Made by a program: the position numbers and the translations under genes. A DNA stretch of 50,084 nt from Verrucomicrobiales bacterium (GTDB taxonomy: Bacteria; Verrucomicrobiota; Verrucomicrobiia; Verrucomicrobiales; DEV007). Shown here one piece after another: positions 1 through 50,084 of the stretch. The stretch spans positions 1-50,084 of the forward strand of contig JARGOP010000022.1 in the NCBI GenBank assembly GCA_029233965.1. The letters are read 5' to 3'. Under the pieces are notes generated by a model. It was given only the letters and a program-made list of their open reading frames with translations, searched no databases and had not been told where the DNA came from. The stretch's first letter is position 1. Every line of letters starts with the position of its first letter.

Positions 1-564
1 CAGAATTCCGGCAGCCTTGATCTTGATGGAATCGCCCGGATCCTGGACAAAGAATGCGGGATCGCACAGTGGGCCTGCGCAACGCCGTTGAATGGAGAGC
101 GTACCGGGCATATCGACATGCTGGCCACTTTTCTGACTCCGAATCTACTGGCGGTTGCGGAGTGTGATCCGAGAGAGGATCCCAATAACATTTCCATTCT
201 GAATGACCTTGCGACGGCCTTCGAAGGGCTGGTCACAGGGGCGGGAAAGATGAGAGTTGTCAGGGTTCCAATGCCATTCTCCGGCAGCGGCAACTATCGA
301 AGTTACAACAATGTAGTCTTTGCGAATGGCCAGCTGATCGTGCCCATTTATCCCGGCCTGGATCCAAAACTGGACCGCAAGGTTCTTGCGATGTATTCAG
401 AGTGGCTGCCCGGAGTCAATGTGAAAGGGATCGATTGCGAGGAACTCTCTCTCAAAGGCGGCAGCCTGCATTGCATGACAAGGAATATCTCACCCAACCG
501 AACTGCCGCTCCAACGGCAGCGAACGCGGGAACCAGTCAAAAGAGCCGGGCCTTACCACGATGA
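1..564 (+). CDS. Agmatine deiminase / peptidyl-arginine deiminase family protein, 3' part
   Basis: The reading frame is open from the first base of the window, so the gene starts upstream and only the last 187 codons are present (the family is usually about 350 residues). The segment TGHIDMLATF, encoded near 106-135, carries the His and Asp of the guanidine-binding site. The segment GGSLHCMTRN near 457-486 carries the catalytic Cys (codon 472-474) of the guanidino-group-modifying fold. By family knowledge such enzymes hydrolyse agmatine to N-carbamoylputrescine plus ammonia, or deiminate arginine; the exact substrate cannot be fixed from this half. After the active-site Cys comes an Ala/Thr/Ser-rich tail of about 25 residues. 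The stop overlaps the next start as ATGA (561-564), so the two genes are probably translationally coupled. Family assignment is firm, substrate is not. Confidence 0.82.
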   Translation, partial: QNSGSLDLDGIARILDKECGIAQWACATPLNGERTGHIDMLATFLTPNLLAVAECDPREDPNNISILNDLATAFEGLVTGAGKMRVVRVPMPFSGSGNYRSYNNVVFANGQLIVPIYPGLDPKLDRKVLAMYSEWLPGVNVKGIDCEELSLKGGSLHCMTRNISPNRTAAPTAANAGTSQKSRALPR

Positions 565-1967
565 AAGCATTTTACGGTGGAGTTTGGCAGTCAGGGAAAG
601 AGCATTTTGAAGTTCTCAATCCCTATTCCGGGGAGCTGATTGACGAGGTTCCTGTTCTCGGGCCTGAGGTGTTGGACAGTTCGCTGGAAACGTTGCGGAA
701 GGGAGTGAAAGTGCTGGCCTCTCTGAGTCGCGAGGAACTGCACGAGATCTTTGTCCGGTTTTTTGACTTGTTGATTCAATCATCCGGGGAATTGGCTTCC
801 CTGATTTCATCGGAGCAGGGGAAGCTTCTGCGGGAGGCCCGTCATGAGGTTTCCACCGCCGTGCAAACGGCGGAGCATTTGGCAGATTCCCCTTCGCTGG
901 TAGGAAGCCGGATCCTTCCCCTCGCGAGTGAAGCCCTGATCGGGAATCGAATGGGTTACACGGTAAGACATCCGCATGGAGTCGTGGCGATTATTTCCCC
1001 GAACCCGCAACCGCTTGTTCTCGTTGCCGTCAACGCGCTTTATGCACTGGCGGCGGGCAATGCAGTGATCATCAAGCCGTCTCTGCACACTCCGCTCGTC
1101 GCGCTGAAGTTCGTCGAGCTTCTTCTCGAGGCGGGATGCCCGCCCGAAGCGGTCGCATGTGTGACCGGGAGGGGAAAGATCCTCGGCAGAGCCCTCTGCG
1201 AGCATCCTGGAGTGAATCACCTTGTCTGCTCGGCATCGCATGCGGTGATCAAGCGGGTCAGAGCCCAGATGGGGTTCGTGACTTCGCAGCTTCAGTGGGG
1301 CTGTGTCGCGACCTGCGTCGTGGGACGTTCCGCCGATCTCAGTCTCGTTGCCGATGAGATCATGAGAGTCTCCTTTGAGTGTTCCGGTCAGGCGGCCTTC
1401 ACACCGACATGGATTGCCTGTTTTGAAAGTAAGCACGATGAACTCAGGGAAATGTTGAAGAAGCGGATGGAGGCACTTATACCCGGAGATCCCATGGATC
1501 AGGCAACAGGTTTAGGTCCTCTTTCGGAGCCGGGAAAAATAAAGAAACTCGAAGAGCGTATCGGGTATGAAACCAGTCTGGGGGCTGAACTCGTCACCGG
1601 CGGGCGAGTCGATGGGCAACTTTACGGAGCGACATTGATGGACCGATGTTCTCTCACGGAGACTCGTTTCTCAAGCCGGGAGATCGCAGCTCCAGTGATT
1701 GGAATGACGACGGTAAGCAAGGCGCAGGAGGCCATTCAATTGCTGAGAAATCAGCGTCATCACGTGCTCACCTTGTTTTCGTCGGATCAGGACTGGTCGG
1801 CGAGGCGGGCAGTATCCGTGCCGTTTAACAATGTTCATATCAACGGTATCCCCACCTGGCGGGACGGGCTTATCTGTCTACCGGGCAACCCGGTGAGGAC
1901 AGGGCGGCGCACCGCGCAGGACAGGGTCAGAGATATGTCGCACCTGAAAGACGTCGTCTTTCACTGA
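561..1967 (+). CDS. Aldehyde-dehydrogenase-fold protein lacking catalytic residues (predicted pseudoenzyme)
   Basis: This 468-residue protein aligns along the whole ALDH fold: a start like MKAFYGGVWQSG, the segment ALYALAAGNAVIIKP, and a C-terminal INGIPTWRDGL segment like the usual IND-P-R end. The active site is altered. The catalytic Glu motif ELGGK is replaced by QWGCV (Gln at residue 245), the NxGQxC motif by CSGQAA (Ala at residue 279 where the nucleophilic Cys should be), and the PWNFP oxyanion Asn by Pro near residue 149. The spacing of 34 residues between positions 245 and 279 equals that between Glu268 and Cys302 of human ALDH2, so the alignment is secure. Start chosen at 561 because of the ATGA overlap with the deiminase stop; an upstream in-frame ATG at 402 lies inside that gene. 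The reading frame is intact, so this looks like a maintained non-catalytic relative rather than a decayed gene. Confidence 0.8.
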   Translation: MKAFYGGVWQSGKEHFEVLNPYSGELIDEVPVLGPEVLDSSLETLRKGVKVLASLSREELHEIFVRFFDLLIQSSGELASLISSEQGKLLREARHEVSTAVQTAEHLADSPSLVGSRILPLASEALIGNRMGYTVRHPHGVVAIISPNPQPLVLVAVNALYALAAGNAVIIKPSLHTPLVALKFVELLLEAGCPPEAVACVTGRGKILGRALCEHPGVNHLVCSASHAVIKRVRAQMGFVTSQLQWGCVATCVVGRSADLSLVADEIMRVSFECSGQAAFTPTWIACFESKHDELREMLKKRMEALIPGDPMDQATGLGPLSEPGKIKKLEERIGYETSLGAELVTGGRVDGQLYGATLMDRCSLTETRFSSREIAAPVIGMTTVSKAQEAIQLLRNQRHHVLTLFSSDQDWSARRAVSVPFNNVHINGIPTWRDGLICLPGNPVRTGRRTAQDRVRDMSHLKDVVFH

Positions 1968-3236
1968 TCAGTCCGGTACCCTTTCGATGCTTGCACCGAG
2001 GTCGATGAGCTTGTCATCGATATGCTCGTAGCCGCGGTCGATATGGTAAACGCGGGAAATTTCCGTATTTCCTTTTGCCGTGAGTCCGGAAAGGACGAGA
2101 GCGGCTGAGGCCCGCAGGTCGCTCGCCATGACAGGGGCGGCACTGAGTTGCTCAACGCCTTTGATCACGGCGGTGCCGTCATCTACTTCGATATCAGCTC
2201 CCATGCGCTTCATTTCAGAAGCGTGCATAAAACGCTGTGGAAAGATCGTGTCCCTAACGACGCTCAAGCCGGGAGTGACGGCGAACAGCGAGCACATCTG
2301 AGCCTGCATGTCGGTAGGAAACCCCGGGTAGGGCTCCGTCGTGATGTTCGCGCCGACCGGATTTTTCGCCTTCGAAATGGTAATCGTGGTGTCTGTCGTG
2401 CTGATTTCACACCCGCACTGCTTCAAAACCTCGATTACGCTGGTCAGATGCTCGTGCTTCACGCGGCGGAGGGTGATCGTGTCTTTCGCCGCCATTGCGC
2501 CGGCGACGAGGAATGTTCCCGCTTCGATACGATCGGGAATGACGGTATGCTCCACTCCGCCAAGCTCGGTGACGCCTTCAATTTCGATCACCGGCGTGCC
2601 GGCTCCTTCGATTTTCGCTCCCATCGAAATGAGAAAGTCGGCGAGATCAACGACCTCAGGCTCACAGGCAGCGCCATTGATGACCGTTTTGCCTTTCGCG
2701 AGAACCGCTGCCATCATTACATTGTCAGTTCCGAGGACGGTTGCCCCGTGTTTTCCGGCCATGTCGAGCGTGTTCCCGTTTAAGCCGAAGCGGGCTTCCA
2801 GATTCACGTTGCCTCCCTCGACGGTAACTTCAGCGCCGAGCCCTTCGAGACCCTTGAGGTGAAGATCGATGGGACGGTCGCCAATAACGCAACCGCCCGG
2901 GAGAGAAACGTTGGCGCGGTTATGACGGGCCAGAAGAGGACCCATGACGCAGACGGAGGCCCGCATTTTACGGACGAGATCGTAGGGCGCTTCATGACTG
3001 CGGAGTTTCTCGCATTTGATCACGACATTGCCGCTCGCGCGCTCCACCTCGGCTCCGAGGTTTTGCAAAATCTGCAGCATGTAATTCGTGTCGGCCACGT
3101 CTGGAACCCGCCGGATCGTGCACTGCTCGCGGGTCAGCAAGGTTGCGGCAAGGATCGGAAGGGAGGCATTCTTGGACCCACTGATATTGACATTGCCGGA
3201 CAAAGAACTGCCGCCGTGAACGATGAATTTTTCCAT
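1968..3236 (-). CDS. murA: UDP-N-acetylglucosamine 1-carboxyvinyltransferase
   Basis: MurA (422 residues) transfers enolpyruvate from PEP to UDP-GlcNAc, the first committed cytoplasmic step of peptidoglycan synthesis and the target of fosfomycin. The N-terminus carries GSKNASLP with the Lys-Asn pair that binds substrate. The loop LPGGCVIGDRP carries the active-site Cys at residue 116, matching E. coli Cys115, so fosfomycin sensitivity is expected. Start placed at 3236 (MEKFIVHGG), the standard family N-terminus; an upstream in-frame start at 3356 would add 40 residues overlapping prmC. It is the last gene of a minus-strand run after prmC (62-base gap). Its stop directly abuts the stop of the convergent ALDH-like gene, leaving no room for a separate terminator. 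Confidence 0.97.
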   Translation of the reverse strand: MEKFIVHGGSSLSGNVNISGSKNASLPILAATLLTREQCTIRRVPDVADTNYMLQILQNLGAEVERASGNVVIKCEKLRSHEAPYDLVRKMRASVCVMGPLLARHNRANVSLPGGCVIGDRPIDLHLKGLEGLGAEVTVEGGNVNLEARFGLNGNTLDMAGKHGATVLGTDNVMMAAVLAKGKTVINGAACEPEVVDLADFLISMGAKIEGAGTPVIEIEGVTELGGVEHTVIPDRIEAGTFLVAGAMAAKDTITLRRVKHEHLTSVIEVLKQCGCEISTTDTTITISKAKNPVGANITTEPYPGFPTDMQAQMCSLFAVTPGLSVVRDTIFPQRFMHASEMKRMGADIEVDDGTAVIKGVEQLSAAPVMASDLRASAALVLSGLTAKGNTEISRVYHIDRGYEHIDDKLIDLGASIERVPD

Positions 3237-3298
3237 GCTGTGACTGAGAAAGACGAAACGCCGGGACCGGCGGGGAGAAAGCGGGCACCCTAGCAGAA

Positions 3299-4147
3299 TC
3301 AGGCCGGTTTGGTAGCAAAAATAAAACGGTCGATGCCGCTCAGATCTTTCACGCATTCGACAGGGAAATACCCGAGATCCTCAGCATAGATTTGCAGCTC
3401 TTCGGCCTGGTCAATCCCGATCTCAAGAGCGATCAATCCACCGGGATTCAATTGCCCGAACGCCGCTTCGAGCGCTTTCTCGACGATTTCCGTGCCTTTT
3501 TCTCCCCCGTAGAGAGCCAAGGGAGGGTCTTTTTGAACTTCGCGGCTCAATTCGGTCGCATCCGTGTCCGGGATGTAGGGAAGATTCGCGGCGATGAGAT
3601 CAAAGGACTGCTGAATGCCCGTGAAAAGATCGCTCTCGAGGAAAGTTACCGATTCGCCGACGGCGAGGAGCGCACCATTCTCCCGCGCCAGCGTGAGCGC
3701 TTCCGGAGAAATGTCGGCAAGGACGACCTGTTCCGGTTTTGGCTCCAGCTTCTTCGCGAGAGTCAGTCCGATAACGCCGGAACCGCAGCCCAGGTCCAGA
3801 ATAGTCTTCGGACTGAAGGCTTTTCGGTTCAGGAGGAGATCGACAAGCTCCTCGGTTTCCGGGCGGGGAATGAGTGCCCGCGCGTCGGTCTTGAAATCGA
3901 GATCATGGAACTCGACCGTGCCGAGAAGGTGTTGCAGCGGCTCGCCGCGACTGCGCCGTTTCGTGAGTTCCCGAAGGCTTTCCAGTGCTTCCCCGGTGAG
4001 CGGTCGATCAAAGTCAAGATAGAGCTGCATGCGGTCCATCTTCAGGACATGGGCAATGAGGTGCTCCATGCTGAGCCGCGCCTCTTCGACCTGGTACTTT
4101 TGGAGATATTCGGTGCCCTTTTTCAGGGTATCCAGAATGGTGGCCAT
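3299..4147 (-). CDS. prmC: Peptide chain release factor N5-glutamine methyltransferase
   Basis: PrmC/HemK (282 residues) methylates the Gln of the GGQ motif in release factors RF1 and RF2 using S-adenosylmethionine. An N-terminal helical release-factor-binding domain spans about residues 1-75. A Rossmann methyltransferase domain follows, with the SAM motif ILDLGCGSGVIG near residue 120. The catalytic NPPY motif appears as NLPY (AANLPYIPD); the second position is not the usual proline, but Asn and Tyr are kept. Length is normal. It lies 18 bases downstream of the propeller gene and 62 bases upstream of murA. The neighbouring release-factor gene prfA, often next to prmC, is not in view. Confidence 0.95.
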   Translation of the reverse strand: MATILDTLKKGTEYLQKYQVEEARLSMEHLIAHVLKMDRMQLYLDFDRPLTGEALESLRELTKRRSRGEPLQHLLGTVEFHDLDFKTDARALIPRPETEELVDLLLNRKAFSPKTILDLGCGSGVIGLTLAKKLEPKPEQVVLADISPEALTLARENGALLAVGESVTFLESDLFTGIQQSFDLIAANLPYIPDTDATELSREVQKDPPLALYGGEKGTEIVEKALEAAFGQLNPGGLIALEIGIDQAEELQIYAEDLGYFPVECVKDLSGIDRFIFATKPA

Positions 4148-4165
4148 AAGGGGGGAGGGGCCCGG

Positions 4166-5362
4166 TCAGAAACGTGGAAAGCGATTTCCCGGAAGCGGGC
4201 GGGTCTTGAAAATCGAGAAGGGAGGAGCCGTGACATCTTTTCCACCGTTGAAGAAAGGAGTGCGGTGGAGTTGGCTGCTGAAGAAATGGAGGTTGCCGTC
4301 CGGGCCGACAATGAGGCCGCCCGGCCAAATGAGACGAGGATCCTGAATGAGGAGCCGCAGCTCGAGGTAGTCGTCGTCGGGATACACGTAGTCGATCGAT
4401 CCTCTCGAAATATCTCCGAAGTAGATGTTCCCGCGGGAGTCGATCACCATGCTGTCAGCGATCGGTTTCGGGGAGACTCCATCGACCTGACTTTCCAGGG
4501 CCTGCCGGGTGACGTCCTGTCGCTGCAGCAGCTCGGTCCTAATCCGGAAGAGAGAAGCACCATTCCGCGGGCCGTAGTAAAGGTATTCCCCTTTCCGGTC
4601 CACCGCAATCGGACTGACGCCGGTGAGTGGCGTTGCCACTTCCCCGTCGGGTCGACGGACGGTGATGGAGCGCCCGTCGAGCTGTAGAACAATATTGGGC
4701 TCCATTTGAGTTGAGCGATGCCCCTGAAGAACCCGACGGGTCAGTCCCGTCTCGGTATTCACGACAATGATTGCGGAGCTGATGCCGTCTGCCGGATCGG
4801 AGATGTAGATAAAGGGGGCCACCGGATCGAGGACGGTATTGCGAAGGAAAGACTTGGAGGAAAGTGCCTGATTGTTGATGGGAAGCACCTTGTGCAACTC
4901 GTCCCGTTTCGAATCCCAGGCTACGAGTTTGGGCGGGTTGTCGGAGCGGCGCCCGTTGTCCAGCATCCAAACGATTCCCCTGGAATCACTGGCCACCCCG
5001 AGAACGGAATCGAGAATCACCGGTGCTCCCGATCCCGGCGTGTTCATTGCCTCGTTCGGAAAAGGAACCCATCCATTTTTCCGGTCCAGTCGCATGACCC
5101 GGTACGTCGGATGGAAAAACTGGTGACACGAAATGACATAGTCACCCGAGGGGAGAACGCACATGCCTCCGGGGCCGGTCGGCGCCTGCACGGTTTCCTG
5201 CAAATCATTTCCGGCTTTTTTGAAAAAGCTGGGAATGGGCGGGAGCTTGAGGTCCGGTGCAGGAGATTGGGTCTGACTGCCGAAAAGCAAAGCCGCGACA
5301 ATGATCCCGCAGCCTGAATGCTGCCTCTTCCAATCGGTGGCCTGTCGAAGGAGGATGGACAT
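4166..5362 (-). CDS. Secreted major royal jelly / yellow-like beta-propeller protein
   Basis: The protein (398 residues from the chosen start) has a hydrophobic N-terminal segment (GIIVAALLFGS, about residues 19-29) ending near a likely export cleavage site, then a propeller resembling the MRJP/yellow family. Supporting segments include PSGDYVISCHQFFHP, a DSRGIVWMLDNG blade, FIYISDPADG, and a final GNIYFGD...IWPGGLIVGPDG blade. Insect members bind small ligands; bacterial members are mostly uncharacterised, so no substrate is proposed. Start chosen at 5362 (MSILLRQ) because it puts the hydrophobic segment near the N-terminus; an in-frame start at 5482 would overlap ptsI. Its place between ptsI and prmC, on the same strand with short gaps, suggests co-transcription, but a functional link is not evident. 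A lipid or sugar-acid lactonase-like propeller is an alternative. Confidence 0.75.
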   Translation of the reverse strand: MSILLRQATDWKRQHSGCGIIVAALLFGSQTQSPAPDLKLPPIPSFFKKAGNDLQETVQAPTGPGGMCVLPSGDYVISCHQFFHPTYRVMRLDRKNGWVPFPNEAMNTPGSGAPVILDSVLGVASDSRGIVWMLDNGRRSDNPPKLVAWDSKRDELHKVLPINNQALSSKSFLRNTVLDPVAPFIYISDPADGISSAIIVVNTETGLTRRVLQGHRSTQMEPNIVLQLDGRSITVRRPDGEVATPLTGVSPIAVDRKGEYLYYGPRNGASLFRIRTELLQRQDVTRQALESQVDGVSPKPIADSMVIDSRGNIYFGDISRGSIDYVYPDDDYLELRLLIQDPRLIWPGGLIVGPDGNLHFFSSQLHRTPFFNGGKDVTAPPFSIFKTRPLPGNRFPRF

Positions 5363-5436
5363 GGATAAGAGAACGCCGGAAAAACGATAGTGTGATCGAA
5401 AACTGGGAGAGGTCAACGAGGATCGACAATGTGAAA

Positions 5437-7218
5437 TCAGAGGAGCAACTCCGGATAGTTCGCAGTTGCCATCTCCCGGCATTTACCGCGAATCTCTTTT
5501 GCGGTTCCCAGTCCGGTCACTTCCTCGATCCATTCGCCACAGGCCCTCGAATCAAGAGTCGAAATGGCCCGTCGGGTTCGGAGGACCTGAGCTGAGCCAA
5601 CCGAGAGTTCATCTACTTCGAGACCTACCCAGATCGGGATCATGTCGAGATCGCTCGCGGCTTCGCCGCAAATGCCGCACCAGATGCCGTTCCGGTGGGC
5701 CGCCTCGACGGTCTCACGGATCATCGAAACAACGGCAGGGTGGGTTGGCTGATACAAAGACGCGACCCGGTCATTAACGCGATCCACGGCGGTGGTGTAT
5801 TGCACGAGGTCATTCGTCCCGATGCTGAAAAAGTCGACTTCACGGGCGAGATGGTCGGCAATGAGGACCGCACTGGGGATTTCGATCATGGCACCGACTT
5901 CGATATTCTCATCGAAAGAAATTCCATCTCCACGGAGTTCATCCTTTGCCAGTTCGAGTTGCACGCGGGCTTCCTGAAGTTCCTCCAGAGTGGAAATGAA
6001 GGGAAACATCAAGCGGACCTTTCCGAAGGCACTCGCCCTCAGGATTGCACGCAGCTGAATTCGGAACTCCCCGGGCCGGTCCAGGCTCAGGCGGATCCCA
6101 CGCCAGCCGAGAAAGGGGTTGGGTTCGGGATTTTCGATCAATTCCGGATAGAGCTTGTCGCCCCCGATATCGAGGGTGCGAATGATCACGCCATGCTCAC
6201 CGGTTGCCTCGGCAGCGGTCTTGTAGTTTTTGAACTGAAATTCCTCGCTGCGCTGCTCCCTGCTCTGGAGATAGAAAAACTCGGTGCGGTAAAGGCCGAT
6301 GCCTTCGGCGTCCTGATTCTTGACTCCCTCGATCTCCTCAATAAATTCAATATTCGCCGAGAGGGTGACCCGCTTCCCGTCGGCTGTTGTCGTGGCATGC
6401 CCCTTGAGCAGGCTGAGGCTGTCTGAGAGCTCCTCGTCGAGCGTGACCAGTTCGCCATACTCCTGAAGCGTGGATTCAGCGGGGTTTAAAATGACGCGAC
6501 CGTGATAGCCATCAATCAGGACAACGTCACCGGCATTGCAAACGTCGGGGATCTGATGCAGTGCGACAACCGCCGGGATGTTCAGCGATCTCGCCATGAT
6601 CGCGGTGTGCGAGGTCGCACTTCCGACCTCGGTCGCGAATCCTTTGACGCGACTTCGATTGAGGCCAACCGTGTCGGAAGGCGTCAGATTGTGGGCGAGA
6701 ATGATCGAGGTGTCGGTCTGCAGACGAAGATTTCCATCCTCGAGATTCGACCAGCGAAGATTCTTCAGGACCCGCTTCGCGACGTCTTCAATGTCGACCG
6801 CCCGTTCCCGCAGATAAGGGTCGGAAATCTTCCGGAGGGAGTCGATGTAGCGCTTCACGACCGAGTAGTAGGCCCAATCAATCGACTTCAGCTGAGTTTC
6901 GCAGACGCGGAGTACTTCGTTCAGTACTGTTGAGTCTTCCAGGAGAAGGAGGTGGGCATCAAAGATGCCGACATGGCTTTCGTTGTCCTCTTCGCTACTG
7001 ATCTCAGACTGGAGCTCGATGATCTGATCCCGTGTCGCGATCAGTGCGAGAGAGAGCCGCGCCTTCTCTGCGTCCACGCCGCTGCGCGGAATATCAGTAT
7101 TCTCGGGCTCTTCGAGAGTCTTCCCGAGGAATTCGACCGGGCCCCAGCAGACCCCCGGGGATACTCCGATCCCTTCGAGTCGTATTTCAGCTTTCTTCGC
7201 GGTCTTGTTCATCAACAA
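5437..7218 (-). CDS. ptsI: Phosphoenolpyruvate-protein phosphotransferase (PTS enzyme I)
   Basis: Enzyme I (593 residues) autophosphorylates from PEP and passes the phosphate to HPr in the cytoplasm. The swivelling domain holds GSATSHTAIMAR with the phospho-His at residue 204. The C-terminal PEP-binding barrel holds TRTEFFYL, GWRGIRLSL, a substrate-binding GTNDLVQYTTAVDR, and CGICGEAASD with the conserved active-site Cys. Length is typical. It follows ptsH by 85 bases and hprK-ptsH lie directly upstream, so all three are probably one transcript. No sugar-specific EII component occurs anywhere in the window. Start 7218 (MLMNKT) could equally be the Met two codons later. Confidence 0.96.
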   Translation of the reverse strand: MLMNKTAKKAEIRLEGIGVSPGVCWGPVEFLGKTLEEPENTDIPRSGVDAEKARLSLALIATRDQIIELQSEISSEEDNESHVGIFDAHLLLLEDSTVLNEVLRVCETQLKSIDWAYYSVVKRYIDSLRKISDPYLRERAVDIEDVAKRVLKNLRWSNLEDGNLRLQTDTSIILAHNLTPSDTVGLNRSRVKGFATEVGSATSHTAIMARSLNIPAVVALHQIPDVCNAGDVVLIDGYHGRVILNPAESTLQEYGELVTLDEELSDSLSLLKGHATTTADGKRVTLSANIEFIEEIEGVKNQDAEGIGLYRTEFFYLQSREQRSEEFQFKNYKTAAEATGEHGVIIRTLDIGGDKLYPELIENPEPNPFLGWRGIRLSLDRPGEFRIQLRAILRASAFGKVRLMFPFISTLEELQEARVQLELAKDELRGDGISFDENIEVGAMIEIPSAVLIADHLAREVDFFSIGTNDLVQYTTAVDRVNDRVASLYQPTHPAVVSMIRETVEAAHRNGIWCGICGEAASDLDMIPIWVGLEVDELSVGSAQVLRTRRAISTLDSRACGEWIEEVTGLGTAKEIRGKCREMATANYPELLL

Positions 7219-7303
7219 CGGTCTCTATACGATTCACCGGCGGAATCCTTATGGCTAATGCACGCAAAATGGCCTCAGCCGGGCAAATCAGACCGGGAAT
7301 CTC

Positions 7304-7573
7304 TCAACAATCAGATTCGAAACCGCTGTTGACCAGCTCGCTGAGACGCTCAAGAGCCGTATCGGCATCTTCACCCTCGGCAGATACGATAATGACTTCC
7401 CCCTGTCCGGCCGCCAGCATCATCAGGCCCATGATGCTCTTCCCGTTGATCTCTTCGTCGTCCTTTTCAACCCAGATCTCGCAGGAAAACTGGTTGGCGA
7501 GCTTCACGAACTTCGCCGCAGGACGGGCATGGAGTCCCTCCTCATTCGGGATCGTCAGTTCGCGGGTCGGCAT
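7304..7573 (-). CDS. ptsH: Phosphocarrier protein HPr
   Basis: HPr (89 residues) carries phosphate from enzyme I and is also the target of HPr kinase. With the start at 7573 (MPTRELTIP) the active His of EGLHARPAAKFV falls exactly at residue 15, the classical position; an in-frame ATG at 7615 would add 14 residues and overlap hprK. The regulatory Ser of NGKSIMGLMMLAA sits near residue 46 in the usual context, so this HPr can be expected to receive both His phosphorylation from PEP and Ser phosphorylation from the adjacent HprK. Gap to hprK is 34 bases. Confidence 0.96.
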   Translation of the reverse strand: MPTRELTIPNEEGLHARPAAKFVKLANQFSCEIWVEKDDEEINGKSIMGLMMLAAGQGEVIIVSAEGEDADTALERLSELVNSGFESDC

Positions 7574-7607
7574 GTCGAAGAATCGTTTAGACAAAAGTGA
7601 ATCAGTG

Positions 7608-8591
7608 TCAGACAACGGATTTACGTTGGTCCCGCATTCTTTTCAATAATTTCTTATTGAATTCGACTGCGGAATCATGTCCGAGCGCCTTCAATTTCTG
7701 ATCGAGAGCCGCCACTTCGATGAGTTGGGCGAGATCACGGCCGGGAGCGACCGGCAGTTCAATGTGCGGGACTTCCATTCCGAGGACATCAAGAGATGCA
7801 CGATCCAGCCCGATTCGGTCGACATCATTCATGTTTTCCTCCCACTTCAGATTCACGACCAGATCGAGACGCTTTTCTGTCCGGACCGTGCCGACCCCGA
7901 AGAGAGCGGCGACGTTGATGATCCCGAGTCCGCGAACCTCCATGTAGCTGCGACCAAGCTCAGGGGCGGTTGCGATGAGTTCACGATCCTCAATGTTCCT
8001 GATTCTCACCATATCGTCAGCGACGAGACTGGCTCCGCGGCGCAGGAGGGCTAAAACCGTTTCGCTTTTCCCGGTTCCGCTGTCGCCCCGGATGAGGATG
8101 CCGATCCCCATGACGTCGACCATGCAGCCGTGTTCGGTCGTCGTGGGGGCGAATTCCCAGTCGAGGCGGACCGTCGCGGAGTTGATGTAATTCATCGTCA
8201 CCATCGAAGTTTGCAAAACAGAAACGCCGTTTTCGTTCGCAATTGTGAGGAGCCTTTCGGGCAGGCTTTGATTCCGACTCACGACGATGCCGGGAATCTT
8301 CTGCTTGCAGAGGTCATGGAAGCGTTTCTCCGCGTTCACTTCACTCAAATGGCGCAGGTAGGAGCGCTCCGCCAGTCCGATGACCTGAAGGCGGTGCAAT
8401 GCGAAGTATTTGTAAAAACCCGTCAGTGCCAAACCGGGGCGGTTAATGGTCGGCTCGAGAATCTCCCGGTCGAAGCCGACTTTGGTGCCAACCAGTTCCA
8501 TATGGAGTTCCGGCGCGTGGCGGCGATAAAAATCCCCGATCGTGACGGAAGTTGGCTTGCGCGGTTTGGTCTTGGAATGGGTGCTGGGCAT
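7608..8591 (-). CDS. hprK: HPr kinase/phosphorylase
   Basis: HprK (327 residues) phosphorylates HPr at Ser46 with ATP or pyrophosphate and removes the phosphate when inorganic phosphate is high. An N-terminal domain (about 1-150) precedes the kinase domain with the P-loop RGDSGTGKSE near residues 168-177 and the family signature ELGRSYMEVRGLGIINV. HGCMVDVMG just before the P-loop holds the conserved His. Start chosen at 8591 (MPSTHSK) because it gives normal length; the frame stays open upstream to 8795 but that part crosses the porin terminator and is non-homologous. It is the first gene of the run hprK-ptsH-ptsI-propeller-prmC-murA. Confidence 0.95.
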   Translation of the reverse strand: MPSTHSKTKPRKPTSVTIGDFYRRHAPELHMELVGTKVGFDREILEPTINRPGLALTGFYKYFALHRLQVIGLAERSYLRHLSEVNAEKRFHDLCKQKIPGIVVSRNQSLPERLLTIANENGVSVLQTSMVTMNYINSATVRLDWEFAPTTTEHGCMVDVMGIGILIRGDSGTGKSETVLALLRRGASLVADDMVRIRNIEDRELIATAPELGRSYMEVRGLGIINVAALFGVGTVRTEKRLDLVVNLKWEENMNDVDRIGLDRASLDVLGMEVPHIELPVAPGRDLAQLIEVAALDQKLKALGHDSAVEFNKKLLKRMRDQRKSVV

Positions 8592-8637
8592 GACTTGAAC
8601 AGAGAAACTATGAAGCCTCGGCCTTTGCCGTGCGAAC

Positions 8638-8666
8638 AAAAAAAGGCGGGACCGAAGTCCCGCCTT
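8638..8666 (-). terminator. Rho-independent terminator of the porin gene
   Basis: Read on the minus strand this is a perfect 10-bp stem (8643-8652 pairing with 8657-8666) closed by a TTCG tetraloop. The outermost A-T pairs use the start of a T-tract at 8644-8638. It lies 43 bases beyond the porin stop and ends 46 bases before the hprK start, so it separates the porin from the downstream PTS operon. Confidence 0.93.
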
Positions 8667-8709
8667 CCACCAAGGGAATTTCGCCGAAGCGAAAAGGTGT
8701 AACAAGATT

Positions 8710-9981
8710 TTAGAAGTAGGTGCGGAAAGCAGCCATCCAGGTGCCAGAGTCGATGGATGTGCCGGTATCGTACTCCTCACCGGTGGCATATTCATATCCG
8801 AACATGACCTTCGCCTTATCTTTGCAGAGGTAGTAGTTCAGTCCAGCGTAGATCGTGTGGTAGCTCTCAACAACCTGACGAACCTGTCCGTCAAAGCCAT
8901 TTGCACTGTTGTAGCCGAAGCGCTGAGTGCGCTGCTGGCGACCTTCGTCCATGTAAGCATATTTGAAAACCGCCTCGAGCTTTTCAGTGATCTCGTAAGT
9001 CGGCATGATCACAAATCCCCAAGTGTCATTACCCGCGGGAATGGTCGTCCGGCTCCCCTGCGAAATGCTGGCGTCGCCCCTTTGCGAAGTGCGGTTTGCG
9101 GCGAAGATCAAATCAGTGGTAAGGCCAAGGCGGCCGAAGTCTGACACGGTCCCAAAAGAAACCGCATGCTCGTAAGGAGATGCGTTGCCGCCGGGGGCAT
9201 TCCCCTGGGCACCGACGGTTCCACCTGAATTGTTGGTGTAAACGTAGTCGAGGAGGAAATCAGTCTTATCGGTCACCGCCATTTCGAGGTGGTATGAAAA
9301 ACCACCGCGAGAGTTGGAGCGAGGTGTGTTCCAGTCGTCGTCACTGCCGTAGAGCCACCCACCAATGGTGTGCTCGATTTCTCCGGTCTCGAAACCTACC
9401 GTAACACCCCATGGCTTCTGGTCGGCAATCTCGTTAACGATCGGAGAACGCTCGATTGTCTTGATTCGCTTGGAAGAAGTGGAAAATTCACGGGTGATTT
9501 TCTGCTTCTGCTTACCTACATTGATCGCAAATGAATCGGTCTCCCACTCAATGCCGACTTCGTCGAAATCGTCAAAGAAACGTCCCGTGGTGAAGGGAGT
9601 CCCGGGACCGCTTCCGTTAGAAACGTTGAGTGAGGAGTAAAGAGTGACTCCACCAGCAAACTCGATGTCAAGGCCAAGACGTGCCCGGCGATGTTGCCAT
9701 TTGTGGTATCCGTTATTGACGTTCCCTGCATAGTCCTCCTGCTGGGAAATGTGCTGGCCATGATAGCGACCTGTGAGTGCAATTTCCTTGATGAAGCCGC
9801 TTTCACCCTCGTAGAGAGTCGAGTAATCGAAGATGTCGCAGAGCGACCAAGAGTCTTCGATAGGCATCTTATCATCGATAATCGCCTTGCCATAATCACC
9901 GGCGAGAGCAGATCCACCAGCAAGAGCTGCTGCTGCACCTGCTGCGGTGACGAATTTTCTAAGTGTATTAGACTGTGTCAT
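8710..9981 (-). CDS. Outer-membrane porin of the OprO/OprP (phosphate-selective) type
   Basis: This 423-residue protein has a signal peptide (MTQSNTLRKFV, then Ala-rich, cleavage likely after GGSALA near residue 28) and then alternating amphipathic strands rich in Tyr, Trp, Gly and Asp. It ends in Phe (AFRTYF), the usual C-terminal signature for beta-barrel assembly. Segments such as RRARLGLDIEFAGGVTLYSSLNVS and VGKQKQKITREF, followed by a plug-like middle, resemble the OprO/P family, which passes phosphate or polyphosphate in Pseudomonas; selectivity here is not shown by the sequence. It has its own terminator and a long upstream region with repeated TGTGACA motifs, so it is probably a single, separately controlled gene. 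Some Verrucomicrobiota porins are only distantly similar to OprO/P. Confidence 0.85.
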   Translation of the reverse strand: MTQSNTLRKFVTAAGAAAALAGGSALAGDYGKAIIDDKMPIEDSWSLCDIFDYSTLYEGESGFIKEIALTGRYHGQHISQQEDYAGNVNNGYHKWQHRRARLGLDIEFAGGVTLYSSLNVSNGSGPGTPFTTGRFFDDFDEVGIEWETDSFAINVGKQKQKITREFSTSSKRIKTIERSPIVNEIADQKPWGVTVGFETGEIEHTIGGWLYGSDDDWNTPRSNSRGGFSYHLEMAVTDKTDFLLDYVYTNNSGGTVGAQGNAPGGNASPYEHAVSFGTVSDFGRLGLTTDLIFAANRTSQRGDASISQGSRTTIPAGNDTWGFVIMPTYEITEKLEAVFKYAYMDEGRQQRTQRFGYNSANGFDGQVRQVVESYHTIYAGLNYYLCKDKAKVMFGYEYATGEEYDTGTSIDSGTWMAAFRTYF

Positions 9982-10044
9982 TGATTGTTGGTTTGAATGG
10001 TTACAGGGGTGAGTAATGGAAACACTCTCTCGCCGCTACCTTAA

Positions 10045-10181
10045 CTTTGTGACAATTAAGTCATTCGGTGAATGGGTGATAAACGAGTTCCTGCGACACC
10101 GCTAGAATGTCGGATTGTTTGACGGATGCAACGAATGAAATGTGACAAAGTGAGTTGCTTTGTGACAGGGATGTCACAAAG
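10045..10181. promoter_or_regulatory. Cluster of TGTGACA/TGTCACA motifs upstream of the porin
   Basis: TGTGACA occurs at 10048-10054, 10141-10147 and 10161-10167, and its reverse complement TGTCACA at 10172-10178. The ten bases CTTTGTGACA are identical at 10045-10054 and 10158-10167. The latter copy forms a perfect 10-bp inverted repeat with 10172-10181 around a GGGA spacer. The two direct copies at 10141 and 10161 are 20 bp apart, about two helical turns. All lie 64-200 bases upstream of the porin start. The pattern suggests an operator for a dimeric regulator, but the regulator is unknown. Confidence 0.55.
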
Positions 10182-10697
10182 ACCTGGTTCCGGATCCAGT
10201 AAAAAGTATTGCAATTACTTGATTGTTAGGAGGATACGAATAATTCAGGTGATTTTTCTGCATTTTCCTCGCTCTTTTTCTAGCTCTTTTTTCCTAAGTT
10301 TTTCCTAAGAAGAATGAAATTTCGCTTTTTGAGCACTCTAATCTGCACGCTGAGAAGGATCCCCGTCGCTTCTCAGTTCTGCGTCTGCCGGGGTTTGATC
10401 GGGGCAGTATTTGCGTCATCGGTGTAGGAAGCGGCATTTTTGCTGCGATGGTGTGACGGTCGCATAAGGAATGTAGCTGGTGACAGCTTCGGGCAATTGG
10501 ACCGGGCATCGACGAAAGAATCACCTCTTTCGGGCGCTACGGGGCGATGGACGTCGTTCCGGCCCTTTTGCGACGGCATTCCGACACAGTTTTTGCCGGT
10601 TTTGATGCGGAAGGGACACTTTCAAGACCCGAAATAGGCTGGACAAAAAGAGGCCTCCTGTGGAAAGTTCCAGTTCTCACACTTATCCCTCATACTT
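10182..10697. other. Gene-free interval between porin region and hydrolase gene
   Basis: About 500 bases with no convincing gene; the short open frames here (60-76 codons) have no protein-like composition and no recognisable start context. From 10230 to 10315 the top strand is pyrimidine-rich with a repeated TTCCTAAG (around 10289-10309). An 8-bp inverted repeat CTGAGAAG/CTTCTCAG lies at 10350-10357 and 10369-10376, without a following T-run. I can assign no function to the rest. Confidence 0.5.
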
Positions 10698-11501
10698 ATG
10701 CCATTGATCGAAACAAACGGAATCCAGATGTACTATGAAGAGAAGGGGTCGGGTGATCCGGTCATTCTCATCATGGGTATCACTGCGAATGGTGCGACCT
10801 GGGAGGCTCATGCCGACGATTGGTCTCAGGAATTCCGATGCATTATGCCGGACAATCGGGGCGTCGGGCTTTCGGACAAACCGGTGGGGGATTATTCCAG
10901 CGAAATGATGGCCGATGACTACGCCGGCCTCATGGATGCGCTGGGGATCGAAAAAGCCCGGATCGTTGGAGTTTCGATGGGATCAATCATCGCCCAGCAG
11001 TTGTGCCTTCGTCATCCCGGGAAGGTTCAGAGCGCGGTTCTGATGTGCCCATGGGCCCGCTGCGATCGCTATGCGAAGTCTGTCTTCGAGCACATGAAGG
11101 TTTGCAAGGCCCATCTCGACAACAAGCAGTTCCTTGAGTGGATCCAGCTTCTCATCTTTACGAAGCCATTTTGGGACAACGATGAGGCCTATGAGGGGTT
11201 GGTGTCCGGTCGTGATGACTTTGACGCGAATCCGACTCCTCAGCCGCTTCACGGATTGAAAGGCCAGGCGGCAGCCTGTGTGAATCACAACGTGCTTGAA
11301 GACCTCGGGAAGATCGAGGCACCCTGTCTCGTCATCGCGGGGAAGGATGATATCTTCACCCCGCTCTGGATGGGGCAGGAAGTCGCTGCGGCGATCCCAA
11401 ACGCCGAGTCCCACTTTTACGACGGAGCCGGTCACGCCTTCCACTGGGAGGTCATGGACGACTTCAATCCAAGAGTCCGCGAATGGCTCCAGGCACATTG
11501 A
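10698..11501 (+). CDS. Alpha/beta hydrolase
   Basis: A 267-residue cytoplasmic alpha/beta-hydrolase of the 3-oxoadipate-enol-lactonase-like group. The nucleophile elbow GVSMGS gives Ser93, the acid is Asp217 or Asp218 in AGKDDIFTP, and the base is His246 in GAGHAFHWE. The oxyanion region follows VILIMGITANGATW (instead of the common HGxxG), and DNRGVGLSD is the typical second-loop motif. No signal peptide. Substrate cannot be told: esters, lactones or a C-C bond substrate are all possible in this family. It is followed 124 bases later by a TIM-barrel isomerase-like gene on the same strand. Confidence 0.88.
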   Translation: MPLIETNGIQMYYEEKGSGDPVILIMGITANGATWEAHADDWSQEFRCIMPDNRGVGLSDKPVGDYSSEMMADDYAGLMDALGIEKARIVGVSMGSIIAQQLCLRHPGKVQSAVLMCPWARCDRYAKSVFEHMKVCKAHLDNKQFLEWIQLLIFTKPFWDNDEAYEGLVSGRDDFDANPTPQPLHGLKGQAAACVNHNVLEDLGKIEAPCLVIAGKDDIFTPLWMGQEVAAAIPNAESHFYDGAGHAFHWEVMDDFNPRVREWLQAH

Positions 11502-11625
11502 TCCGTTTCCGACCGTCAAAGATGAAAGCTGGGAAAGTACAAGGATTTTACGAATCGAGCTTTCGCCTGAGATTTCGGAACCCACTTTTTACGTTTAATC
11601 TTTAACTTTTTACTCCAAACAAACG

Positions 11626-12492
11626 ATGTCTAAAATCAAATTCGGATCACAGGTCTACACCTGGTTCATGCAGGGAACCGGGAAGGGATATGACAACAAA
11701 CTCGACCACATGATTAAAGTGGCTTCGGAGGCAGGCTTCACCGGCATTGAGCCGATGGTGCTTGAGATCTCCGAGAGCGCTTTGGGATGCGGGAAATACT
11801 GGCTGGGTGACTTCTGCGACCCGATCAAGCTGAAGGACACGCTCCAGGAGCACAACATGGACCTCTGCGGGCTCGCCCTCGTCTGCGCTTGGGACAATGA
11901 GGAGGAGACTCCCGAAGAGCGCGCTGCCGCTGACTTCACGATGGACATGTTGAAGCATTTCCCCGGAGCGATGCTCGGTACGGTGACGCTTCCAAGCGGT
12001 CGGGCGAAGGATCTCCAGCGCCGACGTCTCAACATCGCGCGCAACATCAACAACGTATCGACTCGCGCGACAGACCTCGGTCTGACCTGTTCCTATCATC
12101 CGAACAGCCCGCCCGATTCGCTCGTCCGCACGCAGTATGACTACGATGTCGTTCTGAGTTCGCTTGATCCCTCCGTGACAGGGTGGACGCCTGATGTGGG
12201 GCACATCATCCGGGGCGGGATGGATGTGATCGAGACATTGAACAAGTGGCAACACCTCGTGAATCACATTCACTATAAGGATTACAATGGGATGGGACCT
12301 GAACCCTGGGCACAGATGGGAACCGGTCATCTCGACTTCCACAAGATCACGGAATGGCTCACCCTGCGAAATTACGAGGGTTGGATCGTCTGCGAGGATG
12401 AGGCTCATATTGCCATCGAAGATCCGGATGGGGTCACGATACAGAACGGTGAATGGTGCAAAGAGAATTTGTATCCCCTCGTCGGTTTGTAA
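11626..12492 (+). CDS. Sugar phosphate isomerase/epimerase-like TIM-barrel protein
   Basis: The protein (288 residues) matches the xylose-isomerase-like TIM-barrel superfamily (AP endonuclease family 2 fold). It starts MSKIKFGSQVYTWFMQG, contains GFTGIEPMVLEIS, and carries candidate metal ligands Glu (GIEPM), His (SYHPN), Asp-His (TPDVGHIIRGG), His (HIHYKDY) and Glu (VCEDEAH). It has no signal peptide, so it is predicted cytoplasmic. Close relatives isomerise or epimerise keto-sugars or inositol derivatives; the substrate here is unknown. Two hairpins follow its stop, the second a good terminator, so it ends its transcript. Confidence 0.85.
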   Translation: MSKIKFGSQVYTWFMQGTGKGYDNKLDHMIKVASEAGFTGIEPMVLEISESALGCGKYWLGDFCDPIKLKDTLQEHNMDLCGLALVCAWDNEEETPEERAAADFTMDMLKHFPGAMLGTVTLPSGRAKDLQRRRLNIARNINNVSTRATDLGLTCSYHPNSPPDSLVRTQYDYDVVLSSLDPSVTGWTPDVGHIIRGGMDVIETLNKWQHLVNHIHYKDYNGMGPEPWAQMGTGHLDFHKITEWLTLRNYEGWIVCEDEAHIAIEDPDGVTIQNGEWCKENLYPLVGL

Positions 12493-12517
12493 CCGAAATT
12501 TGTCTGGCACAAAGACT

Positions 12518-12550
12518 CAAGAGGGTTAAGTCAATGAGCTGACCCTCTTG
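12518..12550. repeat. Inverted repeat after the isomerase-like gene
   Basis: CAAGAGGGT at 12518-12526 pairs perfectly with ACCCTCTTG at 12542-12550 around a 15-base loop. There is no T-run, so it is not a canonical terminator by itself; it lies just ahead of one. Confidence 0.5.
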
Positions 12551-12559
12551 AAGGACCTG

Positions 12560-12591
12560 AAAATCCGGGACTTTCAAGCCCCGGATTTTTT
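12560..12591 (+). terminator. Rho-independent terminator of the isomerase-like gene
   Basis: AAAATCCGGG (12560-12569) pairs with CCCGGATTTT (12580-12589) around a 10-base loop, and the T-run extends to 12591. It lies 68 bases after the isomerase stop. Its position also argues that the following PAP2 gene starts at 12605 and not at the in-frame TTG at 12548. Confidence 0.85.
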
Positions 12592-12604
12592 GCGTGAACT
12601 GACC

Positions 12605-14017
12605 ATGGATGATATTGTGAATCCCGAAATGCCCGAGCAGGAGGCAAATGATGATTCGCCTTCGGGATCCTTTCCCGGAGTTCCTCATGGTCCCGTTTTC
12701 CGGTGGCACTGGGTATGGCTGCCCCTGCTGCTTTTGATGATCGGAACTGTCCTGATCCGGATTTACGATCTGGACCTCACGATTCAGGAAGCGATTTACA
12801 CGGCGGGAGGCAATTCCTGGGCGCTTGGGGATCAGTTCTTCTGGAGGACGCTTTATCAGTTCGGAACGATACCTGCTTTGATCTTCGCGCTTGGTGCTGT
12901 CGTAGGTTACGGGGCCAGCTGGTCAAAGCCAAAATGGAAGAAGTGGAGGCGGGTTCTTCTTTTTGTCCTTCTCACCGCTATCACCGGTCCCGGGCTGGTG
13001 ACGAATCTTGCGTTGAAAGAAAACTGGGGGCGGCCCCGTCCGCGTGAGGTGGAGGGGCTCGGGGGGCACAATGCCTTTGAACCAGTCCTGACCATTGACC
13101 GGGGGAGCGAAGGCAAAAGCTTTCCCTGTGGCCATGCGACGATGGGTTTCCTCTTCATGGGCGGGTTTTTCCTCCTGCGTCGTTACCGGGCGGGGATTGC
13201 CTGCTGGTTTCTGATCGGAGGTTTCGTCGGGGGAACTCTCACCGGCATTGCCCGCATGATGCAGGGCGGGCATTTTCTTTCGGATGTGATCTGGGCGGCC
13301 GGAGTTTGTTGGTTCGTGCCAATGGGGCTCTTCTATGCACTTGGGCTTCACCGTGGATTGCTCAAGTCCGTTGATCTGTTTGAGAGCACTCCAAAGTGGA
13401 TCAAGGTTGCGTGCTGGTTTGCCGCAGCGCTTCTTTTTACCGCCGCGATGCTTGCGACTCCATTCCGAAGCAAGCGTAATTTCTTCATCGTGAACGAGGC
13501 GGCGAAAACGGGCCCCCTTCATGTTGAGTTGCTGTTAAAGCTCGGAGATATCAATATTGTGGGAGCTGATCGACTGCACATCCACGGTGAGGCATACGGG
13601 CATGGAGTCCCGACTTCGAAGGTGGCGACGATTTATAACGAGCGTGAAGAACCGGGATACTGGGCGGTCTGGTATAAGGAGCGCATCAGTGGTCGGGTCA
13701 CGGAGGCAAATCAGCAGTTGAAGATCGAAGTGCCACGGTGCCGAACCAGCCGGATAGGCTTACGGACAGGGGATGCCCGAATCTGGTTGGAACTCTTTGA
13801 ACCCGGCGGTGATCTTGAGATCCACCTTCACGAAGGGGCCGGCGAGCTTCATGTATCCGGTGCCGGGGTCAGTCACCGGGTAGTTCGATATGGGGAGACG
13901 ATTGCCGCGGAGGAGAGGCCTCCCGTCATCGTATTCGTTCATGACGCTTACGCGGGAGAATTGTTTCTTGAGTCTAGTGCCAGTCACGGACCGCCGGATT
14001 CCTCCCTTAGTGAATAA
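12605..14017 (+). CDS. PAP2-family membrane phosphatase with extra C-terminal domain
   Basis: The protein (470 residues) has the three PAP2 phosphatase motifs: KENWGRPRP (Lys138 to Pro146), SFPCGHA (His177, with Cys in place of the usual Ser of PSGH), and RMMQGGHFLSD (Arg217, His223, Asp227). Several membrane segments surround them (about 36-53, 86-104, 117-137, 178-215, 228-248 and 268-285). By family such enzymes dephosphorylate lipid phosphates such as undecaprenyl pyrophosphate, phosphatidic acid or lipid A. After the last membrane segment about 185 residues follow with a beta-rich pattern (LLLKLGDINIVGAD, RIWLELFEPGGDLEIHLHEG), predicted outside the cytoplasm and not part of the catalytic fold. 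Start chosen at 12605 because the earlier TTG lies upstream of the terminator hairpin. It is followed by ppk 62 bases on. Confidence 0.87.
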   Translation: MDDIVNPEMPEQEANDDSPSGSFPGVPHGPVFRWHWVWLPLLLLMIGTVLIRIYDLDLTIQEAIYTAGGNSWALGDQFFWRTLYQFGTIPALIFALGAVVGYGASWSKPKWKKWRRVLLFVLLTAITGPGLVTNLALKENWGRPRPREVEGLGGHNAFEPVLTIDRGSEGKSFPCGHATMGFLFMGGFFLLRRYRAGIACWFLIGGFVGGTLTGIARMMQGGHFLSDVIWAAGVCWFVPMGLFYALGLHRGLLKSVDLFESTPKWIKVACWFAAALLFTAAMLATPFRSKRNFFIVNEAAKTGPLHVELLLKLGDINIVGADRLHIHGEAYGHGVPTSKVATIYNEREEPGYWAVWYKERISGRVTEANQQLKIEVPRCRTSRIGLRTGDARIWLELFEPGGDLEIHLHEGAGELHVSGAGVSHRVVRYGETIAAEERPPVIVFVHDAYAGELFLESSASHGPPDSSLSE

Positions 14018-14079
14018 ATTCACAAAGTTCAACTCGCATATCGTTTGCCTGTTGTTAGGTTCTCCGTTTTTTGATTTTT

Positions 14080-16119
14080 ATGGAGAAAGACTTCCGCAGC
14101 AAGGAAACCAGTTGGCTCTCGTTCAATGCCCGCGTCCTCCAGGAAGCTGCTGATCCCGAAGTGCCGTTGTATGAACGCATCAAGTTTCTTGGGATCTACA
14201 GTTCGAATCTGGATGAGTTTTTTCGAGTGAGAGTGGCGACTTTGAAGCGACTCGCCTCTCTCGGGGATCAATGGAAGGAACTGAGTATTCCGAATCCCAA
14301 CGAAACGCTGCGAAAGATCAAGCGGCTCGTTTCGGCTCAGGCTGAGCAGTTTAACGACGCGTATGCGAGGGTTAAAGGTGACCTTGTCGTCAACGATGTG
14401 AGGCTCATTGATGAGACGGAGGTACCGGCGAATCTGAAGGCCTTTCTCCTCAACTATTTCCGAACCGACGTCAGTCCGCATATTTTCCCGATCATTCTGA
14501 AGTCCGCGTCGAAGCTTCCGCAGTTGAAGGATCTTCCCATGTATCTGGCGGTGAGAGCTTCCAAGTCGGACGGGAGCGGTCGTCCCATGCATGCCCTCAT
14601 TGAGATCCCCGGCAACCTGCCCCGGTTCCTGCTTCTCCCGAAAACCTCATCGACCCAGTTGGTGATGTATCTCGACGACGTGATCCGGTTTGGGCTCCAT
14701 GAGGTGTTTTCAACGTTTCCGTATGACCACTTTGAGTCTTATGCGATCAAGTTCACCCGGGATTCGGAATTGGAGTTCGATGATGACTTTACGGAGAGCT
14801 TCTACGAAAAACTGGAGGACAGTCTCAAGGCGCGTGAGGAGGGTCTCCCGGTCCGGGCTAACTTTGACCGGGATTTCCCGAAGCCTTTCCTGAACCTCGT
14901 CCTCCGAAAGCTTAATCTCGCACGGTCGGACTCTCTCTATCCGGGGGCGCGATATCACAATCGGCGTGATCTTCTCAGTTTCCCCAAGATCAACAAGAAG
15001 GGATTCGTATACGAAGATGCTGAGCCGGTCCCGGTGAGGCTGATTAAGAAGAAGGCGGGGCTTTTCGCTTCGATTCGAAAGCGGGACATTCTGCTTCATA
15101 TCCCTTATCAGCCCTTTCGGCATCTTATCACGCTGCTGCAGGAAGCTTCCATTGATCCACTGGTTCGCCGGATTCAGTTGACTCAATATCGCCTTGCCAA
15201 AGCATCCTGCATTGCGGCCGCGCTTCAGTCGGCGGCGCGAAACGGCAAAGAGGTTTTCGTGCTCGTTGAGCCTCAGGCCCGATTTGACGAGGAGGCAAAT
15301 ATCAAATGGGCGAGCCGCTATCGCGATGCCGGGGTGCAGGTGCAACTTGGCGTGCAGGGCCTCAAAGTGCACAGCAAAATGGTCCATATCACGCGGAAGG
15401 AGTCGGGACGGGACCGCCTCTATTCCGTGTTGGGGACCGGCAATTTTAACGAGGACACCGCAGGCATTTTTGCAGACCATTTGTTGATGACCTACAATCA
15501 GGAAATCGGGGAGGACGTCGGCAAGGTCTTCGATTTCTTCCGGCGCTCCTATCATCCTCCGAGGCTCGGTCATGTTCTGATTGCCCCGTTTCATCTCCGT
15601 GATTTTCTTCGAACCCGCGTTGAAAAAGAAATCGAGAATCATGAAAACGACCTCCCGTCGGGGATCTCGATCAAGGTGAACAATTTCTCGGATGTGGAAA
15701 CCAACAAGCTGATCCGTCGGGCCGCCGAGGCGGGCGTGCCTGTCCGGCTCATTGTTCGCAGCATGTTTTCACTCGTCATGAAGGACGATGACCCGATTGA
15801 GTCCATGAGCATTGTGGATCGCTACCTTGAGCACAGCCGGATGCTGATCTTTGAGAACGGAGGAAGCCCGAAGGTGTTTCTTTCATCCGCCGACTTTCTG
15901 CCTCGCAACTTCGACACGCGGGTGGAGTCCATTTTTCCAATCATCGACAAAAAGTTGAGCGATCAATTGCGGGAATATTTCGAGATTCAGTGGCGGGATA
16001 ATACGAAAGCCCGGATCCTGGATCGTGAGCTCACGAACAAGTATCGACCTCGCAGGAAAAACGAGCCGGTTGTCCGGGCGCAATACGATATCGAGAATTA
16101 CCTGAGAGGAGGGAACTGA
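14080..16119 (+). CDS. ppk1: Polyphosphate kinase 1
   Basis: PPK1 (679 residues) reversibly polymerises the gamma-phosphate of ATP into polyphosphate. The N-terminal domain begins with the typical SWLSFNARVLQEA and FLGIYSSNLDEFFRVRV. The phospholipase-D-like catalytic core has GLKVHSKMVHITR with His431, matching the autophosphorylated His435 of E. coli, and DRYLEHSRM with His585, matching His592. Length is within the normal range. Start chosen as ATG 14080; an in-frame TTG three codons upstream is less likely. It lies 62 bases after the PAP2 phosphatase and converges on the protease gene, with only 10 bases between stops. Confidence 0.96.
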   Translation: MEKDFRSKETSWLSFNARVLQEAADPEVPLYERIKFLGIYSSNLDEFFRVRVATLKRLASLGDQWKELSIPNPNETLRKIKRLVSAQAEQFNDAYARVKGDLVVNDVRLIDETEVPANLKAFLLNYFRTDVSPHIFPIILKSASKLPQLKDLPMYLAVRASKSDGSGRPMHALIEIPGNLPRFLLLPKTSSTQLVMYLDDVIRFGLHEVFSTFPYDHFESYAIKFTRDSELEFDDDFTESFYEKLEDSLKAREEGLPVRANFDRDFPKPFLNLVLRKLNLARSDSLYPGARYHNRRDLLSFPKINKKGFVYEDAEPVPVRLIKKKAGLFASIRKRDILLHIPYQPFRHLITLLQEASIDPLVRRIQLTQYRLAKASCIAAALQSAARNGKEVFVLVEPQARFDEEANIKWASRYRDAGVQVQLGVQGLKVHSKMVHITRKESGRDRLYSVLGTGNFNEDTAGIFADHLLMTYNQEIGEDVGKVFDFFRRSYHPPRLGHVLIAPFHLRDFLRTRVEKEIENHENDLPSGISIKVNNFSDVETNKLIRRAAEAGVPVRLIVRSMFSLVMKDDDPIESMSIVDRYLEHSRMLIFENGGSPKVFLSSADFLPRNFDTRVESIFPIIDKKLSDQLREYFEIQWRDNTKARILDRELTNKYRPRRKNEPVVRAQYDIENYLRGGN

Positions 16120-16129
16120 GGTCGGCGTC

Positions 16130-17128
16130 TCACTTCCAGTTTTGTTCAAGTGGTTCGGTCAGCAAAGCGACAGGACGCCTGCCCTGAGTACCGGGGGAGA
16201 CGACTTCGAAAGTGAAGCTTGAACCGGCGGGTTTGGATCGAAGGATTTCAAGGAGCTGATGTCGTCGCCGCACGGGGATGCCATCGCAGCTGACAATGAC
16301 GTCAAACTGTTTCAGGTCGGCGCGAGCGAGAGGACCGTTTTTGAAGACGGGATTGATGAAAAGCCCCTCGGCGTTCCGGGGAAGTTCATCGAGAAGAGAG
16401 CGGTCCGCAGTCCAGATTTCCCAAATGTAGCCGCCCAGTCCCGGGGTTTGTGCAATGGCGTTGGATTCGAGCAGGGCCGCGGCCGCTTTCGGGCTCGAGA
16501 CCATGCTCAGCCCCGAGGAACCCTTCTCGGCGAGGAGTCGTCCGTGCTGGATGCCGACGATTTCCCCGCTTCGGTTCACCCAGACGCCTCCGGAGGTCAT
16601 CACGGGATTGATAGCGCTGACAAAGTAGTGAGCGAGGTAGCCCTTCGACGCGGTGAAGTCCGTGTAGCTGATCCGCGAGTCGGCGATATGACCGGGGATC
16701 ACAAGGGTTCGTCGCCGCAGGGCGGGACCGAAGTTGAAGACGGGCTCGGTTTCGTTGGGAATCGACACAGCAAGCGGGAGACTGCCGTAGTGTCCCGCCT
16801 CGGGATCCACTTCGAGGATCGCAAGGTCATGTCCCAGGTCGTAGGCGCTGAGTGACGCAAAGTAAGACTTTCCATCATTTGTCGCGATGACTGCGGTGTC
16901 GCGCGGAGTGTGAAAAAGATGCGCCGCAGTGAGGATGAAAAGCTTGCCCCGGGAGTCTTTCACAAAGGCACCCCCTCCACGAAGTTGGCCCTGGATCAGC
17001 ACCTCGACCGATGCTGTTCTAACTCGATCAACCACGGACTTGCTCATTTCCTCATCCGCCGGAAGAGAATCGGCAAGAGTGAGGAGGAATGGAATGGCAA
17101 AAAGAAACCTCACGGTGGAAGTAGTCAT
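16130..17128 (-). CDS. Secreted trypsin-like serine protease with PDZ domain (HtrA-like)
   Basis: This 332-residue protein has a signal peptide (FLFAIPFLLTLADSLPA, about residues 8-24), a trypsin-type domain and a C-terminal PDZ-like domain (about 240-330). The likely triad is His70 (LTAAHLF), Asp101 (GHDLAIL) and Ser179. The serine sits in MTSGGVWV instead of the canonical GNSGGP, so the SGG core is kept but the preceding Gly-Asn and the Pro are not; activity is plausible but not certain. Export and PDZ suggest a periplasmic quality-control or regulatory protease. Its start overlaps the stop of the upstream DUF455/ATP-grasp gene as ATGA (17125-17128), implying translational coupling and a shared task. 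Confidence 0.85.
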   Translation of the reverse strand: MTTSTVRFLFAIPFLLTLADSLPADEEMSKSVVDRVRTASVEVLIQGQLRGGGAFVKDSRGKLFILTAAHLFHTPRDTAVIATNDGKSYFASLSAYDLGHDLAILEVDPEAGHYGSLPLAVSIPNETEPVFNFGPALRRRTLVIPGHIADSRISYTDFTASKGYLAHYFVSAINPVMTSGGVWVNRSGEIVGIQHGRLLAEKGSSGLSMVSSPKAAAALLESNAIAQTPGLGGYIWEIWTADRSLLDELPRNAEGLFINPVFKNGPLARADLKQFDVIVSCDGIPVRRRHQLLEILRSKPAGSSFTFEVVSPGTQGRRPVALLTEPLEQNWK

Positions 17129-19203
17129 GAGAGCTGAAACCGGCTGCGTTGCTTCGCGATTTGAATCAGGGCTGCGAAGTGCGAGTTTGGGCGGGGTTCG
17201 GTGAGGAGAATGCTGCCGCTGGATAATTTTCCTTTCTTCATCTCAAAAGAGAAATCGACCTGATTCAAGTCGGAAACTTTCACCATTTTCATGAGTAAAC
17301 CGCACCCCGGTGCGATCTGTTTTCTCAACTCGTGAGCGACACGTCCCATGGTGTAGCGGGGGTTGATTTCACAGACCGTGCGATGGCAAAGCTTCCCGTC
17401 ATGATCACAGTAAAGGTAGGTGTCGATTCCCAGCGCTCCGGAAAAACCGAATCGTGAGGCCCACGTCTCGAGGTCATTCACGAAGGCGGAATCTGTCTCG
17501 TAGCGGGGAAGCGCTTCGGTCATGAGAAAGCGGGCTGTCTCAGGATCCAGTCCCTGGCAGAATTTCGGCATCGCAATAGTGCCCCGATAGCCGCCCGAGG
17601 GAGCGATGAGTTGCTCGACGGTGGAAACGCGTCTGGCGCTTCCGTTCTCAATCTCAAACTGAACCGAAAAATCGAAGACGCGCGCATGACAGGGTTCGAG
17701 AAGAATCCCGCCGCCTTTTGCCGGTGTTTCCGCGAAACCACGGGTAAGGAGGTCTTCGAGTTCTGCGAGGGTGAGGCGTCTCATTCCGCTGCCGGCGGTG
17801 GCATAGGAACGCTTCAGAATAACCCGGTCAGTGCCGGTCGAGCGGAAGGACTTGAGAGCCTCTTCGAGATCTTCGCGGGTCTTCACTGGAAAACTCGTCC
17901 CGAACCATTGCGGGAGAGCTTGTGCCTGCTCGCTCTTCGAGAAGAGGGCACGGTCTTCGTGCTTCCATTTCCAGTTTCCGGTCCCGTTGGTTTCGTTGGC
18001 GGCGAGAGATGGAAATCCCTCCCATAAATCGGGCGCTTTCGACCAGGGCAGAAACCGATGGATCTTGCGCTCATGGAGAAGGCTGTCGTCCTGCAAGGCG
18101 CCCCGGGGTCCGAGCTCTTCGATTTCGGGAAGGTGGAAGCCTGCCTCAATCAGTTTCAGGCGATGTCCCGCTGAGGGAGCGTTTCGCATGAGGACAAGAT
18201 CATCCCGCTTCGCGAGAAAGAGGATCAGTGATTCCAGGTCATCGCTCACCGCCTGGATTCTGGCCGGAGGGTGATAAACCGCCGGAGCTATCGCCGCACG
18301 ATTCTCCGCCTCGGGATTGAAATAATAGACGTTGGGGGTCCGACCTCGGGACCTCTCGTAGAGGCTGAGCTTCTCGATGTAATCGTCATCAAATCCGGCA
18401 GCGCGGCGTCCTTCAATGTTGAAGGGCGTCTGGTTTCCCTTGGCCCGGATCGGGGAGAGGGGGAAGACGAGCCGTTTCTCCAGTGCGTCCCAATCGGAAT
18501 CCGACTCCGCTTTCCATTTTCGAAACCACTTCAGTCCATAGCCGACGTGGGAAATTTCATCCTTGTAGATTTGCTCCAGAATCTTCGAGCTGGGCGCATC
18601 GCCGGCCTCCTTCAGAATCCCGGCGTAGTGCTTTGAGTAATCCAGATTCGCCTGCTCGAAGGTTAGGCTGAGCCGCGAGACATAGTCCACCGGGCATTCC
18701 ATCGTCGAGACACTGTCCCAGAAAAAACGGTTCACGGGATACTCACCGAATTCGACTCCGCATTGCTTCATCCGGTTCACATACCAGGCGGTGTGACGCT
18801 GCTCCTCCTTGAGCGTTTTCGCGAGGCCGCGAAGGAACGCGGTGGGTGCGTTTCGAAAGCGAAGGATCGCAAGGGCCATCAACTCGACAGCGAGGAGTTC
18901 GTGATTGGCGAAAAAATGGAGAAGGACACCACGGCTCGATTCATCGACGAGGGTGGGGGCCGAGGGCATCGCGGGGCGGGCCTCATGGGAAGCGGCAAAT
19001 CGCAGGTGGGAGGGGCGACCTGGTTCGAAATTGTAAAGGTCGCGTGCGGTCCTCTCTGTAATAGGCGAGTCAAAGTCCAGTAAGGACGGAAACCTCAGCT
19101 TTTCTGAGAGCGACCCGGAGAAAAGAACGCGCTCGGCATACTCGACCGGAGACTCAACGGCGGGAGGCTGCTCTGTGGAGGGTTGAGGCATGATCGGGGG
19201 CAA
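17125..19203 (-). CDS. DUF455 ferritin-like domain fused to an ATP-grasp domain
   Basis: This 692-residue protein joins two enzyme-like modules. Residues about 15-250 match the DUF455 ferritin-like family, with potential di-metal ligands in HELLAVELMA (His101, Glu102, Glu107), KEEQRHTAW (Glu133/134, His137) and DEISHVGYG (Glu216, His219). Residues about 290-690 look like an ATP-grasp ligase: Lys464 in VILKRSYATAGSGM, ILLEPCHARVFDFSVQFEI, and CEINPRYTMG with Glu612 and Asn614 as Mg-ATP ligands. No signal peptide, so cytoplasmic. A metal-dependent oxidase or hydroxylase step and an ATP-dependent C-N or C-O ligation on one substrate would explain the fusion, but the product is unknown. It is translationally coupled to a PDZ protease. 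Family calls are from motifs; the second domain is less certain than the first. Start could be the Met four codons in. Confidence 0.78.
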   Translation of the reverse strand: MPPIMPQPSTEQPPAVESPVEYAERVLFSGSLSEKLRFPSLLDFDSPITERTARDLYNFEPGRPSHLRFAASHEARPAMPSAPTLVDESSRGVLLHFFANHELLAVELMALAILRFRNAPTAFLRGLAKTLKEEQRHTAWYVNRMKQCGVEFGEYPVNRFFWDSVSTMECPVDYVSRLSLTFEQANLDYSKHYAGILKEAGDAPSSKILEQIYKDEISHVGYGLKWFRKWKAESDSDWDALEKRLVFPLSPIRAKGNQTPFNIEGRRAAGFDDDYIEKLSLYERSRGRTPNVYYFNPEAENRAAIAPAVYHPPARIQAVSDDLESLILFLAKRDDLVLMRNAPSAGHRLKLIEAGFHLPEIEELGPRGALQDDSLLHERKIHRFLPWSKAPDLWEGFPSLAANETNGTGNWKWKHEDRALFSKSEQAQALPQWFGTSFPVKTREDLEEALKSFRSTGTDRVILKRSYATAGSGMRRLTLAELEDLLTRGFAETPAKGGGILLEPCHARVFDFSVQFEIENGSARRVSTVEQLIAPSGGYRGTIAMPKFCQGLDPETARFLMTEALPRYETDSAFVNDLETWASRFGFSGALGIDTYLYCDHDGKLCHRTVCEINPRYTMGRVAHELRKQIAPGCGLLMKMVKVSDLNQVDFSFEMKKGKLSSGSILLTEPRPNSHFAALIQIAKQRSRFQLS

Positions 19204-19313
19204 AAAAGCTGGTCCTTGACCGGATTACGAGATGACGCGATCCTTGTCACCTTTCGGATCGGCGAAATGTTCGGAAATACGATACGTTTTCGGCAGCGCC
19301 GTAAGTATGCTTC

Positions 19314-21056
19314 ATGATTGATTGGCTGACAAGGAGCTGGGTTTTCCGCTTTTGGGAAGGTGTCTTCCGATGGGTGCGTCAGGCAACTGATCGCCTCTTG
19401 AGTCTCGGGGACACGCGCGGCCTTGCGATTAAGATTTTCATGGGTGCGCTGGCGTTCGGTCTCGTGCTCCATTTTCAGGGAACTCTGAGCGACTACAAGG
19501 AAGCCAGCAATGCGCTGAGAGAGGCCAGGAATCCGGAAGCGTTGCGGGAAATCCCGTCTTTTGCCCCGCTTGTCTGGCAGGGGATGGGCGTCTTTTTCGC
19601 CCTGGCGGCCTTTCTGACGAGCCTTTGGATTCGGGAATCCTCCTCCGGTGAGGTCGAGCGGCGGGGAAAGTTGATTGTCATCGCACTCTGGATTGCCGCG
19701 GCTGCCGCGCTCTGCTCGTGGCTGCCTTCGGATATCGTCGCCACTCAGGAGGCGATTTCCGGAAAGGCTCTCGCGGGCGAGAATCCCTCGATCCCGGCTT
19801 ATCTCGGGAAACTGTTTCTGATCACTCTCTTGATTCTGAGTGTTCCCGCCGCCGCGATGGTCTATTTCCGACTCAGTCTCATGGATCGCTATGTGGTTCA
19901 TAGCTTTCTTTCTCCCTTCTCGCTCTGCCTTTTTTCCTTCATGGCGATCTGGGTGATTGCTGACATCACCGACAATGGTCCTGCTTTTGGAGGGATGACG
20001 GCAGGGGGGATTCTGCAATTTTACATCGTGCAGGTTCCTTTTGTAATCCTCTTCGTAATGCCGATTGCGGTGCTCCTTTCGGGCCTCTCATCACTCAGCA
20101 AGCTCTCGAAATCCAACGAACTCATCAGCATGATCGGTGCGGGTCGAAGTGTTTTCAGAATTTTGATCCCGCTTTTTGTGGCCGGTATCTACGCGAGTCT
20201 CATCAGCCTTGCTTTCAAGTATGAATGGGCTCCGGCATCGGTAGGATACAAAGAGGCTGTGATGGAGGCGGCGATGCGGAAAATCAGAGCCGAAGACACG
20301 GGGGAGGAGATCACGGAGGATCTCTGGGCCAAGCGCGGATGGATGCATGTGAACGAAGTGGATCGTCGAACGTGGTTTGTTGGAAGGATTCCGTTTCGTC
20401 TCAGTGATGAGATGGCTGACGTCGTCATTTGGAAACTCACCCCCGAAGGGTATCCGGAAACGATCTGGAAGGCGGAACGTGCCCGCTGGCTGGCAGAAGC
20501 GAAGCCTCCCAGGTGGGAGATGCTGAATGTCAAGGTTTACACATACGACGAACAACATATCCCGCGGATCAAGAGCTTTGACCTTCTTCCAATCGAGGAT
20601 TGGTCGGAAACGCCGTGGAAGGTTCTCAGTTCGTCACAGAACCCGGAGTATCTTGGTATTCCGGGGCTGACGATGTACTTGAACGCCAACAGTGACATGG
20701 ACGAGATCAACCTTGCCCCGTTCCGAACGAACTGGTGGTATGTCTTTGCGGAGCCGCTTTCGTGCCTTGCCTTGATCCTTGTCGCGGCCCCTTTCGGGAT
20801 CGTGTATTCGCGGCGCGCCTCGATGGCCGGGGTCACCGGGGCGATCATCATCTTTGCGATGATGTATCTGATGCGCGGAACCTTTCTCGCGCTCGGGCAG
20901 CGGGGAACCTTCAACCCCGTCCTGGCTGCCTGGGGCACGAATCTTGTGGTCGCCGCGATTGGTGTCTTCATGCTGTGGTTCCGTGCCAGGAATCGGGAAA
21001 TCCCGAAGCTCCGGGACCTCTTCCGGAGGCGGAAGTTCATTCAGGTTTCGAATTGA
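19314..21056 (+). CDS. LptF/LptG-family permease with N-terminal membrane extension
   Basis: Residues about 185-575 match the YjgP/YjgQ (LptF/LptG) family. The domain starts LMDRYVVHSFLSPFSL, has membrane segments, then LSSLSKLSKSNELISMIGAGRS and a long extracytoplasmic beta-jellyroll portion, and ends with further membrane helices (FIVAAPFGIVYSRR-type region, MMYLMRGTFLALGQ). By family these subunits form the inner-membrane part of the LPS exporter with the LptB ATPase. The total of 580 residues far exceeds the usual 350-400: about 185 extra N-terminal residues contain two or three membrane segments (about 40-52, 85-103, 120-138, 160-180). Whether this copy acts as F or G cannot be told. It is divergent from the DUF455/ATP-grasp gene. 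Confidence 0.85.
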   Translation: MIDWLTRSWVFRFWEGVFRWVRQATDRLLSLGDTRGLAIKIFMGALAFGLVLHFQGTLSDYKEASNALREARNPEALREIPSFAPLVWQGMGVFFALAAFLTSLWIRESSSGEVERRGKLIVIALWIAAAAALCSWLPSDIVATQEAISGKALAGENPSIPAYLGKLFLITLLILSVPAAAMVYFRLSLMDRYVVHSFLSPFSLCLFSFMAIWVIADITDNGPAFGGMTAGGILQFYIVQVPFVILFVMPIAVLLSGLSSLSKLSKSNELISMIGAGRSVFRILIPLFVAGIYASLISLAFKYEWAPASVGYKEAVMEAAMRKIRAEDTGEEITEDLWAKRGWMHVNEVDRRTWFVGRIPFRLSDEMADVVIWKLTPEGYPETIWKAERARWLAEAKPPRWEMLNVKVYTYDEQHIPRIKSFDLLPIEDWSETPWKVLSSSQNPEYLGIPGLTMYLNANSDMDEINLAPFRTNWWYVFAEPLSCLALILVAAPFGIVYSRRASMAGVTGAIIIFAMMYLMRGTFLALGQRGTFNPVLAAWGTNLVVAAIGVFMLWFRARNREIPKLRDLFRRRKFIQVSN

Positions 21057-21130
21057 GTCACGGTGAAGAACCCCATTGAAACCGTCACGGGATTGGCCTA
21101 ATGGAGCGCTCGACAAGCTAAACTGATTCT

Positions 21131-21766
21131 ATGGCGATTATTCAGGACTGGAAAATTCGATCCACCCGCGCTCAATGCGAACTTACCGGTGAGGCATTTG
21201 AGGACGGGCAGAAATTCTATACCTGCATCTTCGAAGACCCCGACCCCGAGTCTGACGGATTTATCCGCCGGGACTATGCCGTTGAATCGTGGGAGAAAGT
21301 GAAAAAGGAAGCTTCTCCGGCACCATTCTCGTTTTGGAAGTCGACCTACAAAGCGCCGGTGCTGGTAGTGGACAAGAAAGCCCTCGCCGATACTTCCGCC
21401 GAGGGAATGCTGCAACGGTTTGTCGAGGAGGATGATCCGAAAACCGAGAACGCGCGATACATTCTCGCCCTCATGCTGGAGCGGAAGAAGGTTCTCGTTC
21501 CGACCGACATCAAAGAAACCGAAACCCGGAAACTGCTTTTCTACGAATATGCAACAACCGGCGATGTTGTCGTGGTCGCGGATCCCGGACTGAAGCTGGC
21601 CGAAATCGAATCCGTTCAGATGGAGGTCGCCGAACTCCTTGCGCAGGAGGAAGCCCGCGCGGCCTCAGCTGCCGCCGGCCCGGAAGAGCATCGCGAAGAA
21701 GCTTCCGAGAGCGAGACCGATGACTCCGAAGAGGAGGGTGACGAGCCCGCCGAGACCGAAGAGTAG
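21131..21766 (+). CDS. Conserved protein of unknown function with acidic C-terminal tail
   Basis: The protein (211 residues) begins MAIIQDWKIRSTRAQCELTGEAFEDGQKFYTCIFED and continues with a predicted alpha/beta region; RRDYAVESWEK and LMLERKKVLVPTD are the most family-like segments. I recognise it as a type recurring in Verrucomicrobiota and Planctomycetota genomes but know no function. The Cys residues near 16 and 32 are single, so a zinc ribbon is not supported. The last 45 residues are an Ala/Glu/Asp/Ser-rich tail. That tail is the antisense of the end of the small membrane-protein gene on the other strand (shared bases 21665-21766), which may explain its composition. It lies 74 bases after the LptF/G-family gene. 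Confidence 0.75.
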   Translation: MAIIQDWKIRSTRAQCELTGEAFEDGQKFYTCIFEDPDPESDGFIRRDYAVESWEKVKKEASPAPFSFWKSTYKAPVLVVDKKALADTSAEGMLQRFVEEDDPKTENARYILALMLERKKVLVPTDIKETETRKLLFYEYATTGDVVVVADPGLKLAEIESVQMEVAELLAQEEARAASAAAGPEEHREEASESETDDSEEEGDEPAETEE

Positions 21767-21955
21767 GCGATTGCCGGTGCCGGTAAGAAATTTCCGGACC
21801 GTGTCGGATTTGACGCGGGAGTAGAGGGAAGGCATCCATTCCCCGATCACGTAGATGATCATCTTGCCGCCGCCGAGCACGATCAAAATCCAGCTGAGAA
21901 TTTTGATCAAGCGAAGGCTCAGTTCCGGATCCATCAATGCGTTGGCTTCGTTCAT
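21665..21955 (-). CDS. Small two-helix membrane protein
   Basis: A 96-residue protein with two hydrophobic segments (about residues 17-37, SWILIVLGGGKMIIYVIG, and 66-92, LLFGLGGLVTLLFGVIGLALG). Charged loops between them predict both ends on the same side of the inner membrane. No family recognised with confidence. It begins 6 bases after the stop of the upstream DUF1460 gene, so it is probably co-transcribed. Its last 102 bases overlap the 3' end of the convergent acidic-tail gene. Confidence 0.7.
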   Translation of the reverse strand: MNEANALMDPELSLRLIKILSWILIVLGGGKMIIYVIGEWMPSLYSRVKSDTVRKFLTGTGNRLLFGLGGLVTLLFGVIGLALGSFFAMLFRAGGS

Positions 21956-21961
21956 GGGGGA

Positions 21962-22936
21962 TCAGCTGATGAGGCGTTCGAGGTTGGCTTTGTAGACGGC
22001 AGGGTCGGTCACCGTCTCGACCACTTCGAGGGGGCGACCGACGATCATTCCGGCGTGGGAGTTAAAGGCATTCAGATAGCCTGAGATCGATTTGTCGATC
22101 ACGACTTTTCTGTAGTTCCGTGACGCGTGCATGAAGCGGGCGACCCCGTCGTTGGTTCGGACAATCAGTCCGACGTGTGAGCAAAATCCACCGTCGTGCT
22201 TCGTCGCGATGCCGATGACGTCCCCGTTTTGCAGTTTCGGTTCGGTCGCGGCGACTTTCGACTTGGGGATGTGATAGACCGGCATCGCGGCGATATAGTC
22301 TTCCCAGGTCTTCATGGGCGCGCGAAGCTCCGGATTGTTCTTGAGGTAGCGGTAGTGCTTCCAGAGAACAGTCATTTCCTGGATGCGGCGGTCATGGATT
22401 CTTTCGGCTCCGGCAAAGTCCTTCGTGATATGACGACAGGTGCCGCGGGCATCGTTTTCGAAGAACCATTCGGCGAGGTAATGAATGCGTTCGAGGTAGT
22501 TGCCACCGCAGACTCCGCCACGGTATCGGGTCAGTTCGATCTGCCTGAGAAGGTCCTCCGGGGTGTATTGATCTTTATCAATCGCGACCATACGCGCCAT
22601 CCCGAGGCTCTGCTCGAAGAAGGTCCAGCAGTCGAGTCCTTCCAGGTTCACCGAGGGGGATTCAATGTGATCGTCGATTTCGAGGGTGAAGTTCTCGTAG
22701 GGGAGGCCGTGGAGTTCGCGGGCGAATTGGATGATCCGGTCCCCGATGGGGAGAGCACGCCAGTTTTCCTCCTGCGCCTTCGCGACGATGGTCTTGAAGC
22801 GGCTTTCCCCTTTGAAGATGGTCGACATCGGGAGCTGCCGTTTTTTCGCTGCGCCGGTTTCGTTTGCGAAGAGCGGGGGACTGGTAAGGGAACACAATCC
22901 AAGAGCCAGGGCAGAGCGACGCGTGACGGCCTTCAT
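21962..22936 (-). CDS. DUF1460 N-acetylmuramoyl-L-alanine amidase-like protein
   Basis: A 324-residue exported protein with a twin-arginine-like signal (TRRSALALGLCS, residues 5-16). The catalytic Cys of the NlpC/P60-like DUF1460 fold is Cys103 in LEGLDCWTFFE, and the His lies in CSHVGLIVR near residue 253. Characterised relatives (for example AmiA-type enzymes in Bacteroidetes) cleave the amide between N-acetylmuramic acid and L-alanine in wall fragments; that role is inferred here. Located outside the cytoplasm. Downstream the two-helix membrane protein follows by 6 bases; the DUF1501 gene upstream is 131 bases away and probably separate. Confidence 0.88.
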   Translation of the reverse strand: MKAVTRRSALALGLCSLTSPPLFANETGAAKKRQLPMSTIFKGESRFKTIVAKAQEENWRALPIGDRIIQFARELHGLPYENFTLEIDDHIESPSVNLEGLDCWTFFEQSLGMARMVAIDKDQYTPEDLLRQIELTRYRGGVCGGNYLERIHYLAEWFFENDARGTCRHITKDFAGAERIHDRRIQEMTVLWKHYRYLKNNPELRAPMKTWEDYIAAMPVYHIPKSKVAATEPKLQNGDVIGIATKHDGGFCSHVGLIVRTNDGVARFMHASRNYRKVVIDKSISGYLNAFNSHAGMIVGRPLEVVETVTDPAVYKANLERLIS

Positions 22937-23067
22937 GCCTCAAGTATACCGAAGCAATCATGATCCTGCCACCGGATACTTCGGATGAGTGAAGGATCGC
23001 AGTGATCGAAACTGCGTCTCGCAGACAGGCTGACCGGTTCGCCCGGCTTTTGCGGGACAAACTTCTG

Positions 23068-24456
23068 CTAGGCAAGGATCCCTTTCACGACCTCGCCATG
23101 GACATCGGTGAGACGGAAATCGCGACCTGTATACTGGTAGGTCAGGTTCTTGTGGTCGAGTCCGAGAGTGTGAAGAATCGTCGCGTGCCAGTCGTGGATG
23201 TGGACCTTGTTCTCGACGGCCTGATAGCCATGCTCGTCGGTGGCTCCATAGCGCAGGCCTCCTTTGACGCCACCCCCGGCCATCCAGAGGGAATAGCCCT
23301 TGTTGTTGTGGTCCCGCCCGTTTCCGTTCTGGCCGTGCGGGGTGCGGCCGAATTCACCGGCCCAGATTACGAGGGTGTCTTTGAGCATGTCGCGCTGCTT
23401 GAGGTCCTCCAGCAAAGCCGCGATCGGCCGGTCAATTTCGGCGCAGTTCTGTTCGAGGCCGCCTTTCAGGTTCCGGTGGTGGTCCCAGTTTCCATGATTG
23501 AGTTGAATGAAGCGGACACCCGCTTCGGCGAGACGGCGTGCCTTGATGCATTGCTGAGCGAAGGCGCCAGTGGTGCGGTCGTCGAGTCCGTAGAGTTTCC
23601 GGATTGACTCCGGCTCATCGGAAAGGGCCATGACCTCGGGGAGTTCATCCTGCATGCGGAAGGCGAGTTCATACGATTCGATGATGCCTTCGACGTCGGG
23701 ATGGTATTCGTCGCGCTGCAGCTTCCCGGCGTTCAGCGATTTCAGGTAATCGAGCTGAACCCGCTGGAGATCTTTGCTCAACTTCGGATTGCTGATGTTT
23801 TTGACCTCGTCCTGCGCTTCCTGCGCCACAAACCGGTTTCTCGCCTGCTGTCCGATCGGGGTGCCCTGATAGATCGCGGGAAGAAACGCGCTCCCGTAAT
23901 TCTGCGCGCCGTTGGGAGGACTCAGGGTGATGAATCCGGGAAGGCTGTCATTTTCGGTGCCGAGGCCGTAGAGAGTCCAGGCTCCCATCGAGGGGCGGAC
24001 GAACTGAAAATTCCCCGTGTGCATCTGCGTCGTCGCCTGCGGGTGATTCGGCAGGTCGGTGTGCATGCTGTTGATGAGGCAGAGATCGTCGGCATGACCG
24101 GCGAGGTTCGGGAAGAGACTCGAAATGGGGAGGCCGCTTTGTCCGTGTTGGGTAAACTCGAAAGGAGATCCGAGGAGTTTCGCAAAGCCTTTCGCGTCCT
24201 GTCCGTTGTCTTTGTTCAGCCGGGGTTTGTAGTCGAAGGTGTCGACATGAGAGGGCGCGCCCTGCATCGCCATGAAGATGACGCGCTTCGCGGTCCCGCC
24301 GAAATGGGGCGTTTTCGGTGCGAGAGGATTCACGGCGGCTCCGAACGAGGACCGGGCGGCAAGACTCGTGAGCGCGGAAAAGGCGAGGTAGCCGAAACCA
24401 CTCGAAGCTGACTGCAGGATCTGACGGCGGCTCGGAGTAAACAGGGTGGAGTTCAT
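23068..24456 (-). CDS. DUF1501 domain protein, Tat-exported
   Basis: A 462-residue member of the DUF1501 family, common in Planctomycetota and Verrucomicrobiota and related to the sulfatase/alkaline-phosphatase fold. The N-terminus has a twin-arginine motif SRRQILQSASSGFGYLAFS (residues 9-27). Typical family segments include VIFMAMQGAPSHVDTFDYKP, MGAWTLYGLG, and WAGEFGRTPHGQ with GGGVKGGLRYGATDEHG near the C-terminus. It is 29 bases downstream of the cytochrome/DUF1549/DUF1553 gene, and this pair is among the most conserved gene pairs in the phylum. The biochemical role is undefined; secretion and periplasmic placement are well supported. Confidence 0.95.
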   Translation of the reverse strand: MNSTLFTPSRRQILQSASSGFGYLAFSALTSLAARSSFGAAVNPLAPKTPHFGGTAKRVIFMAMQGAPSHVDTFDYKPRLNKDNGQDAKGFAKLLGSPFEFTQHGQSGLPISSLFPNLAGHADDLCLINSMHTDLPNHPQATTQMHTGNFQFVRPSMGAWTLYGLGTENDSLPGFITLSPPNGAQNYGSAFLPAIYQGTPIGQQARNRFVAQEAQDEVKNISNPKLSKDLQRVQLDYLKSLNAGKLQRDEYHPDVEGIIESYELAFRMQDELPEVMALSDEPESIRKLYGLDDRTTGAFAQQCIKARRLAEAGVRFIQLNHGNWDHHRNLKGGLEQNCAEIDRPIAALLEDLKQRDMLKDTLVIWAGEFGRTPHGQNGNGRDHNNKGYSLWMAGGGVKGGLRYGATDEHGYQAVENKVHIHDWHATILHTLGLDHKNLTYQYTGRDFRLTDVHGEVVKGILA

Positions 24457-24485
24457 GAGGTAACAGGGTTGGGTCTAACTTCAGA

Positions 24486-26993
24486 TCAGTTCAGGTAGCG
24501 GAATTCGGCGGAGCCAATGAGGGACTGGCAGAAAGTGGTGAGAACGAGGATTCGTGCTTCTTCGGTGGAAAGCCCTTCGTCTTTGGCCGTCTCGAGAAAG
24601 CGGGTCATGAACTCAGTGGTGCGCTGGCTTTCCGCCTCCGTCGGGGGCCTCGAGTAGCAGCGATAGAAGGCCTCGTTCGCGAGCTGCGGGCCGCGGAGTC
24701 CGAGATCGGTCAAGAGGTGGTTCGCCATCGCTCTCGCATTCTCAAGGATGAAAGGGGAGTTCATCATGTAAAGCGCCTGCGAGGGGACGGTCGTGATTTC
24801 GCGCTTTCCGGAAAGGAGACTCGGGTCGGCGAAATCGAAGAGCGCGAGCGATTCGGGAACGAGGCCCCGGACGATGGGAAGGTAGACGGAGCGATGCGTC
24901 GTCTCGGCATTGATCTGTGCTTCCTGGATATTTCTCCCGACGAAACCCTGGCCGGCTTCGGAGACGAGCGATCCGGCGGGACGTTCAAGGTCCAGTCGTC
25001 CGCTCACGGCGAGCGAGGCATCGCGGATCGACTCCGCATCGAGGCGGCGTTTGTTTGCGCGCCAGAGGGAGGTGTTCCCGGGGTCTTTCTTGAAGTAGTC
25101 TTCGCGGAAGGTGGAGCTCATCCGGTAAGCGCGGCTCGTCGTGATTTCCCGGACGAGATCTTTGGTCGACCAGTCGAGTTCGATGAGGCGGGTCGCGAGG
25201 TAGTCGAGCAGCTCGGGGTGCGTCGGCTTGTCCCCGGTTGAGCCGAAATTGTCGACGCTGCGGACGATGCCTTCGCCGAAGAGCCAGGACCAGACGCGGT
25301 TGGCGTAGACCCGGGCAGTGAGCGGATTCTCCGGGGAGGTGATCCATGCGGCAAGCTGGAGGCGTCCGCTTTCGTCCGGTCCGATCGGCTTTTCGTCATT
25401 CGTTTTCACGACCTGGACGAAGCCGCGGGGAGCGCGCTCCTCGGTCGGGTTGTCTTCTTCACCCCGGATCAGGATCTGAGAGTCAAAGGGGGAGGGAAGG
25501 TCTCTCATTCCCATCGCGAGCGGTTTCGGGTAACCTTCGTCGTCGTAGGATTCGAGAATCTGGCTGGTGATTCCGAGCCGGTTGCGAACTCCGATACTTT
25601 GCAGCTGAATTTGGGTGGCCCGGTCACCGTTTCCTTCCTGCCTCGCGGCTCGTGCCTCGGCGGTGAGGGTATCCAGTTGCTCCTGCAGCGTCACTTTCTG
25701 AAATTCAAGGTCGATCATTTCCCCGAGAGATTTCACCTCCCCTCCGGAGTTCGATCCCGCCGGAAGGCTGATCAATTCGGTGGATTTTCGATTCTGAAGA
25801 GACTCGGCGGTTCCGAAAAGGGTTTCACTGCTGAGGAAAATCCCGGCCATGGCGTAGTAGTCCGACATCGGAATGGGATCGAATTTGTGATCATGACAGC
25901 GCGCGCAGGCTGCCGTGGTCGCGAGGAAGGCCTGAGTCGTCGTGTCGATCTGTTCGTCGACGAGATCGAACCGGAACTGCCGGGCGTTCTGCTCGTTGAG
26001 CCCCTTGGTGCCGATCGCGAGAAAGCTCGTGGCCACGATTTGTTCCGCCTTTTCACTATCCGAGTCCGCCGGGAGGAGATCTCCGGCGATCTGTTCGGTC
26101 ACAAACTGATCGAACGGCTTGTCGGCGTTGAAGGAATCGATGACGTAGTCCCGGTAGCGCCAGGCGTGGGGAAAGGTCGCATTCACTTCCTTGCCGGAGG
26201 ATTCGCCGTAGCGGGCGACGTCGAGCCAGTGACGGCCAAACCGTTCCCCGAACTGCGGCGAGTTGAGAAGGCGGTCCACCTCGGCGGCGATCGCGGCGTC
26301 GGGGTCGAGACTGTGAGCGGCGACGAAAGCTTCAACTTCGCTGCTGGACGGCGGAAGCCCGGTGAGGTCGAAGGAGAGGCGTCTCATCAGCGTCCTCGCA
26401 TCGGCATCGTCCGCCGGGGTGAGTTCCTTTTTGCGATGCTGTTGGCTGATGAAGTGATCGATCGGCTGGCGGGCCCAGGCGGTGCTTTCCTCGGTGGAAA
26501 CGGTAGGCTTGCCAGGAGTCTGGTAGGCCCAGAATTTGCGGCCTTCCTCGAGATCGATGGTGTTCGTGTATTCCTGCGGAGCGCCGTCTTTGGGCTTGCG
26601 CTTGCGGGGATCGGGGGCGCCCATTTCGATCCACTGCTTGAAGTCGGCGATGACTTCATCGTCGAGTTTGTATTTCGGCGGCATTTCGAGGCTGCTGTCC
26701 TCGTAAGTCATCGCGACGTAGAGAAGGCTCGCGTTCAAATCGAAAGGGACCACCGCCGGGCCGGAGTCGCCGCCGGAGAGCGTGGTTTCCCGTGTGTCGA
26801 GGAGAAGGCCGCCTTTGACCTTGTCGCCTTCCTCAGCGTGACACTTATAGCAATGCTTGACGAGCGCGGGACGGATCTTCTTTTCGAAGAAGTCGGTTTG
26901 TGCCTGTGTCAGGTTGACCTCGTCCTCGGCTGCGAGGGGAAAGGAGGCCGTCATGGCAAAGGCGATTAGAGTCACGGAACGAAAAACGGTCAT
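24486..26993 (-). CDS. Planctomycete-type cytochrome c / DUF1549 / DUF1553 protein
   Basis: The protein (835 residues) starts with a signal peptide (MTVFRSVTLIAFAMTASFPLAA), then a planctomycete cytochrome domain with one haem site CYKCH near residue 48. DUF1549 follows (about 150-360: RQPIDHFI, RRLSFDLTGLPP, RHWLDVARYGESSG), and then a DUF1553 domain in the last 300 residues (NPLTARVYANRVWSWLFGEG, RRLDAESIRDA, ALYMMNSPFI). The start was moved to 26993 from an in-frame ATG at 27026 so that the signal peptide is N-terminal. It precedes the DUF1501 gene by 29 bases; the two form a standard operon. The electron partner and substrate of this family are unknown; a role in oxidising or sensing extracellular polysaccharide has been suggested from genome context only. 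Confidence 0.95.
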   Translation of the reverse strand: MTVFRSVTLIAFAMTASFPLAAEDEVNLTQAQTDFFEKKIRPALVKHCYKCHAEEGDKVKGGLLLDTRETTLSGGDSGPAVVPFDLNASLLYVAMTYEDSSLEMPPKYKLDDEVIADFKQWIEMGAPDPRKRKPKDGAPQEYTNTIDLEEGRKFWAYQTPGKPTVSTEESTAWARQPIDHFISQQHRKKELTPADDADARTLMRRLSFDLTGLPPSSSEVEAFVAAHSLDPDAAIAAEVDRLLNSPQFGERFGRHWLDVARYGESSGKEVNATFPHAWRYRDYVIDSFNADKPFDQFVTEQIAGDLLPADSDSEKAEQIVATSFLAIGTKGLNEQNARQFRFDLVDEQIDTTTQAFLATTAACARCHDHKFDPIPMSDYYAMAGIFLSSETLFGTAESLQNRKSTELISLPAGSNSGGEVKSLGEMIDLEFQKVTLQEQLDTLTAEARAARQEGNGDRATQIQLQSIGVRNRLGITSQILESYDDEGYPKPLAMGMRDLPSPFDSQILIRGEEDNPTEERAPRGFVQVVKTNDEKPIGPDESGRLQLAAWITSPENPLTARVYANRVWSWLFGEGIVRSVDNFGSTGDKPTHPELLDYLATRLIELDWSTKDLVREITTSRAYRMSSTFREDYFKKDPGNTSLWRANKRRLDAESIRDASLAVSGRLDLERPAGSLVSEAGQGFVGRNIQEAQINAETTHRSVYLPIVRGLVPESLALFDFADPSLLSGKREITTVPSQALYMMNSPFILENARAMANHLLTDLGLRGPQLANEAFYRCYSRPPTEAESQRTTEFMTRFLETAKDEGLSTEEARILVLTTFCQSLIGSAEFRYLN

Positions 26994-27168
26994 GGTGGGT
27001 GAGTTGAAATATTCAACCCGCCTCATCGATTTCGGTTTCGCGGAATCTTGAATTTTCCGAAGAGCTTCGCTCTCAGGGGGGGGACGACTCGAAGTCAGAG
27101 CTTTACTCTGGAAAGGCGGATCTGACCGGATTCAGATAGCAATGAAAGAGCCGTCTCAGCGTTGGCTT

Positions 27169-28368
27169 TCAGTTCAAAGGATTCTCGAACCAGACGACCC
27201 CGAGATTTCGCTTTTCCTCGCAGGTGACGAGATCGAGATCCCCGTCGCCGTCGAGATCGATGAGTTCGATCCGGTCGTACTTGACCCCGGTGGAATCGCT
27301 GATCGGGGAAAACTCGGAGAACACATTCGACCAGAGGACGCCCCGCTTTTCGCCGTCAGCCTGTTCACAGGTAATCGCAAAATCAGGGATTTTATCGCCA
27401 TCGAGATCGCCGACGCGCACCGCTTTGGCGCCACCGAACTTGTCAGCGGGGAGGGAATCGAGGTCGGCGATGTCTTCCCAGAGCGTGAGAGGGTTTTCGG
27501 GTTGGTAGAAAACGCGAACCCGGTCCGGGCGGATCGCGGCAACGACATCGAGCTTTTTATCGTCGTCGAGATAAGCGAGATCAAGAAACATGACTTCCTC
27601 ATTCGGCGCGCCGATGCAGACCGGCTTTCCGAACCAGGGGGCTTCTTTCAGGAGCGGGAGAAAATAGACGCCGGCATGCAGTCCTTTCCGGTCCGAGAAG
27701 ACGACGTAGCGGGTATCGTTCTCCTTAAGGAGACGCAGACTCATGATCCATCCGACATCGAAGAGTCGAGTCGATTTCCACGCGGTGAGGTTCCGGGCTT
27801 CCTCCTGCCCGGGATTCGCCAGCCAGGTGAGCGAAGCGCCTCCATTCTTTGAGCCGATGAGAAGATCGAGGTCGCCGTCGAGATCGACATCGAGAGGCAG
27901 CGTATACATCCACCAGGCCGCGCTTTTCGTCGTTGGGAAGGCGGCGGTTTCCCAGGCCGCCTCGTTGGTGAGATTCTCCGGGTCAGAAGGGGCCCACGAG
28001 ACAAAAACGGTGCGCTCCTTGCCCTCGGTCGCGGAGACGACGTCGAGAAAACCATCGCCATCGAGATCGGCAAAGACCGCGTCCTCGGCCGAGTTGACGC
28101 GGGCGACCGTCGTGGCCTCCCAGGGCCCCTTGACTTTTTCAGGGCCGGGATTCAGGCAAACCCGGATTGATTTTCCCTCCTCCCAGCCTGTCACAAAATC
28201 AGTGAGACCGTCGCCGTTGATGTCGCCGGGACGAATACCGTCTGCTCCGCTGAGATGGCTGATTCCGCTACCTCCGTCAATTATGTGCATGGGCCATTCC
28301 GCCGCCACCGTTGCAGAAAAGGCGGAGGCGAGGAGAAACGGCACGAGAGTAGCTGTCACAGTTTTCAT
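27169..28368 (-). CDS. Secreted FG-GAP/VCBS-repeat beta-propeller protein
   Basis: A 399-residue exported protein with signal peptide (MKTVTATLVPFLLASAFSATVAA) and repeated calcium-binding-like DxDGDGxxD blades: GDINGDGLTDFV, FADLDGDGFLDVV, LDVDLDGDLDLL, LAYLDDDKKLDVV, VGDLDGDKIPDFA and DLDGDGDLDLVT. These are integrin-alpha-like FG-GAP repeats forming a seven-bladed propeller. Such proteins are very numerous in Verrucomicrobiota and usually accompany cytochrome/DUF1501 modules; a carbohydrate-binding or adhesive role is inferred. It lies 175 bases upstream of the cytochrome gene on the same strand and is divergent from the protease fusion gene. Confidence 0.92.
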   Translation of the reverse strand: MKTVTATLVPFLLASAFSATVAAEWPMHIIDGGSGISHLSGADGIRPGDINGDGLTDFVTGWEEGKSIRVCLNPGPEKVKGPWEATTVARVNSAEDAVFADLDGDGFLDVVSATEGKERTVFVSWAPSDPENLTNEAAWETAAFPTTKSAAWWMYTLPLDVDLDGDLDLLIGSKNGGASLTWLANPGQEEARNLTAWKSTRLFDVGWIMSLRLLKENDTRYVVFSDRKGLHAGVYFLPLLKEAPWFGKPVCIGAPNEEVMFLDLAYLDDDKKLDVVAAIRPDRVRVFYQPENPLTLWEDIADLDSLPADKFGGAKAVRVGDLDGDKIPDFAITCEQADGEKRGVLWSNVFSEFSPISDSTGVKYDRIELIDLDGDGDLDLVTCEEKRNLGVVWFENPLN

Positions 28369-28420
28369 TGTCAGACGTATTCATTAACGGCATGCTAACC
28401 GGTAGCGAAAGCAAAGAATC

Positions 28421-30751
28421 ATGAGAATCCCGTTCCTTCTCCCTCTCCTCGCCGTCTCGTTCTTCCTGCCGGGGCTTCAGGCGCAGGAGGAAAAGGAATT
28501 CGATCCTTTCTCCGATGAAGCGGCAGAGGCCCTCCGGGAATTGCAGGAGTCTGAATCGCCTGCTCAATACATGGAGCCGGGCAAGATCCGCGAGCTCACC
28601 GCGTTGGCCAAGCCCTCGATCGTGACGGTGAGGCAACTGGGGCGGGATGGGGAAAGTCGCGGCACCGGGTCAGGGTTTATCATTTCTGAGGACGGCCTGA
28701 TTGTCACCAATCTTCATGTCATCGGGGAAGGGCGCCCCGTAGAAGTCGAGCTCTTCGATGGAACAACAAAACCGGTCATCGAAGTTCACGCCTGGGACAG
28801 GCGCTATGACTTGGCCGTGATTCAAATCGAGCCCGGGGAACTGGAACTCAAGGCGCTTCCGCTGGCGAAGGCGGGGAAAGCGGAACAGGGGCAGCTCATT
28901 GCCGGATTCGGGGCGCCCCAGGGACTGAGTTTCAGCGTCGTTGCCGGAGTGATCTCGGCGATTCGAGAATTGGAGGATGGCTTCGTCGGGGATGAGACGC
29001 CGGATTACCCGATGCTCCAACTCGCGATGCCGATCGAACAGGGGAACAGTGGAGGTCCGGTCATTGATATGGACGGCGAAGTTCTCGGGGTGGTTACGTT
29101 GCGACACCGCATCACCGACAATCTCGGATTTGCCGTGCTCGGCAGCGATCTGCAACGACTCCTCGACAAACCGAATCCGGTACCGATGAAGCGGTGGCGA
29201 ACGATTGGATTGCTGGATCCAAGGCAGTGGACTCCGGTCCTCGGAGCAGACTGGACGCAACGCGGGGGCGTGGTCCGCGCCGGTCAGCTTGGCGATGGAT
29301 TCGGCGGCCGGACCCTGTGCCTTTCCAGCGAAGCTGTGCCCGAAGGAAGTTATGAGTTGGAAGTGACGGTGCGACTTGATGACGAGTCCGGAGCAGCGGG
29401 GCTGGCCTTTGCTTCGGATGGTGGCGACAAACACTATGGTTTCTACCCGAGTGGGGGGCAGATCCGTCTCACCCGCTTCGAGGGAGCGGATGTCTACAGC
29501 TGGTCCATTCTGGAACAGCTCGAAGCGCCTTCCTACAAAGCGGGTGATTGGAACACGCTTCGGGTTAAAGTGGATGACACGACGATAACGGGGTGGGTCA
29601 ACGGGGAGAAAATCCTCGAGCTGGAGGATGCCGGCTTGCGCGGGGGAAAGGTAGGTCTTTGCAAATTTCGACGGACCGAGGCTGAATTCCGGGGTTTTTC
29701 CGTTGCTCGCGAACTCGGCGTGAAATCGCTCCCTGCGGCAGACCGGATCCGGCTGACGGAAAGCATCGATCGCTTCCTTGAGAAGGAAAAGGTGGAGGAA
29801 ACCATTGCCGAGCTGAGTCGTGAGAGTGAACACGGTCGCCTTTTGCTTCTGGAGAGAGCTTCGGAATTGGATCGACTGGCCGCGCGATTGAGACAGTTGG
29901 AGGGAGAGGTCTATCTGCACGAAGTCATCAATGAAATGACCATGGCTTTGGATCGGCCCGAATCGGAGATCGACCTTTTTGAAGTCGGTCTTCAGATTGC
30001 CCGTCTCGATGATCCATTGCTGGATCTGAATTACTACCGTTCGGCATTTGCGCGCCTCGTGATCGACGCCGCGGAACACCTCGAAAGGCACGCTCTCGAA
30101 GGAGGCGAAAAGGAACGGGTCACCGCCCTCGCGGAGTTTCTTTTTGAGGAAAACGGATTCCATGGAAGCCGGAGCGAGTACTACCATCATGCGAACAGTT
30201 ACGTGAATCATGTCCTCGATGATCGCGAAGGGCTTCCGATCACCTTGAGCGTCATCTTCATGGAGGTGGCGAGACGCCTTCAGATCGAAGGAGTCTACGG
30301 GGCACCGCTTCCGGGGAAGTTCATGGTGGGGTTGGACTATGAGAAGGACGGGAAGGACAGCTCGCTCTTCATCGATGTTTTCGAAGGTGGTCGCGTCATT
30401 GATCGCAGCGGCGCGGTTCGCGAGATCTGGGAGCTCCTCGGTTCCGCTCCGGAGAAATCGGCTTTTCATCCTGCCGATGCGCGTCAGATCGCGGTTCGCA
30501 TGCTGAGAAATCTCGTCGATATCGAGATCAATCGGGAGCAGACTCCCGAGGGCGCTGCCGATTACCTCGAGCTGCTCCTCGCGATCGAGCCCAAAGCCGC
30601 CCGGGAACGATTCCAACGCGCGCTTCTCAGGATGCAGGACGATAATGTGACCGGAGCAAAAGAGGATCTGGACTGGCTCCTCGAGCATCGTCCTCCGGGG
30701 ATTGACTACGGGCGCCTGGAAGTATTCCGCGGGACGCTGGTGGAGGAGTAG
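28421..30751 (+). CDS. Secreted trypsin-like protease / LamG-like / SirB1-transglutaminase-like fusion
   Basis: This 776-residue protein has a signal peptide (MRIPFLLPLLAVSFFLPGLQA). A trypsin-type domain (about 60-250) follows with an intact triad: His99 (VTNLHVIG), Asp130 (RRYDLAVI) and Ser210 (EQGNSGGPVI). Residues about 255-435 form a concanavalin/DUF1080-like lectin fold (GLAFASDGGDKHYGFYPSGG, DWNTLRVKVDDTTITGWVNG). A helical linker (about 440-500) leads to a SirB1/transglutaminase-like domain (SYVNHVLDDREGLPITLSVIFM, near 598-619) and a short TPR-like tail. In SirB1-type proteins the next motif is usually PGHF; here it is PGKF, so that His is absent. I know no characterised protein with this order. 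The next gene starts 18 bases on. Confidence 0.82.
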   Translation: MRIPFLLPLLAVSFFLPGLQAQEEKEFDPFSDEAAEALRELQESESPAQYMEPGKIRELTALAKPSIVTVRQLGRDGESRGTGSGFIISEDGLIVTNLHVIGEGRPVEVELFDGTTKPVIEVHAWDRRYDLAVIQIEPGELELKALPLAKAGKAEQGQLIAGFGAPQGLSFSVVAGVISAIRELEDGFVGDETPDYPMLQLAMPIEQGNSGGPVIDMDGEVLGVVTLRHRITDNLGFAVLGSDLQRLLDKPNPVPMKRWRTIGLLDPRQWTPVLGADWTQRGGVVRAGQLGDGFGGRTLCLSSEAVPEGSYELEVTVRLDDESGAAGLAFASDGGDKHYGFYPSGGQIRLTRFEGADVYSWSILEQLEAPSYKAGDWNTLRVKVDDTTITGWVNGEKILELEDAGLRGGKVGLCKFRRTEAEFRGFSVARELGVKSLPAADRIRLTESIDRFLEKEKVEETIAELSRESEHGRLLLLERASELDRLAARLRQLEGEVYLHEVINEMTMALDRPESEIDLFEVGLQIARLDDPLLDLNYYRSAFARLVIDAAEHLERHALEGGEKERVTALAEFLFEENGFHGSRSEYYHHANSYVNHVLDDREGLPITLSVIFMEVARRLQIEGVYGAPLPGKFMVGLDYEKDGKDSSLFIDVFEGGRVIDRSGAVREIWELLGSAPEKSAFHPADARQIAVRMLRNLVDIEINREQTPEGAADYLELLLAIEPKAARERFQRALLRMQDDNVTGAKEDLDWLLEHRPPGIDYGRLEVFRGTLVEE

Positions 30752-30769
30752 GAGTAGAAGCAAGCGCAG

Positions 30770-31357
30770 ATGAAGACTTTCCGCTGGGTGTTGCCGGACC
30801 CGCCGAGAATGGCTTCGGAGAAGGAGCCTCTGCATGAGGCGGGGCGGGAACGTCGGGTTGGTTTCATCTTCTTTTTCCTGGGAGGATTTCTGGTTTTCTT
30901 ATGGCTTTTGAGCGCATCGTTGCTGCTTCCTGAACTGGAAAGAGTGATCGCCAGTTATCGTTGGGAAAATCAGATCGTGGAGATTCGTGAATCATCCGTA
31001 TCGTTCGAAGGCGGGCGCGCCCGAGCCGATGTGAAATTCGAGATACAGGTCGGAGATAAGCACGTTCCGGAGAGTTATCGTTTCTTCCGGAAGATGAAAG
31101 AGGATGAATTCGGCGCGTGGAGCGGGAACTATGCGATCGGGGGGAAACTGGATGTTCTCGTTTCTCCTTCCGGGGATGTGATGCTGGAGCGATGGAGTGG
31201 ATTCGGGGTCTTCCTGTCCCTGGCTTTCCTCCTTTTTTATGCCTTCATGGCGTTCAAGGCGGGGAGACTGAGATTCGCAAAATCTACCGAACTTTTGGCG
31301 GAAGACACAAAAAAAGCCGCTCCCGTTTCCGGAAGCGGCTCTTTTGAAATCGATTAA
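30770..31357 (+). CDS. DUF3592-like membrane protein
   Basis: A 195-residue protein with two membrane segments (about 31-52, FIFFFLGGFLVFLWLLSASLLL, and 145-161, FGVFLSLAFLLFYAFMAF) enclosing an extracytoplasmic domain. That domain fits DUF3592: paired strands (IVEIRESSVSFEGGRARADVKFEIQV), a central charged loop, then LDVLVSPSGDVMLE before the second helix. Function unknown. It is 18 bases after the protease fusion. Its last 15 codons are made from the hairpin and A-run that serve as terminator of the convergent rpoA-rplQ transcript, so its C-terminal tail (KKAAPVSGSGSF) probably has no structural role. Confidence 0.78.
   Translation: MKTFRWVLPDPPRMASEKEPLHEAGRERRVGFIFFFLGGFLVFLWLLSASLLLPELERVIASYRWENQIVEIRESSVSFEGGRARADVKFEIQVGDKHVPESYRFFRKMKEDEFGAWSGNYAIGGKLDVLVSPSGDVMLERWSGFGVFLSLAFLLFYAFMAFKAGRLRFAKSTELLAEDTKKAAPVSGSGSFEID
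31309..31340 (-). terminator. Terminator of rpoA-rplQ, inside the 3' end of the convergent gene
   Basis: On the minus strand the stem AGCCGCT/AGCGGCT (31334-31340 with 31315-31321), extended inward after one mismatch by CCGG/CCGG-type pairs, is followed by seven T (31315-31309, the first T being also the last stem base). It lies 30 bases after the rplQ stop. On the plus strand the same hairpin is followed by CTTTT, so weak termination of the other gene is possible. Confidence 0.85.
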
Positions 31358-31369
31358 CAAATCGTCGGC

Positions 31370-31771
31370 TCAGGCCTCGGTGGCTTCAGCATCAGTCGGG
31401 ACGAGGACGTCCACAAACTCGATGAGGGCCATCGGAGCGGAGTCCGAGGCACGCTGGCCGAGTTTGATGATGCGGAGGTAGCCACCTTGGCGGTCCTTGC
31501 TCGCAGGAGCGATCTCTTCGAAAAGAGTTTTCACGCTGCGCTGGGCGAGCTGGTTGCTGCCGAGAAGAGAAATAGCACGGCGCCGGCTGTGAAGGGTGTC
31601 ATTCTTGCCGAGAGTCACGAGCTTTTCGACGTGGGGACGCAGCGCCTTGGCTTTTGCCAGGGTCGTGCGGATTTGACGATGCTCGATGAGGCTTGCGCTC
31701 AGGTTGCGGAGAAGTGACTCACGGTGTGCCTTGTCGCGCTGGAGTTTTACAGTTTTGCTTCGGTGTCTCAT
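31370..31771 (-). CDS. rplQ: 50S ribosomal protein L17
   Basis: L17 (133 residues) starts MRHRSKTVKLQRDKAHRESLLRNL with the family's N-terminal signature, then QIRTTLAKAKALRPHVEKLVTLGK and a C-terminal GGYLRIIKLGQRASDSAPMALIEFV. Bacterial L17 lines the tunnel exit region of the large subunit. It is 69 bases after rpoA, the usual order at the end of the alpha operon, with a strong hairpin in the spacer. The terminator 30 bases beyond its stop ends the transcript. Confidence 0.97.
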   Translation of the reverse strand: MRHRSKTVKLQRDKAHRESLLRNLSASLIEHRQIRTTLAKAKALRPHVEKLVTLGKNDTLHSRRRAISLLGSNQLAQRSVKTLFEEIAPASKDRQGGYLRIIKLGQRASDSAPMALIEFVDVLVPTDAEATEA

Positions 31772-31799
31772 CAGAAAAGATGGGGTTGGAGTGGGAGGA

Positions 31800-31821
31800 G
31801 GCCGGAGTCAAGACTCCGGCC
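31800..31821 (-). repeat. Strong hairpin in the rpoA-rplQ spacer
   Basis: GGCCGGAGTC (31800-31809) and GACTCCGGCC (31812-31821) are a perfect 10-bp inverted repeat separated by two bases. There is no adjacent T-run, so it is not a canonical terminator. It may be an RNA-processing or stability element that sets the RpoA:L17 ratio. Confidence 0.6.
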
Positions 31822-31840
31822 CGAATTTCGGTCAAGCCGA

Positions 31841-32917
31841 TCAGTCGTTGATGTTCTGGGCGATAAGGGCGGCAAGACCCGGACCTTCGACGCCGCGATC
31901 ACCGCCGAGAAGGCTCGAGGTGAACGGTGACTCGAGGAGGCTCGGATCGATCTGCATTCCGAGAGAGAGACCGAGCTCGTGGAGCTTGTCTTTGATCTCG
32001 TTGAGAGATTTCTTACCGAAGTTACGATACTTGAGCATCTCGGCTTCGGACTTCATCGCGAGCTGACCCACGGAGGTAATGTTCGCGTTGTTGAGGCAGT
32101 TTGCGGCACGAACAGAAAGTTCGATTTCGTTCACGCTCATGTTGAGAAGCTTCTTGAGTTCAGCATTCTCTTCGCTCTGAGTCTCCGGGCGGTCTTCGAT
32201 GAGGATTGCGTCGTCGTCGTAGTTCACGAAGACATCGAGGTGGTGGCGGAGAATCGCAGAGGCCTGGAGAAGGGCGTCGTGCGGCTCGATGCGACCATCG
32301 GTCCAGATCTCGAGGTTGAGCTTGTCGTAGTCGGTGCGCTGACCGACACGGGTGTTCGCGACGCCGTACTTAACACGGCGAACCGGGGAAAAAATCGAGT
32401 CGATCGGAATCACGCCGATCGGCATGTCGGGGTGCTTGTTGTCCTCGGAAGTGTTGAAACCACGGCCAACGCGGACTTCCATTTCCATCGAGAATTTCGT
32501 GTCACGGTCGAGGGTGCAGATGTGCTGGTCCTTATTCACGATCTCATACTGAGAGATCTCCTGAATGTCTCCGGCAGTGACGGCACCGGCCTTGTCGACG
32601 GTGAGAGAGAGAGTAGCAGGGTCTTTGTCCTCGAAATGCTTGAAGCGGATCTGCTTCAGGTTGAGCACGATTTCGGTGACGTCCTCAACGACGCCGGGAA
32701 GAGAGGTGAACTCATGCTGCGCACCGGCGATGCGAACTGAGGTGATCGAAGCTCCTTCAAGAGAGGAGAGGAGAACTCGTCGGAGGGTGTTACCGATGGT
32801 GTGACCGAAACCTGCCTCGAAAGGCTCTGCCGTAAAGTGGGCGAAGGTGTCGGTAGCGGTGTCTTCGTTTTTAATAAGACGTTCCGGGACTTCGAAGGGA
32901 GCTAATGATGTTGCCAT
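31841..32917 (-). CDS. rpoA: DNA-directed RNA polymerase subunit alpha
   Basis: RpoA (358 residues) has the N-terminal dimerisation and assembly domain (about 1-240), with FEAGFGHTIGNTLRRVLLSSLEGA at residues 33-56, the hallmark alpha motif, and VVEDVTEIVLNLKQIRF. A C-terminal domain (about 270-345) contains LSVRAANCLNNANITSVGQLAMKSEAEMLKYRNFGKKSLNEIKDKL-type helix-hairpin-helix sequence that contacts UP elements and activators. It is slightly longer than the usual 330 residues, by a short C-terminal extension. The upstream genes of a classical alpha operon (rpsM, rpsK, rpsD) are absent: the next gene upstream is a small secreted protein with its own terminator. A promoter must therefore lie within 32918-33081; the best candidate I see is TTTACA at 33042-33037 with only a weak -10. 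Confidence 0.98.
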   Translation of the reverse strand: MATSLAPFEVPERLIKNEDTATDTFAHFTAEPFEAGFGHTIGNTLRRVLLSSLEGASITSVRIAGAQHEFTSLPGVVEDVTEIVLNLKQIRFKHFEDKDPATLSLTVDKAGAVTAGDIQEISQYEIVNKDQHICTLDRDTKFSMEMEVRVGRGFNTSEDNKHPDMPIGVIPIDSIFSPVRRVKYGVANTRVGQRTDYDKLNLEIWTDGRIEPHDALLQASAILRHHLDVFVNYDDDAILIEDRPETQSEENAELKKLLNMSVNEIELSVRAANCLNNANITSVGQLAMKSEAEMLKYRNFGKKSLNEIKDKLHELGLSLGMQIDPSLLESPFTSSLLGGDRGVEGPGLAALIAQNIND

Positions 32918-33081
32918 GTAGGATTGGGGTAGCCGGGTTTCCCTTTGGTGAGCGATAACCTTCGTGAGAAGACCAGAGGACCGACGGCAGATTTGAATAG
33001 ACGCTCGGGCGCGGAATATGGTCGGTTTTCACGGAATGTAAACTGATTATTTCCTTTCAGGACAAGGGATTGTTGGCCTGC

Positions 33082-33116
33082 AAAAAGAAAGCCCCCGCAG
33101 TTTCCTGCGGGGGGCT
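33082..33116 (-). terminator. Terminator of the small secreted protein gene
   Basis: Read on the minus strand: the stem formed by 33116-33105 and 33100-33090 (AGCCCCC...CTGCGGG with one bulged base) is closed by a short A-rich loop, and is followed by TTTCTTTTT (33090-33082). It lies 60 bases past the gene stop and isolates rpoA from upstream transcription. Confidence 0.88.
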
Positions 33117-33175
33117 GGCTCGGGTTCCCGGGCTACCCGGTCAATATTCCGACCGGCGGGGACAGGCCTCAATGG

Positions 33176-33436
33176 TTACTTCTCGGACTGTCTGTCACAA
33201 AATTCATTCGACGGAAGAGCCTGGGAAACAGGTGCTTTGGCGGTCTCTTCAGGCTCTGCCGGCGACGGCGCGCTCCAGAATTCTGCGCCCTCTGCGGTAT
33301 CCCAGGACGTGGCGCTCCAGTGGGAGGGAAATCCGGCTTTGGCCGGATTGGGTGGCGCGGTCGTTTTCTCTTCTTCGGCAAAGAGGCTGCCCGAGAGGAC
33401 GGTGAGTGAAGCGATGGCGACGTGAAGGAAATTCAT
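33176..33436 (-). CDS. Small secreted protein of unknown function
   Basis: An 86-residue protein with a clear signal peptide (MNFLHVAIASLTVLSGSLFA) and cleavage predicted before EEEK. The mature part of about 65 residues is rich in Pro, Ala, Glu and Trp (GFPSHWSATSWDTAEGAEFW) with one Cys. No family recognised. Start chosen at 33436 so that the signal is N-terminal; an in-frame ATG ten codons upstream is less likely. It has its own promoter-like sequence and a strong terminator, so it is a self-contained transcription unit, which supports it being real. Confidence 0.7.
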   Translation of the reverse strand: MNFLHVAIASLTVLSGSLFAEEEKTTAPPNPAKAGFPSHWSATSWDTAEGAEFWSAPSPAEPEETAKAPVSQALPSNEFCDRQSEK

Positions 33437-33477
33437 TCTGAAGAAGCCAACGAATTGGCACTCCATAAGTTATGAAA

Positions 33478-33507
33478 ATTATATTAATTGTCAAGATTAT
33501 AATTCAA
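33478..33507 (-). promoter_or_regulatory. Predicted sigma-70-type promoter of the small secreted protein gene
   Basis: On the minus strand TTGAAT (33507-33502) and a perfect TATAAT (33483-33478) are separated by 18 bases in an AT-rich stretch unlike its surroundings. The predicted start of transcription near 33470 leaves about 35 bases to the ATG at 33436. A TTGACA inside the spacer has no matching -10. Confidence 0.6.
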
Positions 33508-33522
33508 GAGGACTGTAATTTC

Positions 33523-35217
33523 CTAAACTCTGAACAGGGCGCCCAGCTTTTTCCCGAGAATCAATCCAGCGCCCGTGATCGTGATGGCAAGAAACGCCAT
33601 GGCCCAGACTCCAAGTGCGGAGGCGATATGCGGACCGGTGCCCAGCGATGAGACCAGCGCATAGATCGCTTTGGTGATCGGGAAATGCTGCTGTTGTTCG
33701 GCGAGAATCAGTGAGTCGGAGACTTCGAGCATCGCGAAGGAAAAGGCGAGCAGTCCTCCGGCGATCAGGTTGGCGGCAATGAGAGGAAGCGTCACTTTCC
33801 TGAGCGCTTTCAGAGGAGGGCAGCCCAGATTTTGAGCGGCCTCCTCAAGCGTGACAGTGGTTTGCTGAAATCCGGCCGCAGCGGCCCGGACGACGTAGGG
33901 AAGACGTCTCACCGCGTAGGCGATCACGAGAATCAGGATCGGATTCTCCCCGAGGATCAGGAAATCAAAGGTCTGACCTTCGCGGGTCATTGCGAGATAG
34001 CCGAAAGCAAGGACGAGGCCGGGAACGGCGAGTGGCAGCATCGCCATGGCATCGAGGAACTGGCGTCCCTGAAGCTTCGTTCTCACGACGACATAGGCAA
34101 TCGCGATGCCGAGGATGACGTTGATCAGAGTCGCGAGCGAAGCATACTTCAGCGAATTCCCGATCGAATTCAGGGTGAGAGGATGGCCCAATGCGTCCTC
34201 GAAATGCTGCAGGGTCAGGTCGGAAGGCAGAATGGTCCCGTACCATTGATTCGACACGGAGAGCAGGATGACCCCGAGATGCGGCAGGACTGCCAGTCCT
34301 GTCACGAGGGAGAACGCCCCGATACACACCGCGTTCATGACGGGCGAGGCATCTCGGAGCGAGCGCCCTGTCGAAGCACGCCCGGAACTGGCCGAGATCT
34401 CTTGTCCGAAAAGCCGTTTCCCGAGGAGGTAGAACATCACCGTGAGCACGAGGAGCACGACGACGAGGGCGTAGGGGAAAGGATTTCCGCTGAGATCTTT
34501 GATTCCATCGAAGATCTGGACAGAGGTCACCCGGGTGAAATCGAAGATCAGGGGGACGCCGAGCTCGGTAAACGACCAGATAAAGATGATCGTCGCTCCC
34601 GCGAACATCCCCGGCATGATCAGCGGAAAGGTGATGCGGAAGAGTCTTCGAATACCGTGGCAGCCCAGATTTTCAGCGGCTTCCTCCATTGCCGGATCGA
34701 CATTCGCGAGTGCGGCCGAGATGTTGAGATAGGCGATTGGATAGAGGTGAAGAGCGTTCATAAGAACGACGCCCGGGAGTCGACCTTCGCCGAGCCAGTC
34801 ATACGGGGCAGCGGCGTCCATCATGCCCAGATCAATGAGGAAGGAGTTCAGAGCCCCGGCCTGCCCGAGGAGCTGCTTGATTCCCAGTGCACCGACAAAC
34901 GGGGGAAGAATGAGCGGGACAAGGATCAGGGAGTTCAGGATCTCTTTGCCTTTGAAATTCCAGGTGTTCGCGAGGAGTGCGAGCGGAAGGGCGATGATCA
35001 AGGAGAGAACGGTCGTGAACAATCCCATGTAGAAAGAGTTCACAAGTCCCTCTACGTAAACGGGATTCTGAAAAATTTCGATCACGTAGGCGAAGGTGAT
35101 CCCTCCGTCCGTGGTCACGAAGGCCTCTTTCACCGTGTGCCAGATGGGATACACAAAAAAGAGCGCGAAAAAGATCGCGGTGCTGAGGTAGATCGTGATG
35201 GCGAGCTTGCGGTTCAT
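33523..35217 (-). CDS. ABC transporter permease, two fused permease halves (ferric iron type)
   Basis: The protein (564 residues) contains two homologous binding-protein-dependent permease domains (about 1-270 and 290-564) of the FbpB/FutB type. Each has an EAA loop for the ATPase: EEAAENLGCHGIRRLFRITF in the first half and LEEAAQNLGCPPLKALRKVT in the second. About twelve membrane segments are expected. It forms the inner-membrane channel of an importer with the coupled binding protein (ATGA overlap at 35214-35217) and the ATPase gene upstream. Ferric iron is the most likely substrate by family, but thiamine, putrescine or phosphonate importers share this architecture. Confidence 0.9.
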   Translation of the reverse strand: MNRKLAITIYLSTAIFFALFFVYPIWHTVKEAFVTTDGGITFAYVIEIFQNPVYVEGLVNSFYMGLFTTVLSLIIALPLALLANTWNFKGKEILNSLILVPLILPPFVGALGIKQLLGQAGALNSFLIDLGMMDAAAPYDWLGEGRLPGVVLMNALHLYPIAYLNISAALANVDPAMEEAAENLGCHGIRRLFRITFPLIMPGMFAGATIIFIWSFTELGVPLIFDFTRVTSVQIFDGIKDLSGNPFPYALVVVLLVLTVMFYLLGKRLFGQEISASSGRASTGRSLRDASPVMNAVCIGAFSLVTGLAVLPHLGVILLSVSNQWYGTILPSDLTLQHFEDALGHPLTLNSIGNSLKYASLATLINVILGIAIAYVVVRTKLQGRQFLDAMAMLPLAVPGLVLAFGYLAMTREGQTFDFLILGENPILILVIAYAVRRLPYVVRAAAAGFQQTTVTLEEAAQNLGCPPLKALRKVTLPLIAANLIAGGLLAFSFAMLEVSDSLILAEQQQHFPITKAIYALVSSLGTGPHIASALGVWAMAFLAITITGAGLILGKKLGALFRV

Positions 35218-36887
35218 GGCTGGCTCCCTCCGGCGATGGCGTGATACTTCTTCCGGAAGGCGGCAGTGATTTCCCGGGCGAGTTTCACCTCAGCCACTTT
35301 GTCTTTCGTTTTCAAGACAGCCGCGATCCGGTTCGTCGCGTTCTCGTAGCTGATCAGGGAAACGTCTTCAAAGAGCGCCAGTTTTTCGACCGGCATGCCA
35401 CTGCGGATCAGGCGGATCCAGGCTTCGCGTTGTTCTTCGTGTGGATCGATGCAGGTCGCTTTGATGATAAAACGCAGGCTCGCGAAGAGTGATCCTGTCC
35501 ATTCATCGTGATAGGTGAACCCTTCCGCAATCTCGTAGGGATTCACTTCAGGGTCGCTCATGAACGCTTGGTTCGCCGCAGTGTAGAAATCCCGTCGGAT
35601 CGGGGGACGCCGCAGGGCGTATCGCTCCGGGCCACCGGCTTCGCCGACGCGATAGTTCCACAATCTCTGTCCCTCGGGAGAGAGAACGAAACGAAGGAAC
35701 AGGTGCGCGAGTTCGGGGTGGGGCGCACCGCGCAGCATTCCGATGGGATCGGCCCCGATCGAGGTACCGGCCCGCGGCATCACGAACTGCACATGGGAAT
35801 TCCCGGTTTCATCCTGGTAGAGTTCGTTGAAGGTCCGGCCGTAAAAGTCGATCGACATTCCGGCTCCGGCATCCCCGAGAGCGACGTCGCGAGGGACTTT
35901 TGCGGCGGAGTCGGTGAAATAGCGGGCATTGGCGCTGATTTTGATGATGAGGCGCATCGCTGCGCCCCATCCTTTCGCGACGGCCTCATCCTCTGAGGTG
36001 CCGTCGGCAATGAGACGCAGAATCTGCTCCTGAATGAGCATTTCGAAGGCCTTCGTTGTCGAGCCGGACTTGGTGGGATCGGCGAGCGCGACCTGGCCGA
36101 CAAGACGTGGATCCGCAAGATCATCCCAGCGTTTCAGTCCGTCTTCCAATCCCACGCGCTCAAGAACGTCCGTGTTGTAAACGATGCCGAACGAGGAGAG
36201 CACCGTGCCGACCCACTTGAAGCCCGGATCGCGGAACGGTTCCCCCGAGACGCTTTCCGGCATGATATCCTGAAACCACTCCGGTTCCTCTTTGGCGAGA
36301 ACGCCCGGTCCGTAACGCCCCGTGGCATCCATCGCGACGAGGTTGCCCGACGCAGCCTGACGGGTGAAGTCGTAGGCGCCGCCGCCGAAGAACAGGTCGA
36401 TACCGACACCGATTTCGGAGTTCAAAAACAAGGCCCGGGCTGTTCCTGTGAGTTGCTCCGGGTTGTCGCGATCGAGGAGGGTCAGGTCGCGCACCCAACC
36501 CTGTTGCATGGCATTCTCTGCGGCCTCATCGAAGCTCTTGTTATCAAAGGCATCCCGGATCGCGGCATTGAAAGGAAGGCTCGTTTTGAGCCGCCAGAGT
36601 GTTTCGAAGCGGGTGGAATACTCCGATTTCAGAAATCGGGCAATCTCCGAGGTGCCGCCCGGCTGCCGCCAATCGACAAAGACATCGCGGTCGTGCTCCA
36701 CCTTCATGTGACGGGCAAAGGCGCGGGCGAACTCGGACTGAATCGACTCGTTGTGTGGTGTGATAATCACGAGGCGCTCAGAGTCGCCACGGGTGAGTCC
36801 GCCGTCTTCCGGATCAGGTCGCAGCGCAAACGGGGCCACGAGAACGAGGCCAAGCAGGGCAAAAACGATGGAGAGCCGGGCGATCAC
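35214..36887 (-). CDS. ABC transporter extracellular solute-binding protein
   Basis: The protein (557 residues) starts with GTG (MIARLSIVF), giving a signal or anchor segment LSIVFALLGLVLVAPFAL, then a type II periplasmic binding fold: LVIITPHNESIQSEFARAF, IGVGIDLFFGGGAYDF, FGIVYNTDVLERVG, and WDDLADPRLVGQVALADPTKSGSTTKAFEML. This is the ferric-iron/FutA-like pattern. It is about 200 residues longer than typical FutA/FbpA proteins (around 340); the extra sequence lies in an insertion near residues 80-140 and in the C-terminal third. The iron-binding Tyr cluster cannot be assigned confidently. It begins 3 bases after the ATPase stop and overlaps the permease start, a tight three-gene operon. 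Confidence 0.88.
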   Translation of the reverse strand: MIARLSIVFALLGLVLVAPFALRPDPEDGGLTRGDSERLVIITPHNESIQSEFARAFARHMKVEHDRDVFVDWRQPGGTSEIARFLKSEYSTRFETLWRLKTSLPFNAAIRDAFDNKSFDEAAENAMQQGWVRDLTLLDRDNPEQLTGTARALFLNSEIGVGIDLFFGGGAYDFTRQAASGNLVAMDATGRYGPGVLAKEEPEWFQDIMPESVSGEPFRDPGFKWVGTVLSSFGIVYNTDVLERVGLEDGLKRWDDLADPRLVGQVALADPTKSGSTTKAFEMLIQEQILRLIADGTSEDEAVAKGWGAAMRLIIKISANARYFTDSAAKVPRDVALGDAGAGMSIDFYGRTFNELYQDETGNSHVQFVMPRAGTSIGADPIGMLRGAPHPELAHLFLRFVLSPEGQRLWNYRVGEAGGPERYALRRPPIRRDFYTAANQAFMSDPEVNPYEIAEGFTYHDEWTGSLFASLRFIIKATCIDPHEEQREAWIRLIRSGMPVEKLALFEDVSLISYENATNRIAAVLKTKDKVAEVKLAREITAAFRKKYHAIAGGSQP

Positions 36888-36890
36888 GGT

Positions 36891-37970
36891 TCACGAATAC
36901 GGTAAAATCATGATATCCTCCGGTTTCGCGGAGGCATACAGCTTCTGTTCGGTGTCGCGAATGACGCGACGGGGATTCAGTTCTGAAATATGAAACGGTT
37001 CCTCGCGTCCCGGAGCCTGGAGAGAGTATTGTGCGACTTCGCCGAGGTAGATCGATTCCGTGAGATGTCCGGCGATCTTATTGCGGGCGGGTGGGGTGGT
37101 TTCAATAGAGAGACACTCAGGCCGGATCGACAAAGTAACCGGAGTGCCGGGCTCGAGAGGAAGGACGGGATCCGAGGGGCGGCCGGCAAGATCGCCGATC
37201 GCGGTTTTCACATAGACATTGTCTCCCGAGATGGAGGCCACTTCGCCCGTAACCAAATTGGTTTCCCCGATAAATCCGGCGACGAGTGCGCTGCGGGGAC
37301 AGCGGTAGACATCCTCCGGTGTCCCGACCTGGGCGATATTGCCGCCATCCAGAATCGCGAGGCGATCGGCGATGGAGAGGGCCTCCTTTTGATCGTGTGT
37401 CACATAGATCGCGGTAAGACCGAATTCTTTGCAGATCCGGCGAATTTCACCTCGCATCTCGATCCGCAGCTTCGCATCGAGGTTGGAGAGTGGCTCATCG
37501 AGCATGAGACAGCGGGGACGGACGACGAGAGCGCGGGCGAGCGCGACGCGTTGTTGCTGACCGCCGGAGAGTTGATTGATTTTGCGGGTGCCGAGGCCTG
37601 CCATCTTTACCATCGCGAGCGCCTCCTCGACGCGTTTTTTCGTTTCGGCCTTCGAGACCTTTCGTTCCTCGAGACCGAAGGCCACGTTTTTGAAAACATT
37701 GAGATGAGGCCAGAGCGCGTAGCTTTGGAACATCATCGCGGTTTCCCGCCTGTGCGGCGGGATCTGCGTGACGTCGTCCTGATCGAATTTGATCGTGCCG
37801 GCATCGGGAAGATGAAAACCGGCAATAGAACGGAGCAGAGTGGTCTTTCCGCAGCCGCTGGGGCCGAGAAGAAAGAACAACTCTCCCGAGTGAATATCGA
37901 GCTCGAGCTGGTTGAGCGCAACGACATCGCCGAAACGTTTTTCCAGTCCGCGAATTTGGATAGATACCAT
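36891..37970 (-). CDS. ABC transporter ATP-binding protein (FbpC-like)
   Basis: The protein (359 residues) is a nucleotide-binding subunit with Walker A GPSGCGKTT near residue 35, Q-loop MMFQSYALWPH, signature LSGGQQQRVALARAL, Walker B CLMLDEPLSNLDA and switch THDQKEALSIADRLA. A C-terminal TOBE-type regulatory domain (about 240-359) follows, as in iron, sugar and polyamine importers. Start chosen at 37970 (MVSIQIRGLEK); an in-frame start at 38027 would add 19 residues with no family match. It is the first gene of the operon ATPase-binding protein-permease, and is divergent from the Nramp-like gene. Confidence 0.94.
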   Translation of the reverse strand: MVSIQIRGLEKRFGDVVALNQLELDIHSGELFFLLGPSGCGKTTLLRSIAGFHLPDAGTIKFDQDDVTQIPPHRRETAMMFQSYALWPHLNVFKNVAFGLEERKVSKAETKKRVEEALAMVKMAGLGTRKINQLSGGQQQRVALARALVVRPRCLMLDEPLSNLDAKLRIEMRGEIRRICKEFGLTAIYVTHDQKEALSIADRLAILDGGNIAQVGTPEDVYRCPRSALVAGFIGETNLVTGEVASISGDNVYVKTAIGDLAGRPSDPVLPLEPGTPVTLSIRPECLSIETTPPARNKIAGHLTESIYLGEVAQYSLQAPGREEPFHISELNPRRVIRDTEQKLYASAKPEDIMILPYS

Positions 37971-38109
37971 GGCAGGGTTTTCTCGAGCGGGTTTGTCCGA
38001 TGTAGCGGAATCCGGGCCGTTGGACAAGGAAAAGAATGGACTCGATCTCGGAAGGTTGGATTTGTGAAAATTTCTCGCCCGGATCGATCCACTTTGCTTT
38101 GATCACGGG

Positions 38110-39354
38110 GTGAAAAAACTACTTCAATCCGTTGGGCCGGCGATCGTAGTCGCGGCCGTTGTGTTAGGGCCCGGCAGTATCCTCACGAGCTCGAAAGTCG
38201 GTGCGACCTTTGGTCCGCTCGGAATTCCGGTGGTGATCATCGCTGCGATTCTCATGATCGGTATGGTCGCTCTCGCTGCGAGAATTGGCGTGGGTTACGA
38301 AAACAGTGCCTGCGACGAGCTTTCCTCGCGCCTCGGGAGGCCGGTCGCGGTTGCCGTCGGCTTGATTTTATTCCTCCTTGTCGCCTTGTTTCAATCGAGC
38401 AACAACATCGCGGTCGTCGCCGGGCTGTCGCCGCTGGTGGAGCTGATGAGGGACGGTCAACCTTTGTCGGTGATGTCTCAGGTCATCCTCCTCGTGGTTT
38501 TCAACAGCTTTGTGATTTCCTGTCTTTATCTGATGCGGAATCTCTACGGCTCGATTGAGAAGCTCATGAAAATCCTGATCGGGGTCATGGTGATCGCCTT
38601 TCTCGTGAACTTTGTGGTCGCTTACCTCACGCCGCGTCCCTTTGAGCCGGTGGCTGATGTTTCCAAGGGTGACTTGATTGCGCTGCTCGGAATGATCGGG
38701 ACGACGTTTTCAGTCGGGGGGGCTTTCTATCAGTGTTATCTCGTGAAGGAGAAAGGCTGGGGGATCGGCGAGGCAAAGCGCGGACTCATCGATTCCATTG
38801 TCAGCATTTCCGTTCTCGGTGGAGTCACCCTCGTGATCCTCCTGACCGCGACCCGGGTGTTTTACGGCAATCCTGACGGCGTCACCCTGGGGCGTGTTGA
38901 TGACGTTGCCCGACAGCTCGAACCGCTTTTCGGCTCCTGGGCGACGGTGATGTTCAGCCTCGGTATCGTCGCGGGAGCGTTCAGTTCCTTTCTCGTGAAT
39001 TCCATGATCGGCGGCACCGTGATGGCCGATTCGATCGGGAAGGGGAGCCGTCTTTCGCAGCCGTGGCCGCTTCACCTTACGGCGCTGGCATTGCTCATCG
39101 GCATGACCGTGGCGATCTTTTCCCTGACCCGGGAGGGCAGCACCGTGACCTTGATCACCTTTGCCCAGGCATTGACGGTGCTGGGGATTCCGGCGCTGGC
39201 GGCGGCGCTCGTGTATCTCGGAACGCGGAAGGAGCTGACCGGCGAGCGCAAGGTGCCGCGCTGGATCATCGGTTTGGCGTCAGTAGGATTCCTGATCTCG
39301 TGCGTGCTCGCGGTGCGGACCGCACTGGCGGTGTGGGAGAAGGTGAGTGGTTAG
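38110..39354 (+). CDS. Nramp-like divalent metal transporter family protein with altered metal site
   Basis: A 414-residue protein with about eleven membrane segments and Nramp-family organisation, starting from GTG (MKKLLQSVGPAIVVAA). The TM1 motif, usually DPGN, reads GPGS (LGPGSILTSS, residues 19-28), and the TM6 motif, usually MPH, reads SVGGAFYQ (GTTFSVGGAFYQCYLV, about 197-212). So the Asp, Asn and Met ligands of classical manganese/iron transporters are missing, as in some Nramp-related clades that carry other ions. Divergent from the ABC importer operon, with 139 bases between starts that probably hold both promoters. Its stop overlaps by three bases the stop of the convergent gene. 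Confidence 0.85.
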   Translation: MKKLLQSVGPAIVVAAVVLGPGSILTSSKVGATFGPLGIPVVIIAAILMIGMVALAARIGVGYENSACDELSSRLGRPVAVAVGLILFLLVALFQSSNNIAVVAGLSPLVELMRDGQPLSVMSQVILLVVFNSFVISCLYLMRNLYGSIEKLMKILIGVMVIAFLVNFVVAYLTPRPFEPVADVSKGDLIALLGMIGTTFSVGGAFYQCYLVKEKGWGIGEAKRGLIDSIVSISVLGGVTLVILLTATRVFYGNPDGVTLGRVDDVARQLEPLFGSWATVMFSLGIVAGAFSSFLVNSMIGGTVMADSIGKGSRLSQPWPLHLTALALLIGMTVAIFSLTREGSTVTLITFAQALTVLGIPALAAALVYLGTRKELTGERKVPRWIIGLASVGFLISCVLAVRTALAVWEKVSG

Positions 39355-40790
39355 CGCTCACGATAGGCTTTGTAGTCGAAGTCTTCGGGAAGATCGGGAC
39401 GCCAGACCCAGTCTCCGTCGTCATAATCGTGCTTAATCAAACCTTTCTCATCAATCCGGTTCGGACCGACACTGTAGAGTTTGAAGTCAGACCGGCCAAG
39501 TTGCTCATAAACGTAAGGAAGGCCCGTAAAGGGATCGGTAGCGTTCAGGACTTCGCGCCCAGGCCGCAAATCCTGAAGCGTTGACGGATAACTTCCTTGT
39601 TCCTGCGCGTGAATTTCAAGGAGAATAGCGGGCTTAGCATGATCGTTGAGAACTTGGACCCTCTGGAATCTCACTGCGATGCCTTCGTAAACAGGCAGGG
39701 AGATGAACGAAAATACATATCGAATTCGGTCTACTCTGGAGCTCATTCGTGCGTTGATTTCTTTATCGATGTCGATATCGAACGGGACTTGATTGACCCG
39801 GTCGCCGCCTTCTTCGGAATCGAACAAGCAAATTTGAAGAATCTCAGAATGTGCGAGAGCGTTCTCGTAGAGGACTCCCTTTGGAATGAGGGTAATTGGG
39901 ATTTCGACATCCGGGATAAGATTCTCCACTTCTTGTATTTGGGGATACTCGCCTTGCGCAAGCTGCACCATCGTTTCGGCGAAAATGGCTCGCTCCATGC
40001 GCAAGGAGGACATAAATCCTCTTGATAGAGGCTGGAAATTGAGGGCCACATTCAGAGCTTCCAACTGTGCCGAATTCCAAGTCTGCTTCTGTATTCCCTC
40101 CCGGATTTCGCCGATAGCCTGACCCTAAAACAAGTTTCCAATAAGCTGAAAAATAAGGGAAGTCTCTGCCGATAAGTGTTTGGTCAGACGGAGGAGGGTA
40201 TGTATGTCATCGAGCGCCTGCTCCGATTCGCCGAAATGGATCGAGGCCCGGGCCCGGAGATGAAGCAGCTTTGCGATATCATGAAAAACGGTCCCTTCCG
40301 GAAGGCCTAGTGAATAGCCTTCGCTGTATTCGATCAAAAGGTTGCTATGCGGTCGAAGGGTAGCATTTTCGATTTCCTTCAGGTCTTCCTCAAGACTCTT
40401 CATGAAACTCCGGATGACAGTCGCAGCCTCTTCATCTGTCTCCAATTCAGAGAAGCTCATGTGAATCGGGGAGACGGTCATGAAGCGGACCGATTTAGAC
40501 GTATCCGGTGGTTTGTATCCGGGAATGGCATTTGGAGAGTATTTCGAGCGAAGCTTTTCGGTCCCTGTCAACGCCTCCTCTCTGGCCTTGGAAACAAGAT
40601 CTCGAATGAAGTCCGCTTCCGCAAAGTTCTCCCCAGGATCCGGAATCGGGTCAGGCTCCTTATCGGCGATTCGAAGCGATTCTCCCCTGGTCTGGAGATT
40701 CTCGATATGTGCCATTACAAGCGGAGCCGCGATGACGATGATCAATCGTATCACGAGACTTCGTCGGGGATTTGATGATGACTCACTCAT
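39351..40790 (-). pseudogene. Hypothetical membrane-anchored protein interrupted by an in-frame amber codon
   Basis: Two open frames on this strand (40790-40125, 221 residues; and a piece from about 40064 to 39351, 237 residues) are in the same frame, separated only by TAG at 40125-40127. The 20 codons between the stop and the second piece read GQAIGEIREGIQKQTWNSAQ, matching a continuous helical protein. Joined, they make a protein of about 479 residues with one N-terminal membrane anchor (VIRLIIVIAAPLVMAH) and a C-terminal segment DPFTGLPYVY...KLYSVGPNRID, a pattern common at the ends of pseudopilin-like and hypothetical proteins of this phylum. A CAG to TAG change would explain the stop. 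The second piece has no good ATG near its beginning (a TTG at 40064 is the only candidate). Sequencing error or real loss are both possible. Confidence 0.8.
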
Positions 40791-40893
40791 CTTTGCTCAG
40801 CGAAGTGAGAGGATAGAAACTCATTTGCAGGACGTCGATTGAAGACCGAATCAGGCAATTGCCCACCGTTTCTCTCCATGCTAGCCTCGGAGC

Positions 40894-42639
40894 ATGCGAT
40901 TTTTTTGCCTCCTTTCGATCATCCTCGCGCCCCTGCTTGCCACGGCGAGCCAACCCAACATCATTGTCATCCTCACCGATGACCAGGGATGGGGCGACCT
41001 GAGCGTCAACGGGAACACGAACCTTTCAACGCCGAACATCGACTCCCTCGCGGCAGACGGAGCCTCGTTTGACCGCTTTTATGTATCTCCAGTCTGCTCA
41101 CCGACCCGGGCTGAATTCCTGACCGGACGTTATCATCAGCGTGGCGGGGTCTATTCCACTTCCGCCGGTGGTGAACGGCTTGATCTCGATGAGATCACGA
41201 TCGGTGATACGTTCAACTCCGCCGGTTACCGGACTGCCGCCTTCGGCAAATGGCACAACGGGATGCAATTTCCCTATCACCCGAATGGTCGCGGGTTCGA
41301 CGAGTTTTACGGCTTTTGTTCGGGGCACTGGGGGCACTACTTCAGCCCGATGCTGGAGCACAACGGGACGATTGTGAAAGGCGAAGGATTTGTCGTCGAT
41401 GACTTCACGGACAAGGCGATGGACTTCATCGAGGCCAGTGGCGAAAAGCCCTTCTTCGTCTACCTGCCCTACAACACACCGCATTCGCCCATGCAGGTGC
41501 CGGACGAGTTCTGGGACCGGTTCAAGAACAAGGAGATTTCGATGCGTCACCGTGAGCCGGAAAAAGAGGATGATCTTCACCTTCGCGCCGCCCTCGCGAT
41601 GTGTGAGAACATCGATTGGAATGTCGGGCGGATCCTTGAAAAACTCGATCAGCTCGATCTCGCAGAGGATACCATCGTGATGTATTTCTGCGACAACGGA
41701 CCGAACGGTTCGCGCTGGAACGGGGGGATGGCCGGGAAGAAGGGATCCACGGATGAAGGCGGTGTCCGCAGCCCGATGCTGATCCGCTGGCCGTCAAAGA
41801 TCAAGCCGGGAACGGAAGTGAAGACGCTTGGTGCCGCGATCGATATCCTGCCAACACTGGCCGAGATGACCGGAGTTCCCCTGATTTCTGAAAAGCCGTT
41901 GGACGGAGAAAGCCTGGCCCCGGTGCTGCTGGGTGACAAAGCGGATCCATCGCTGGAAGAGCGCATCATCTTTTCAGCCTGGAAGAACAGGTCCAGTGTC
42001 CGCACTCCAAAGTTCCGGCTTTCAACCGATGGGAAACTTTATGACATGGAGAAAGATCCCGGTCAGTTTCAAAATGTCGCCGCCGATCATCCTGAAATTC
42101 ACGCTGCTCTCTCGACCCGGCTCAAGGAGTGGACGGAAACCATGAACAAGGAGTTGGGCGAAGACACCCGGCCTTTTGTGATCGCTCATCCGGGTCATGA
42201 TTGGACGCAGATTCCGGCGCGTGACGGGATTCCTCACGGAAACATCGAGCGTTCCAACAAGTTCCCGAACGATTCCTTTTTCTCCAACTGGATCTCGACG
42301 GAAGACAGCATCAGCTGGGAGGCGGAAGTGGCTGAGAGTGGGGAGTTTGATGTTCAGATCTTCTACACCTGTGATCCGGAAAACGTCGGGTCTTCCCTGG
42401 AACTGAGCTTTGGGGACTCCGTTCTCACGGGCAAGGTCACGGAAGCACACGCAAGTCCGCTTCTCGGGGGGAAAGAGGACCGTTCACCGCGCGTCGAGAG
42501 CTACACGCAGGACTGGACGCCGATGACTCTCGGCAAAATCAAGCTGGAGAAGGGGACGGGAGTCCTTACGCTGAAAGCAACCGGGATTCCAGGTGCGGAA
42601 GTCATGGATTTCCGCCTCCTTATGCTGAAGCGGCTTTGA
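40894..42639 (+). CDS. Type I sulfatase (arylsulfatase family), secreted
   Basis: The protein (581 residues) has a signal peptide (MRFFCLLSIILAPLLATA) and the sulfatase core: metal-binding Asp29-Asp30 in LTDDQGWGD and the formylglycine motif CSPTRAEFLTGR starting at Cys68, whose Cys is converted to formylglycine by the maturase (SUMF/FGE or anSME). AAFGKWHNG carries the Lys and His of the active site and YFCDNGPNG the second metal Asp-Asn. After the catalytic domain (to about 450) comes a C-terminal beta-rich domain of about 130 residues (SWEAEVAESGEFDVQIFYTC, MTLGKIKLEKGTGVLTL) that looks like a carbohydrate-binding fold. It probably removes sulfate from a marine-type sulfated polysaccharide. 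No maturase gene in the window. Confidence 0.94.
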   Translation: MRFFCLLSIILAPLLATASQPNIIVILTDDQGWGDLSVNGNTNLSTPNIDSLAADGASFDRFYVSPVCSPTRAEFLTGRYHQRGGVYSTSAGGERLDLDEITIGDTFNSAGYRTAAFGKWHNGMQFPYHPNGRGFDEFYGFCSGHWGHYFSPMLEHNGTIVKGEGFVVDDFTDKAMDFIEASGEKPFFVYLPYNTPHSPMQVPDEFWDRFKNKEISMRHREPEKEDDLHLRAALAMCENIDWNVGRILEKLDQLDLAEDTIVMYFCDNGPNGSRWNGGMAGKKGSTDEGGVRSPMLIRWPSKIKPGTEVKTLGAAIDILPTLAEMTGVPLISEKPLDGESLAPVLLGDKADPSLEERIIFSAWKNRSSVRTPKFRLSTDGKLYDMEKDPGQFQNVAADHPEIHAALSTRLKEWTETMNKELGEDTRPFVIAHPGHDWTQIPARDGIPHGNIERSNKFPNDSFFSNWISTEDSISWEAEVAESGEFDVQIFYTCDPENVGSSLELSFGDSVLTGKVTEAHASPLLGGKEDRSPRVESYTQDWTPMTLGKIKLEKGTGVLTLKATGIPGAEVMDFRLLMLKRL

Positions 42640-42745
42640 AGAGATCGTTCTGCGCCAACGTTTGGAGTGTCTCAAAACAATAACGGGTCGCCTGAGCCGT
42701 CATCGTTTAATTCGGAAGAGCGAACTGGAAGCCCGCCCATGCGGC

Positions 42746-44344
42746 TCACTGCAGCCCGAAGCGCTGAAACATGGTGACGTCGTGTCCGTAGATGTCCTTG
42801 TCGAAACGAACGCGGCTGTCACCCATGATCGTGCAGGTCCAGTAGTTCAGATAGACCGGCATCTTCTTTTGGAGGACCTCGCGACGGTCTGGTTGTGAGG
42901 CATCCTCCATTGCGGCACGGATCGCCGGGATCGTCCAACCGGGGTTGGACTGAAGAAGGATGTTGGCAAGCTCTTCCGGGCGCTGAACACGGACACAGCC
43001 GGAGCTGAAGTCCCGGTCTGCTTTCTCGAACAGTTCCCGGTGATTGGTATCATGAAGATACACCGCCGAGTCGTTGGGAAAGATAAATTTGATCAATCCG
43101 AGTGAGTTGTTGGGGCCTCCTTTTTGCTGCATGAGAAGGCTTCCTGAGGCGACCTTGTTCAGATTATCCACCGTGTTGGAGTGCACTGAGGTCGAGCCAT
43201 AGGAAGAGACAATCTCGTAGCCATGTTCCACCATGTAGGCTTGAGGGCCGTTCGACGAACTCAAAGCAGCGGGGACGAGGAGGCGTTTCGCGATGGAGGT
43301 GGGCACCTTCCAGGTCGGGTGGAAGTAGATACTCTCGACGTCACCGTGAAAAACAGGGGTTTCACTGATGCCTTTTCTCCCGACGACGACGGTCATCACC
43401 GTGATTTCCCGCTGGTTGCGATACACGCGCAGGGCGCTTTCAGCGATGTTCACTTCGACGTGTTCCGACTGCTCCCAGGTTCGGGGCATCCAGCGGAGGC
43501 GGTCGATGTTGATAATAATTTGATTCACCCGATAGCCAATGTTGGTGTTTAACTCCTCCAGAGTTGCCGTTCCGATATAGCCGTCCGGCTCGATGCCATG
43601 GCGGAACTGAAATGACTTGATCGCATCTCCAGTCCGTTCATCGATGATTCTCTTGCGGTTTTTCGGTGCTCCACCGGGGAGATCACCCTCAGCCTGCAAT
43701 CGTGAAGTGAGAAGATTCCATTCCGGATACTGGCTTCCGGGCCCGGCGGGCTGAGCGGTTGCCGGAAGGTCGCGCCATCCGCCGAGAGCCTGAATCTTCC
43801 GGTAGCGGGCGAGTGTTTTCACCATTTCCTTGTAGCGCTCGTCCTGAGGAGGGGCCGTCTGGAGAAGGAAGGAGGCGAACTGAGTGGGGGACTGCTGCAG
43901 AGCCTGATCCAGAAAATGATACGCAGTGAGTTGCCGGGGGATGTCATCCCACTTCTTGTGAACGGTATCCGGATCGACAAAGCCGTAGGCGACTGCCTGA
44001 ATCGCATACAGCGCCAACTGGGTCGTGCCGACTTCCACGGCGGCGCGGACCCGGGGGTCCGGGCTGGGCGCGCGCCACTGTGCATCCCAGGCATCCAGCT
44101 GGAACAGGGCCGGGGCGAGACCGTGAGCATCGAGTTCACGAATAAACTGGGCAAGGCCGCCGAGATATTCGCCGGTCCAGACCGGAGTATAGTTGCGGGC
44201 GCGATACCAGCCGTCGATCCCTCCCTTGGATTTAGCCGCTTCCGTCTGGATAAAGGAATTCATGCCCTGTGCCCGGGCTGAATGAGAGGGAACGAACAGG
44301 GAGAGACTTATGGCGATTACTGAAAACCGGATTTTGACAGACAT
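42746..44344 (-). CDS. L,D-transpeptidase, YcbB/LdtD-like
   Basis: The protein (532 residues) starts with a signal peptide (MSVKIRFSVIAISLSLFVPSHSARA). An N-terminal helical domain and a peptidoglycan-binding segment (IIDERTGDAIKSFQFRHGIEPDGYIGTATLEELN-type, about residues 232-265) precede the YkuD/YcbB catalytic domain with YLHDTNHRELFEK and SSGCVRV; the nucleophile is Cys450. By family it makes 3-3 cross-links in peptidoglycan or attaches proteins to it. Start chosen at 44344 so that the signal is N-terminal; the frame is open to 44380. It is divergent from the DUF1080 gene, with 169 bases between starts. Confidence 0.92.
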   Translation of the reverse strand: MSVKIRFSVIAISLSLFVPSHSARAQGMNSFIQTEAAKSKGGIDGWYRARNYTPVWTGEYLGGLAQFIRELDAHGLAPALFQLDAWDAQWRAPSPDPRVRAAVEVGTTQLALYAIQAVAYGFVDPDTVHKKWDDIPRQLTAYHFLDQALQQSPTQFASFLLQTAPPQDERYKEMVKTLARYRKIQALGGWRDLPATAQPAGPGSQYPEWNLLTSRLQAEGDLPGGAPKNRKRIIDERTGDAIKSFQFRHGIEPDGYIGTATLEELNTNIGYRVNQIIINIDRLRWMPRTWEQSEHVEVNIAESALRVYRNQREITVMTVVVGRKGISETPVFHGDVESIYFHPTWKVPTSIAKRLLVPAALSSSNGPQAYMVEHGYEIVSSYGSTSVHSNTVDNLNKVASGSLLMQQKGGPNNSLGLIKFIFPNDSAVYLHDTNHRELFEKADRDFSSGCVRVQRPEELANILLQSNPGWTIPAIRAAMEDASQPDRREVLQKKMPVYLNYWTCTIMGDSRVRFDKDIYGHDVTMFQRFGLQ

Positions 44345-44513
44345 GGGCGAAGAGTTAACAGATCTTAAGTATCCCCTCATTCAGAATTTGTTCAAATATT
44401 CAATGGATTTCAATGAGGCGCATTCACTTTCCCTTGAATACGACACCGGATAACAGGTCTTTCATGAATCCCGGCATGGACAGGAGCAGGTTTTCTTTGC
44501 AGAGTCCAGTCGT

Positions 44514-45209
44514 ATGAGACTTACGAACGTGCTTCTTTATGCCGCTACTCTTACCCTGATCTGCGCCCCGGCGCGGGCTGAAGATCGTGGGAAGCCGCTC
44601 TTCGATGGCGTTTCTCTGAATGGTTGGAAGGCCTACGACATGTCTTACTGGACGATCGAGGACGAGGCGATCACAGCGACTGCCTCTGAGGAGAACCCCT
44701 GCAAGACCAATCAGTTCCTCGTCTGGCAGGATGGGGAGGTGAGTGATTTCGTTCTCACGGTGAAATTTCGTCTCGAAGGTGGTCCGAAGGCGAACAGTGG
44801 GATTCAGGTTCGCTCTGAGATGGATAAAACGGGGCACGCGAAAGGATACCAGGTCGATATCAGTCAGCCGGGGGCTCCCTGGCTTGGTGCGATTTATGAT
44901 GAGCATGGCCGGAAAATGCTCGCCGCGCGAGGGGAGTCGACCGTGATTCAACCGGATGGATCGTTGAAGAAGAGTTCCGTGGATTCAGCCGGGCCTGCGA
45001 TCGACGCCTATTCGGAGAAAGACTGGAATACCTATGAAATCAAAGCCCGGGGCAATCGCATCGAGGTTTCACTCAATGGTCATGTCACCGCTGTGATAGA
45101 AGACCTGCAGGAAGAGGAGCGTGAATTATCCGGCGTCCTCGCCTTGCAATTGCACTCGGGTCCGCCGATGAAGATTCAGTTCAAGGATATTTTCCTGAAG
45201 ACGCTTTAG
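44514..45209 (+). CDS. DUF1080 (3-keto-disaccharide hydrolase-like) secreted protein
   Basis: A 231-residue protein with signal peptide (MRLTNVLLYAATLTLICAPARA) and a concanavalin-like fold typical of DUF1080: LFDGVSLNGWKAYDMSYWTIEDEAI, FVLTVKFRLEGGPKANSGIQVRSE, GYQVDISQPG, WNTYEIKARGNRIEVSLNG and a terminal GPPMKIQFKDIFLK. Some family members hydrolyse 3-keto-glycosides; others only bind sugars. Predicted outside the cytoplasm. It heads a three-gene run with the small helical protein (18 bases on) and the HDAC-like gene (29 bases further). Confidence 0.93.
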   Translation: MRLTNVLLYAATLTLICAPARAEDRGKPLFDGVSLNGWKAYDMSYWTIEDEAITATASEENPCKTNQFLVWQDGEVSDFVLTVKFRLEGGPKANSGIQVRSEMDKTGHAKGYQVDISQPGAPWLGAIYDEHGRKMLAARGESTVIQPDGSLKKSSVDSAGPAIDAYSEKDWNTYEIKARGNRIEVSLNGHVTAVIEDLQEEERELSGVLALQLHSGPPMKIQFKDIFLKTL

Positions 45210-45227
45210 TTTTTCGAATGGATTAAA

Positions 45228-45476
45228 ATGAGGGCGAGTGAAAAGGATTTTTACGAAGAGTTGGAGCGTAATCCGGAAGACTGGTCGGTCCGCTTGCGCC
45301 TGATTCGATCCGCCGTGGAAGCAGGGGAGAAAGAAGAAGCGAAGAGGCTTGTCCGCGAGTCTCCCGACGAAGATCCGCTTCCCTCTGAGTTGCAGCAGCA
45401 GATCCACACCCTTCTTGTCGAGGGAGCCCGGGCCGCTGCGAATCCTCATCGAAATTTGCCGACGGCGAACGATTGA
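45228..45476 (+). CDS. Small helical (TPR-like) protein
   Basis: The protein (82 residues) starts MRASEKDFYEELERNPEDWSVRLRLI and continues with alternating short helices (EAGEKEEAKRLVRESPDED, SELQQQIHTLLVEGARAAA), consistent with one and a half tetratricopeptide-like repeats. No signal peptide. It sits in a tight run between DUF1080 and the HDAC-like gene and is in the same orientation, with protein-like charge distribution, so it is likely real though too small for a firm family call. Confidence 0.7.
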   Translation: MRASEKDFYEELERNPEDWSVRLRLIRSAVEAGEKEEAKRLVRESPDEDPLPSELQQQIHTLLVEGARAAANPHRNLPTAND

Positions 45477-45505
45477 TCCCGGGGCGGCAAACGTAATCCG
45501 CTCGC

Positions 45506-46408
45506 ATGCTGGCGCTTTGGTATTCACCGATCTACACCAACGGACTCGACCCTGAAGCGCGTTTCCCGCGAGAGCGCTATCGTCTCGTGAAGGATGCGCT
45601 TTCGGTGGGGCCGGAACGGGGGGCAATTGAGTTTCGGGAACCGAGGCTCATGGATCCGGAGGATTTGCATCTCGCGCATGATCCCGACTACGTTCGGGAT
45701 TTTCTGAACGGCACGCTCGATGATTCCATGGTTCGGCGAATCGGTTTGCGTCCGTGGACGAAGGTCATTGTCGAGCGAACGCTCATCCTGACAGGAGGCA
45801 CGATTGAAGCGATGCAGTATGCGGTGAGCGCGAACGGATTTGCCGGGAATCTGGGGGGCGGTACTCATCACGCCTATCACGACTTTGGCTCGGGCTACTG
45901 CATCTTCAATGATCTCGCGGTCGCCGCACGGATCGCGCAGCGGGATTTTGGAGTCGATCAGATCGCCATTCTCGATCTGGATGTCCATCAGGGCGACGGG
46001 ACCGCCGCGATCTTCAAGGAAGATCCGTCCGTGACCACCGTCTCATTTCATTGCGGGAAAAATTTTCCCTTCCGGAAAATGAGGTCCGACTTTGATGTGG
46101 CTCTCGAAGAGGGGACAGGCGACGCGGAATACCTCGAAGGCGTCGAGCGGTTTCTGGCGCGGGAACTCGCCGCCATGAATCTCGACCTTCTCTTTTTTCA
46201 AGCAGGAGTGGATGCCCTCGAGACGGATCGGTTGGGCCGTCTTTCTCTCTCACGAGAGGGGATGAGGCGTCGCAATGAGCTGGTTTTTGACTTCGCGAGA
46301 GCGAAAGGAATCCCTCTGGTGATCACGATGGGTGGTGGCTACGGGGAGCCGATCGAAACCTCGGTGGCCGCTCATGCTGATCTTTTTCAGGGAGCCGCGC
46401 AGAGGTGA
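45506..46408 (+). CDS. Histone-deacetylase-superfamily protein
   Basis: This 300-residue protein has the class I HDAC-like core: GGGTHHAYHDFGSGYCIFND (His121, His122 of the charge relay), DLDVHQGDGTA (zinc ligands Asp159 and His161), QAGVDALETDRLG (third zinc ligand Asp near 245) and MGGGYG with the transition-state Tyr. Bacterial members deacetylate acetoin-utilisation enzymes, polyamines or acylated proteins. No signal peptide, so it is cytoplasmic. It ends the run that begins with the DUF1080 gene; the next gene is convergent, 4 bases away. Confidence 0.92.
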   Translation: MLALWYSPIYTNGLDPEARFPRERYRLVKDALSVGPERGAIEFREPRLMDPEDLHLAHDPDYVRDFLNGTLDDSMVRRIGLRPWTKVIVERTLILTGGTIEAMQYAVSANGFAGNLGGGTHHAYHDFGSGYCIFNDLAVAARIAQRDFGVDQIAILDLDVHQGDGTAAIFKEDPSVTTVSFHCGKNFPFRKMRSDFDVALEEGTGDAEYLEGVERFLARELAAMNLDLLFFQAGVDALETDRLGRLSLSREGMRRRNELVFDFARAKGIPLVITMGGGYGEPIETSVAAHADLFQGAAQR

Positions 46409-46412
46409 CGGA

Positions 46413-46982
46413 TCAGTGGGAGACCGGGGCAGGACGAGTCGGAAAGGGCTCAAAATCCGAGGGAACTCCCGGGAAGTTCTCCTGACGAAAGCGATCCCAG
46501 GTCCGGCGGGTTTCTTCGGAGATGATCTCGTTCATGGCTTCCTGACAATCAAAGCAGATCAGGGCACTGTCGAGCATGTCGTCGCCCTGACACACGCCGA
46601 CGAGATTGAATTCGTTGCCTTTCACCTGATCGAGTGTGTTCACGCAGAGCGCACACTCATCGAAGCCGGAAACATCACGATGGTGTTTCTCGTGAAATTC
46701 TTCGAGGCGTTGCTTCGACTCTTCGGAGGTTTCCTCCATCATGGCCGCCATGCAGGGCATGCAAATCGCGCTCTCAAGAATTACCTCGTCCCCTTTGAAG
46801 CTTTTCGAAATGCGGAATCCCTCGGCGAAGTCCCGAAGAGACTCGCCGCAGCGGGTGCAGGTCACGAAAGGGCGCTCCTCGTAGAAGGAGTGGAGGACGT
46901 CGGGGATAATGACCCGGTTCGACGGTTCTTGCGGGGAACCGGACTCCGATTCCCCGGGGAATTCTGGTTCGTGTTCTGACAT
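46413..46982 (-). CDS. Protein with four CxxC motifs (probable double zinc-binding domain)
   Basis: A 189-residue cytoplasmic protein with four CxxC pairs: Cys42/45 (CTRC), Cys74/77 (CMPC), Cys110/113 (CALC) and Cys143/146 (CFDC). The first two and last two are similarly spaced, which suggests a duplicated treble-clef or zinc-ribbon unit; the acidic helix MMEETSEESKQRLEEF lies between. I recognise no specific family. It is 23 bases downstream of the FG-GAP gene on the same strand and probably co-transcribed with it and the cytochrome gene. Confidence 0.75.
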   Translation of the reverse strand: MSEHEPEFPGESESGSPQEPSNRVIIPDVLHSFYEERPFVTCTRCGESLRDFAEGFRISKSFKGDEVILESAICMPCMAAMMEETSEESKQRLEEFHEKHHRDVSGFDECALCVNTLDQVKGNEFNLVGVCQGDDMLDSALICFDCQEAMNEIISEETRRTWDRFRQENFPGVPSDFEPFPTRPAPVSH

Positions 46983-47005
46983 TGGCTACTTGTCAGTATC
47001 CAAAA

Positions 47006-48214
47006 TCAGGAAGGATTCGTCCAGCCCTGATTCCAAATAATGTGAGTGCCGCTCTTACCGGGAACGATGACATCTTTCCAACCGTTTCCGTCGATATCTT
47101 CCAGTCGAATCTGCAAGCCTACGCCCGGACCTTCCCCGGCCGGAGCTTTGGAAATCCAGTTCTTTTTCCAGGACTGCTCTTCAGGATTCCAGTCGTAGTA
47201 CTGCACCGTAATCTCGTCACTCGCGCCGGGGTCCTTCCCGGAGTGGGCGAAGTAGCGCTTGCCGGTGATGAGCTCGGCGGCGCCATCGTTGTCGATATCA
47301 TCCCAGGCCATGGTGTGAGCCTGGGAGAATTTCTTGTCGATGAGGTGCTGACGCCAGACGATGGTGCCGTCAGACTGAGGCTCCATTTGCTCCTGCCAAT
47401 AAAGTCCGTAGTTGTGACCGTCGGCCCAGATGAGATCGTTGCGTCCATCGTCGTTGAGATCGACCACAAGAATCGGGCAGCTTGCGTGGGGCAGGGTGAA
47501 GTCGGGATGATACTCCCAGGGTCCCGAGAACGGGCCGTCGGCGGGGCGCTCATACCATCCGCTCAGGAAGACAATGTCCTCGAGTCCGTCCCCGTTGATA
47601 TCGCCAAAGCCCATGCCGTGACCGTTGCCACTCTCGGAAACGACGTGCTTGACCGCCTTTTGCTTTCCGTTCTCGCCTTTCACAAAACGCCAGATGAGCA
47701 TGGGGTTGTCAGCCTTCCACGAATTCGCGATGAACTCAGGCGTTCCGTCTTCGTCGAAATCATGCAGAAAGGTCGCCTCGTTGTGACTGTAGCCGGTGTC
47801 GGCAAGTTCGTGAATCGCCCAGATGCCCTTTTCATAGTTGCCGGGTCCGGGATTTTCATACCAGTTCAAAAGGGGAAGGGTGAAGGCTCCCGCAACCACG
47901 TCGAGGTCCCCGTCACCGTCCATGTCGAGGAGGTGCTCGGAGTTGTTCTGCACATAATCAGCACCGAAAGGCATCAATTTCCGCACGGGGAGCTGCTTGA
48001 AGTCGGGGGCCTGATACCAGAATTCACCGGCGACGACGTCCAGTTTCCCATCGCCATCGATGTCTCCGACCGCGATGCCCTCGCTGTTGTCTTTGTGGAG
48101 TTGCTTCACTTCAAATTTCAGCGTCGGGGGAGCCTTCGGCTTGGGTTTCTGTTGCGCGACGAGAGTCGCGGCGACGGCAAGGATGGAACAGGGGATAATG
48201 GCGGCGAGTTTCAT
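47006..48214 (-). CDS. Secreted FG-GAP/VCBS-repeat beta-propeller protein
   Basis: The protein (402 residues) starts with a signal peptide (MKLAAIIPCSILAVAATLVA) and a basic Pro/Lys linker, then blades with DxDGDGxxD motifs: VGDIDGDGKLDVV, MDGDGDLDVVAG, FGDINGDGLEDIVF, VDLNDDGRNDLI, WDDIDNDGAAELI and LEDIDGNGWKDVI. This resembles the propeller at 27169-28368 and is preceded by the PVC cytochrome gene 39 bases upstream. The spacer holds the GGGTAA repeat. Probable role in binding or organising extracellular glycans. Confidence 0.92.
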   Translation of the reverse strand: MKLAAIIPCSILAVAATLVAQQKPKPKAPPTLKFEVKQLHKDNSEGIAVGDIDGDGKLDVVAGEFWYQAPDFKQLPVRKLMPFGADYVQNNSEHLLDMDGDGDLDVVAGAFTLPLLNWYENPGPGNYEKGIWAIHELADTGYSHNEATFLHDFDEDGTPEFIANSWKADNPMLIWRFVKGENGKQKAVKHVVSESGNGHGMGFGDINGDGLEDIVFLSGWYERPADGPFSGPWEYHPDFTLPHASCPILVVDLNDDGRNDLIWADGHNYGLYWQEQMEPQSDGTIVWRQHLIDKKFSQAHTMAWDDIDNDGAAELITGKRYFAHSGKDPGASDEITVQYYDWNPEEQSWKKNWISKAPAGEGPGVGLQIRLEDIDGNGWKDVIVPGKSGTHIIWNQGWTNPS

Positions 48215-48220
48215 GATAAG

Positions 48221-48260
48221 GGGTAAACGCGGGTAAAAAGGGGTAAGCGGGGGTTAAAAT
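48221..48260. repeat. Four 10-bp GGGTAA-type repeats at a gene junction
   Basis: GGGTAA starts at 48221, 48231 and 48241 and GGGTTAA at 48251, an exact 10-bp period. The repeat spans the stop of the cytochrome gene (48254-48256) and the 39-base spacer ahead of the FG-GAP start at 48214. On the coding (minus) strand it reads as four TTAACCC/TTACCC units. Confidence 0.75.
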
Positions 48261-50084
48261 TCGAGAACAGGAACAAATTGAGTTTTCCCGGCATCATCGA
48301 TCAGTTCGAGGGTGACCTCGTCGAGGCCGTATTTCTTCAGGCCGGCAAACGTGAATTTCTGGCGCCCTGCTTCTTTGATCTTGAGGGTAATTTCGGCTTC
48401 TTCGCCGTCTTCGGGAAGCTCGATCTCTTTGTCTCCGTGAAAAAGCACGAGATCCTTCAGCTTTCCGGTGAACTTCAGCTTAATCTCCCCCGGTTCAGAA
48501 ACCTCAATAAAGGTGCGCGCAACCGCGTAGCGATTCGAGCCGCGACCGACGACATCAGGGGTCTCGTCGACAGGCAGCGCCCCGTTCACTTTCGAGTAAA
48601 TGGGGAGCCAAATATAGCTGTCGATTTCTTCGGTGAAAATGATTTCGCCCTGGTGACCGATTTCGTCCCGGGTTCTTTCGTGAGGCATCAGGGTCTGCCA
48701 CTGGCGAACAAAACGGTTTGGCGGTGTTTTGAAATCCCCGTCCTTGCCCAGCTCGGAGAGGAAGCGGACGAGATCGACAAACTCATCTTCGCGCAGAGAC
48801 GCGGTGAGACCGGGAGGCATGAGCGAGACCGGGCTGATCTGATTGCTCGCGATTTCCGACTTCGCAATGCGGTTTTCGTTTCCGACCGCATCCCGAATCA
48901 CGATTTCGTTGTCATCTTCGCGGGCGATCGCTCCGGCGAAGGAGTCGCCGTTTTTCAAGGTCACGAGTGTGGTGTGGTAGCCTTCCTTGATCTTGACACT
49001 GGGCTGGAGGAGCGAATCGATCAGGTAATCGACCGGAGCACTCGCACCGATCGAAACCATATCGGGCCCGATGACCCCGCCGGCGCCGCCGATGGCATGA
49101 CAAACGACGCATTGGAGCGCGGCACGACGGTAAATGGTTTCACCGTTGTGAGGATTTCCCTTTGTGGCGACGTGTGACATCATGGCTTCCATCTCTTCGG
49201 GAGAAAGCGCCATTTTCATGGGCTTAAGCCCACCGGCATCCTGCAGGGCTTTGACGAGACCTTGAGGGCTCGTCGCCGCGCTACTGGCTTTTTGCACGCC
49301 GGTCAGAGCAATTTCCTGAGGAAGGCTCGCGTTTTTGAGGGCGGCGGAAAGGGCTCCCGGGCCCTGCTTGTTGGCGAGGAAGGCATCGAAAATTCCGTGG
49401 GGATCTTTTCCTCCAGGAGCTTCGGTGAGAACCGCGACGGCCAGCTTGGCTCCCTCGGCAGGATTCATCCGGGTGCGGCCAGTGACAGCGAGGGAACGCG
49501 TCAAAAACGGAGCCGTCGCATCTTTCGCGAGATTCTGAAACAGGGTCGCAGTCTTGGGGCCTCCGAGGGAAATCAATCCGGTGAGAGCGGCCTGCGCCCT
49601 GGCCTGATTGGCGGGAGCGGCGAGAAAAGCTTCTTCCAATCCTCCGCGAGCCGATTCCAGTTTCCACTGTCCGGCAAGTGCCGCCGCACTCGCGAAGAGA
49701 GCCTGATTTTCAGAACGAAGGAATCGGGAAAGGCGGTTGATGTCTCCTGCCGGTTGCAGCTTGCGGAGACGGCCGGCGCTGGCGAGAGCCTGGAGGACGA
49801 TCTCCTGCGAGGCTTCTGAGGTCCCTTCGGCGAGACCGTATTCGAAGATGGTATTGAGGTCGGCAGGGGAACCGACCTTGGAAATCCAGTCGGTGAGATC
49901 CGCAATCTCATTTTCGGTCTTGAACTCACCGTTCTTCAACGCCGTGAGAATGATCGGCACCGCGACCGGCTTGTTGAGGGCGCGGACCGCAAAGAGGAGC
50001 TGGCTCGTGTTGGCAAAGGGATTTCCTTTCCCGGTCAGCCCGGTCAGCCCGGTCCAGCGGTCTTCGTGCTCGCGACAAATTGAC
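48254..50084 (-). CDS. PVC-type haem-binding CxxCH protein, 5' end beyond the window
   Basis: The frame is open to the last base of the window, so the gene begins upstream; 610 codons are visible. The N-terminal visible part (up to about residue 300) is helical repeats (IVLQALASAGRLRKL, LAGQWKLESARGGLEEA) of HEAT type. A c-type haem site CVVCH lies in YRRAALQCVVCHAIGGAGGVIGPDM, followed by the VTLKNGDSFAG strand and a terminal beta domain (GEIKLKFTGKLKDLVLFHGD). This order (HEAT, cytochrome, DUF-type tail) is typical of the large PVC membrane-bound dehydrogenase/haem proteins, whose N-terminal propeller would be outside the window. Predicted periplasmic. A short CGGTCAGCC tandem repeat lies near 50032-50056. 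Confidence 0.88.
   Translation of the reverse strand, partial: SICREHEDRWTGLTGLTGKGNPFANTSQLLFAVRALNKPVAVPIILTALKNGEFKTENEIADLTDWISKVGSPADLNTIFEYGLAEGTSEASQEIVLQALASAGRLRKLQPAGDINRLSRFLRSENQALFASAAALAGQWKLESARGGLEEAFLAAPANQARAQAALTGLISLGGPKTATLFQNLAKDATAPFLTRSLAVTGRTRMNPAEGAKLAVAVLTEAPGGKDPHGIFDAFLANKQGPGALSAALKNASLPQEIALTGVQKASSAATSPQGLVKALQDAGGLKPMKMALSPEEMEAMMSHVATKGNPHNGETIYRRAALQCVVCHAIGGAGGVIGPDMVSIGASAPVDYLIDSLLQPSVKIKEGYHTTLVTLKNGDSFAGAIAREDDNEIVIRDAVGNENRIAKSEIASNQISPVSLMPPGLTASLREDEFVDLVRFLSELGKDGDFKTPPNRFVRQWQTLMPHERTRDEIGHQGEIIFTEEIDSYIWLPIYSKVNGALPVDETPDVVGRGSNRYAVARTFIEVSEPGEIKLKFTGKLKDLVLFHGDKEIELPEDGEEAEITLKIKEAGRQKFTFAGLKKYGLDEVTLELIDDAGKTQFVPVLEF

Follow-up and report, generated by a model that had tools for sequence, protein, structure and literature searches.

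A single protein encoded in the 50,084-nt stretch of Verrucomicrobiales DNA analysed here (contig JARGOP010000022.1, hereafter the window) joins a ferritin-like DUF455 module to an ATP-grasp module, and this fusion is old and has been kept as one chain across the phylum. We consider the chances about even that it is a self-contained bifunctional oxidase-ligase, which would carry out two steps in one chain on a diffusible amino-acid-type substrate. An exported protease, which an earlier note on this DNA had counted as part of the same system, is separable from the fusion.

The fusion gene and its distribution

Two genes occupy positions 16130-19203, both on the minus strand, and they are listed below with their modules and neighbours.

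17125..19203, minus strand: DUF455/ATP-grasp fusion gene, 692 codons from TTG
18376..19032, minus strand: DUF455 ferritin-like module, residues 58-276; predicted diiron ligands E102, E134, H137, E183, E216, H219
17128..18336, minus strand: ATP-grasp module with a putative pre-ATP-grasp part, residues 290-692; catalytic residues K423, K464, E503, D594, E612, N614, R616
16130..17128, minus strand: HtrA-type serine protease, 332 aa, one PDZ domain; N-terminus signal-peptide-like by eye
19314..21056, plus strand: LptF/LptG-type permease, divergent neighbour (context only)
14071..16119, plus strand: polyphosphate kinase, convergent neighbour (context only)

The chain of 692 residues described earlier corresponds to the 692 codons counted from the TTG at 19203, but the ATG at codon 5 (position 19191) is the likelier start. 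No export signal is evident in the fusion protein. The intergenic gaps around the fusion and protease genes of the window are 110, -4 and 10 nt, and the 4-nt overlap is an ATGA shared by the fusion stop and the protease start, which is present in the window and in some congeners.

The survey of genomes for the same fusion that the earlier note had called for found it widely. In a class sample of 286 genomes every one of the 46 strong DUF455 matches lay in a fusion-length frame with the ligase half, and so did all 23 in an overlapping phylum sample of 387 genomes; 18 of these 23 are also among the 46. The Pfam cut-off of 34.3 bits was exceeded by a DUF455 match in 64 of the 286 class genomes, whereas 46 had a match of the strong, fused type; by this cut-off the phylum also has DUF455-like proteins that are not fused. 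Divergence in one half tracks divergence in the other (r = 0.85 over 60 sequences, with none of 1000 permutations as high), which is compatible with inheritance as a unit, and mean identity was 0.57 in the N-terminal half versus 0.35 in the ligase half. The ligase module was found without DUF455 in one genome (G281) and on a Parabacteroides plasmid, so the ligase is able to work alone. The plasmid search returned 14 matching records, thirteen with DUF455 only, one with the ligase only and none with the fusion, and no relative of the fusion was found in the scan of viral contigs. A literature search that reached few subscription papers found the fusion named in no title or abstract opening.

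The DUF455 half

The N-terminal half matched PF04305 (DUF455) with an E-value of 8.9e-49 and 166.7 bits, the Pfam gathering cut-off being 34.3. The full set of carboxylate and histidine ligands noticed earlier in this module was borne out, since E102, E134, H137, E183, E216 and H219 were invariant in all 60 aligned rows (the window protein and 59 relatives admitted at E<1e-100). These residues form a ferritin-type pattern of two ExxH motifs and two Glu. Many bacteria carry DUF455; it was found in 0 of 14 control genomes. The stand-alone DUF455 proteins of Pseudomonadota share the domain and the six metal-ligand positions with the fusion, and the six ligands were invariant in four stand-alone proteobacterial proteins as well, but these proteins are of about 275-285 aa with 24-28% identity, whereas the domain is fused to a ligase here. 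No paper dealing with DUF455 function was found, as judged on titles and abstract openings. Judged from the ligands, the DUF455 half probably carries a carboxylate-bridged diiron site, with iron as the metal, and would perform O2 chemistry.

Two of the three annotated alphaproteobacterial stand-alone DUF455 genes lie directly behind a peroxiredoxin gene. This gene order, together with the existence of ligase relatives without DUF455, would suit another reading, in which the diiron half would control or shield the ligase as a redox, iron-status or peroxide-sensing module and is not an oxygenase acting on the ligase substrate. DUF455 may have a role in redox, metal sensing or iron storage, but all six ligands are unchanged through the 60 rows and the N-terminal half is the better conserved one, neither of which would be expected of a mere sensor, and we think a sensor unlikely here.

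The ATP-grasp half

The ATP-grasp lysine and Glu-x-Asn reported earlier for the second module were likewise confirmed: K423, K464, E503, D594, E612-x-N614 and R616 were invariant in the 60 rows. We take K423 to be the ATP-grasp linker lysine. The conserved Lys, Lys, acidic residues and Glu-x-Asn by which PMC4431377 describes ATP-grasp proteins are all present in the C-terminal half. The R2K clade described there, in which the linker lysine is replaced by a lysine or arginine elsewhere and R2K.3 has ExGD, does not fit, since K423 and ExN are invariant.

The profile check of both domains that had been proposed gave the strong DUF455 match described above. For the ligase half, no Pfam ATP-grasp model matched the window protein at E<=1, but such a cut-off is a threshold and does not define the fold; a profile match to a PDB entry, the ATP-grasp protein 7r8p, was obtained at E 3.5e-4 (4.3e-4 with the C-terminal profile; the C-terminal-half alignment comprised 43 of the 60 halves plus P0001 and P0002). 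PF18604 (PreAtp-grasp) gave weak matches (E<=1) in 13 of 56 family members, the best at 1.4e-4 and the window protein not among them. One alignment comprised 56 of the 60 rows, L068, L085, L093 and L104 being left out.

Structure prediction also led to ATP-grasp matches, although from weak models. Two models had mean pLDDT of 47.5 and 58.2, both weak because the input was limited to three sequences, and the 58.2 model was used for the Foldseek comparison, which returned 181 matches at E<=0.001. The best 50 of these 181 are presumably all ATP-grasp-type enzymes, though with query TM-scores of about 0.2-0.35. Ranks 1-20 were taken by 8ynq/8ynd (a Streptomyces peptide ligase of the ATP-grasp type, best E 1.1e-10), by 3wvq/3wvr, which we take to be PGM1, and by 7r8p/7r8q; for these top 20 the TM-scores were about 0.3 and the rmsd >11. 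By VIA, the highest Z was that of 7r8p (Z 9.0, rmsd 8.5, 278 aligned), and the values were Z 7.8, rmsd 9.4 and 296 aligned for 3wvr, Z 7.6, rmsd 8.6 and 290 aligned for 8ynd, and Z 6.9, rmsd 9.2 and 289 aligned for 8yi6, BesA, which presumably has a biosynthetic role in the BesA cluster. The full-length model again gave ATP-grasp matches; no ferritin match was among the 50 matches listed, which says nothing on the DUF455 fold. By fold the C-terminal half resembles ATP-grasp peptide or amino-acid ligases, and its assignment to ATP-grasp is based on the 7r8p profile match, the fold comparison of a weak model and the conserved residues.

The substrate class is not fixed by the fold, because the PurK structure 4ma0 (Z 7.4) tied with the peptide ligases by VIA, the models are poor and the TM-scores low. 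PurK, GAR synthetase and biotin carboxylases all appeared in the fold lists, and the DUF455 half has a weak, sub-threshold similarity (E 0.12) to DMQ monooxygenase. These likenesses favour a different product, in which the ligase half would make a non-peptide amide, working for instance on the precursor of a lipid, quinone, sugar or cofactor; DUF455 would hydroxylate the same molecule in the manner of COQ7 or MiaE. However, the first twenty Foldseek ranks are of the peptide-ligase type or 7r8p/7r8q, and we regard a non-peptide amide as improbable.

The PGM1-type or PreATP-grasp peptide ligases (3wvq, 3wvr and the Streptomyces 8ynd, 8ynq) share the ATP-grasp core and may share a pre-ATP-grasp domain with the fusion, but at 12-15% identity, and the fusion differs in its diiron-type module and in lacking a natural-product cluster that recurs among its neighbours. 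Searching by sequence profile recovered a single protein of solved structure, SAOUHSC_02373 of Staphylococcus aureus (7r8p, 7r8q), which has 406 aa and, unlike the fusion, no apparent DUF455 part; no account of its function was found in titles and abstract openings.

The protease neighbour

The second gene encodes, as had been recognized, a PDZ serine protease with a signal-peptide-like N-terminus. Trypsin_2 and PDZ_2 matched above the Pfam cut-offs, and the triad H70, D101 and S179 was invariant in 16 of 16 orthologues. Trypsin_2, PDZ and an intact His-Asp-Ser triad are shared with the HtrA/DegP-type proteases, whose catalytic-serine motif is usually GNSGG; the protease described here differs from them in having TSGG/SSGG around the serine and one PDZ, and it fell far below the NCBIfam cut-offs.

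The earlier note placed this protease in one system with the fusion. On such a reading the fusion would modify a peptide, which the exported protease would then mature or degrade. The ATGA overlap in the window genome and the intact triad speak for it, as does the finding that, in 56 genomes searched, the protease orthologue occurred solely beside the fusion gene; PMC8939145 also describes a link to peptidases for further ATP-grasp branches whose precursors are not known. Across the family, however, the two genes do not stay together, so that of the claimed coupling the overlap stands and the partnership does not. In the genus of the window, 31 genomes have a fusion match, and in 19 of them the orthologue adjoins the fusion; outside the genus it does so at none of 36 fusion loci. 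Among the other 12 genus genomes, one has a decayed remnant and 11 have none found (some of these are fragmentary, and 8 were seen with downstream sequence). At least four changes of protease presence fall inside the genus, on a tree of 24 genus rows and 9 of the 36 others built by a quick method, with 9 of 30 inner branches open. Among 23 tabulated genus loci the protease was retained in 16, ppk1 in 16 and lptG in 21, and the gene order in the genus is ordinary synteny. The export signal is also on the protease (by eye), with none evident on the fusion. Such a peptide system is therefore very improbable, and the protease as a general partner was rejected, being confined to the genus, often lost, and retained no more often than ppk1 and less often than lptG.

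Outside the genus, an HtrA-like gene lies within two genes of the fusion at 2 of 33 tabulated loci (L082 and L099), where about 0.2 would be expected by chance (a figure based on the 272 Trypsin_2 matches that 36 genomes gave at E<=1e-8, each genome being taken to have 4500 genes). This would again favour a peptide system, but the two genes, of 501 and 532 codons, are longer than the window protease and lie on the strand opposite to the fusion, and the weak excess is not built upon here. The neighbourhood table was made without L058, L078, L079 and L093, which had no usable anchor, and L048 and L052 were dropped as duplicates of L001 and L002.

Short ORFs and other neighbours

The conserved small substrate gene that the earlier note had envisaged nearby did not emerge. 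The lptG-to-fusion gap of 21 genus loci contained 35 short ORFs with five pairwise similarities at E<=0.01, and no short ORF was common to more than 3 of the 21 loci, which also tells against a peptide system (L105 and L107, with no lptG cluster, and L058, with no table, were left out). The 110-nt gap of the window holds three ORFs of 22-44 aa. The comparison across the 21 loci was preferred to gap lengths because first-start gaps are too short where ORFs are over-extended. With no upstream short ORF shared by more than 3 of the 21 loci, and with the other two gaps of the window at -4 and 10 nt, it is unlikely that a ribosomal-peptide system is centred on the locus, and no precursor peptide gene of the graspetide/RiPP kind was found at the locus itself.

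Around the fusion loci outside the genus, 110 of the 136 proteins within two genes were scanned. The most frequent family match occurred in 4 of the 110 proteins, and the 25 families that led the total of 132 showed no recurrence that points to a pathway. No quinone, lipid or cofactor pathway was common to many loci in the same set (Mqo in 2 of 110), which argues further against the non-peptide amide.

Proposed function

We return to the bifunctional oxidase-ligase. Outside the genus the surroundings of the gene show nothing else that is conserved, and for this reason the substrate would be a diffusible metabolite rather than a peptide encoded at the locus. The enzyme is probably cytosolic. 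Its DUF455 diiron site would activate O2 for the oxidation of an amino-acid-type substrate by hydroxylation, desaturation or cleavage, and the ligase half, of the PGM1 or L-amino-acid-ligase type, would activate a carboxylate as acyl phosphate and then join it to an amine. A single chain would let both steps share the intermediate, and the likely product would be a small modified amino-acid compound. The metal-dependent modification followed by ATP-dependent ligation put forward earlier is retained in this form: both modules are real and a two-step oxidation and ligation is the best reading of them, whereas iron, the O2 chemistry, the amino-acid substrates, the order of the steps and the cellular location are predictions. 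It is possible, though we lean against it, that the fusion constitutes a phylum-wide single-gene pathway, whose product, built jointly by the ferritin-like diiron oxygenase and the amino-acid ligase, would be a metabolite not yet described, an oxidised dipeptide or amide that serves the core physiology of Verrucomicrobiota-type bacteria. If true, this would be the first biochemical function for DUF455. The stable fusion to a ligase is in itself direct evidence of the partner chemistry of DUF455 and points to an amino-acid-type substrate, and both half-reactions can be assayed in one single-gene enzyme.

A similar logic is known from natural-product clusters. According to PMC13185094, at least 25 unique gene clusters have a heme-oxygenase-like diiron oxidase close to an ATP-grasp ligase, and there is in vitro work on mangotoxin. 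Mangotoxin MboA with MboC/MboD and the BesA cluster likewise combine a diiron oxidase and an ATP-grasp ligase on amino acids (PMC13185094), but by separate genes in variable clusters and with the heme-oxygenase-like fold, whereas the protein described here has a ferritin-like DUF455 module, one chain, no cluster and a phylum-wide distribution. The oxidase-ligase would extend this logic from variable clusters to a ferritin-like oxidase in a single chain.

Domains of the fusion protein

Two minus-strand genes occupy the region 16130-19203:

19203-17125 (-), DUF455/ATP-grasp fusion gene, 692 codons counted from TTG
17128-16130 (-), protease gene, 332 codons, downstream of the fusion gene

Translation of the fusion more likely begins at the ATG of codon 5 (position 19191), and the gene's stop overlaps the protease start in ATGA, as the earlier note had claimed. 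The gaps of the unit are 110, -4 and 10 nt, the first to a divergent LptF/LptG-type permease gene and the last between the protease gene and a convergent polyphosphate kinase gene. The latter adjoins the gene of a PAP2-family membrane protein (12548-14017, +), which has a long region outside the PAP2 match and whose cluster (c8) is present in 13 loci.

Residues 58-276 of the fusion match DUF455 (PF04305, E 8.9e-49 in a Pfam profile search), and this is the one PF04305 match in the window's genome. The usual ferritin-like diiron ligand set comprises two ExxH motifs and two more Glu. The family alignment has 60 rows, made up of the window and 59 relatives that passed E<1e-100. In it the predicted ligands E102, E134, H137, E183, E216 and H219 are invariant in 60/60 rows, which bears out the full carboxylate/His set proposed for the first module, and all six are likewise unchanged in a comparison with four stand-alone DUF455 proteins from Pseudomonadota (24-28% identity). 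E107 is invariant in the fusion family, yet Asp or Asn in the four stand-alone proteins, and E102 is therefore the better candidate for the helix-1 metal ligand, judged by sequence. The stand-alone genes of Sinorhizobium (L139:5824-6648) and Sphingomonas (L141:5860-6681) lie directly behind a peroxiredoxin gene; that of Azospirillum does not.

The Pfam ATP-grasp models did not match the window protein; of the 56 family members scanned, 13 gave weak matches to PreAtp-grasp and 10 to DUF3182. The family profile found a single solved structure, 7r8p (E 3.5e-4), which the C-terminal-half profile matched with E 4.3e-4. K423, K464, E503, D594, E612-x-N614 and R616 are invariant in 60/60 rows; these include the ATP-grasp Lys and Glu-x-Asn read earlier from the sequence, and agree with the catalytic residues set out in passages of PMC4431377. 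A structure model of residues 286-692, built from three sequences, had a low mean pLDDT of 58.2. Foldseek with this three-sequence model ranked 8ynq, a Streptomyces ATP-grasp peptide ligase, first (E 1.1e-10), followed by 3wvr and 7r8p, with TM-scores of ~0.3 and rmsd >11.

Table. VIA-align comparison of the model; Z values differing by <=1 are a tie, and Z <8 may reflect merely a common arrangement
7r8p: Z 9.0, rmsd 8.5, 278 aligned
3wvr: Z 7.8, rmsd 9.4, 296 aligned
8ynd: Z 7.6, rmsd 8.6, 290 aligned
PurK 4ma0: Z 7.4, rmsd 7.9, 254 aligned
BesA: Z 6.9, rmsd 9.2, 289 aligned

Taken together, the conserved residues, the profile match and the fold comparison, the last on a low-confidence model, put the ATP-grasp assignment of the C-terminal half on firm ground; they do not settle which class of substrate it takes.

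Distribution of the fusion

Among close relatives, 41/56 genomes have a match, which in three of the 41 (G002, G038 and G049) covers the ligase half only. The fusion was present in 46/286 class genomes, the window's genome included (matches below 1e-99, every one extending into the ligase half), and in 23/387 phylum genomes. The two samples overlap, 18 of the 23 phylum fusions being also in the class sample, and together they hold 51 fusion genomes. At least 14 family codes are represented: 11 from the class sample, f3 and f6 from the close relatives and f83 from the phylum sample.

The 46 strong PF04305 matches of the class sample (>=150 bits) all lie in frames of 632-886 codons, and all 23 of the phylum sample (>=142 bits) in frames of at least 648 codons. 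Since all strong matches sit in fusion-length frames, the strong kind of DUF455 occurs solely in fused form in both samples. Genomes with a match over the Pfam cut-off of 34.3 bits are more numerous (64/286 in the class sample and 41/387 in the phylum sample), the class count including part of a separate weak group (<=55 bits, frames mostly ~390-780 codons). Because of the score gap from 55 to 150 bits, we infer that the weak group represents other ferritin-like proteins. Across both samples these weak matches often lie in ~450-500-codon frames, sometimes several per genome, and look like a separate ferritin-like family in the phylum.

The two halves co-diverge (r = 0.85, 60 sequences; 0/1000 permutations as high), as expected under inheritance in one chain. 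A ligase-only relative in the class, in G281 (L092:6242-7795), is flanked by genes for a sulfatase and for an IPP transferase of the miaA type; the PF04305 search found no match in this genome, an apparent loss of the DUF455 half. Another ligase-only protein, on a Parabacteroides distasonis plasmid (L108:9992-11197, annotated 'hypothetical protein'), retains the ATP-grasp residues save the linker Lys, which is Arg, and no DUF455 or ferritin-like product is annotated within 10 kb. The plasmid collection gave 0 fusions in 14 matching records.

The neighbouring protease and the search for a substrate gene

The neighbour had been described as a serine protease with a signal peptide, and indeed it has Trypsin_2 and PDZ domains, H70, D101 and S179 invariant in 16/16 orthologues, and an N-terminus that is signal-peptide-like by eye. 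Its proposed role as the exported part of a processing system was not supported. In the window genus 31/33 genomes have a fusion match (G002 among them), and G003 and G032 have neither fusion nor protease. An orthologue adjoins the fusion in 19 of the 31, counting G028 (split over two contigs) and G002 (with stops), and G014 keeps a decayed remnant (C93:5246-5500, 85 residues, three stops) beside a stop-free fusion match. It was not found in 11 of the 31, some of them fragmentary (G018 52% and G019 77% complete, the G019 match stopping at a contig end); downstream sequence is present in 8 of the 11. Outside the genus it was found at 0/36 fusion loci.

On a tree that covers 24 rows of the genus, 16 carrying the protease and 8 lacking it, its distribution requires at least four changes, or five with nine outgroup rows added; as protease-bearing rows are basal, a single gain with four losses explains this most simply. 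Of the 23 genus loci tabulated, 16 have the protease, 16 have ppk1 and 21 have lptG. Owing to this patchy presence, and retention like that of ppk1 and below that of lptG, the adjacency is ordinary synteny. There is perhaps a mild functional link within one genus, as the search of 56 genomes turned up no orthologue elsewhere than beside the fusion. Near non-genus fusions, 2/33 tabulated loci have an HtrA-like gene, longer and on the opposite strand, against ~0.2 expected by our own estimate (272 Trypsin_2 matches, 36 genomes), a weak excess. Passages of PMC8939145 report strong peptidase links for some other ATP-grasp branches, so the idea of a protease partner is not absurd, though unsupported here. 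The window has a second HtrA-like gene away from the fusion, a 776-codon DegP/HtrA-like ORF (28421-30751, +; E 4.4e-14), overlapped by a long minus-strand ORF (28670-30835).

The earlier note had also suggested looking for a conserved small substrate gene nearby, and none was found. The 110-nt gap holds three ORFs of 22-44 aa; in the lptG-to-fusion gap of 21 genus loci, 35 short ORFs gave five pairwise similarities (E<=0.01), with at most 3 loci in any one group; and in a scan of 110 of the 136 proteins that lie no more than two genes from a non-genus fusion, the commonest families match 4. With short gaps, no widely common short ORF and no recurring neighbours, a peptide substrate encoded at the locus is unlikely. 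Of the three-part system proposed, both enzyme modules in one chain stand, and the protease as the third part is unsupported.

Relation to known systems

The single chain would combine a probable O2-activating diiron site with a carboxylate-amine ligase. A search of titles and abstract openings found no paper naming a DUF455/ATP-grasp fusion, which is apparently unstudied so far; it is widely kept, and its chemistry is testable. PMC2922099 had earlier predicted operons that combine diiron oxygenases with ATP-grasp peptide ligases, and parts of PMC13185094 describe at least 25 unique clusters pairing a heme-oxygenase-like diiron oxidase with an ATP-grasp ligase, mangotoxin having been studied in vitro. 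The closest working analogues are such natural-product pathways, where diiron oxidases of the heme-oxygenase-like type use amino acids as substrates beside ATP-grasp amino-acid ligases. The fusion would be alike in working principle, diiron oxidase plus ligase, but its putative oxidase is a ferritin-like DUF455 module, it is fused, and it lies in no conserved cluster; because of the other oxidase family and the lack of a cluster, it is not a member of those systems.
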